A DNA stretch of 39,640 nucleotides, from NCBI GenBank assembly GCA_030526225.1, contig JAUNDF010000009.1, positions 1 to 39,640 of the forward strand. The letters are read 5' to 3'. Of the stretch, positions 1 through 39,640 are shown piece after piece. The position numbers were made by a program, and so were the translations under genes. The stretch's first letter is position 1, and each line of letters begins with the position of its first letter. The notes beneath the pieces were generated by a model. The model saw only the letters and a list, made by a program, of their open reading frames with translations. It was not told the origin of the DNA and ran no database searches. This DNA is from Clostridia bacterium. GTDB taxonomy: Bacteria > Bacillota > Clostridia > Christensenellales > Aristaeellaceae.

Positions 1-43
1 AAAGCAGTTTTGAGGTTTTCGGGGCTGTTTTTAGAGGTAGCCC

Positions 44-78
44 AGAGGGGAAGGTGCCCCGAAGGGGCGGAAGAGGTC
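44..78. repeat. Degenerate copy of dispersed hairpin repeat family A
   Basis: This stretch reads GGGGAAGGTG, then a GCCCC/GGGGC hairpin, then GAAGAGGTC. It matches the architecture of the better copies at 7071-7125 and 28115-28165 (GGGGAAGGTGG, hairpin, GACGGATGAGGT). As at 7071 and 11023, a TGTGAA-type terminator lies immediately next to it. No gene is visible in positions 1-86. Confidence 0.5.
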
Positions 79-86
79 TTGTGAGA

Positions 87-118
87 GGCTGTGAAGATTG
101 TTTTTCACAGCCTTTTTT
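87..118 (+). terminator. Rho-independent terminator of a gene left of the window
   Basis: The perfect stem GGCTGTGAA / TTCACAGCC is followed by six T on the plus strand. It would end a plus-strand transcript entering from the left. The convergent TauE gene (stop at 129) may also use the stem, although its T-tract is poor in that direction. Confidence 0.75.
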
Positions 119-128
119 ATTGCTTTTG

Positions 129-899
129 TTACAGCAGCTTCACGGCCAGCATGGCGGCACCGAGAATCACAAGACCAATGCCCAGTGCACGGTTCATGGT
201 CTTTTCGCTGGCCTTGTTGGCAAAGCGGGCGGTGAGCAGGGCGCCCAGCAGAGTGAACAGGATGCACATCACCAGCACAGCGGGCTGGGTGATGCCGCCG
301 CCGATGGCAAAGTGGGAGGCAGCGCCGGTGAATGCGGTGAAGGTCATGATGAACACGCTGGTGCCCACGGCGGTCTTCAGCTCGTAGCCCAGAACCATCA
401 CCAGCACCATCAGCATCATCATGCCGCCGCCGGCACCGATGAAGCCGCAAATCAGGCCCACCATCACGCCGCACAGGGCAGACAAGATGGCGGCTTGCTT
501 TCTGGTGCGGTTTTTGTTGCTCTCTTTGGCGCCCATCACAGGCTTGAAGATGAACTTCAGGCCCATGACCAGCGTCATCACCATGGAAAAGCTGCCCATG
601 GTGGTCTGCGGCACCAGAGAGGCAAGCCAGCTGCCCACCAGCGTGAACACCAGCACGGAGACAAGCATCACCACGCCGTTTTTCACATCGATGTTGTTGT
701 TCTTTTTGTAGGTCCAGGCGGATACGGCAGAGGCCAGCACGTCGCTGGCCAGCGCGATGCCCACGGCCTCGTAGGGATTCATATGCAGGAAGGTAATCAG
801 CATGGGGGCAATAACCGCCGCGGCGGACAGGCCCGCAATGCCGGTGCCGAAGCCCGCGCCGGCGCCGGCCACAAGGCAAACCAGGAACTGTGTCAGCAT
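129..899 (-). CDS. TauE/SafE family membrane permease
   Basis: This is a 256-residue protein made almost entirely of hydrophobic helices, about eight, with Gly/Ala-rich segments typical of the TauE/SafE (DUF81) family. The family is thought to export or import small sulfur-containing or organic anions across the cytoplasmic membrane; the substrate cannot be read from sequence. A Gly-rich run near the N terminus (GAGAGFGTGIAG) and a second one mid-protein (GFIGAGGGMMM) correspond to the two family repeats. The ATG at 899 is chosen because AAAGGAA lies 8-9 bases upstream; an upstream ATG at 929 would add ten polar residues. It stops with TAA. It is transcribed alone, with a TACAAT/ATTGTA inverted repeat 38-53 bases upstream. 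Family call firm, substrate unknown. Confidence 0.85.
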   Translation of the reverse strand: MLTQFLVCLVAGAGAGFGTGIAGLSAAAVIAPMLITFLHMNPYEAVGIALASDVLASAVSAWTYKKNNNIDVKNGVVMLVSVLVFTLVGSWLASLVPQTTMGSFSMVMTLVMGLKFIFKPVMGAKESNKNRTRKQAAILSALCGVMVGLICGFIGAGGGMMMLMVLVMVLGYELKTAVGTSVFIMTFTAFTGAASHFAIGGGITQPAVLVMCILFTLLGALLTARFANKASEKTMNRALGIGLVILGAAMLAVKLL

Positions 900-936
900 A
901 GAGGATGTTCCTTTCACAAAGCAATTCATATTTTAA

Positions 937-952
937 TACAATGGTCATTGTA
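937..952. promoter_or_regulatory. Inverted repeat upstream of TauE gene
   Basis: TACAAT and ATTGTA form a perfect 6-base inverted repeat around a 4-base centre, within the likely promoter region of the minus-strand TauE/SafE gene. This would suit a small dimeric repressor. No regulator gene is adjacent. Confidence 0.4.
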
Positions 953-1098
953 CACCCGCAGGTGAACTGTGGATGAACTTTTCCGGCCACATTGATTTCG
1001 GAACGAAGAAACGGCAGGGTGACTGATCGTTCGTTATTTATCCGTTGATTGCAGTTTGTAGGCGAAAATTTGCAAAAATCTCACCGGATTGGCTATGG

Positions 1099-1139
1099 AA
1101 TTCCGAACAATTTTATGTTTTTATATATTGTAAAGAATT
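1099..1139 (+). promoter_or_regulatory. PurR-type PurBox pair upstream of the PurF-like gene
   Basis: Positions 1099-1111 read AATTCCGAACAAT, a perfect match to the PurBox consensus AWWWCCGAACWWT known from Bacillus subtilis PurR. Positions 1127-1139 (ATTGTAAAGAATT) match the inverted box at 10 of 13 positions. The 15-base spacing is close to the 16-17 bases usual for paired boxes. It lies 35-75 bases upstream of the start codon at 1174. PurR releases DNA on binding PRPP, the substrate of the downstream enzyme family. Confidence 0.7.
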
Positions 1140-1173
1140 CATAACCCGTGACAGATATAAGGAGAAATGGTTT

Positions 1174-2577
1174 ATGAGCGGATTTTTTGGCGTTGCCGGC
1201 AAGGACAACATCAATTTTGAGCTTTTCTTCGGTACGGACTATCATTCCCACCTGGGTACCCGTCGGGCCGGTATGGCCGTGTACGGCGAAAACGGATTCT
1301 CCAAATCCCTGCACAACATTGAAAACACTGCCTTCCGCACCAAGTTCGAGAAGGATTTGCCCAATCTGAAGGGTCACCTGGGCATTGGCTGCATCTCCGA
1401 CTTTGAGGCGCAGCCCATTCTGGTGCGCTCCCACCACGGCACCTTTGCGGTGACCACCGTCAGCCGCATCAACAATGCCAAGGAAATTGTGGATGAAATC
1501 ATCAAGAGCGGCACCCACTTCTTTGAAATGCGCAACGGCGAGGTGAACCCCACCGAGCTGGTCATCGCCCTGATTAACCAGAAGGAAAACTTCATCGAGG
1601 GCATTCAGTACGCATTGGAGCGCATCGACGGCTCCCTGTCCATGCTGATTCTCACCGACAAGGGCATCTATGCCGCCCGCGACAAGCTGGGCCGCACCCC
1701 TGTGGTGCTGGGCAAGAAGGACGATATGCGCTGCGCCGCCTTTGAATCCTTCTCCTTCCTCAATCTTGGCTTCCAGACCGACCGTGAGCTGGGCCCGGGC
1801 GAAATCGTGGTCTTTGACAACGAGAAGTGCCATACCCTGGTGCAGCCCGGCAACAAGATGAAGATCTGCACCTTCCTGTGGGTGTACTACGGCTACCCCT
1901 CTGCCGTGTATGAGGGCGTAAACGTGGAAGAGATGCGCTACGAGTGCGGCCGCCGTCTGGCCCGCCGTGACGATGTCAAGGCTGATGTGGTGGCCGGCAT
2001 CCCCGATTCCGGCACGCCCCATGCAGTGGGTTATGCCAACGAGACCGGCATTCCCTTCTCCCGCCCCTTCATCAAGTACACCCCCACCTGGCCCCGCTCC
2101 TTCATGCCCACCATTCAGGAAAAGCGCAACCTGATTGCCCACATGAAGCTGATTCCCATCCATGAGCTGATTAAGGACAAGAGCCTGCTGCTGATTGATG
2201 ACTCCATCGTCCGCGGCACCCAGCTGCGGGAAACCACCGAGTTCCTGTATGAAAGCGGCGCCAGGGAGGTCCACATCCGTCCCGCATGCCCGCCGCTGCT
2301 GTACGGCTGCAAGTACCTCAACTTCTCCCGCTCCACCTCCGAAATGGAGTTGATTGCCCGTGTGGTCATTTCCGAGCTGGAGGACGGCAACGTAACCCCC
2401 GAAATCCTGCAGGAGTACACCGACCCCGACAGTGAAAAGTATGCCAACATGGTGGAAGGCATCCGCAAGAAGCTGAACTTTACCTCTCTGCGCTTCCATC
2501 GGCTGGATGACATGCTGGCCAGCGTGGGCATCGATCCCGACAAGCTGTGCACCTACTGCTGGAACGGCAAGGAATAA
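1174..2577 (+). CDS. PurF-like amidophosphoribosyltransferase without the catalytic Cys
   Basis: The 467-residue protein has the two-domain layout of glutamine PRPP amidotransferase (first step of purine synthesis): an N-terminal Ntn-type glutaminase fold (about 1-230) and a C-terminal phosphoribosyltransferase domain with the PRPP loop LLLIDDSIVRGT near residue 345. The N terminus is MSGFFGVAG, whereas active PurF starts MCGI/VFG with Cys as the N-terminal nucleophile. GGAG lies 9 bases upstream of ATG 1174, so this start is well supported. The GTDYHSHLGTRRAGM segment and the CTYCW tail mark a separate PurF-like subfamily. The glutaminase may therefore be inactive, or the enzyme may use ammonia or act as a regulator. 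A PurBox upstream supports a purine role. It stops with TAA and is followed by a terminator. Confidence 0.85.
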   Translation: MSGFFGVAGKDNINFELFFGTDYHSHLGTRRAGMAVYGENGFSKSLHNIENTAFRTKFEKDLPNLKGHLGIGCISDFEAQPILVRSHHGTFAVTTVSRINNAKEIVDEIIKSGTHFFEMRNGEVNPTELVIALINQKENFIEGIQYALERIDGSLSMLILTDKGIYAARDKLGRTPVVLGKKDDMRCAAFESFSFLNLGFQTDRELGPGEIVVFDNEKCHTLVQPGNKMKICTFLWVYYGYPSAVYEGVNVEEMRYECGRRLARRDDVKADVVAGIPDSGTPHAVGYANETGIPFSRPFIKYTPTWPRSFMPTIQEKRNLIAHMKLIPIHELIKDKSLLLIDDSIVRGTQLRETTEFLYESGAREVHIRPACPPLLYGCKYLNFSRSTSEMELIARVVISELEDGNVTPEILQEYTDPDSEKYANMVEGIRKKLNFTSLRFHRLDDMLASVGIDPDKLCTYCWNGKE

Positions 2578-2583
2578 AATACA

Positions 2584-2619
2584 GGCTGTGAAGACGAAAT
2601 GCGCTTCACAGCCTTTTTC
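2584..2619 (+). terminator. Terminator of the PurF-like gene
   Basis: Stem GGCTGTGAAG / CTTCACAGCC with a 10-base loop, followed by TTTTT. It starts 7 bases after the stop codon and belongs to the TGTGAA/TTCACA terminator family of this window. Confidence 0.9.
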
Positions 2620-2697
2620 ATTTGGAAGGAAACCGGACCGCCGCTGTCGAATTATCCTCCATAAGAGAATGTGCTTTGACGGACCAAGGAGGCTTAT

Positions 2698-2913
2698 ATG
2701 GACGATATGGATTTCCTGCTCATGTGCGAGATTCTTGAGGAGGACGAGTTTGACGATATGCTGGATGAAATCCGGCGCTTCCCGGAGGATGCTATTGACA
2801 TCCTGCATCGAAACGGATATCACCGCCGCAGGGATTTTGCATGGCACCAGTGGGAAAAGCTGCAGAAAACCTGCCAGCCCATGGGTGTGTATATCAACGA
2901 GTACAATCTGTAA
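2698..2913 (+). CDS. Small acidic hypothetical protein
   Basis: A 71-residue protein starting MDDMDFLLMCEILEED, strongly acidic in the first half and more basic or aromatic in the second (HRRRDFAWHQWEKL). AAGGAGG lies 6 bases upstream of ATG 2698, so translation is well supported. I do not recognise the family and see no motif, signal peptide or membrane segment. It ends with TAA. Its last 20 bases overlap the end of the convergent U32-like gene, so the two transcripts are antisense at their 3' ends. Confidence 0.6.
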   Translation: MDDMDFLLMCEILEEDEFDDMLDEIRRFPEDAIDILHRNGYHRRRDFAWHQWEKLQKTCQPMGVYINEYNL

Positions 2914-3844
2914 CCGGATAGTAGCAGCAGCCGCTGCAGCCATCGGGGAAAATACGGCGCTTCATTTCGCGCAGATAATCTGCCTTGCAGGGGGATGCTT
3001 CCAGCACCTGCAGGGCTGTTTTTAATGCGAAAATATCCTCGGCCATGTCTTCTGCGGGGGCGCCCCGGCCGACGGCCTTCAGGTGGGTGATGCCCATTTG
3101 TACCATGTCCCACAGGGCGCAAAGCCCGCAGCCGCTGTGACCGGGCACCTGCGGATGCTCCGGCGCTTTCGGGACAGGGGGAATCGCACTGCCCTCCCGA
3201 ACCGGCACGGCCTTCCACGGCAGATGGCACAGATGGGCCAGCTCATCGCAGTGGAGCCCGGCGCAGAAGGCCCCGTTGAAATGGCACATTTCGTTCATGG
3301 CAAAGGCTTCGTATTCCATGCTGTCGGGGGCGGCAGAAATCAGGCTTGCCATATTGTACATCCCCACCTTGCGGTGGAGGATGATGCGCTTTGCCCCCAG
3401 CCCCTGCCACAGCTGCAGGGTGTACCGGTTGATTTCCCCGGCTTCACCGCTGATGTGCAGGGAGATTTTGTCCGTCAGTCCGCGGCGGTGCAGGGTGACC
3501 GCCAGTGCCGGATCGGCCACGATGAACTGATGAATGCCAAGGCCGCGGCAATGGTCGATGATGTCTGAGGCTTCCTCCAGCTGACGGGGAAGATAGCAGG
3601 GCGCATTGAAGGTGAGGGACACGGGCACGCCACGGTCGGCACAGACCTTCGTCAGCAGACGCAGTTCGTTTTCGCCGCCCGTCTGCACCGGACAGTACCG
3701 CACTTCACGGCGGTTGAGGGGCATGGTGAGCCCGTAATCTTCCGTCCAGCTGTCGGGCACATAGCCGCAGAAGATTTCATCCGCACCGGCGGCAATATAG
3801 GCGGCTGCCTGTTCAGCTGAAGCGGCTCCGGCAGTGATGCGCAT
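2894..3844 (-). CDS. Peptidase U32-like protein (first of a pair)
   Basis: This 316-residue protein resembles the collagenase-like peptidase U32 family. It has an N-terminal TIM-barrel start (AGADEIFCGY), a segment like FIVADPALAVTL, and late Cys clusters CHFNGAFC, CGLCALW and GCSGCCYYP that could bind a metal or Fe-S cluster. Bacterial U32 proteins include RNA hydroxylation factors (RlhA, TrhP) and ubiquinone hydroxylation partners (UbiU/UbiV), so proteolysis should not be assumed. The start at 3844 follows AAAGGAGG. It ends with TGA. It lies 21 bases downstream of a second U32-like gene on the same strand, probably in one operon with it. Confidence 0.75.
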   Translation of the reverse strand: MRITAGAASAEQAAAYIAAGADEIFCGYVPDSWTEDYGLTMPLNRREVRYCPVQTGGENELRLLTKVCADRGVPVSLTFNAPCYLPRQLEEASDIIDHCRGLGIHQFIVADPALAVTLHRRGLTDKISLHISGEAGEINRYTLQLWQGLGAKRIILHRKVGMYNMASLISAAPDSMEYEAFAMNEMCHFNGAFCAGLHCDELAHLCHLPWKAVPVREGSAIPPVPKAPEHPQVPGHSGCGLCALWDMVQMGITHLKAVGRGAPAEDMAEDIFALKTALQVLEASPCKADYLREMKRRIFPDGCSGCCYYPVTDCTR

Positions 3845-3865
3845 GGGTGTCCCTCCTTTGCAGAT

Positions 3866-5176
3866 TTATGAATCGGGCAGGCTTACCACCAGCCGCTTCA
3901 CGCCGGAGGTGATTTCCTTCAGATATGCGCCGTCGGTGAGACTGCGGCTGTCCAGCCCGTATACGCTGTTGCCGATGCCCACCATGTTCAGGTGTTCGCC
4001 GTACATCAGGGCGGCATCACGGCAAAGCTTGCCGCAGGGAGCGTGATGGCATTGGCGGCCGCGGTCGCCGGTTTGCATGATGGCCGACAGGGTGCAGGGC
4101 TGACCGGTTGACAGCAGGCTGAAGGGCAGCATCAGGCTGTCACCGGCGCATGGGGTGAAGGGATAGCCGCAGACATCCCACATGCGGCCGGTGATGTTCA
4201 GCCGGCTGTACAGCATGGCCATGGCATCGCTGTTGGCGGATGTTTCCCGAAGCATGGCCGGGTCACCCTGCCACCAGTCAAGGCGGGTGTCCTTCCGGCG
4301 GCGGTTGAGCAGTGGTCCGGCGGTAAAGCGCAGGGGCAAAGCTGCCGCCATGACAGGCAGACCCAAATCGCCGGTGACGACTTCCAGCCCTGGCCACGCA
4401 TGTGCAGCCGTCTCAAGCAGGGTGCGGAAGGCGGCGGTATCATCCTCAGCCATGGGCGGCAGACAGAGCGCCGGTGTGACGGACTGCGCCCTGCATCGGT
4501 CGAGCAGCCGCATCAGCAGGGAAGGGTCAGGCAGCAGGCGGGGGCAGGTCAGGCTGCCCATAAGGACTGTATCCGGCGTGCGCTCTGCCAGCGGATGGGA
4601 TGACAGACCGGCCTCATCCAGCATCCGCTTCCACAGGGCAAGGAAGGAGATGTGCAGGAAATCCTCCGTCTGCGGGCCGTCATGAAGCATCACCGCCAGA
4701 TGAGGGACAACGTTCATGGCATCAGCCCAAGCATCATCCACCGCGAGGGCAGACAGCTTTCCGCGACGCCATGCGTGGAACGAGGAAGCAAACTGCAATT
4801 CCTTTTCTGCCGGATAGCCGGTGAGGGCATGGGAGAGCGCCGCATCGCCGCAGTCGTTTTTCAGGTGCTGATACCTTGTCAGGTCCTGCATCAGGCGGCG
4901 GAGCAGCTGCACGGCATCCTCCTCGTCTGTGGTCACGTGGAATACGGCGATGCTGTCCTCATCCTCACGGGTGAGCGCAAAGCGGCGCAGGAAAGCCTCG
5001 CCCTTGGCCTGAAGGCCGCGGCACACCAGCCGGATGGCATCAGGGCAGATGGCCTGCGCCATGGACAGGGGTGTGCGGAAGGTGAAGCTGTCCGGTCCGA
5101 TGCTCTCCGCGCTGACGGGGCAGTCTGCGCCGCCATCCATCAGCAGATGCACGGCAAACAGCGCAAAGGATACCAT
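3866..5176 (-). CDS. U32-like partner protein, divergent
   Basis: This 436-residue protein has a C-terminal part resembling the U32 family: TAGPLLNRRRKD, then PFSLLSTGQPCTLSAI, TGDRGRQC and HAPCGKLCRD, supplying several conserved-looking Cys residues. The N-terminal half is not recognisable. The start at 5176 is set by GGAGGTGAT seven bases upstream and a promoter at 5201-5229; a longer upstream reading lacks support. It ends with TAA, 21 bases before the other U32-like gene. U32 proteins often work as hetero-pairs (UbiU/UbiV, for example), so a two-subunit Cys-liganded complex is a reasonable inference. The assignment is weaker than for its neighbour. Confidence 0.6.
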   Translation of the reverse strand: MVSFALFAVHLLMDGGADCPVSAESIGPDSFTFRTPLSMAQAICPDAIRLVCRGLQAKGEAFLRRFALTREDEDSIAVFHVTTDEEDAVQLLRRLMQDLTRYQHLKNDCGDAALSHALTGYPAEKELQFASSFHAWRRGKLSALAVDDAWADAMNVVPHLAVMLHDGPQTEDFLHISFLALWKRMLDEAGLSSHPLAERTPDTVLMGSLTCPRLLPDPSLLMRLLDRCRAQSVTPALCLPPMAEDDTAAFRTLLETAAHAWPGLEVVTGDLGLPVMAAALPLRFTAGPLLNRRRKDTRLDWWQGDPAMLRETSANSDAMAMLYSRLNITGRMWDVCGYPFTPCAGDSLMLPFSLLSTGQPCTLSAIMQTGDRGRQCHHAPCGKLCRDAALMYGEHLNMVGIGNSVYGLDSRSLTDGAYLKEITSGVKRLVVSLPDS

Positions 5177-5200
5177 GACAATCACCTCCCGTTTTTCTTT

Positions 5201-5229
5201 ATCATAGCATGATTTGGGTTTGCGGACAA
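5201..5229 (-). promoter_or_regulatory. Promoter of the U32-like pair
   Basis: On the minus strand TTGTCC and TATGAT are spaced by 17 bases, about 25 bases upstream of the start codon at 5176. Confidence 0.6.
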
Positions 5230-5236
5230 TCTCCCC

Positions 5237-5266
5237 TTGACAGCCTGCCCCCGGGACGGATATCAT
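5237..5266 (+). promoter_or_regulatory. Promoter of the flavodoxin-like reductase
   Basis: A perfect TTGACA and a TATCAT are spaced by 18 bases, 37 bases upstream of ATG 5303. It is divergent from the U32 promoter with only 7 bases between the two. Confidence 0.65.
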
Positions 5267-5302
5267 GAAAGCAGACAATCTTGTGCAAAGGAGAATAAAT
5301 TG

Positions 5303-5923
5303 ATGAAGGTATTGATGCTCAACGGCAGCCCCCGCGCCAACGGCAACTGCACTTTGGCCCTGAAGGAAATGGAAGCGATTTTTGCCCAGCAGGGCATTGA
5401 GGTGGAAACCGTTCACGTGGGTCATCTGCCCGTTCGCGGCTGTGTGGCCTGCGGCAGCTGCAAGAAGACCGGCAAGTGCGTGATGGATGACGATATCGTC
5501 AATCAGCTGATTGCCAAGTTTGAGGAGGCGGACGGTCTGGTGCTGGCATCGCCCGTGTATTATGCCTCTGCCAACGCCACGCTGATTGCCGTGCTGGACA
5601 GGCTCTTCCACTGCACCCGCTTCCCCAAGACCATGAAGGTGGGTGCCAGCGTGGTAACTGCCCGCCGCGGCGGCTGCTCTGCCACCTTTGACCAGCTGAA
5701 CAAGTACTTCACCATCTGCGGCATGCCTGTGGCCTCCAGCCAGTATTGGAACAGCGTACACGGTGCAGCCGCCGGTGAGGGCGAACAGGATGCCGAGGGT
5801 CTGCAGACCATGCGCACCCTGGCCCGGAACATGGCCTTCCTGATGAAGAGTATCGCCCTGGGCAAGGAGCAGCTCGGTCTCCCCGAAACGGAGCCTGCCG
5901 CCCGGACCAGCTTTATCCGCTGA
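5303..5923 (+). CDS. Flavodoxin-fold NAD(P)H:FMN reductase family protein
   Basis: The 206-residue protein begins MKVLMLNGSPRANGNC, the phosphate-binding loop for FMN in the NADPH-dependent FMN reductase/flavodoxin family. The segment CVACGSCKKTGKC (residues about 48-60) is characteristic of iron-sulfur-flavoprotein-like members. ASPVYYASANA is the second flavin-contacting loop. It is soluble and probably transfers electrons to an unknown acceptor. The ATG at 5303 follows AAAGGAG. It ends with TGA and has its own promoter and terminator, so it is likely monocistronic. Confidence 0.85.
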   Translation: MKVLMLNGSPRANGNCTLALKEMEAIFAQQGIEVETVHVGHLPVRGCVACGSCKKTGKCVMDDDIVNQLIAKFEEADGLVLASPVYYASANATLIAVLDRLFHCTRFPKTMKVGASVVTARRGGCSATFDQLNKYFTICGMPVASSQYWNSVHGAAAGEGEQDAEGLQTMRTLARNMAFLMKSIALGKEQLGLPETEPAARTSFIR

Positions 5924-5929
5924 TGCAGT

Positions 5930-5961
5930 ATCCCCTGTGCGCTTTGCATGGGGGATTTTTT
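5930..5961 (+). terminator. Terminator of the flavodoxin-like gene
   Basis: Stem ATCCCCTGTGC / GCATGGGGGAT (11 pairs including two wobbles) followed by a run of T. It starts 7 bases after the stop. Confidence 0.75.
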
Positions 5962-5983
5962 GCATGAGCTGGCACGGGCGGCG

Positions 5984-6012
5984 TTTACATCGTCCGTGCA
6001 ATCGGGTATAAT
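5984..6012 (+). promoter_or_regulatory. Promoter of the sortase gene
   Basis: TTTACA, a 17-base spacer and a perfect TATAAT, 33 bases upstream of the sortase ATG. Confidence 0.75.
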
Positions 6013-6044
6013 GGCGGTAAGACAAGCCAGAAGGAGGTGGGCGC

Positions 6045-7061
6045 ATGGAGCATAAGCCCGGAACAGACAAGAAGCCCGGAACGGACCTGATGGACCGGCT
6101 GGTGCGCCGCTACAGGCGCAGGAAGGGAACCATGCGTCCCCACAAGCGGCGCATGCATCTCCTCCTGCGGGCAGTACAGGCTGTGCTGGGGGCAGTGATG
6201 GTCATCTGCCTCGTATCCCTGATTCAGTACGGCGTGGATTATGTAAGCATCCGCAGCCAGCAGGCGGAGCTGCAGACCATCTACACCGAAACGGAGGCTC
6301 CCGCGGCGGAACCAACGCCTCAGCCGCCTGCCGTGGTGACAGCGTAGAACAAGGGCGCAGAGGATGCCGCCCTGATGCTGCCCCTGCCGGAGGAAACAAC
6401 CGCTCCCGTATCAAATATGCTGCCGGCGGTGCAGTATCCGGACAATCCCATGCTGATTTACACCGAGCCCATCCGCAAGCTGAAGCGCACCAACGAGGAC
6501 ATCGTGGGTTGGCTGGCTGTGCCGGAGCTGCTGGAAACGCCGGTGGTCCTGCGGGACAACAGCTACTACCTTCGTCGTGATTATCAGGGCCGCCGCAACA
6601 CCAACGGCTGCATCTTCATGGATGAAAACGTGAACCTGCGCACCCGGCCCTATCTGCTGATGCTCTTCGGACACAACATGAAGACCGAGGAGATGTTCGG
6701 CTTCCTGCACCGCTACAGCGATTACCAGTATTTCCGCAAGCATGCCCTGATGGACTTCAACACCCAGTATGAGGATGGCAAGTATGTGGCGGTGGCTACG
6801 GCTAACGTTGAAATCAATCAGGTGAATCTATACACCCTCTACACCACCAGCAAAACCGAGCGCCAGCGCATGATTGACCGCCTGTTGTCGCTTTCCGAGG
6901 TGGTGTGTCCGGTGGAGGTAAAGGCTGATGACCAGCTGCTGGTGCTGGTCACCTGCACCGGCTCCGACCACTATCGCCGCATCGTGATTGCCCGCCGCCT
7001 TCGCGATGGGGAAACAGAAGCGGAGATTCAAAAGCAGCTGGCCAATGTGTATCCGAGGTAA
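6045..7061 (+). CDS. Class B sortase with in-frame amber codon
   Basis: Read through one TAG at 6345-6347 (codon 101), this gives a 338-residue sortase, a membrane-anchored cysteine transpeptidase that joins surface proteins to the cell wall. It has a basic cytoplasmic N terminus, one membrane helix (about 46-68), a Pro/Thr/Glu-rich linker carrying the TAG, then the sortase barrel. Catalytic His210 lies in LMLFGHNMK, Cys304 in LVTCTG and Arg312 in HYRRIVIARR, the class B pattern. The part before the TAG has no catalytic domain, and the part after it has no anchor and no good ribosome site, so only the joined product makes sense. AAGGAGG precedes ATG 6045; it ends with TAA. No substrate with a sorting signal lies nearby. 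Confidence 0.85.
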
Positions 7062-7070
7062 ACAAAATAA

Positions 7071-7125
7071 AGCCTTCCCCCGCTGGGGAAGGTGGCGCGC
7101 CGCTTGCGGCGTGACGGATGAGGTC
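7071..7125. repeat. Dispersed hairpin repeat family A
   Basis: Two consecutive hairpins, CCTTCCCC/GGGGAAGG and a GCCGC/GCGGC stem, followed by GACGGATGAGGTC. The same arrangement occurs at 28115-28165, and a partial copy at 11023-11048. The second hairpin differs in sequence between copies but still pairs. The element sits between the sortase stop and its terminator. Confidence 0.75.
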
Positions 7126-7133
7126 CCTTTGCG

Positions 7134-7168
7134 GAGTTGTGAAAAGCGTTCTTCACAACTCTTTTTTT
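7134..7168 (+). terminator. Terminator of the sortase gene
   Basis: Stem GAGTTGTGAA / TTCACAACTC followed by seven T. The remainder of the 331-base gap 7062-7392 holds only the repeat upstream and the hydratase promoter downstream; I see no gene in it. Confidence 0.9.
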
Positions 7169-7295
7169 CATTCCCCCAAAATCTCTGCCTGCTTCTTTCT
7201 GCTGTCGGGTATTCGATACGGGCCGCCGCCAATCCTGTTGCGGGGAGAAAACACATCATAAATAAAATCTATGGATATCATGATAAATTATGTAT

Positions 7296-7324
7296 TTGTC
7301 TATGAGAAAAAAGTTGGTTATAAT
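7296..7324 (+). promoter_or_regulatory. Promoter of the aconitase-family gene
   Basis: TTGTCT, a 17-base spacer and a perfect TATAAT. The start codon is 68 bases downstream of the -10, preceded by AAAGGGG. Confidence 0.75.
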
Positions 7325-7392
7325 GGAAGCAACAAAGGAGGGAAGCCTCCTTTCCAATATCAACCGACCCAAAAGAAAGGGGTATTTCAATC

Positions 7393-9669
7393 ATGGTGAA
7401 GCTTTACGATACCGGTATTTTTCTGGTAAACGGCAACGAGATTGTCACCGATCCTGCTGCTCTGCCCTCCAAGTGCGGCCGCGCCGTTACCAAGGAAGAG
7501 GCCACCAAGGGCACCATGGCCTATGGCATCATTAAGGCCCACAACACCACCGATGACATGGACAACCTGCGTCTGAAGTTCGACAGCATGACCAGCCATG
7601 ACATCACCTATGTCGGCATTATCCAGACTGCCCGCGCTTCCGGCATGAAGGAATTCCCCCTGCCTTATGTTCTGACCAACTGCCACAACAGCCTGTGCGC
7701 TGTGGGCGGCACCATCAACGAGGACGACCACAAGTTCGCCCTGTCCGCTGCCCACAAGTATGGCGGCATTTATGTACCCACCAACATGGCCAATCTGCAC
7801 AGCTACAACCGTGAGATGATGGCTGGCTGCGGCCGCATGATTCTGGGCTCCGACTCCCACACCCGCTACGGCGCTCTGGGCACCATGGCCGTGGGCGAAG
7901 GCGGCGGCGAGTTGGCCAAGCAGCTGCTCAAGCGCACCTATGACTTTGCCCGTCCCGGCGTGATTGCCATCTACCTCACCGGCAGCCCCCGTCCCGGCGT
8001 TGGCCCTCAGGACGTGGCTCTGTCCATCATCGGCGCCGTGTACAAGAACGGCTATGTAAAGAACAAGGTGATGGAGTTCGTGGGCCCCGGCATCGCCAGC
8101 CTGCCCATCGAATACCGCAACTCCATTGACGTTATGACCACTGAGACCACCTGCTGGTCCTCCATCTGGGTCACCGACGACAACACCAAGAATTACCTGA
8201 CCATGCATGGCCGTCCCGAGGCTTACAAGAAGATTGAGCCCGCCGACGTGGCTTACTATGATGGCTGCGTATATGTGGACCTGTCCACCGTGGAGTGCAC
8301 CATCGCCATGCCCATGCACCCCTCCAACACCTACACCATCCACGAGCTGCAGGCCAATGCCGCCGACATCCTGCGTGAGGTGGAAAAGGCTGCCAACGAG
8401 CAGATCAACCATGACAACGGCGCTCGCATGGATCTGGTATCCAAGCTGCGCAACGGCGACATCTGGGTTGACCAGGGCGAAATCGCCGGCTGCTCCGGCG
8501 GTACCTTCGACAACATCTGCGCCGCTGCCGACATCCTGCGCGGCCGCAGCTGCGGCAATGGCACCTTCAGCCTGAATGTGTACCCCGGCTCCATGCCCGC
8601 TCTGCATGAGCTGTACAACAACGGCTGTGCCGCCGACCTGATTGCCGCCGGTGCCGTGATGCGTGAATGCTTCTGCGGTCCCTGCTTCGGTGCAGGCGAT
8701 ACCCCCGCCAACGGCGAGTTCTCCATCCGCCACACCACCCGCAACTTCCCCAACCGCGAAGGCTCCAAGCCCGGTGAGGGTCAGATGAGCGCCGTGGCCC
8801 TGATGGATGCCCGTTCCATCGCCGCCACCGCTGCCAACGGCGGTAAGCTGACCGCCGCCACCGACATCGAGGTGGAATACACCAACCCCGAGTATCACTT
8901 CAACCCCGGCATCTACGAAAAGCGCGTGTACAACGGCTGGGGCAAGCCCGAGGCCGATGCCGAGCTGAAGTTTGGCCCCAACATCAAGGACTGGCCCGAA
9001 ATGCCCGCCCTGACCGATGACCTGCTGGTGAAGGTTTGCGCCTACATCACCGACCCCGTAACCACCACCGACGAGCTGATTCCCTCCGGTGAGACCTCTT
9101 CCTACCGCTCCAACCCCGAGCGCCTGAGCGAGTTCTGCCTGAGCCGCCGCGTGCCCGAGTATGTTGGCCGCAGCAAGGAAATGCGCCAGATTGAGCGCGA
9201 CCGTGAGGCCGGCAAGGCTCTGCCCGAGGAAGTGATGAATGTCTACGCAGCCCTGACCGCTGCCGGCATCGCCAACGACCCCGCCAACACCGACATCGGC
9301 TCCACCATCTTCGCCAACATGCCCGGTGACGGCTCTGCCCGTGAGCAGGCTGCCTCCTGCCAGCGCGTGATGGGTGGTTCCGCCAACTTCGCCAAGGCTT
9401 ATGCCACCAAGCGTTATCGCTCCAACTGCATCAACTGGGGCATGACTCCCTTCCTGGTGGAAAATCCAGAGGTGTTCGGCCTGGGTGACTATATCTTCGT
9501 GCCCGGCATCCGCAAGGCTGTGCTGGCTAACCTGGACAGCTTCTCCGCCTATGCCGTAACCACCGAAGGCAAGGTCACCGAGTTCAAGGTATCCACCGCC
9601 GCCCTGACCGAGACCGAGCGTCAGATCATCGCCGACGGCTGCCTGATCAACTACTATCGCAATCACTAA
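7393..9669 (+). CDS. Aconitase-family [4Fe-4S] hydratase
   Basis: This 758-residue protein is a full-length member of the aconitase superfamily. [14 protein letters not shown] (about 152-165) is the classic substrate-site region. The cluster ligands appear to be Cys367 (AGCSGG) and Cys428/Cys431 (CGPC), matching the C...CxxC pattern of aconitase, and [16 protein letters not shown] follows as in the family. It resembles the YbhJ-like 'hydratase' branch more than citrate-cycle aconitase, so the substrate is uncertain. It is monocistronic, with its own promoter and terminator, and its codon use is strongly biased, suggesting high expression. It ends with TAA and has no internal TAG. Confidence 0.85.
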
Positions 9670-9681
9670 TTCCAAATAAGA

Positions 9682-9716
9682 ATCCGCCCGACCAAGATAC
9701 GGTCGGGCGGATTTTT
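9682..9716 (+). terminator. Terminator of the aconitase-family gene
   Basis: Stem ATCCGCCCGACC / GGTCGGGCGGAT with a short loop, followed by TTTTT. It may also stop the convergent small amber gene. Confidence 0.9.
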
Positions 9717-9758
9717 CGTGCAGAAATCTATCACAGAAAACAGAATCAATTTTATGCG

Positions 9759-9905
9759 TCAGGTGGCTGTGGCTTCATCAATAATAGTGTCCAAATATTC
9801 TTCTAATTCGTCCAATGTACACCCAATTTGACCTGAACAGCGGTCCTATTCTACAGCGAGTAGTTCTTCACGAATTAACTGCAAGCGTTCCGGACAGATA
9901 TTCAT
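9759..9905 (-). CDS. Small protein visible only if TAG is sense
   Basis: Read with TAG as an amino acid, this gives 48 residues: MNICPERLQLIREELLAVE, the amber residue 20 (9846-9848), then an acidic helical-looking half containing TLDELEEYLDTIIDEA. It ends with TGA. Signals in front of it are good: TTGACA-17-TATTGT on the minus strand at 9945-9973 and AAAGGAAAG before ATG 9905. Without readthrough it would be a 19-residue peptide. The shape (a short amphipathic helix with an acidic C-terminal half) recalls small antitoxin-like or adaptor proteins, but I do not recognise the family and no toxin gene is adjacent. Confidence 0.6.
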
Positions 9906-9944
9906 GATTATCTTTCCTTTCATTGAACTATACTGATGATATAT

Positions 9945-9973
9945 ACAATAATCATGTCAAAGGATAATGTCAA
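9945..9973 (-). promoter_or_regulatory. Promoter of the small amber gene
   Basis: A perfect TTGACA with TATTGT 17 bases away on the minus strand, about 40 bases upstream of ATG 9905. A second TTGACAT lies inside the spacer. Confidence 0.6.
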
Positions 9974-10031
9974 CACATTGGTTGTTAACCAGATTGATGG
10001 CATTTGTGCGGTTTCTCTGCTGTTTCAATTG

Positions 10032-10078
10032 CCCTCTCAGTCGCTTCGCGACAGCTCCCCCAGAGTGGGAGCCTTTTT
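10032..10078. repeat. Dispersed repeat family B, copy 1
   Basis: It begins CCCTCTCAGTCGC and ends GGGAGCCTTTTT, with two internal hairpins (TCGC/GCGA and CTCCC/GGGAG). An inverted copy follows at 10096-10145 and another copy runs off the window end at 39596. The gap 9906-10315 holds only this repeat pair, the promoter at 9945 and the hpf terminator. Confidence 0.8.
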
Positions 10079-10095
10079 AGTGAGTTGTGCATATG

Positions 10096-10145
10096 AAAGG
10101 CTCGCCCTTTGGGAGAGCTGTCAGCTTTAGCTGACTGAGAGGGTT
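10096..10145. repeat. Dispersed repeat family B, copy 2 (inverted)
   Basis: The reverse complement begins AACCCTCTCAGTCAGC and closely matches the copy at 39596-39640. It faces copy 1 across 17 bases, so transcription through this region could form one long hairpin of about 115 bases. Confidence 0.8.
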
Positions 10146-10202
10146 CGGCTGCAGTGCTGCAACGAGCATGAGCGTTAAAAAGAGTTTTTGTAGAAAAGAA
10201 TA

Positions 10203-10236
10203 CAAAAACGCCGGGCCACCTGCAAAGGACCCGGCC
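10203..10236 (-). terminator. Terminator of hpf
   Basis: On the minus strand a GCCGGG / CCCGGC stem with an 18-base loop region is followed by TTTTTG, about 80 bases after the hpf stop. Confidence 0.75.
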
Positions 10237-10315
10237 AGCCGTCAGGCTATTGTTCTGTTGGAATATAAGCAGCCCTTGGGCTATTGATTATAATGCTGAT
10301 ATAAGGCTGTCCCGC

Positions 10316-10855
10316 TCAGGCTTCCGGCTCCATCAGACCATAATCGCCGTCCTTGCGCAGGTACAGGACATTGGTGCGCTCGGTGTCGCTGTTGACGAAC
10401 ACGAAGAAGTCATGGCCCAGCAGTTCCATCTGCATCATGGCCTCTTCCACAGCCATGGGACGGGTGGTGAACTGCTTGTGGCGGACCACCTTGTGATCCT
10501 CCTCGGCAACCTCTTCCTCGATAAATTCGGGTGCCTCGGGGGTGAAGGCATCGTCACGCAGGCGCTTGCTCAGCTTGGTGCGGTGGCGGTGAATCTGCTT
10601 CTCCATCTTGGCCAGAGCCTGGTCGATGGCCAGGAACAGGTTATCCTGCTCGCTTGCCTCGGAGCGGAGAATCACATTGTCGCCCAGAGGAACGGTCAGC
10701 TCAACCACGCGGCGGCCGTTCTTCTCCTGCTTCATGGTGACGTGCATTTCGGTATCCTGGGGGAGGTACCGGCTCATGCGCTCGGTTTTGCGTTCGATGC
10801 GTTGGGTCACAGCAGCGGACACGTTCATGTTCTTTCCTCGGATGTTCAGCTTCAT
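10316..10855 (-). CDS. hpf: Ribosome hibernation promoting factor, long form
   Basis: This 179-residue protein has the N-terminal ribosome-binding domain (MKLNIRGKNMNVSAAV at the start, IERKTERMSRYLP following) and a C-terminal dimerisation domain (RHKQFTTRPMAVEEAMMQM, GHDFFVFVNSDTERTNVLY). Long HPF alone forms inactive 100S ribosome dimers in stationary phase; this length is standard for Bacillota. AAAGGAG precedes ATG 10855. It ends with TGA. It is monocistronic with a long upstream leader and no internal TAG. Confidence 0.95.
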   Translation of the reverse strand: MKLNIRGKNMNVSAAVTQRIERKTERMSRYLPQDTEMHVTMKQEKNGRRVVELTVPLGDNVILRSEASEQDNLFLAIDQALAKMEKQIHRHRTKLSKRLRDDAFTPEAPEFIEEEVAEEDHKVVRHKQFTTRPMAVEEAMMQMELLGHDFFVFVNSDTERTNVLYLRKDGDYGLMEPEA

Positions 10856-11022
10856 ACATTGGTCTCCTTTCGTTGGATGAAATTTTCTTCTTTTCTATCA
10901 GTCTCTCTCTTCTCTTCTTGATTGAATATTTCGACGCGCAGGCGCAAAAATCCTTGTGCCGCAGAACAAATCTTTACAAAATATTTTCGAATTGAAAAAG
11001 GATTGTTAGAAGATGAGAAACT

Positions 11023-11048
11023 GCATCCGCGGCGTGACGGATGAGGTC
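11023..11048. repeat. Partial copy of repeat family A
   Basis: GCATCCGCGGCGTGACGGATGAGGTC matches the right half of the copy at 7071-7125, including GGCGTGACGGATGAGGTC. It again abuts a TGTGAA terminator. Confidence 0.65.
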
Positions 11049-11049
11049 T

Positions 11050-11081
11050 AAAAAAGAGCTGTGAACATCCATTCACAGCCC
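11050..11081 (-). terminator. Terminator of the seven-gene operon, after cvpA
   Basis: On the minus strand GGGCTGTGAA, a 6-base loop, TTCACAGCTC, then six T. It lies 14 bases after the TAA at 11095. This supports 11095, and not the TAG at 11203, as the end of the gene. Confidence 0.9.
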
Positions 11082-11094
11082 GTACAATATTCTT

Positions 11095-11802
11095 TTACAG
11101 TCTTCCGTTCATGATGGAAAGAATCAGGGTGCCGTTGTTGAAGATGCCGGCAAGGGTGCTTTCCTGCAGCAGCTGACTGACAAGGTCGATGGGCACCATG
11201 GTCTAAACCAGCGGGACCACAGTGAACAGCGCGTAGCAAATCAGCACGCCCCGTGCAAAGCCGAACACGGCACCGGCCAGCCAGTCAAGGCGCTTGAGCA
11301 GGGGGAAGCGGAACACGGCCCGAAGCATGTTAATCACGCAGGAAATCAGGAAATACAGCACCGCAAAGCACACAAGGAAGCACAGAATGTTGATGGACGC
11401 GGACAGAATCGTCTGGCTGACATAATCCGACACGCCGGACAGGCCCGAGGGGGTGTAGACCCTGCCGGTCAGGTTCACCTGCAGCAGGGTATCCAGCGGC
11501 GCGGGCAGATGGACCTTTTCCACAATCTGTGCGATTCTCTCTGCCGTCAGGGTGGATACATTGGCGATGGCCATCTCCAGGTCGCCGATGCGCCGGGAGG
11601 CATCGGTGTAGTGCAGCAGGGTGCGCACCAGATCGCCGTTGGCGGCAATGGCGGCGGCCAGCTTCGGGTACAGGGCAAAGGAAAGTCCGAAGGCGGCCAG
11701 CCCGCCGCCCACATTCAGCACCGTGCTGACAAAGCCGCGGTAAATGCCCATCAGCACACTGAAGCCGAGGACGAAAAGAATAACATAGTCAATCAGGTTC
11801 AT
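11095..11802 (-). CDS. CvpA family membrane protein with in-frame amber codon
   Basis: This is a 235-residue CvpA-like protein. It starts MNLIDYVILFVLGFSVLMGI, followed by four predicted membrane helices; CvpA proteins are linked to envelope integrity and, in E. coli, colicin V production. TAG at 11203-11205 is codon 200. Reading continues for 35 residues (PIDLVSQLLQESTLAGIFNN among them) to TAA at 11095, with a terminator directly after. Family members normally continue past the last helix with a short tail of this kind. AGGAGG precedes ATG 11802. It is the last gene of the minus-strand operon, 30 bases after the L,D-transpeptidase. The residue at the TAG is not predictable from the family. 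Confidence 0.8.
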
Positions 11803-11832
11803 GGGTACCTCCTCCGGGGGAGCGGTGCAGGC

Positions 11833-13545
11833 TTATTCGCCGATTTTGGCCAGCCACTTTTCTCTGGCGGCGGTGAGGATGGGGTCATGATCGCCGCCGG
11901 GGGCATGCTCCTCGTTGATGGCATCAATCTCTGCCTTGCGCAGGGGCGCCACACAGTAGCCGCAGCGGGTGAGGGAAGCGAAGGGCTCGTCATCCAGCTG
12001 GCCGTAGGTAAAGGGGTCAAAGGTCTTGGCCTTGGCGGAATAGCAGGTTTCGGCGGAATGGTACATCTTGCCGCCGTTGGGGTTGTAGTATACCGGCATA
12101 TCGTCTGCGGGATAATCCATCTGGCGGCCCTGCCAGTCCTCCCAGATGACGAACTTCATGTTCTTGACCTTGTTGCCCCAAATCCACTGCATGTTGGTGC
12201 CCTTGGGGGTCTTCTGCCGCTGAACGCGGATGCAGCCGTGGCTGGCGCGGGTGCCCAGCTTGGGCTCGCAGCTCTTGTAGTTCTTGCTGCCGTCGGCGTT
12301 CAGGATGTGGGGGACCTCGTGGAGCAGGTCGCCGTCATTAAAGCGGATGCCCAGGTCGCAGATGAGCGCATCGCTCTTAAAGCCGCCCACGGCGGGCACC
12401 TGCATCAGGAATTCGCCGCTGCGCGTTTCGTTGTAGGGCTGGCGTTCGTTGCTCAGACCCGTGGAAATCAGCAGGGTGTCGTACAATTCGCCATCCCGGA
12501 AGATGTACAGCCGCTGGGTCAGCTTGTCGCAGACAAAGGCCAGATGCTGGTCGGGGGCGGTGGTCTTCAGGTACTTGGTCTGGATGTAGCCCTGCACCAG
12601 CATGTTCCATGCGCCGATGCCGTTGTCATGGAAGGTGGAGGAGTAGGTCTCAATCAGCGTCCAGTCCTCACCCTGCTCCAGCACGCGCACGCTCTGGCTG
12701 ACACAGGTGACCACGCCGATGATTTGGCTTTCCTTGTCAGGCTCGCGGTAGATGTTCAGCTGGGTCTTTTCCGAATCCTTCTTGCCTGTATCCACCACGG
12801 TAATGGGGCGCATCAGCATTTCCCACACAGCTTCGGTATCGGTGATGTCCATGGGCAGCGTCCAGTAGGAGCCGGCCTCCTCGGCCCGGGGCTCGTAGGG
12901 GCTGCCGTAGGAGGGGGTGAACACCGTGTCTTCATCGGGGTGGATGATGGCGGGGGCATCGCCGGTTTCGTCATCCCCCAGCAGCTCCTCCTCCACAATC
13001 AGCTTTTCCTCGGCGGCAGCTTCATCGGGAACGGTGTCCTCGTCTTCAATCTCATCGATGGCATCAACAGCATCGTCAGCATCCGCATCGTCTTCTTCGG
13101 GGGCCTCTTCGGCGGGTGCATCGGCCTGGGGCAGCTCCTCAAAGAGAATGTCATCGTGGGTGGATGCTTCCTCCACCGGCGGCTCTTCCTCCGCGGAAGT
13201 CCCCTGCAGGGCGATGGTGACAGGCTCATCGGCGGTCTCGCCGTCCATGGCCACGGTCAGCTGCCAGTCCCCTGCCGGAGCCGGGACACCCTGCCAGGTG
13301 CCGTTCCAGTACAGCTGGTTCAGCCCGGCGCTGACGGTCATGCCCTCGGCCACCACGGAAACGCGGCTGCCGTTTTCGTCAGCCAGATAGACATCGGCCG
13401 TGCCGACGGCAGGGACGGTAAAGCCCAGCAGAACTGCTTCGCCGGGGATAATATCGCCTGTGACCGGCACCACGGAAAGCAGGTCGTCTGCCGCGGCAAA
13501 GCTGCACAGCATCAGGCACAGAACAAGAATCAGGATTTTGCGCAT
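11833..13545 (-). CDS. Secreted multidomain L,D-transpeptidase (YkuD)
   Basis: This 570-residue secreted enzyme has, in order: a signal peptide (MRKILILVLCLMLCSFAAA), a FlgD-like Ig domain (YWNGTWQGVPAPAGDW), a very acidic E/D-rich linker (about 120-200), an SH3-like domain (LNIYREPDKESQIIGVV), the YkuD catalytic domain with RASHGCIRV (nucleophile Cys438), and a C-terminal module with YYNPNGGKMYHSAETC and RCGYC that could bind zinc. YkuD enzymes make 3-3 cross-links in peptidoglycan or attach proteins to it. GGAGG precedes ATG 13545; a TTG four codons upstream is unlikely. It ends with TAA. Its position between repair genes and cvpA ties it to the envelope part of the operon. Confidence 0.9.
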   Translation of the reverse strand: MRKILILVLCLMLCSFAAADDLLSVVPVTGDIIPGEAVLLGFTVPAVGTADVYLADENGSRVSVVAEGMTVSAGLNQLYWNGTWQGVPAPAGDWQLTVAMDGETADEPVTIALQGTSAEEEPPVEEASTHDDILFEELPQADAPAEEAPEEDDADADDAVDAIDEIEDEDTVPDEAAAEEKLIVEEELLGDDETGDAPAIIHPDEDTVFTPSYGSPYEPRAEEAGSYWTLPMDITDTEAVWEMLMRPITVVDTGKKDSEKTQLNIYREPDKESQIIGVVTCVSQSVRVLEQGEDWTLIETYSSTFHDNGIGAWNMLVQGYIQTKYLKTTAPDQHLAFVCDKLTQRLYIFRDGELYDTLLISTGLSNERQPYNETRSGEFLMQVPAVGGFKSDALICDLGIRFNDGDLLHEVPHILNADGSKNYKSCEPKLGTRASHGCIRVQRQKTPKGTNMQWIWGNKVKNMKFVIWEDWQGRQMDYPADDMPVYYNPNGGKMYHSAETCYSAKAKTFDPFTYGQLDDEPFASLTRCGYCVAPLRKAEIDAINEEHAPGGDHDPILTAAREKWLAKIGE

Positions 13546-13560
13546 AGATTCCTCCAAGGA

Positions 13561-14568
13561 TTATTGCTCAATTGGCTTCGGACACAGCGTGTCCGCAATT
13601 TCATGGGCGGAAGAGAAACGGAAGGCACAGGGCTCCACGGGGAAGGCATCGTCCGGGTCCAGCAGTGCACCCAGCACACCGCAGCTCATGGCGGCGCGCA
13701 CATCCAGCGGACGGTCGCCAATCATGATGGCCTCCTCCGGACGGATGTCAAACCGCTCCAACGCCGCAAGCACCATGTCCGGTGCAGGCTTTCGGGGGAA
13801 GCCGTCCTCCCGGGTGACGGCGCCGGAGAAAAAGCTGTCCAGCCCCGCGTGGCGCAGGCCGTCCCAGCAGGAATTGTCCCGATGGGTGACCATGTATTGG
13901 CGGATGCCCCTTGTCTGCAGGGCGCGCACCGTTTCCGGGATGCCTGCAATGGGCCTGCAGCAGGCATTCTCGCTGTTGTGCGGGGGAATGCGGCTGCGGA
14001 TGGCGTGTTTGTCAAGGCCGCCCCGGGCAGACAGCACGGCGATGCAGTAGGGCATGCCCACCCGCATCAGGGCGGCAATCTCCTCTTCATCTGCGGGGAT
14101 GTCAAGGTCGCGGCAGATGGTGTGCATCAGGGCAATCATGTCCGGATAGGTATCCATCAGCGTGCCGTCATAATCCCACAGCACGGCGCGGATGGGTGCT
14201 TCCGTCAGGGAAATGCGCCGGGCGATGGCCACATCCGCCGGACAGAAACGGTGATACAGCAGCTCCCGGGGCGTGACCCACAGCATGGCCTCGTGTTCGG
14301 TGCAGACCGGCTCGCCCTGCGCCGTGCAGGAGAGAAAATCAAAGGTGATGCCCTGGGCCTGTGCCGTTTCCAGCAGCCGGACATCCGAAACGGTGAGCCG
14401 AAGCTATTCCTGCAGTTCACGAATCAGGCAGCCGGCGGGGGATTCGTTTTCCTCCTGCTTGCCGCCGGGGAATTCCCACAGGTGGGCGTTGTGCTTGCCG
14501 GCAGGCCGTTTGCAGATGAGAATGCGCCCGTCATCGCGGCGGATGATGCCCGCAGAGACACGCGTCAT
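13561..14568 (-). CDS. Nudix hydrolase-HAD phosphatase fusion with amber codon in the Nudix box
   Basis: Read through TAG 14404-14406 (codon 55), this is a 335-residue fusion. Residues 1-125 form a MutT-like Nudix domain: [14 protein letters not shown] and RELQE followed by the amber residue. In MutT (REUXEEXGU) the TAG falls on the second E of EE, a metal ligand, so Glu is expected there. Residues 130-335 form a HAD phosphatase with [11 protein letters not shown] (Asp132, Asp134) and [12 protein letters not shown]. Such a protein could clean the nucleotide pool, the HAD part dephosphorylating the Nudix product. ATG 14568 overlaps the endonuclease IV stop (ATGA). It ends with TAA, 15 bases before the L,D-transpeptidase. 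Neither piece alone is a complete Nudix domain. Confidence 0.85.
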
Positions 14569-15395
14569 ACCCACTTCTCCTTCAGCAGGGCAATCTCGGC
14601 CTGATAGCCGTCCAGCTCGTTGGGGGTCTCCAGATAGAAGGGCAGATGGCGCAGGGCGGGATGCTGCATCACGCCCAGAATGCCCTCGGTGCCGATGTAG
14701 CCCAGACCGATTTTCTCGTGCCGGTCCTTGTGGGCACCCAGCGGGTTCTTGCTGTCGTTGATGTGCACGGCCTTCAGCCTGTCAAGGCCGATGACACGGT
14801 CGAACTCGCCCAGCACATCCTCCAGATGGTTCACGATATCGTAGCCCGCATCGTTGACATGGCAGGTATCCATGCAGATGCCCACCTTGTCCTTCAGCTC
14901 CACCCGGTCGATGATGGCGCGCAGCTCCTCAAAGCGGCTGCCCACCTCGCTGCCCTTGCCGGCCATGGTTTCCAGCAGCACGGTGGTCTGCATCTCCGGC
15001 CAGAGGATGGCGTTGAGCATGTCGGCAATCTGCTCAATGCCCACATCAACACCCTGTCCCACATGGCTGCCGGGGTGGAAGTTGTACAGGTTGCCGGGGA
15101 CATACTCCATCCGCTGCAGATCATCCAGCATGGTGCGGCGGGCAAAATCACGGATGGATTCATCCTTGCTGCAGCCGTTGAGGGTATAGGGGGCGTGGGC
15201 AAGGATGATGTCGATGCCGTTTTGCGCGGCATAATCCCGGAAGGCAAGGCAATCCTTTTCATCCACGGCCTTGGCACTGCCGCCGCGGGGATTGCGGGTG
15301 AAGAACTGGAAGGTGTTGCCGCCGATGGATACGATTTCCCTGCCCATGTGGGCGTAGCCCTTGGAGGCAGACAGATGACAGCCGATTTTCAGCAT
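14565..15395 (-). CDS. nfo: Endonuclease IV (AP endonuclease)
   Basis: This 276-residue protein matches the Nfo/AP endonuclease 2 family in length and motifs: [11 protein letters not shown] at the start, [45 protein letters not shown] and [18 protein letters not shown]. These supply the His/Glu/Asp zinc ligands. It incises DNA 5' of abasic sites in base excision repair. AAAGGAAC precedes ATG 15395. It ends with TGA that overlaps the ATG of the Nudix-HAD gene, so the two repair-related products are translationally coupled. Confidence 0.95.
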
Positions 15396-15434
15396 GGCGT
15401 TGTTCCTTTCATGTTGACATATATTTCGGGTGAA

Positions 15435-17231
15435 TTATCCTGCGTTTTCTGCCAGCTGCCGGACCAGGCGCTCAATGTGCGCTCTGGCCTCGCCGGCGAA
15501 CAGGGCGGTGGTTTCGGGGGATTGGGGCGTGTCGCCCATCAGCCCGACAAACTGGCTGATTTTCAGGCCCAGCGCTTCCTGCATTTCTGCATCGCTCCCT
15601 TGGGGGCTGACCAGATAGTAGCACAGCAGGGAATCCTCCTGACCGATGCGGTGGGCTCTGTCCTCGGCCTGGGAATGAACCGCAGGGCTCCAGTCCAGCT
15701 CGCCGAAGACCACACAGGTGGCCCGCTGAAGGTTCAGGCCGCTGGCCGCCCTAAGAGAAATGCACAGCAAATCTGTTTTCTCCGTCATAAACCGGGTTAC
15801 GGCGGTATCCTTGGCGGAGGCGCTTTCCCGGCCGGTGATAAAGCTGGGGCTGTGGTGCTTCAGCTCCTTTTTGTAGATGTCCATCACCTCGTGATGATGG
15901 GCAAACAGCAGTACCTTTTCGCCGCCCTCCAGCAGCATTTTCACAAACTGGCACACATAGGGCGCCTTGGCGATGCCGGTGGCCTGCCGTGCCTGACGGC
16001 AGATGCTTTCCTCCAGCAATGCCCGCTCGGAGGCAGACATTTCCTTTTTGGTGCGCCACTGCATCAGCTTCGGGGTCAGCTGGGCCATCAGCTTGGCGTA
16101 TACGGTGTCATTCCAGTCAAGCTATTGCACCAGTCGGCGCTTGGGGGGCAGCTCCTTTAACACCTGCTGCTTGGTGCGGCGAAGTATCAGCCCTTCCCGG
16201 CGGAGATAATCCCCCAGCAAATCGGGCTTGATGACCACCGCATTGCCGTAGCCGTAGCACCATTCACGGGAGAAGCTTTCCCAATCCCCGAGGAAGTGGT
16301 AATCCAGAATGTTGATTACATTCCAGATTTCGCCGCCGGTGTTGTAGATGGGTGTGCCGGAAAGGCCGATGACATGGCCGCACTGCTCGGCCAGCAGGCT
16401 TGCGGCGGAATACTTTTCCGTGCCCGCGTGGCGCAGCTCCTGAATTTCGTCAAAGATGACGGCACGGACGGGCAGCGTCTTCAGTGCTTCCTTCCAGCCC
16501 CGCAGCAGCAGATAGTGCATGATGTACACATCCGCCTCAGGCAGGTCATAGGGGGTCAGGCCCTTGATGATGTGGATGCGCGGGGGTCTGCCGTCGATGG
16601 AAAGAAAGCGGCTTGCCTCCTCCTGCCAGTTGCGGGTCAGGTGTGCCGGCGGAATCACCAGCACGGGGAAGTGTCTGGTGGCGGCGATGCAGGCCAATGC
16701 CTGCACGGTTTTGCCAAGGCCCATTTCATCGGCCAGCAGGCACCGGTCGTGGGTCAGAAGGAAGGCCAACCCCTCCTGCTGGAAGGGGCGCAGCCTGCCG
16801 TGGAAGGTGCCCTCCGGCGGTGTGGCGGATTGGGGCATCAGGGCGGCGCGCTCCTTTCGGATGGCGGCCTCCCGTGCTTCGCCAACGGCCTTGTCCCACA
16901 AGGGCAGGTCCTGCAGCTTAATCTGCAGCGGGAAGCGCAACATCAGCCAGCACAGATCTCCCACAGCCCTGCGGTGGGCGGTGAACCGTGCTTCGCCCCG
17001 TTTGCTCCCCGCAGAGCCGGGAAACAGGCGCTTGCACATCTCTGTGACGGAAGGGTCGCCCTTCACCACCCAGCATTTGCTGCGGCGGTTGTAGGAAAGG
17101 GTGCCGTAGGTATGCCCGGCTTGCTCCACCGGGCGCAGGTACGCCGGGAGGAGATCATCATCCGTGTCCTCCGAGCCGCCGGAAAGGCCGGGGGAATCCT
17201 CGGACTCGTACCAGTCTTCGTATTCGGTCAT
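15435..17231 (-). CDS. SNF2-family DNA helicase/translocase with in-frame amber codon
   Basis: Read through TAG 16122-16124 (codon 370), this is a 598-residue SWI/SNF2 ATPase. The N-terminal RecA lobe has DEMGLGKTVQAL (Walker A Lys174), VIFDEIQELRHAGT (motif II) and GLSGTPIYN (motif III). The second lobe, entirely after the TAG, has LCISLRAASGLNLQRAT (motif V) and EDRAHRIGQEDSLLCYYLV (motif VI). The TAG sits between LPPKRRLVQ and LDWNDTVYAKL, the normal SNF2 linker. Neither half alone could act as an ATPase. The ATG at 17231 overlaps the nuclease stop (ATGA). It ends with TAA. Its partner is likely the small nuclease encoded just upstream. Confidence 0.88.
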
Positions 17232-17584
17232 AGGGCGATCCCCCATAATTTGTTCAGGCAGATGGCGGCAACGGGCTTGCCGCAAAGGGTACGGGGCAGG
17301 GCAACGGAGCCCTCGCACACGGCCACCAGCGCGGTGATGCCGTCACAGCCGGCATAGCGGGTCAGCTGCGAAATCAGCTTTTTCCGGTCGGGCTTGCCGC
17401 GCTTGATTTCCAGCCCCACGCCGCCGCAGAGCAAATCAATGCGGCAGCGCGGGCCAAGCTTTGCCTCGTGGACAAAGGGAATGCCGCGGGCGGCGAGGGT
17501 ATCCATCACGATTTGGTGCAGGTCATATTCGCCCTGCTGGATGGGTGCGCGGATGGTCTTCAGCGTGGCGATGATTTCGTCCAT
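17228..17584 (-). CDS. Small PD-(D/E)xK-like (VRR-NUC type) nuclease
   Basis: A 118-residue protein with GPRCRIDLL followed by GLEIKRGKPDRKKLISQL, which fits the D...ExK core of the restriction-like fold as seen in stand-alone VRR-NUC domains. ATG 17584 has GGGG 8 bases upstream; a GTG at 17590 overlapping the PBP stop is an alternative. It ends with TGA overlapping the SNF2 start. VRR-NUC domains often travel with SNF2 helicases in phages and mobile DNA, so this pair may have entered the operon together. The fold assignment is by motif only. Confidence 0.7.
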   Translation of the reverse strand: MDEIIATLKTIRAPIQQGEYDLHQIVMDTLAARGIPFVHEAKLGPRCRIDLLCGGVGLEIKRGKPDRKKLISQLTRYAGCDGITALVAVCEGSVALPRTLCGKPVAAICLNKLWGIAL

Positions 17585-17586
17585 GT

Positions 17587-20520
17587 TCACAGCCCCGCCA
17601 TGGCACGGGTCAGCTGACCCATGGCCGCGGCAATGTCGTTCTGGCTTGCGCCTTCGGTGTGAATCACAGCTTCCAGATTGCCGATGGCCGCCTGTATGGA
17701 TTGGTACATGGGGGCGGCCGGGTCAAGGCCCGCCAGCTGGGACTGGGCCTGCCCGATGAGCAGCTGTGCGTCGGGAATCAGGGTGTTGTCCACCACATAG
17801 CTGTCCACACTGCCGCCGGCGGAATGATAGGCGCATTCACTGCCGCCGCCCACCACATTGCCCTGACTGTCGTACATCACGGTGGCCCAGGAGCCCAGGT
17901 ATTCCTCCAGCACACTTGCGTACTGGCTGGTAATGAACTGGTACAGGGGATGGCCCGGGGGAATGAGCACCACGCTGTTGGGCACCACATTGGGGCAGTA
18001 GGGGGAGGCGATTTGTCCGCTGTCGGCGCAGACATAGCGCATGGCATGCATCTGGCAGTAGGTGGCGGGTTGGGAAGCGGCGGCCCAGTAATCGGTTACG
18101 GTGCCGTAGCGGGTATCGGCGTAGCAGGCATCGGTGGCAAGCTGTCCGGATACGGCGCAGGTGGTCAGCTTCACCAGACCGTACTGGCTGGGGTCGCCCT
18201 CAAGGATATCCCGGTTGGCCAGTCCGTTGTGAATCTTGGCCATGTAGCTTTGCCACAATGGTGCCGCGGCTCCGCTGCCGGTGGATTTGCTGGACAGTGC
18301 CTTGTAGTTATCGTGGCCAATCCAAAGAGCGGAGGAATAGTAGCCGGTCATGCCGGCAAAGAACACGCCCTTCTGGTCGGAGTTGGTGCCGGTTTTGCCG
18401 CCCACGGTCTGGTTCTTGATTTTGGCGGCGGTGCCGGTGCCGCTCTTTACGGCGGTCTTCAGCATGTCGCAAATCAGCCATGCGGTGGATTCGGAGAAGA
18501 CACGGCGGCGCTGCTGGTTGGCGTGACCATCCCAGACCACGTTGCCGTAGCTGTCGGAAATGCCCAGCACGCTGATGGGCTGCTGGTACACGCCGCCGTT
18601 GGCCAAAACGCCGTAGGCCACGGTCATCTGCATGGGGGTGATGCCGCTGGAGCCGAGGGTTACGCCGAAGGGGGTGGCATCGATGTGGTTGTCATCCACG
18701 CCCATGCGGTGGAGGAAATCCACCGAGCGGTCCACGCCCACAAAATTCATCAGCGTGTAGGCCGCGGCGGTGTTCAGGCTGTTCATCATGGCCTTGCGCA
18801 TGGTAACGGGGCCGGTGTAGCCGCCGCCGCCGTAGTTCTTCGGCCAGATGTCCTTGCCGTTGGCATCCTTCCAGCCGGCGATGGGCAGGGGCATGTTGTA
18901 CACGATGCTGGCCGGGGAGGCACCCAGCTCCAATGCCGGGGCATACACGGCAATGGGCTTGATGGAGGAGCCCACGGGCATCTTCATATCGGTGGCGCGG
19001 TTGAGGGTTTTGCGCTGGGTTACGGGGGTACGGCTGCCCACAATGGCCTTGATTTCGCCGGTGCGGTAATCCAGCACCACGGCCGCGGCCTGGGGCTGCA
19101 CAATCTCCTCATAGGTGCCGTCGGACTTTTTGGTGCGCATCACCTTGTCCGCCGGGTCACGCAGGGAGGGATACTTGGACCAGTTCTGCAGGGTATCCTC
19201 CACGGTGCGCTGTACATCGGTGTCGATGGCCAGCTTGACCCGGTAGCCGCCGGTGCGCAGCTTTGTTTCCATGGTGGCGCGGTTTTGGGCCGTATCCGGC
19301 AGACCCTCCAGCTGCAGGAAGATATCCACCACCTCGCGTACGGCATATTCCACATAGTGGGCATATTCATACATGCCGCTGCCCTCGGAGGGGTCGCTTT
19401 CCAGCACATGGGCCGTGGCGGGGTCCAGCGCCTCCTGCAGCTGCTCGTAGGTGATGAACTGGTTTTCGTACATGCACTGCAGCACATAGTCGGTGCGGTT
19501 GTTGGTGATGGCGGGGTAATCCACGCCCTCCTTGCTGCGCACATAGAAATTTTTGCGGGGGTTGTAATAGTAGGGGCTGTTGGTGGTGCCGGCCAGCATG
19601 GCGCACTCGCGAAGCGTCAGCTCCCCGAGGCTCTTGCCGAAATAGCCCTGAGCCGCCACCTGCACGCCGTAGTAGTTTTCACCCAAAAAGATGGTGTTCA
19701 GGTAGCTTTCCAGAATCTGGTCCTTGGTGTAGATGGTCTCCAGCTGGAGTGCCAGATATGCCTCCTGAATCTTGCGCTTGTAGCTCTGCTCGGATGACAG
19801 CAGCGTATTCTTGATCAGCTGCTGGGTGATGGTGGAGCCGCCCTGGGTGGAGGAAGAGGACATGTTGGATACAAAGGCGCCCACGATTCGCTTGATGTCC
19901 ACACCGCTGTGGGTGTAGAAGCGGCCGTCCTCCACGGCGATAAAGGCATCACGCAGGTAGGTGGGCATGGCGGACAGGCTGACACTGACGCGGTTTTCCG
20001 TGCCCTTGTACTCGGTAATCAGCTTGCCGTTGGCATCATAAATAAAGGATGTCTGGTTCTGGTTGTCGATGGCGGCAAGGTCGATGGTGGGGGCTGTTTC
20101 CATGTAGCCCTTGGCGATGCCCACCACCGCACCGGCACAGGCAAGCCCCGCCAGCACCACGATGAACATCATAACCCGGATGACATTCACGCCCAGCGAT
20201 ACCGCAAAGGCGGGCTTTTTCACATTGGGCTTGAAGATGGAATGGGCGTAGGGCTTGTGCTGGTGGATGGAGACATAATCCTCCTCCGGCATATCGTAGC
20301 CGTCATCATAGCCTTCCTCGTAGCCGCCGTATTCATCATACCCTTCATCGGCCCAGCCGCCCTGCTGATGGTACCCGTAGGGGTCGGCCATGGAAGCGGG
20401 CTCGCCCTGCCAGCTGTCACCGGCGGGCTGCTGGGGATAATCGGGATAATCTGCCTGATTCATCTGTGGCTGATATGGCCGGGTCCCCTGGGGATCGAAA
20501 TCGTATCTGTCTTCTGCCAT
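17587..20520 (-). CDS. Class A penicillin-binding protein (glycosyltransferase and transpeptidase)
   Basis: A 977-residue bifunctional peptidoglycan synthase. Residues 1-105 are a low-complexity cytoplasmic tail rich in Tyr, Asp, Gly and Gln. One membrane helix follows, then the GT51 domain (AVEDGRFYTHSGVDIKRI, GGSTITQQLIKN) and the transpeptidase with SSIKP (Ser518, Lys521), SLN and GGKTGT. A C-terminal extension contains several Cys and ends in a helical, Ala/Gln-rich segment. AGGAGGTGA precedes ATG 20520 and a promoter lies at 20588-20617. It is the first gene of the seven-gene operon. It ends with TGA and has no internal TAG. Confidence 0.93.
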   Translation of the reverse strand: MAEDRYDFDPQGTRPYQPQMNQADYPDYPQQPAGDSWQGEPASMADPYGYHQQGGWADEGYDEYGGYEEGYDDGYDMPEEDYVSIHQHKPYAHSIFKPNVKKPAFAVSLGVNVIRVMMFIVVLAGLACAGAVVGIAKGYMETAPTIDLAAIDNQNQTSFIYDANGKLITEYKGTENRVSVSLSAMPTYLRDAFIAVEDGRFYTHSGVDIKRIVGAFVSNMSSSSTQGGSTITQQLIKNTLLSSEQSYKRKIQEAYLALQLETIYTKDQILESYLNTIFLGENYYGVQVAAQGYFGKSLGELTLRECAMLAGTTNSPYYYNPRKNFYVRSKEGVDYPAITNNRTDYVLQCMYENQFITYEQLQEALDPATAHVLESDPSEGSGMYEYAHYVEYAVREVVDIFLQLEGLPDTAQNRATMETKLRTGGYRVKLAIDTDVQRTVEDTLQNWSKYPSLRDPADKVMRTKKSDGTYEEIVQPQAAAVVLDYRTGEIKAIVGSRTPVTQRKTLNRATDMKMPVGSSIKPIAVYAPALELGASPASIVYNMPLPIAGWKDANGKDIWPKNYGGGGYTGPVTMRKAMMNSLNTAAAYTLMNFVGVDRSVDFLHRMGVDDNHIDATPFGVTLGSSGITPMQMTVAYGVLANGGVYQQPISVLGISDSYGNVVWDGHANQQRRRVFSESTAWLICDMLKTAVKSGTGTAAKIKNQTVGGKTGTNSDQKGVFFAGMTGYYSSALWIGHDNYKALSSKSTGSGAAAPLWQSYMAKIHNGLANRDILEGDPSQYGLVKLTTCAVSGQLATDACYADTRYGTVTDYWAAASQPATYCQMHAMRYVCADSGQIASPYCPNVVPNSVVLIPPGHPLYQFITSQYASVLEEYLGSWATVMYDSQGNVVGGGSECAYHSAGGSVDSYVVDNTLIPDAQLLIGQAQSQLAGLDPAAPMYQSIQAAIGNLEAVIHTEGASQNDIAAAMGQLTRAMAGL

Positions 20521-20587
20521 ACCGTCACCTCCTAAAAGGCTTCCCGACAGGCGGGAAAGCCGAAAATTCGTATATTTCCACCCTTGC

Positions 20588-20617
20588 ATTATAGCACAAA
20601 CAGCAGTGCCGATACAA
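20588..20617 (-). promoter_or_regulatory. Promoter of the PBP-to-CvpA operon
   Basis: TTGTAT, 18 bases, and a perfect TATAAT on the minus strand, about 70 bases before ATG 20520. No other clear promoter was seen within the following seven genes. Confidence 0.7.
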
Positions 20618-20674
20618 GACAGGGAATCCGGACGAAAATGTAAAATGATGGATAAAACCGTCCCTGCCGCGCAA

Positions 20675-20703
20675 TTGAAATCCGCGGCGGAAAAGCGTAT
20701 AAT
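20675..20703 (+). promoter_or_regulatory. Promoter of the HAD phosphatase gene
   Basis: TTGAAA, a 17-base spacer and a perfect TATAAT, ending 31 bases upstream of ATG 20735. Confidence 0.75.
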
Positions 20704-20734
20704 ACGCCTATCGGAAATAAGGGAGGCCACGGGG

Positions 20735-21442
20735 ATGATTCGCGGAATTTTGTTTGATCTGGACGGTACGCTGCTGCCGGTGGAGCTGGAAACCTTTGCA
20801 AAGACATATTTCAAGGCACTGTGCAAGGAGCTGTGCCCCATGGGCATTGCGCCGGAAACGCTGGTTGATGCGGTGCAGCAGGGCATTGCCGCCATGGTGA
20901 CCAACGACGGCAGCGCCACCAACGAGGAACGCTTCTGGGCGGTGTTTGAAGGCATTGCCGGGGACAAGACGGAGGCCCTTCGCCCTGCCTGCGATGCCTT
21001 CTATCGCGGCGCATTTCACGCCCTGAAATCAATCACCGGGGAAAATCCCCTTGCCCGTGCGGCGGTGGAGGCCGCAAGGCGCAATGGCCGCAAGGTGGTG
21101 CTGTCCACCAATCCTGTGTTCCCCATGACGGCACAGCTGGCCCGTATCAGCTGGATCGGGCTGGAGGAGAAGGACTTTGACTTCATCACCGCCTACGAAA
21201 CTGACTGTTATTGCAAGCCCAATCCGGCCTACTTCCTGTCCGTGTGCGAACGCATGGGCCTGAAGCCGGAGGAGTGCCTTGTCATCGGCAACGATGAAAA
21301 GGAGGATGCCCGCACCGCATCAAAAGCCGGAATGCAGTGCTACCTTGTCACTGACTGCCTCATCGCCCGCCCCGAATGCCCCTGGAACGGCCCCAAGGGC
21401 ACCTTCGCCGAAATGGTGAAGATGCTGGAGGAGCTGGAATAA
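20735..21442 (+). CDS. HAD-superfamily hydrolase
   Basis: A 235-residue soluble phosphatase-like protein. It has motif I ILFDLDGTLL near the N terminus, motif II VVLSTNP, a Lys in YCKPNP for motif III and GNDEKEDARTASKAG for motif IV, the standard HAD order. A helical cap lies between motifs I and II. The substrate is unknown. GGGAGG precedes ATG 20735. It ends with TAA and has its own promoter and terminator, so it is monocistronic. Confidence 0.88.
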   Translation: MIRGILFDLDGTLLPVELETFAKTYFKALCKELCPMGIAPETLVDAVQQGIAAMVTNDGSATNEERFWAVFEGIAGDKTEALRPACDAFYRGAFHALKSITGENPLARAAVEAARRNGRKVVLSTNPVFPMTAQLARISWIGLEEKDFDFITAYETDCYCKPNPAYFLSVCERMGLKPEECLVIGNDEKEDARTASKAGMQCYLVTDCLIARPECPWNGPKGTFAEMVKMLEELE

Positions 21443-21460
21443 AAACCAGCATATGAATCA

Positions 21461-21495
21461 GGGACTGTGAAATGTGTTTTCACAGTCCCTTTTCT
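21461..21495 (+). terminator. Terminator between HAD and M56-like genes
   Basis: Stem GGGACTGTGAAA / TTTCACAGTCCC with TTTTCTC after it on the plus strand. It is another member of the TGTGAA family, sits between convergent genes and may act in both directions. Confidence 0.85.
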
Positions 21496-21507
21496 CATGC
21501 TTGAAAA

Positions 21508-23790
21508 TCAGCCGTTGCCTTCATCGCCGCCGCACATGTAGCGGACTTCGCCGGTGGCGGCATCCACCTCGACCTCGTAGAGGTACTGCTCGGACATGTA
21601 GATGTCAAACTGCCAGTAGCCGCCTTTAGCGTAGAGGCCGTAGCGCACGGCGTACTGCAGCAGCTCCTGGGCGGTGACCGGTGCGTAGGTCTCGGTCAGG
21701 GCATCGATGGCGATTTGAAGTGCCTGCTCCATGGATACCTCGTTTTCCTTGGGTGCGCGCCAGTCGCCGGGAAGCATGTACTCATCCTTGCCGTCCTTGT
21801 AGTCCAGCATAGGCACGGTAAAGGACTGGTGACTGCCGTCCACGGTAAGGATGACCGTGCGCAGCTCCGTGCCGCTCAGGGTGTGGCTGTTGCTTGCCTC
21901 GTAGCCGGCGTTGTACAGGGCATCCCGCATCCAGCGGTCCACATCAGCGCCATAGCGGGGGGAATGATAGCGCACCAGCATCCAGCGGTTGGGGGATTCT
22001 TCGGCGGCAAACTTGTCGGTCTCCGGATTGGCCTGCCTCAGGATGGTGTACTCCGTGCCGGCAGGGATGATTTCATCCACATACAGCGCCCGGCCCAGCG
22101 CAAGATGGGTTTCCATGGGCATGCGCAGGACTTCCGTTTCCGCGTTTTCGGGAAGCTCTGCCTCCGGCGCGGTCAGGTCGGCCCACACAAGGCTGCCGGG
22201 GGCACTGCCGTCTGCGGGGATGGAAACAGAGCAGCGGTACCGGGGCATTTCGCCCAGCTGACCCATCAGGTCGGCAGGGATGGGGGAGTTGTCGGGGAGG
22301 ATGATATCCGCCAGCCATGTGTCGGGCTGGTCGCGGTGGGTGATGACCATGCGGATGCCCACCGGGCTGATGCCTGCACTGCGCAGGGCATCGAGGGCGG
22401 CGCGGCATGCATCTGCCATGGATACTGCCGCGGTGGATGCATGGGGGATGTGGTACTCGGTCAGCTTCAGGCCGTCGGATACGCAGAAGGTGAAGGACGC
22501 GGTCCTGTTGTCCACCTCGGCCTCGAAGCGCATGTAGCGGTCTTCGTTAAGGAAGGTATCCTCCTTGAAGCTGTAGCCCGTGACGGCGGCTTTGCCCAGA
22601 CAATCGGCAGACAGATACTCCGCGGCGGAGAGCAGTACATCATCCATGTTGCCGGGGCGAACGGCCTGATAGGGGAGATGGGTCCCGGCGGAAACATCGC
22701 GGACATAATCCAGCAGCGTGCCGTCTGGGGCGATGAGCATGGCGGCAAACCGGCCGCCGAAATCGTTGGCCATCACAGCCCAGCCCTCGGGCAGGCGGGA
22801 TGCGGAGAAATCAAACAGGGACTGCTGAATCATGGGGGAGTCGGCAATCTCCTGCGCCCGGGCGATGGCTTCCTCTTCGGTTTGGATGTCCCGCTCGTTG
22901 CCATTGGTCCAGGATTTGCCGTACAGCTCCGCGGGGGTGGGGTAGGGATCATCCAGCCAGATGCCCACGGCGTTTTTGCGGTCATTCAGGTTGCCAGGCT
23001 CAGCCTCGGCCACAAAGAAGCTGCCCGCGAACAAGGCGGCCACCAGCACCATGGAGACGGCGGAAATCACTTTGCCTGCTGTGCGGGGCGATGCTTCCGG
23101 GGAGGCGGTGCGCAGAGCGGTCAGGTCCTTGCGGGCCGTGCGGGCGGCAATCCACACGAAGGGATTGAACCACTGCAGGGCACAGGCTGCATCGGCCAAA
23201 ATCTGACAGCCGGTGATGCGTTCCTTTTTCCGGCGCACATACCGGCGGATACCCAGCGCCAGTCCAGTGACTGCGGCAATCGCTGCCCAGCCGATGAGGA
23301 ACCACTTGCCTGTCCAGCCGTAGCTGGTCACGGCGGCGGCATCCAGCAGAAGGGAAGCCACCGGGCTGCGATGCTCCCGGAAGTAGGTTTCCGCATCCTC
23401 GCCCTGCGCCAGCGCCTTGTCAATGGCGGCGGATTCCACCTGCCAGCTTAAATCGCTGAGGGCATCCTGAAACCGCACCCGGAACTGGTCTGCCACCGGC
23501 CGCGCCTCTCCGTCGGTGGAGAAGGCGGGGCGAAGCTCGTTCATCAGCGGGTTGGGCAGGGCGATGGGCATAAACACCCGCAGCGCCACCAGCAGCCACG
23601 CCACGCACACAACCTTGCGGCTGATGTGCTTGCGGAACACGGCCCGGATAAAGAGAATCACCAGCGTCAGTATTGCACAGGCCAGGGCTGCCTCCAGAAT
23701 ATAATTGAAGACCGTCATGGAGCGGAATTCCACCCCGAAGACGGACAGCCCCCGGTGACTGCGGAGAAAATCATACAATGCACTGCGCAT
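21508..23790 (-). CDS. Degenerate M56 (BlaR1-like) membrane protein with secreted PepSY-like tail
   Basis: A 760-residue membrane protein. The first part has several membrane helices in the M56/BlaR1 arrangement (KVVCVAWLLVALRVFMPIAL, then ALQWFNPFVWIAARTARKDL). The family's HExxH zinc site, expected before the LQWFNP segment, is absent, as is the later acidic E..CDE motif, so it should not be an active protease. After another helix comes a long extracytoplasmic region with a PepSY-like end (WQFDIYMSEQYLYEVEVDAATGEV). AAGGAGG precedes ATG 23790. It ends with TGA. No BlaI-type repressor lies next to it. It is perhaps a sensor or a peptidase-derived scaffold. Confidence 0.75.
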   Translation of the reverse strand: MRSALYDFLRSHRGLSVFGVEFRSMTVFNYILEAALACAILTLVILFIRAVFRKHISRKVVCVAWLLVALRVFMPIALPNPLMNELRPAFSTDGEARPVADQFRVRFQDALSDLSWQVESAAIDKALAQGEDAETYFREHRSPVASLLLDAAAVTSYGWTGKWFLIGWAAIAAVTGLALGIRRYVRRKKERITGCQILADAACALQWFNPFVWIAARTARKDLTALRTASPEASPRTAGKVISAVSMVLVAALFAGSFFVAEAEPGNLNDRKNAVGIWLDDPYPTPAELYGKSWTNGNERDIQTEEEAIARAQEIADSPMIQQSLFDFSASRLPEGWAVMANDFGGRFAAMLIAPDGTLLDYVRDVSAGTHLPYQAVRPGNMDDVLLSAAEYLSADCLGKAAVTGYSFKEDTFLNEDRYMRFEAEVDNRTASFTFCVSDGLKLTEYHIPHASTAAVSMADACRAALDALRSAGISPVGIRMVITHRDQPDTWLADIILPDNSPIPADLMGQLGEMPRYRCSVSIPADGSAPGSLVWADLTAPEAELPENAETEVLRMPMETHLALGRALYVDEIIPAGTEYTILRQANPETDKFAAEESPNRWMLVRYHSPRYGADVDRWMRDALYNAGYEASNSHTLSGTELRTVILTVDGSHQSFTVPMLDYKDGKDEYMLPGDWRAPKENEVSMEQALQIAIDALTETYAPVTAQELLQYAVRYGLYAKGGYWQFDIYMSEQYLYEVEVDAATGEVRYMCGGDEGNG

Positions 23791-23883
23791 GGGTGTGCCT
23801 CCTTGAAAATCTTTGCGTTCTTTCATATACATAACGAAGGAGACGGGGATTTTCTTTCAGGGGGAAGGAAATTTGTTTGTGGG

Positions 23884-23923
23884 CAAAAAAGCGGGACTGT
23901 GAAAATCTGTCTCACAGTCCCGC
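23884..23923 (-). terminator. Terminator of argH
   Basis: Stem GCGGGACTGTGA / TCACAGTCCCGC followed by six T on the minus strand, 16 bases after the argH stop. Confidence 0.9.
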
Positions 23924-23938
23924 TTGTCCTATGCTCTT

Positions 23939-25324
23939 TTATTCCTGTTCTGCCAGCCATGCCTTGTACTTTGCGATGGACTTCTCCATCTGGGCGGGGG
24001 CGGGGCCGCCGTGGGTGTTGTGGCGGTTTACGCAGGCCTCCATGGAGATGACATCGAACACGTCCTCCTCAAAGAGGTCGGAGGCATCCTTGTAGTCGGC
24101 GAAGGGCAGGTGCAGCAGATCGCAGCCTTCTTCAAGGCAGCGAAGCACCAGATGACCCGCCACGCTGTGGGCATCGCGGAAGGCCATGCCCTTGCGGACC
24201 AGATAGTCAGCCACCTCGGTGGCGTTGGTGAAGCCGGTGGCTGCGCTCTTGGCCATGCGGCTGGGCTTGAAGGTGCTGGTGGCCACCATCTCGGATGCAA
24301 CCAGCAGGCTGCCCTTCACCACATCAATGGCATCGAAGAAGCCTTCCTTGTCCTCCTGCATGTCGGTGTTGAAGGACAGGGGCAGACCCTTGAGCATGGT
24401 CAGAATGCCCATCAAGGCGCCGTACACGCGTCCGGTACGGCCGCGCATCAGCTCGGCCACGTCGGAGTTCTTCTTCTGGGGCATAATGCTGCTGCCGGTG
24501 CTCCAGGCATCATCCATCACCATAAAGCGATACTCATCGCTGGTCCACATGATGACCTCCTCGCAGAAGCGGGACAGGTGCATGGCAATCATGCTCATGT
24601 CAAAGGCCAGCTCGCAGATGTGGTCGCGGTCGGATACGCTGTCCATGCTGTTGTCCGTGGGGCGGGAGAAGCCCAGCAGCTTGGCGGTGTACTGCCGGTC
24701 CAGGGGATAGCTGGTGCCGGCCAGAGCGGCTGCGCCCAGGGGGCAGGTATCGGCGCGGGCCATCATGTCATCCAGACGGCTCACATCGCGAAGGGCCATC
24801 TCCACATAGGCACCCAGATGATGGGCAAGCGTTACGGGCTGGGCCTTCTGCATGTGGGTAAAGCCGGGCATGATGGTGTTTACGTGCTGCTCCATCACAT
24901 CAACCAGCGTCTGTACCCAATGCACCAGACGGGCGCGGATTTCGGCGGCCTCCATCAGGGTGTACAGCTTCATATCGGTTACGCACTGGTCATTGCGGCT
25001 GCGGCCGGTGTGGAGCTTCTTGCCCACATCGCCCACCCGGTTGATCAGCTCGGTCTCCACCAGAGAGTGGATGTCCTCGTAATGGTCGGGCGTAAAGGGG
25101 AACTTCCCTGCATCCAGATCAGCCTCCACAGCCTGCAGACCGGCCACGATGGCATCCTTTTCTTCATTATTAATAATATTCTGCTTGGCGAGCATCTTCA
25201 CATGGGCGATGCTGCCCTGAACATCCTGATGGTAGAAACGGTTGTCAAAGGTGATCGAGGATGTGAAAGCTGCTGCGGTCGCGCTGGTCTCTTTCTGGAA
25301 GCGGCCGCCCCAAAGCTGTGCCAT
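23939..25324 (-). CDS. argH: Argininosuccinate lyase
   Basis: This 461-residue protein matches ArgH in length and sequence: MAQLWGGRF at the start, GRSRNDQ, the lyase signature GSSIMPQKKNSD, and the C-terminal TVNRHNTHGG-like segment (CVNRHNTHGG). It cleaves argininosuccinate to arginine and fumarate in arginine synthesis. AGGAGG precedes ATG 25324. It ends with TAA. It stands alone, without argG, and divergent from an amino acid ABC transporter; the shared 247-base region holds a TGCATAATATGCA palindrome. Confidence 0.97.
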   Translation of the reverse strand: MAQLWGGRFQKETSATAAAFTSSITFDNRFYHQDVQGSIAHVKMLAKQNIINNEEKDAIVAGLQAVEADLDAGKFPFTPDHYEDIHSLVETELINRVGDVGKKLHTGRSRNDQCVTDMKLYTLMEAAEIRARLVHWVQTLVDVMEQHVNTIMPGFTHMQKAQPVTLAHHLGAYVEMALRDVSRLDDMMARADTCPLGAAALAGTSYPLDRQYTAKLLGFSRPTDNSMDSVSDRDHICELAFDMSMIAMHLSRFCEEVIMWTSDEYRFMVMDDAWSTGSSIMPQKKNSDVAELMRGRTGRVYGALMGILTMLKGLPLSFNTDMQEDKEGFFDAIDVVKGSLLVASEMVATSTFKPSRMAKSAATGFTNATEVADYLVRKGMAFRDAHSVAGHLVLRCLEEGCDLLHLPFADYKDASDLFEEDVFDVISMEACVNRHNTHGGPAPAQMEKSIAKYKAWLAEQE

Positions 25325-25392
25325 GAAATCTTACCTCCTGTGATGTCCACCCTGCGGTGATTGGGGATTGCTGTCATAGTGTATCACAGTGA

Positions 25393-25405
25393 TGCATAAT
25401 ATGCA
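25393..25405. promoter_or_regulatory. Palindrome between argH and the ABC transporter
   Basis: TGCATAATATGCA is a perfect 13-base palindrome, and ATTATGCA recurs at 25462-25469 facing it. The position between divergent promoters suggests a shared operator. It resembles AT-rich ArgR boxes only loosely. Confidence 0.45.
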
Positions 25406-25477
25406 AGCAAAAATTTGTAAATATTCTAAAAAACAGAGAAAATACGAAAAAATACTGGAATATTATGCAAAAATGCC

Positions 25478-25506
25478 TTGACAATGAATGGATGAAAGCG
25501 TATAGT
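25478..25506 (+). promoter_or_regulatory. Promoter of the amino acid ABC transporter
   Basis: A perfect TTGACA, a 17-base spacer and TATAGT, 66 bases upstream of ATG 25572. Confidence 0.8.
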
Positions 25507-25571
25507 TATGCACATGCCCCACGTCGACGAAGCGTTCTATCGGGACGCTGTTTGAAAGGAGACCGTTTGTT

Positions 25572-26348
25572 ATGATGAAGAAGATTCTTGCTGTTGTGAT
25601 GCTGCTGTCCCTGCTGTGCTGTCAGATGGCTTTTGCCGATGAAGCCAAGCCCCTGGCCGGCAAGACCCTGACCGTGGCCATGAGCCCCGACTTTATGTAC
25701 TTCGAGACCGTATCCGAAACCGAGCCCTGCGGCTATGAGGGTCTGGATATCGACATCCTCAAGTCCCTGTCCGAGAAGCTGGGCTTCGAGTTCGTCATCA
25801 CCCCCATGAGCTTCTCCTCCCTGATTGGCGCCCTGCAGACCAACAATGCCGACTTCGTTATCTCCGGCATGAGCGCCACCGAGGAGCGCGCTCAGGTGGT
25901 TGACTTCTCCATCACCTATGCTGAAACCGACTTCGGCGTGGTGGTGCCCGTTGATTCCGACATCGCTTCCTACGATGACCTGAAGGGCAAGACCATCTGC
26001 TGCTCTCAGGGCGCTACCCTGGAGCAGGTCATCCAGAACATCGAGGGTGCCAAGCTGGTGACCTATCAGGGTCAGTCCGCTGTGGGTCTGGCTGTGGCCC
26101 AGCAGAGCGACGGCGTGCAGGCCGGCATGACCTCCATCAACGGCTCCAAGAAGCTGTCCAACACCGTGCTGACCGAGGCCGGCGAGCCCATGCTGAAGTA
26201 CTTCGTGCTGGAGTATGACGGCGTATCCGACATCTACAACATCGCTTTCCCCAAGGGCAGCGAGCTGCTCCCCCTCTTCAACGATGCGCTGCAGGAGATG
26301 ATTGACTCCGGCGAAATGGGCGACATGATCAAAAAGTGGCTGTATTAA
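25572..26348 (+). CDS. Polar amino acid ABC transporter, substrate-binding protein
   Basis: A 258-residue family 3 solute-binding protein. It has a signal peptide (MMKKILAVVMLLSLLCCQMAFA), then LTVAMSPDFMYFE, GLDIDILKSLSEKLGFEF, ISGMSATEERAQVVDFS and KGSELLPLFNDAL, the typical order. The LLCC run could be a lipobox although position -1 is not Gly, Ala or Ser; signal peptidase I cleavage after AFA is the alternative. The ligand is not readable; the divergent argH makes a basic amino acid possible. AAAGGAG precedes the start. It is first in an operon with permease and ATPase. It ends with TAA. Confidence 0.93.
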   Translation: MMKKILAVVMLLSLLCCQMAFADEAKPLAGKTLTVAMSPDFMYFETVSETEPCGYEGLDIDILKSLSEKLGFEFVITPMSFSSLIGALQTNNADFVISGMSATEERAQVVDFSITYAETDFGVVVPVDSDIASYDDLKGKTICCSQGATLEQVIQNIEGAKLVTYQGQSAVGLAVAQQSDGVQAGMTSINGSKKLSNTVLTEAGEPMLKYFVLEYDGVSDIYNIAFPKGSELLPLFNDALQEMIDSGEMGDMIKKWLY

Positions 26349-26369
26349 TCGGCAGAAAATTGTACATGC

Positions 26370-26400
26370 GGGAGGAGGCCTCTTGACGGGGCCTCTTCCT
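26370..26400 (+). terminator. Weak stem between binding protein and permease
   Basis: A GAGGCC / GGCCTC stem followed by a pyrimidine-rich TTCCTTCTG. It is a likely attenuator letting the binding protein be made in excess. TTGACG inside the loop and TATAGT at 26407-26412 could form an internal promoter. Confidence 0.45.
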
Positions 26401-26470
26401 TCTGTATATAGTATAAATGTATAACCGATGGCCGGGCAGACACCTGCCGGCAGGAAGGAGTTCTGCCCCC

Positions 26471-27136
26471 ATGAAGCTGGATTTTTCCATCCTCATCAAA
26501 TACATCCCCAACTTTGCAAGCGCTCTGCTGGTAACGGTGGAGGTGACCATCTGCTCGCTGGTGCTGGCGCTGCTTTTGTCCATCCCCCTGTCCCTGTGCA
26601 AGATATCCCGGTCCCGCATTCTGCAGGGCTTTGCGACATTTTATACCTCCATTTTCCGCGGTGTGCCCATGCTGGTGCAGGTGTTTATGATGTATTTCGG
26701 CATCCCGCTGGTCACCGGGCTGAAGTTCAACGCCTTTCAGGCCGGTGTACTGGTATTCGCCATGAACAGCGCGGCGTATATCTCCGAGAGCATGCGCGGC
26801 GGCATAAACGCCATCGACCGCGGCCAGTATGAGGCCGCCATGGCTTTGGGCGTGCATTATGGCAGCATGATGAAGGACATCATCCTGCCCCAGGCCATCA
26901 AGAGCATCCTGCCCAGTCTGGTCAATGAGCTGATTGGTCTGCTGAAGAACACCACCCTGATTGCCTCCATCGGTCTGGTGGACCTGCTGCGCACGGGCCA
27001 GCTGATTCAGGGCGCCACCTACCGCGCCTTTGAGCCGTACTTTGCCATCGCCGTATTCTATTACATTCTGGTGATGATTCTGTCCTACGCGGGCAAGCTG
27101 CTGGAAAAGAAGGTGAACAAGAGTGATCGAGGTTAA
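26471..27136 (+). CDS. Amino acid ABC transporter permease
   Basis: A 221-residue membrane protein of the HisM/GlnP type, with about five helices. The ATPase-contacting EAA loop reads [40 protein letters not shown] is the usual sequence ahead of it. GGAAGGAG precedes ATG 26471. The end overlaps the ATPase start by 14 bases, so the two are translationally coupled. It ends with TAA. Confidence 0.94.
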
Positions 27137-28016
27137 GGGACTGTACAAAAACTATGGCGACCTGCAGGTGCTTAAGGGCATCAATCTGCACGTGAGTCAG
27201 GGGGACATTATCTCCATCATCGGCCCCTCCGGCAGCGGCAAAAGTACGCTGCTGCGCTCCATCAACCTGCTGGAAAAGCCCACCTTCGGCGAAATCTGGG
27301 TAGAGGGAAAGCTGATTACGCCCCCCGATCCCTATCTGCATTTTGATGTGATTCGCGCCAGCAAAACCTATGCCGCCATGACGCAGCAGGGCATGGATGA
27401 CAAAACCGCCATCGCCGAAATCAAGGCGAAGGATTTGCTGAAAAAGCACGAGGGTGCCGCCTATAACAAGCTGATGAAGCAGATTGTGGCCGACCATTTT
27501 GAGGATGCCTATTCCGTGCGCCGCCGGGTTGGCATGGTGTTCCAGCATTTCAATCTGTTCCCCCACAAAACGGTGCTGGAGAACATGATTTATGCCCCCA
27601 TGAAGGTGAACAAAATGCCCCGGGAGCAGGCAGTGGAGGAGGCCAAACAGCTGCTGGACAGCGTGGGCCTGTTGAGCAAGATTGATGCTTACCCCGGCAA
27701 GCTTTCCGGCGGCCAGAAGCAGCGCGTGGCCATCGCCCGCACGCTGGCCATGCATCCGGATGTGGTGCTGTTTGACGAGCCCACCTCCGCCCTTGACCCG
27801 GAAATGGTCAAGGAGGTGCTGGATGTCATCAAGAAGCTGGCCCAGACCGGCATGACCATGATGCTGGTCACCCACGAAATGGGCTTTGCCCGCGAACTGA
27901 GCGACCGCATCTGCTTCCTTGACGAGGGTGTTCTGATTGAGGATGCCCCGCCCGCCGAATTCTTCTCCACGCCCAAATCCCCCCGGGCGAAGGAGTTCTT
28001 GGACAAGGTGCTGTAA
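27123..28016 (+). CDS. Amino acid ABC transporter ATP-binding protein with an insertion
   Basis: A 297-residue ATPase of the GlnQ/HisP type. Walker A GPSGSGKS is at 34-41, Q-loop Gln141, signature LSGGQ 194-198, and Walker B with [15 protein letters not shown]. Relatives are about 240 residues long. The extra 55-60 residues lie between the first strands and the Q-loop (about 63-135), in a charged, helical stretch containing [18 protein letters not shown]. The start is GTG 27123, overlapping the permease end, with AAGGTGAAC before it. It ends with TAA. Confidence 0.93.
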
Positions 28017-28047
28017 GAAAAATATCCGCCGCGGTGAAAGCGGCATC

Positions 28048-28078
28048 AAGCCTTTCCCAATCCGGGGAAGGCTTTTGC
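28048..28078 (+). terminator. Terminator of the ABC transporter operon
   Basis: AAGCCTTTCCC / GGGGAAGGCTT stem, then TTTT. The stem has the same sequence as the left hairpin of repeat family A, so a repeat half seems to serve as terminator. Confidence 0.7.
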
Positions 28079-28114
28079 TTTGGCTGTCAATGACAAAGCA
28101 GCCTGCCAGCCTTG

Positions 28115-28165
28115 CCTTCCCCGTGTCGGGGAAGGTGGATTCGCGAAGCGAAGACGGATGAGGTT
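28115..28165. repeat. Dispersed hairpin repeat family A
   Basis: CCTTCCCC/GGGGAAGG hairpin, then a TTCGC/GCGAA hairpin, then GACGGATGAGGT. Compared with 7071-7125 the second stem has different bases but is still paired. Confidence 0.75.
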
Positions 28166-28238
28166 TTGTATCTGATGCGGATTTCTTATCATTTTTTCAT
28201 AGCCTTTTTTGTTTCGTGTATCAATTATGAGAGGTTTA

Positions 28239-28247
28239 TGATATAAT
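28239..28247 (+). promoter_or_regulatory. Extended -10 promoter of the zinc-ribbon/MATE operon
   Basis: TGATATAAT is an extended -10 element, 31 bases upstream of ATG 28278. No good -35 is visible. Confidence 0.55.
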
Positions 28248-28277
28248 ATTTGTCGATTAATCAAAGGAGTTATTGCC

Positions 28278-28844
28278 ATGGAACGATATCTTACAGCCAA
28301 GGGGCAGAAAAAGCATTATCTTGATATTGTCTGGGTGGCTGTTTTCGGTGTGCTGACCATTGCCGGCCTGTCTGTCACGGGGGATTACTTTGCCGACCGG
28401 GAGACGGATATGTACGCCACCAGCATTTTTATGGATGCGCTGTTCATGTGGCCGCTGGTCGCCATTTTCCGCCGGCGCTTTCATCTGAGCCGGGCGAGGA
28501 AAATCATCGAGGAGGTCGAGCTGGACGGACGGCGAAACATCCCTGCTGATGATATTCAGCGCAAGGTGGGCAGCTTTGATGTGGGCAAGGAGCTGCGCTG
28601 GCTGGTGCGCAAGGGCTATGTGCGCCGCATCCATGCCACGCCCTACGGCGATGTGGTGGTGGAGGATGTGCCCAACACCCGGGTGGTCATCCAGAAGGAA
28701 ATCGAGTATGTGCCCGCCCCCGAGCCTGCCCCTGCACCGGCTCGGTTCATCAACATCAAGTGCCCCTGCTGCGGTGCGCCCATCCGGGTGCAGGAGGGCA
28801 GCGATGAGCGCTGCAGCTACTGCGGCAACCGTGTCAACGGATAA
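28278..28844 (+). CDS. Membrane protein with winged-helix-like middle and C-terminal zinc ribbon
   Basis: A 188-residue protein. Two hydrophobic segments (about 18-36 and 50-62) are followed by a basic stretch, then a region suggestive of a small winged helix (NIPADDIQRKVGSFDVGKEL, then LVRKGYVRRI), a Pro/Ala linker, and a zinc ribbon with CPCCGAP and CSYCGN. I do not recognise a named family. It may tether a regulatory domain to the membrane. AAAGGAG precedes ATG 28278. It ends with TAA, 12 bases before the MATE gene, so the two are probably co-transcribed. Confidence 0.65.
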   Translation: MERYLTAKGQKKHYLDIVWVAVFGVLTIAGLSVTGDYFADRETDMYATSIFMDALFMWPLVAIFRRRFHLSRARKIIEEVELDGRRNIPADDIQRKVGSFDVGKELRWLVRKGYVRRIHATPYGDVVVEDVPNTRVVIQKEIEYVPAPEPAPAPARFINIKCPCCGAPIRVQEGSDERCSYCGNRVNG

Positions 28845-28856
28845 GCAGGAGGAAGT

Positions 28857-30227
28857 ATGTCAAGATTCAAACGGCTGAATCCGTTTTCTGATAAGGAATA
28901 TCTGTCAAGGCTGGCGGCGCTGACGCTCCCCATGGTGCTGCAGCACCTGATGCTGGCCAGTGTCGCTGTCAGCGATGCGTTTATGCTGGGCAGTCTGGAA
29001 CAGAACGCCATGTCGGCGGTGTCTCTGGCAACCCAGATTCAGTTTATTCAGAATGTGCTTCTCGGCGGCATGACGGCGGCTGTATCCGTACTGGCGGCCC
29101 AGTACTGGGGCAAAAAGGACAGCAGCACCGTCCGGCAGATTATGGCCATCGGTGTCCGCGTGGGCTCGCTGATTTCCGTGGTGTTTGCCCTGGGCTGTCT
29201 GGTGTTCCCGGCGCAGCTGATGCGCATCTTCACCAATGCCCCATAGCTGGTGGAAATCGGTCAGGTGTACCTGCGCATTGCAGGCTTCTCCTACCTGCTG
29301 ACGGGCATCACCCAGCCCATGATGACGGTCATTAAGGCCACGGATCACCCGAAGCAGACGGCAAAAATCAGCTCCTGCACGGTGCTGCTGAACATCATCC
29401 TCAACGCGGTGCTGATTTTCGGCCTGTTCGGCGTGCCCCGCATGGGGGTGGCCGGTGCCGCCATCGCCACGCTCATCAGCCGCGTGTTTGAGCTGGTGTG
29501 GGTGCTGGCAACGCTGCGCAAGCCCGGCTATGTGTCTCTGCCGCTGAACAAGCTGCTGGAGCGCAACCGGCTGCTGAGCCGTGACTTTTTCAAAACCATG
29601 TACCCGCTGGTGGGTGCGGGCCTGTTCTGGGGCGTGGGCTTTGTCAGCTACAGCGCCTTCATGGGCCATATGGGCACCGATGCCGTGGCGGCCAACTCCG
29701 TGGCCTCGGTGGTGCGCGATATCATCTGCTGCCTGTGCGACGGCCTTGCCGGCGGCGGCGGTGTGCTGGTGGGCAACGAGCTGGGCGCAGGCCATCTGGA
29801 AACCGGCAGGCTGTACGGCAACCGCACCACCATCCTTGCCTACATCATCGGCTTTGTTTCCACCCTGCTGATGCTGGCCCTTACGCCGCTGGTGGTCAGC
29901 GTGGTGCGCCTGACCCCGGCTGCCTCGGATTACCTGTACGGCATGATGTGCATCATGGCCTTCTACATGATTGGCCGCGCGGTGAACACGGTGGTCATCA
30001 ACGGCATTTTTGCCGCCGGCGGCGATACGCTGTTTGATATGTACTCGCTGGCGGTAACCATGTGGGGCATTGCGGTGCCGCTGGCCGCCCTTGGCACCTT
30101 TGTGTTCCACTGGCCGCCGCTGCTGGTCTACGCCTTCACCTGTTTGGATGAGGTGGGCAAAATTCCGTGGGTGATGATTCACTACCGCAAGTACAAGTGG
30201 GTCAAGGACCTGACGCGGGAATTCTGA
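28857..30227 (+). CDS. MATE family efflux transporter with in-frame amber codon
   Basis: Read through TAG 29244-29246 (codon 130), this is a 456-residue MATE/DinF-like antiporter with about twelve membrane helices. It starts with ALTLPMVLQHLMLASVAV and ends with a cytoplasmic tail. The TAG lies in RIFTNAP-amber-LVEIGQVYLRI, where family members usually have FTNDPE or similar, so Glu (or Gln/Ala) is expected. The first piece has only three or four helices and the second has no start codon or ribosome site after the TAG. AGGAGG precedes ATG 28857. It ends with TGA. Confidence 0.88.
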
Positions 30228-30235
30228 TACAAAAA

Positions 30236-30262
30236 CAGCCCTCCGGCATGGCCGGAGGGCTG
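30236..30262. terminator. Bidirectional terminator between MATE and uracil permease genes
   Basis: A perfect 12-base stem CAGCCCTCCGGC / GCCGGAGGGCTG with an ATG loop. The T-tract is on the minus strand (uracil permease side), but the stem lies 9 bases after the MATE stop and probably serves both genes. Confidence 0.85.
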
Positions 30263-30280
30263 CTGTTGTATCGGGGGAAA

Positions 30281-31687
30281 TTACTTCTTGTCGGAGGTGG
30301 AAACGTACACGCCGCGGCTCTGGTCACCGGCGGGGTTTACGCCGAATTCGTAGTCGTTGCCGGGCAGAATCAGGTTGAGTACAACGCCGGCAATGGCAGC
30401 GATGGCCAGGGCAGTCAGGGTGATGGAGGTGCCGCCGATGTTGAAGGTCAGGCCGCCGGAGAAGCCCAGACCGCACACGAAAATCACAGCGGCGATAATC
30501 AGGTTGCGGCTCTTGGTCAGGTCCACCTTGTTTTCAACGATGTTGCGCACACCGATGGCGGAAATCATACCGTACAGCATGAAGGAGATGCCGCCGATGA
30601 TGGATGCGGGCATGGTGGAAATGATGGCGGAGAACTTGGGGATGAAGCTGAGCACCACAGCGTACACAGCGGCCAGACGGATGACGCGGGGGTCGTAGAC
30701 CTTGCTCAGCTCCAACACGCCGGTGTTTTCACCGTAGGTGGTGTTGGCGGGGCCGCCGATGAGGCCGGCGAAGGCGGTGGCCAAGCCGTCTCCCATCAGG
30801 GTGCGGTGCAGGCCGGGCTCTTCAATGAAGTTCTCGCCCACGGTGGCGGAGATGGCGGACATATCGCCAATGTGCTCCATCATGGAAGCGATGGCGATGG
30901 GAGCCATCACCAAAATGGCGGTCAGGTCAAACTTGGGCAGCTGGAAGGCAGGCAGACCCACCACGGGGGCAGCGGCCACAGAAGCGAAGTCGATGATTCT
31001 GGAGCCATCGGGGTTGGTCACGCCGCAGGCATTGAGGATGACAGCCAGCACGTAGGAGATGACAACGCCCATCAGGATGGGGATGATGCGGAACATGCCC
31101 TTGCCCCAGATGTTGAAGGCGATGATGGTGCCCAGTGCCACAAAGGCCAGCAGCCAGTTGGTCTGTGCGTTGTTGATGGCGGAGCCGGCCAGAGACAGGC
31201 CGATGCAGATGATGATGGGGCCGGTGACCACAGGGGGCAGGAAGCGCATGACCTTCTTCACGCCCACTGCCTTGATGACAGCAGCCAGAACCAGGTACAG
31301 CAGGCCTGCAACCACCACGCCGCCGCAGGCATAGGCAACCTTGTCATTGACAGCCATGCCGGCATAGATGCCGCTGTTCAGGCTGGCCACGGTGGCAAAG
31401 CCGCCCAGATAGGCGAAGGAGGAACCCAGGAAAGCAGGAACCTTCATCTTGGCGCACAGGTGGAAAATCAGCGTGCCGACGCCTGCGCAGAACAGGGTGG
31501 TGGCAACGGTGACACCGGCAGTTACGTATTCACCGGTCTCGGGATTGTTGAAGTAGCCCATGACCAGGATGGGGACCAGCACGGTGGCGCCGAACATGGC
31601 GAACATGTGCTGCAGACCCAGCAGAAGCATCTTCGGGATGCCCAGCTTGCGGGCATCGCGGATGCCGTTCTGATTGATTTCGCTCAC
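30281..31687 (-). CDS. uraA: NCS2 family uracil permease
   Basis: A 468-residue nucleobase symporter. LLLGLQHMFAMFGATVLVPIL near the N terminus and NTTYGENTGVLELSKVY (about 300) are NCS2 hallmarks; the TTYGEN form favours uracil over xanthine. It has about 14 helices in the cytoplasmic membrane. The start is GTG 31687, chosen because AAGGAG lies 9 bases upstream and the promoter is at 31740-31769. It ends with TAA. It lies beside PRPP synthetase, which provides the co-substrate for uracil salvage. Confidence 0.85.
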   Translation of the reverse strand: MSEINQNGIRDARKLGIPKMLLLGLQHMFAMFGATVLVPILVMGYFNNPETGEYVTAGVTVATTLFCAGVGTLIFHLCAKMKVPAFLGSSFAYLGGFATVASLNSGIYAGMAVNDKVAYACGGVVVAGLLYLVLAAVIKAVGVKKVMRFLPPVVTGPIIICIGLSLAGSAINNAQTNWLLAFVALGTIIAFNIWGKGMFRIIPILMGVVISYVLAVILNACGVTNPDGSRIIDFASVAAAPVVGLPAFQLPKFDLTAILVMAPIAIASMMEHIGDMSAISATVGENFIEEPGLHRTLMGDGLATAFAGLIGGPANTTYGENTGVLELSKVYDPRVIRLAAVYAVVLSFIPKFSAIISTMPASIIGGISFMLYGMISAIGVRNIVENKVDLTKSRNLIIAAVIFVCGLGFSGGLTFNIGGTSITLTALAIAAIAGVVLNLILPGNDYEFGVNPAGDQSRGVYVSTSDKK

Positions 31688-31736
31688 AAAAAACAACTCC
31701 TTTTTGATTAAGCGATCTGTGAAAAATTTACCATCG

Positions 31737-31769
31737 GTGATTTTATCACGGATGCGGGGGATTTGTAAA
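31737..31769 (-). promoter_or_regulatory. uraA promoter with overlapping palindrome
   Basis: On the minus strand TTTACA, 18 bases and TAAAAT. The palindrome GTGATTTTATCAC (31737-31749) covers the -10, a placement typical of repressor sites. Confidence 0.6.
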
Positions 31770-31821
31770 GACTGTAACAAACCAAAAAGGACATAAAATA
31801 AGAAGAAAAGAGGAATGTACA

Positions 31822-31859
31822 CAAAAACCGCCGTGAACGAACGGTCATTCACAGCGGTT
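31822..31859 (-). terminator. Terminator of prs
   Basis: On the minus strand AACCGCTGTGAA / TTCACGGCGGTT (12 pairs, one wobble), followed by TTTTTG. It starts 9 bases after the stop. Confidence 0.9.
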
Positions 31860-31868
31860 GATGATTTG

Positions 31869-33071
31869 TTACTTGTTGTGTGCTTCCTTATAGCGGCCCA
31901 GCAGGTTGTGCAGGCGGTCATAGGGATTGAGCAGCTGGCTGAGGGAGCGGTCGTGGTTGAGGGTGGCGATGATGTAAGCGATGTACTTGCTCATGTCGGC
32001 CTCAACAAACCAGGGGGCTTCCTTCAGCTCGGGACGGCGATAGGTGAGGTTGGTGGAAATCACGCGGTCGATGATGCCTTCCTCGTATGCCTTGTTGAAC
32101 TGCTCCACGCCGTTGGTGAACAGGGCGAAGGTGGCACCGGCAAAGATGCGGGCGGCCTTGCGCTTCTTCAGCTCATGGGCCAGGTCGATGATGCTCTCGC
32201 CGGAGGAGATGATGTCATCGGCAACGAAGATGTCCTTGCCCTCCACGCTGTCACCCAGATACTCGTGGGCAACGATGGGGTTGCGGCCGTTGACGATGCG
32301 GGTGTAGTCGCGGCGCTTGTAGAACATACCCATGTTCAGACCCAGCACGGAGGCGTAGAAGATGTTGCGGTCGATGGCGCCTTCGTCGGGGGAGACGATC
32401 ATCATGTGATCCTTGTCCAGGTGCAGATCGTCATCGCGGTTGCACAGGGCCTTGAAGATCTGGTAGCTGGGCATCACGGATTCAAAGCCGCAGCCGGTGG
32501 GCACGGCGTTGACCACGCGGGGATCGTGTGCGTCAAAGGTGATGATGTTGCTCACGCCCATGTGCTGCAGATCCTGCAGTGCCATGGCGCAGTCCAGGCT
32601 CTCGCGGGAGGCACGGCGATGCTGACGGCCGCCGTAGAGCATGGGCATAATCACGTTGATGCGCTTGGCCTTGCCGCCGATGGCAGCGATGATGCGCTTG
32701 ATGTCCATAAAGTGGTCATCGGGGCTCATGGGCACTTCCTGGCCAAACATGTTGTAGGTGCAGTTGTAAGCGCCGACGTCGCAGATGATATAAATATCCA
32801 TGCCGCGGACGCTGTCCTTGATCATGCCCTTGCCTTCGCCGTTGCCGAAGCGGGGGCACACGTTTTTAATCAAAAAGTCTTGACGAGCAAGGCCGGGGTC
32901 GGTGCGCATATCGCCGAATACGGTTTCATCGGTGAATTCGCGCCACTTCATCAGCCATTCATTAACCTTCTGACCGATATCCTCCGTGCCGCGCATGGAG
33001 ATAATGCCCAGGGGGCCTACAGGGTCGGTCAAATAAGAACCGGAGTTCCAGGTGGTCACAAAGTCCGTCAT
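31869..33071 (-). CDS. prs: Ribose-phosphate pyrophosphokinase (PRPP synthetase), long variant
   Basis: A 400-residue protein, against about 315 for standard Prs. It keeps the ATP/ribose-phosphate loops (YGGRQHRRASRES, ITFDAHDP, VSPDEGA) and the PRPP loop IFVADDIISSGESIIDL. The extra length is at the N terminus and around residues 95-130. It makes PRPP for purine, pyrimidine, His and Trp synthesis. ATG 33071 is preceded by AGAGAGGTAAAGG. It ends with TAA. Its promoter is at 33146-33174. It has no internal TAG. Confidence 0.9.
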   Translation of the reverse strand: MTDFVTTWNSGSYLTDPVGPLGIISMRGTEDIGQKVNEWLMKWREFTDETVFGDMRTDPGLARQDFLIKNVCPRFGNGEGKGMIKDSVRGMDIYIICDVGAYNCTYNMFGQEVPMSPDDHFMDIKRIIAAIGGKAKRINVIMPMLYGGRQHRRASRESLDCAMALQDLQHMGVSNIITFDAHDPRVVNAVPTGCGFESVMPSYQIFKALCNRDDDLHLDKDHMMIVSPDEGAIDRNIFYASVLGLNMGMFYKRRDYTRIVNGRNPIVAHEYLGDSVEGKDIFVADDIISSGESIIDLAHELKKRKAARIFAGATFALFTNGVEQFNKAYEEGIIDRVISTNLTYRRPELKEAPWFVEADMSKYIAYIIATLNHDRSLSQLLNPYDRLHNLLGRYKEAHNK

Positions 33072-33145
33072 GCCTTTACCTCTCTTCTCTGGGTCCATAC
33101 TTTTATGTATAGCCGGGGGTGCGCTGTTCACGCGCTCCATCAGAC

Positions 33146-33174
33146 ATTATACTGCATTTCAGCGGCTTTGAGAA
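33146..33174 (-). promoter_or_regulatory. Promoter of prs
   Basis: TTCTCA, a 17-base spacer and a perfect TATAAT on the minus strand, about 75 bases before ATG 33071. The leader holds no obvious riboswitch. Confidence 0.6.
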
Positions 33175-33289
33175 GAGCGTTTTTCCCTTTTTCTCATCCC
33201 AAAAATCACATAAAGACATAACGAAAATCTTTTGGCGCGGACAAAATCATGTGATATTCGGGAAAAGTTTGCATATCGTGCTTTTTTGC

Positions 33290-34141
33290 TTATTCCTGCG
33301 CGTCTGCGAAGGATATCAATGCCTGCAGATGCTTATCCGCCACGGCCCGGCCATGGTCATAGGCAGCCTGCAGCCGGTCGGGGTTGTGCTATGGGGAGGA
33401 GACGGCCAGCTTCATTTCCGGGCGGATGACCAGCGTATTGCCCTGCTCCTCACAGGCGCTGACATAATCCAGCTGGGCGTTATAGGCATCGTGGCGGCGG
33501 GCAAGTGTCTCCGGCAGGGCGGGATAACGGCGGTAGAACAGGCGCATCAGGGGCACCAGCTTGTTGGGCTGCTTGCGGTAGCCCTCCGGCTGGGTAAGGA
33601 TGACGATGTTCCGTTCATAGCCCAGCTGCTGCATTTTCTTCAGGGGGATGGAGTCGGAAATGCCGCCGTCCAGCATGGGCCTGCCGTCAATCATCACCAT
33701 GCGGGAGGCCAGCGGCATGGAGGCCGATGCCTGAATCCAGCGCAAATCCCGCTCATCGCCCTTGTCGCATTTGGCATAGACGGGCAGACCCGTTTCCACA
33801 TCGGTGCAAACGGCGTAATAGGCGCAGGGGGATGCGGCAAAGGCCTTGCTGTCGAAAACATCCAGCTCAAGGGGAACACGGCGGTAGCAGAAATCCTCGC
33901 CGTACAGGTCGCCTGTCAGCAGCCACGAGCGGAAGGACGCATACCGCCATTCCTTGCAGAAGCGCTTGTTGTAGCGCAGTGCGCGTCCCTTCTGATTGGA
34001 TTTGTAGTTGCAGCCGAAGGCGGCCCCGGCGGATACGCCCATAATGCCGTCCACCGCGATGCCGTTCTCCATCATCACATCCAGCACACCGGCGGTGAAC
34101 AGGCCCCGCATGGCTCCACCCTCCAGCACCAGTCCCAACAT
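33290..34141 (-). CDS. Patatin-like phospholipase with in-frame amber codon
   Basis: Read through TAG 33389-33391 (codon 251), this is a 283-residue patatin-fold lipid acyl hydrolase. It has the oxyanion loop EGGAMRG (7-13), GVSAG with Ser37, and LDGG with Asp159. After the TAG comes HNPDRLQAAYDHGRAVADKH and ends TAA. Relatives typically read S-R-T-E-K-D-P-E-K-L followed by YDLG, so the amber residue aligns with a Glu and the tail is the normal patatin C terminus. ATG 34141 has GGGAG 9 bases upstream; ATG 34147 is an alternative. It is divergent from the LysR gene; substrate unknown. Confidence 0.87.
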
Positions 34142-34346
34142 TGACATCAGCTCCCTCTCTGAATTGTATACAATATGACCGGCAGGTATAACAGCTGCTT
34201 TATACTGCCCTGTATGGCGGCATCCGTCCGGATGTTCAGGCTGCCCGCAGGATATCGGCAAGGCCGGTCATCTGCCGAAAACGATTGAATATAACAAAAA
34301 CATGAATAACTTTCCAATAAAATTCTATAAACCCGGCACTTATCCC

Positions 34347-34375
34347 TTGCATAACAAGCAGTTTCATGCTATGAT
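34347..34375 (+). promoter_or_regulatory. Promoter of the LysR gene
   Basis: TTGCAT, a 17-base spacer and TATGAT, 53 bases upstream of ATG 34429. Confidence 0.65.
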
Positions 34376-34428
34376 AAGCGTATGCTTATGGAAACACACG
34401 ACAGAAATCCCCCGAAGAGGTGTCTGCA

Positions 34429-35355
34429 ATGAATTTTAAGCACTATGAGTATGTCTCTGCCGTGGTCCGCGAAGGATCGATTACGGCGGCCAGCAAAAAG
34501 CTGTATATTTCCCAGCCCGCCCTGTCCCAGGCCATCAAGCAGCTGGAGCAGGATCTGGGCGTTCCTGTATTCGATCGCTCCACCGACCCGCTGTCCCTGA
34601 CCTTTGCGGGTGAAAAATACATGAGTGCCGCCAAGCACATGCTGGATATCGAAACGGATTTGCGGGCGGAGATTGCCGAATCCAAAAAGCAGGTGCACGG
34701 CCGGCTGCGGCTGGGCATCCCCAACCAGCGCGGCGCGGTGCTGCTGCCGCTGGTGCTGCCCGAATTCATTGAGCGGTATCCCTTTGTGAAGATTGAGCTG
34801 TTTGAGCACGGCAGTGCCACCACCGAGCGCATGGTAGCCGAGGGTGACTGCGACCTGGCGCTGATTACCACCAGCCCCAAGCCCAATAACCTGAACTATG
34901 TGCTGATTGAAAACGAGCAGGTGGTGCTCATGGCCGCTCGCTCCACCGAGCTGGCCCAGCGCTTTGAGCCCGGCCGCTCCATCAGCATCTCCGAGGCGAA
35001 GAACGAGAAGTTTGTTTCCATGCAGCCGGGCCACAGCGTCCGCATCATTCAGGACAGGCTGTTCGAGCTGCACCACATCTCTCCCCGCATCCTGCTGGAG
35101 ACCAACAACATGGAGGCCGCCAAGTACATCACCGTGCACTGCAACGCCATGATGCTCTACCCCTATGTGTACTTCAAAAATTCCCACGATCTGCAGTACC
35201 GGGTGCAGTGCCATCCTCTTCTGAACAATGACATGGAACGCCATTTCTATCTGGCCTTCCGCAAGGATATGCACCTGACCCAGTACATGCGCGATTTCGT
35301 CCGCCTGTGCTGTGAAAAGCTGAACGTGCCTTACACGCTGCCGGAGGATGAATAA
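34429..35355 (+). CDS. LysR-type transcriptional regulator
   Basis: A 308-residue regulator. The N-terminal winged helix reads EYVSAVVREGSITAASKKL and YISQPALSQAIKQLEQDLG, and the effector-binding domain follows from about residue 90. GAAGAGG precedes ATG 34429; a GTG three codons earlier is less likely. It ends with TAA, overlapping the convergent citXG gene by 25 bases. Its position beside citXG and citC suggests it controls citrate lyase maturation or citrate use, as CitR-type LysR proteins do; this is inference from context. Confidence 0.9.
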   Translation: MNFKHYEYVSAVVREGSITAASKKLYISQPALSQAIKQLEQDLGVPVFDRSTDPLSLTFAGEKYMSAAKHMLDIETDLRAEIAESKKQVHGRLRLGIPNQRGAVLLPLVLPEFIERYPFVKIELFEHGSATTERMVAEGDCDLALITTSPKPNNLNYVLIENEQVVLMAARSTELAQRFEPGRSISISEAKNEKFVSMQPGHSVRIIQDRLFELHHISPRILLETNNMEAAKYITVHCNAMMLYPYVYFKNSHDLQYRVQCHPLLNNDMERHFYLAFRKDMHLTQYMRDFVRLCCEKLNVPYTLPEDE

Positions 35356-36728
35356 TCCGCCAGCAGCGTCATGGCCAGCAAATCCGCACAGCCGCCGGGG
35401 CTGATGCGGAGGCGCTTCATCCAGCTGTTGAGCTGCTGCAGCTCGCTGTGCAGCCACATACAATCAACCTTGCCCTCGTCCAGCTGTGCCTCCAAACGGG
35501 CCAGCAGGGACGAGGTTTTTTGCTGTGTTTCCTTTGCCCCGTTTTCACCGGCGCGATGGTGGATGTTGGTGTCGGGGACCTGGGCCATCAGGGCGATGAG
35601 GACGCACAGGGCGCTGTCATTGACGGAAAGCTTGCAGGCGCGGGCCCGCTGCAGCATGGGCAGGCCGATGGTGCGCACAGAGGCAAACCCGCCTGCGGCT
35701 TCGCCGCGGACACCGGAAAGCCCCTGCTGCTTGTACAGCCGTTCGCCGTTGGAGCGGGCATCGCCGGACTGCACCTTTTCAAGGGCGGCAGCCATGGCAG
35801 GGGCGGTCATTTCGCCGCAGCGGAGCAGGGCAGCAGCCGGGTCGGAGGCTTCGCCGTCAAAGCCCATGCCCAGGGCGGCGCAGAAGATGCCCAAAGAGAA
35901 AATGGCGCCCTTGTGGGTGTTGATGCCGCCGGTGGCACGGTACATGGCACCCTCGGCCAAAAGACCGGGTGTGCGCAATGCCTCAAAGCAATCAGCCGGA
36001 TTGCCGCCTCGGAAGCGCAGGCCCGTTTCGGTGCAGGTGCGGAAATAATCCCCCAAAGCGGCGGCACTGTTGATGAAGGTGAATACGTCCATGTCGGTGT
36101 GGGCGCCGTTGTCCACCCGGTCCACCAGACCCGGCTTGGGGGACACGGCCACCTCGGTGAGCAGTGCCTGCTGGGCGCGGGCGGCAGTTGTCACGGCGTA
36201 CTGACGGGCAAAATGCTCCGCAATCAGCTGATGGGCACGGGCAAACAAATCACCCACGCTGTGGCTGCGGCTGCGGGCGCACACCGGTGCGGGATTGTCA
36301 CACAGCAGGCACTTGCGGGCATCCCGGCCGATTTCCGTGCGGGAGACCTTGCTGCCGTCGGGGCGGATGATATCCACATCCAGCAGACGGCCCAGAGGTG
36401 TGCCGTCCTCCAGATCGCACAGGCGGCGCTTTACCTCCTCCGCATCGGCCTTGAGGCACACCATCATCTCCGGACCGGTGTGATCGTGCTTTTCCTTCAT
36501 ATCCAGCCGGGGATAGGGCGCACAGATATCAAGGATGCTCTCCCTGCCCCACGAAAAGGCGCGCTCGATGGCCGGGGTGGTTTTAATCGGACCGGCGATG
36601 TTCATCCCAAGGCACACCAACATGCTGCCCGGATGCTCCCGCAGGAGCTGCTGCTGCAGAAAAAAGCGGGCTTCCCGGGCATCCATCATATCGGGGACCG
36701 TCACGGGACGGTTGAAGAAATCATACAT
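35331..36728 (-). CDS. citXG: CitX-CitG fusion, citrate lyase prosthetic group transferase and synthase
   Basis: A 465-residue fusion. Residues 1-170 are CitX (holo-citrate lyase synthase) with RDARKCLLCDNPAPVCARSR. Residues about 185-465 are CitG (triphosphoribosyl-dephospho-CoA synthase) with LLTEVAVSPKPGLVDRVDNG and HTDMDVFTFI. Together they build and attach the phosphoribosyl-dephospho-CoA group of the citrate lyase acyl carrier subunit. ATG 36728 is preceded by AAAGGAA. It ends with TAA, overlapping the LysR 3' end. It is divergent from citC across 144 bases. The lyase subunits citDEF are not in this window. Confidence 0.92.
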   Translation of the reverse strand: MYDFFNRPVTVPDMMDAREARFFLQQQLLREHPGSMLVCLGMNIAGPIKTTPAIERAFSWGRESILDICAPYPRLDMKEKHDHTGPEMMVCLKADAEEVKRRLCDLEDGTPLGRLLDVDIIRPDGSKVSRTEIGRDARKCLLCDNPAPVCARSRSHSVGDLFARAHQLIAEHFARQYAVTTAARAQQALLTEVAVSPKPGLVDRVDNGAHTDMDVFTFINSAAALGDYFRTCTETGLRFRGGNPADCFEALRTPGLLAEGAMYRATGGINTHKGAIFSLGIFCAALGMGFDGEASDPAAALLRCGEMTAPAMAAALEKVQSGDARSNGERLYKQQGLSGVRGEAAGGFASVRTIGLPMLQRARACKLSVNDSALCVLIALMAQVPDTNIHHRAGENGAKETQQKTSSLLARLEAQLDEGKVDCMWLHSELQQLNSWMKRLRISPGGCADLLAMTLLADYSSSGSV

Positions 36729-36741
36729 GATGGAAATTCCT

Positions 36742-36770
36742 TTGACGAAAAATAAAATTTCATTTATTAT
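36742..36770 (+). promoter_or_regulatory. Promoter of citC
   Basis: TTGACG, a 17-base spacer and TATTAT, about 100 bases upstream of the citC start. The AT-rich citXG/citC intergenic region is the natural site for a shared regulator. Confidence 0.7.
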
Positions 36771-36872
36771 CTTATCAGAATGTCCCCCTTGGTGCAAGCC
36801 CGAAGCCGCTCTGACAGCAGGCTGATGAAGGGATCATTCGCGTGCAAAAATAACATTCACCGGAGGCACCCT

Positions 36873-37916
36873 ATGAGTGATTACAGCATTTCCGCCATTT
36901 CCCCCCTGAACAAGCGGGCGCAGGCCCAGATGGACCGCCTGCTGGAGCAGGAGGGCATCATGCGGGACAAAAACCTGACCTACTCCGCCGGCATGTATGA
37001 TGAGGACGGCGTGATGGTGGCCACCGGCTCCATTTTTGAAAACACCCTGCGCTGCATGGCCGTCAGCTCCGAGCATCGGGGCGAGGGCCTGATGGCTGAG
37101 ATTGTGTCCCATCTGGTGCAGGTGCAGATGGAGCGGGGCAACGCCCACCTGTTCCTGTATACCAAGTGCGACAGCGCCAAGTTCTTTGCGCCTTTGGGAT
37201 TTTATGAGATTGCCCGGGTGGAGGGCCGTCTGGTCTTTATGGAAAACCGCCGGGACGGCTTTGCCCGCTATATTGATTCTCTGGCGCACTGCAAGGGGGA
37301 TGCTCCCGGCGCGGCGCTGGTGATGAATGCCAATCCCTTCACCCTCGGCCACCAGTACCTGCTGGACAAAACCGCTAAGGAGAATGACCGGGTGGTGCTG
37401 TTCGTTCTCAGCGAGGACAAGTCGCTGGTGCCCTTTGCCGACCGGTTTGCCATGGTGAAGGCCGCCGCGGCCAAATATCCCAATGTGACCGTGGTGCCCT
37501 CCGGCAGCTACATGATTTCCTCCGCAACCTTCCCCTCCTACTTCCTCAAGGATGACCTGCTGGTAACCCGCACCCACGCAGAGCTGGATGCCACGCTGTT
37601 CACCTCCATCGCCCACGCGCTGAACCTCAACTGCCGCTATGTGGGTGATGAGCCCTTCTCTCAGGCCACCAACGCCTACAATCAGGCGCTGTCTGCCGTG
37701 CTGCCTCAGGCAGGGATTGACCTGCGCATCATCCCCCGGGCAGAGGAAGCCGGTACACCCATCAGCGCCAGCCATGTGCGCCAGCTGATTCATGACGGCC
37801 GCATTGAGGGAATCAAGCCCCTCGTGCCCGATACCACCTACGAATACCTCACCTCTCCCGCCGGTGAAAAGGCCATCCGCCAGATTCAGGCGGCAGGGAA
37901 TGTGATTCATCATTGA
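36873..37916 (+). CDS. citC: [Citrate (pro-3S)-lyase] ligase
   Basis: A 347-residue protein that acetylates the thiol of the citrate lyase prosthetic group to activate the enzyme. The N-terminal 130 residues are a GNAT-like domain (LRCMAVSSEHRGEGLMAEIV) and the C-terminal part is a nucleotidyltransferase with NPFTLGHQYLL and late ISASHVRQLI, as usual for CitC. CGGAGG precedes ATG 36873. It ends with TGA and is followed by a terminator, so it is monocistronic and separated from any citDEF. Confidence 0.94.
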   Translation: MSDYSISAISPLNKRAQAQMDRLLEQEGIMRDKNLTYSAGMYDEDGVMVATGSIFENTLRCMAVSSEHRGEGLMAEIVSHLVQVQMERGNAHLFLYTKCDSAKFFAPLGFYEIARVEGRLVFMENRRDGFARYIDSLAHCKGDAPGAALVMNANPFTLGHQYLLDKTAKENDRVVLFVLSEDKSLVPFADRFAMVKAAAAKYPNVTVVPSGSYMISSATFPSYFLKDDLLVTRTHAELDATLFTSIAHALNLNCRYVGDEPFSQATNAYNQALSAVLPQAGIDLRIIPRAEEAGTPISASHVRQLIHDGRIEGIKPLVPDTTYEYLTSPAGEKAIRQIQAAGNVIHH

Positions 37917-37941
37917 TGCATTTTGGATAAAACTGAATACA

Positions 37942-37976
37942 GGGGCCGTGAAAAGTGTTGTTCACGGCCCCGTTTC
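37942..37976 (+). terminator. Terminator of citC
   Basis: Stem GGGGCCGTGAA / TTCACGGCCCC followed by GTTTCCTT, 26 bases after the stop. Confidence 0.85.
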
Positions 37977-37977
37977 C

Positions 37978-38006
37978 TTGACATAATTGTAAATTGTGTA
38001 TATATT
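37978..38006 (+). promoter_or_regulatory. Promoter of the second MATE gene
   Basis: A perfect TTGACA, a 17-base spacer and TATATT, starting just after the citC terminator. Confidence 0.75.
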
Positions 38007-38020
38007 TATAAGAAAGCATT

Positions 38021-38044
38021 CGATTGATATACTTCTGTCAATCG
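38021..38044 (+). promoter_or_regulatory. Inverted repeat in the leader of the second MATE gene
   Basis: CGATTGA and TCAATCG form a perfect 7-base inverted repeat across 10 bases, just after the predicted transcription start. It could be a repressor operator for drug-inducible expression or an RNA hairpin. Confidence 0.5.
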
Positions 38045-38083
38045 TCTCTTTTATTTTCCATTATTCAAAGGAGGCTTCCGAAA

Positions 38084-39523
38084 ATGAAGGCCGATTCCGT
38101 TGCGAATCCTTTCCTGGAGGAATCTGTGGGCAAGCTGTATGCCAAGTTCCTTCCTTCAGCCATCATTGCGCTGCTGATTTCCACCGTGGCATCCCTGATT
38201 GATACCGTGGTGGTATCCCATTTCATGGGCCCCGCCGCCCTGTCTGCGGTGAACATCTGCATGCCCATCTACTCCATCCTCACCGCTATTGCCATGCTGA
38301 TTGTGGGCGGTGCCAGCACCATGTACAGCAAGTACCTGGGCCAGGGTGACAAGGACAAGGCACACAAAATCTTCACCCTGTCCGGCGTGGTGCTGCTGGT
38401 CATCGGCATCCTGTACATGATTGCCGGTGTGCTGTTCACCAACCCCATTGTGCACTTCCTGGGCGCTACTGACAACGCTGTGATGGTTGACATCCTGAAG
38501 AAGGAAGTCACCATCGCCGATATGGCCACGGATTACGCCCGCATCCTGTTCCTCTTTGTGCTGTTCAACATCATGTTCCCCTTCCTGCAGACCTTCCTGC
38601 GCATCGACATGAACCCCGGCCTGACCGTGGTGGCCATTGTGGCCTGCGCCGCGGTGAACCTGGTGCTGGACATTCTCTTCATCGGACCGTTCCTGTGCGA
38701 GACAGGCTTCGGCACCACCGGCGCCGCCTTCGCCACCTGCCTGGCCTATGTGGTTGCCACCATCATCATGTGCACCCACTTCTTCCGCAAGAAGAACACC
38801 CTGCGCTTTGTGAAGGGCTTCTTCCACTGGGGTGAACTGAAGACTGCCATCGCCACCGGCTTCCCCGCCTCTGTCACCCTGTTCGGCACCGCCATCACCA
38901 CCACTGTGTTCAACAACTTCATCATCACCTCCTGCGAGGAGCTGACCAGATACGGCATCACCGGCGTGGGTGAACTGTATGTTTCTGTATTCAGCGTGAT
39001 TGTGCAGGTGATGACCATCGCCATGGCCGTGTATGTGGGCATCCCCAACTGCGCACAGCCCATGATTGCCGCCAACTTTGCCGCCGGCAAAAAGGACCGC
39101 GTGAAGCAGATTTTCGAGACCGGCATGAAGATGGAAATCATCGCCAACATCGTCCTGACCGCGCTGCTGTGCCTGCTGGCCGGCTGGATTGCCAACGCCT
39201 TCTCCATGAGCAAGGGCGCTGTGGATATGACCGAGGTGTGCGTATTCGCCATCCGGATTTTCTCCATTTCTCTGGTGTTCACCGGCATCAACCAGATGGT
39301 GCTGTACCTGCTGCAGACCTGCAACTTTGTCAAGGAATCCACCATCATTTCCGCCCTGTCCGGTACCGTGCTGCTGATTGCCGGCCTGTACCTGCTGGCC
39401 GGTGTGGTCTTCCCCTACCACGTGATGGGTCTGGGCATCTGGCTCAGCTACACCTTCGCTCAGGCACTGACCATGGTATATTCTCTGCTGGTGTTCAAAA
39501 AGCACAAGAACGCAATCTTCTGA
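38084..39523 (+). CDS. MATE family efflux transporter
   Basis: A 479-residue multidrug and toxin extrusion protein with about twelve membrane helices. It starts MKADSVANPFLEESVGKLYA, then LISTVASLIDTVVVSHFMGP and SAVNICMPIYSILTAIAMLI. It exports organic cations or drugs using Na+ or H+. AAAGGAGG precedes ATG 38084. It ends with TGA and has its own promoter and terminator. Unlike the MATE gene at 28857 it has no TAG, and the two are not close copies. Confidence 0.93.
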   Translation: MKADSVANPFLEESVGKLYAKFLPSAIIALLISTVASLIDTVVVSHFMGPAALSAVNICMPIYSILTAIAMLIVGGASTMYSKYLGQGDKDKAHKIFTLSGVVLLVIGILYMIAGVLFTNPIVHFLGATDNAVMVDILKKEVTIADMATDYARILFLFVLFNIMFPFLQTFLRIDMNPGLTVVAIVACAAVNLVLDILFIGPFLCETGFGTTGAAFATCLAYVVATIIMCTHFFRKKNTLRFVKGFFHWGELKTAIATGFPASVTLFGTAITTTVFNNFIITSCEELTRYGITGVGELYVSVFSVIVQVMTIAMAVYVGIPNCAQPMIAANFAAGKKDRVKQIFETGMKMEIIANIVLTALLCLLAGWIANAFSMSKGAVDMTEVCVFAIRIFSISLVFTGINQMVLYLLQTCNFVKESTIISALSGTVLLIAGLYLLAGVVFPYHVMGLGIWLSYTFAQALTMVYSLLVFKKHKNAIF

Positions 39524-39545
39524 TTTATCGGAAGGGTAAAAAAAA

Positions 39546-39579
39546 CAGGACCTGTGAATTTGCTTCACAGGTCCTTTTA
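39546..39579 (+). terminator. Terminator of the second MATE gene
   Basis: Stem GGACCTGTGAA / TTCACAGGTCC followed by TTTT. Confidence 0.9.
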
Positions 39580-39595
39580 TGATTTGTTGAGAGAA

Positions 39596-39640
39596 CCCTC
39601 TCAGTCAGCTAAAGCTGACAGCTCCCCCAAAGTGGGAGCC
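39596..39640. repeat. Dispersed repeat family B, copy 3 (runs off the window)
   Basis: CCCTCTCAGTCAGC, an AGCT-centred hairpin, then GACAGCTCCCCCAAAGTGG. It is closest to the inverted copy at 10096-10145 and follows a terminator, as family members tend to here. Confidence 0.75.

Follow-up and report, generated by a model that had tools for sequence, protein, structure and literature searches.

A TAG-containing frame in a Clostridia bacterium is very probably the remainder of a Phd/YefM-type antitoxin gene, with UAG read as glutamate

Can a short frame with a TAG in its middle be a gene, and if so, of what kind? This question is raised by the minus strand of the window, by which we mean the whole 39,640-nucleotide stretch of a Clostridia bacterium genome that was analysed. 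The frame was found where a sequence-only reading had placed it, running from 9905 to 9759 with a TAG at codon 20 and a TGA stop, and standard-code tools cut its 48 codons at the TAG, as that reading had also held. The strand reads MNICPERLQLIREELLAVE, the TAG, DRCSGQIGCTLDELEEYLDTIIDEATAT and then TGA. The frame and its surroundings comprise the following features.

9759..9905 (minus): 48-codon frame, very probably a truncated Phd/YefM-type antitoxin gene; codons 1-5 are the antitoxin start and codons 6-48 the toxin-binding C-terminal half
9759-9761 (minus): TGA stop of the 48-codon frame
9846..9848 (minus): in-frame TAG at codon 20, evidently read as Glu; E in all 81 homologues
9890..9891 (minus): apparent deletion junction between codons 5 and 6, where the 43 codons of the DNA-binding half (family residues 6-48) are gone
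9915..9920 (minus): AAAGGA, a ribosome-binding-site-like stretch just 5′ of the ATG, read from the sequence
9945..9973 (minus): sigma-70-like promoter TTGACA-17-TATTGT, by consensus match alone (10/12)
9681..9713 (minus): terminator-like hairpin 3′ of the 48-codon frame, 14 pairs of which 9 are G-C
7393-9669 (plus): aconitase-family gene, beyond the hairpin
10316-10855 (minus): HPF/RaiA-like ribosome-associated gene, upstream of the small frame

The promoter motif that had been claimed for the frame was present at 9973-9945 with its 17-base spacing, and comparison with homologues lent it no support; the sequence upstream of the frame aligned with that of relatives no better than shuffled sequence did (88/200 shuffles were equally good). 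A promoter scan gave 3 promoter-like sites in 750 bases vs 0.7 in shuffles. The claimed ribosome site was likewise seen, as AAAGGA. An ORF of 48 codons with a 10/12 promoter match is, taken alone, no proof of a gene. No Rfam match pointed to a known RNA element in the window, and no orthologous intergenic region was recovered by DNA comparison among 60 relatives. The near-perfect hairpin at 9681-9713 could end both the aconitase-family gene on the plus strand and the small frame on the minus strand. A palindromic repeat (CCCTCTCAGTCGCTTCGCGACAGCTCCC...) lies beside the frame at window positions 10020-10150, and its CCCTCTCAGTC core occurs in 9 of the 61 sampled stretches of the host genome.

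It is homology that lifts the 48-codon frame above chance. In a tblastn search of 7.3 Gb of plasmids, the first match (E = 5e-4) was a gene annotated as 'prevent-host-death protein' that adjoins a 'plasmid stabilization protein'. A similar antitoxin-toxin pair was present in two members of the host's bacterial family; the antitoxins of these pairs matched Pfam PhdYeFM_antitox and the toxins tested matched ParE_toxin. A wider scan gave 267 relatives, and the best 80 of them were taken together with one viral contig. These 81 relatives come from Firmicutes and others, and nearly all are antitoxins of 86-127 aa, many of them adjoining a ParE/RelE-like toxin of ~105-110 aa that starts at +6 or -35 bases. 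No phage match pointed to a phage source of the gene; one relative lies on the viral contig.

A profile built from the relatives only, with the window left out, recovered the window frame with E = 1.2e-14. The sequence-only reading had staked the gene on homologues for the part beyond the TAG, and these were found: the residues after the TAG alone scored E = 2.5e-7 (Z = 10000). That reading had written X at position 20, and here the residue can be named, as the column occupied by the TAG holds E in 81/81 relatives (79 by pattern and 2 that read VEEDK), which makes it glutamate. Full-length relatives match PF02604 at the N-terminus (residues 1-69 or 3-56). The 48-codon frame itself has no Pfam match, and the N-terminal Phd/YefM DNA-binding domain is absent from it. 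The toxin-binding C-terminal segment of the antitoxin subfamily, to which the profile score above refers, is present, with the near-invariant residues from position 12 kept.

The missing half can be accounted for by an in-frame deletion. Full-length relatives begin MNI(R/K)P, more fully MNI(R/K)PSAAIRQNYNEIA..., and their residue 49 opens EKMLKLREELLAVEEDR. In the window frame MNICP is joined directly to ERLQLIREELLAVE, which continues at family residue 49, and the frame is therefore an antitoxin that has lost 43 codons in frame. Codons 2-5 equal the start of one relative in 11 of 12 bases, and a match as good occurs at only 3 of 39,414 ATG sites in 0.9 Mb of the host genome, which favours a deletion within an antitoxin gene over a new start. 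The frame very probably descends from a type II toxin-antitoxin operon, as what is left of its Phd/YefM-type antitoxin gene: an in-frame deletion of 43 codons brought codons 1-5, the start included, up against the toxin-binding C-terminal half, and the toxin gene is gone. At 9301-10400 there was no toxin ORF or convincing remnant of one (best tblastn match 6 residues, E = 0.05), and the terminator hairpin directly 3′ of the frame lies too close for a toxin gene to fit in front of it. Elsewhere in the host, contig C1 carries a Phd-type antitoxin of a different kind together with a ParE-type toxin, and contig C122 carries another ParE-type toxin, ~30% identical to the toxins of the frame's antitoxin family; neither is clearly cognate to the frame. 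We hold with considerable confidence that the frame is the remainder of a Phd/YefM-type antitoxin gene with UAG read as Glu, a statement about its identity and its code and not about its function. The earlier term 'small gene' was apt in that the sequence is genuinely gene-derived; rather than a small gene of the ordinary sort, however, it is what shortening has left of a normal antitoxin gene of 88-96 aa.

What the remainder does is a separate matter, and it is probably either a relic or an orphan mini-antitoxin. Because the genome reads UAG as Glu, the frame continues past the TAG and, if translated, would give the 48-residue peptide MNICPERLQLIREELLAVE(E)DRCSGQIGCTLDELEEYLDTIIDEATAT. We infer that the frame is transcribed and translated. 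Our preferred working reading, which we hold tentatively and give somewhat less than an even chance, is that the peptide is a putative orphan antitoxin that has kept its binding to the family's ParE/RelE-type toxins and no longer represses its own promoter. The second part would follow, if the peptide is expressed, from a toxin-binding tail without DNA-binding function.

The main competitor of this function, and of nothing else in our account, is a non-functional relic of the same origin and the same code, that is, a decaying leftover without a product that matters; its chances we put at about even. Both the toxin and the DNA-binding half are gone, and many orphan antitoxins have been judged to be degraded systems (PMC7354431). 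In an alignment with 75 relatives, the residues that none of them has fall into two groups, one at the junction (8-11) and one at 23-26: L8, Q9 and I11 differ from residues that are invariant in the family, whereas C23, S24 and Q26 are found in no relative. Such unusual residues are what relaxed constraint would be expected to produce. The codon usage is foreign as well, with a GC3 of 37% where genes typical of the window have some 75-85%; the frame is therefore poorly adapted to the host genome, and this suggests a horizontal origin. Against decay, there is no frameshift and no TAA or TGA within the frame, the deletion preserved the frame, the start codon and ribosome site are still there, and, with the TAG site counted as Glu, the retained half has lost none of its near-invariant residues from R12 on. 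The retained residues would favour residual function, but the junction changes, the codon usage and the lack of comparison strains make a relic at least as likely.

All of this supposes that TAG is a sense codon in this genome. For comparison with 61 stretches (0.91 Mb) of the host genome, a well-assembled relative from its family (G090) supplied 0.8 Mb at first and 1.6 Mb later. Of the TAGs met after coding sequence in the host, spread over many contigs, 61/79 had coding sequence beyond them in the same frame; the same count in the relative was 0/5. Where coding sequence followed a TAA or TGA, it belonged to the next gene with a new start. The interrupted genes include several that we take, from reading their sequences, to be MutS, MutL, DnaG, RpoD, PolC, a RecD-type helicase, an OmpR-type regulator, and ArsR-type and GNAT proteins. 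The sequence-only reading had proposed that small genes in particular are missed in this organism; this did not hold, as the standard code cuts genes of every size, MutS, MutL, DnaG, RpoD and PolC among them. Cases in the window are the following.

6045..7061 (plus): sortase-like gene with an in-frame TAG at 6345-6347
11095..11802 (minus): CvpA-like gene whose Colicin_V domain spans the TAG at 11203-11205
13561..14574 (minus): Nudix-HAD fusion whose Nudix box (RELQE[TAG]LRL) has the TAG at 14404-14406 in a conserved Glu position
15435..17318 (minus): SNF2-type helicase whose SNF2 domain spans the TAG at 16122-16124
28857..30227 (plus): MATE transporter whose MatE domain spans the TAG at 29244-29246, where the relative has E
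33290..34261 (minus): patatin-like phospholipase whose DUF6363 domain spans the TAG at 33389-33391

A Nudix domain and an HAD phosphatase domain form one frame at 13561-14574 if the TAG is read through.

If TAG were an ordinary stop, the locus would be a nonsense-mutated pseudogene that yields at most a 19-aa peptide. A nonsense mutation is plausible in a deleted, partnerless antitoxin, and a tRNA with a CUA anticodon was not found in the draft assembly. However, 61 of the 79 coding contexts have TAG in an internal position, essential genes included, against none of five in the relative, domains span the TAG, and in the small frame it falls on a Glu column in all relatives. We therefore regard an ordinary stop as very improbable.

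The meaning of the codon was read from 22 well-aligned TAG columns, in which the relative's residue was E 13 times, D three times, Q twice, and G, I, K and T once each. For calibration, GAG codons face E at 0.60 and D at 0.10, and CAG codons face Q at 0.47 and E at 0.11. The resulting posterior was about 1 for Glu and 1.2e-8 for Gln. A reading as Gln could appeal to the TAG of MutL, which faces Q in the relative, and to precedent: Gln is the usual reading of reassigned UAG, in phages, many gut phages among them (PMC10879173), and in eukaryotes (PMC8629427). But its log-likelihood was 18.2 units below that of Glu, two Q against 13 E is far from what CAG codons give, and it is the conserved Glu position of the Nudix box that carries TAG. 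Gln is, in our judgement, even less probable than an ordinary stop. From these sequence comparisons, TAG is evidently a sense codon for Glu across the host genome, and UAA and UGA are still stops.

The in-frame TAGs could also be sequencing or assembly errors or G-to-T DNA damage, given that GAG to TAG needs a single G-to-T change and that the assembly is in draft state, with 136 contigs; yet GAA occurs almost as often as GAG (29.4 vs 32.7 per thousand) and in-frame TAA within genes was not seen, which excludes DNA damage as the cause and leaves this explanation with next to no weight. Equally little remains for a chance ORF with a chance promoter, to which the modest length of 48 codons with one stop and an upstream region that aligns no better than shuffles would lend themselves, as homology on both sides of the TAG refutes it.

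The decoding machinery was surveyed in the draft assembly, which is 79.8% complete and about 2.2 Mb in size. RF1 was not found in this 79.8%-complete assembly, and it is present in 36/36 searched family members that are at least 90% complete. Nor was RF2 found in the host assembly, yet it must exist in the host, because UGA ends genes there, as does UAA; the relatives carry RF1 and RF2. A tRNA with a CUA anticodon was found neither among the tRNAs detected in the incomplete draft nor by pattern search, and tRNA-Ile and tRNA-Tyr are likewise missing from the draft. Because RF2, tRNA-Ile and tRNA-Tyr are missing too, the assembly is incomplete and such gaps come in part from its draft state; taken alone, the missing RF1 is therefore weak evidence. 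The one pattern match for a CUA anticodon proved to be the known tRNA-Arg(TCT) of contig C115. A weak match on contig C12 (472-538) was a degenerate tRNA-like sequence with CGC, not CUA, in the anticodon loop; its acceptor stem is degenerate, and an integrating element may have left it behind as a truncated copy.

The larger result is the bacterial UAG = Glu code; the small frame, a shortened orphan antitoxin, is a modest case by itself and matters for having exposed the code change. If the code is as proposed, UAG is still rare in this organism, and the reassignment lends itself to direct comparison with family members that use the standard code. Such a comparison would bear on how RF1 was lost, which tRNA took over the codon, and how phages and transferred genes cope. 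Standard annotation leaves many of the organism's genes broken, and the completeness score may be too low. The full combination would be an ordinary-sized, fairly high-GC bacterium that reads UAG as Glu genome-wide and still stops at UAA and UGA, which would make it the first case of UAG reassigned in a bacterium, and that has in addition kept an antitoxin cut down to its toxin-binding tail as a working orphan mini-antitoxin. We consider this combination possible but on the whole doubtful.

Compared with known systems, what appears new here is the bacterial UAG = Glu code, and the small gene is a shortened offshoot of an antitoxin lineage. With Phd/YefM (PF02604) and ParE/RelE (PF05016) pairs it shares the C-terminal half (LREELLAVEEDR..G..GCTLDELD.YLD.II), the start codon and MNI.P, and it differs from them in lacking the DNA-binding half (residues 6-48) and the toxin gene and in having TAG in place of an invariant Glu codon. 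It falls short of a working toxin-antitoxin locus in two defining features. Orphan antitoxins and anti-addiction modules, which are thought to be remnants or to protect against the toxins of incoming elements, are alike in being antitoxin-derived genes without a toxin partner; they differ in that here only the toxin-binding tail is left and cross-neutralisation is hypothetical (PMC7354431).

As for the code, the bacterial reassignments of stop codons described in the literature consulted all concern UGA, read as Trp or Gly (PMC8629427, PMC13092985). They resemble the present case in that a stop triplet serves as a sense codon genome-wide and in that this was inferred from aligned conserved columns, whereas the codon here is UAG and its meaning Glu. 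We found no report of UAG = Glu in any bacterium in the open-access literature, a scope that leaves subscription papers and preprints largely outside. UAG is known to be read as Gln in gut phages (PMC10879173); the codon is common to both cases, but here it occurs in chromosomal housekeeping genes and stands for Glu. In trypanosomatids (Blastocrithidia), UAR is read as Glu (PMC12153298): UAG means Glu in both, but there it belongs to a eukaryotic nuclear code in which UAA is Glu as well, and here to a bacterium in which UAA is a stop.
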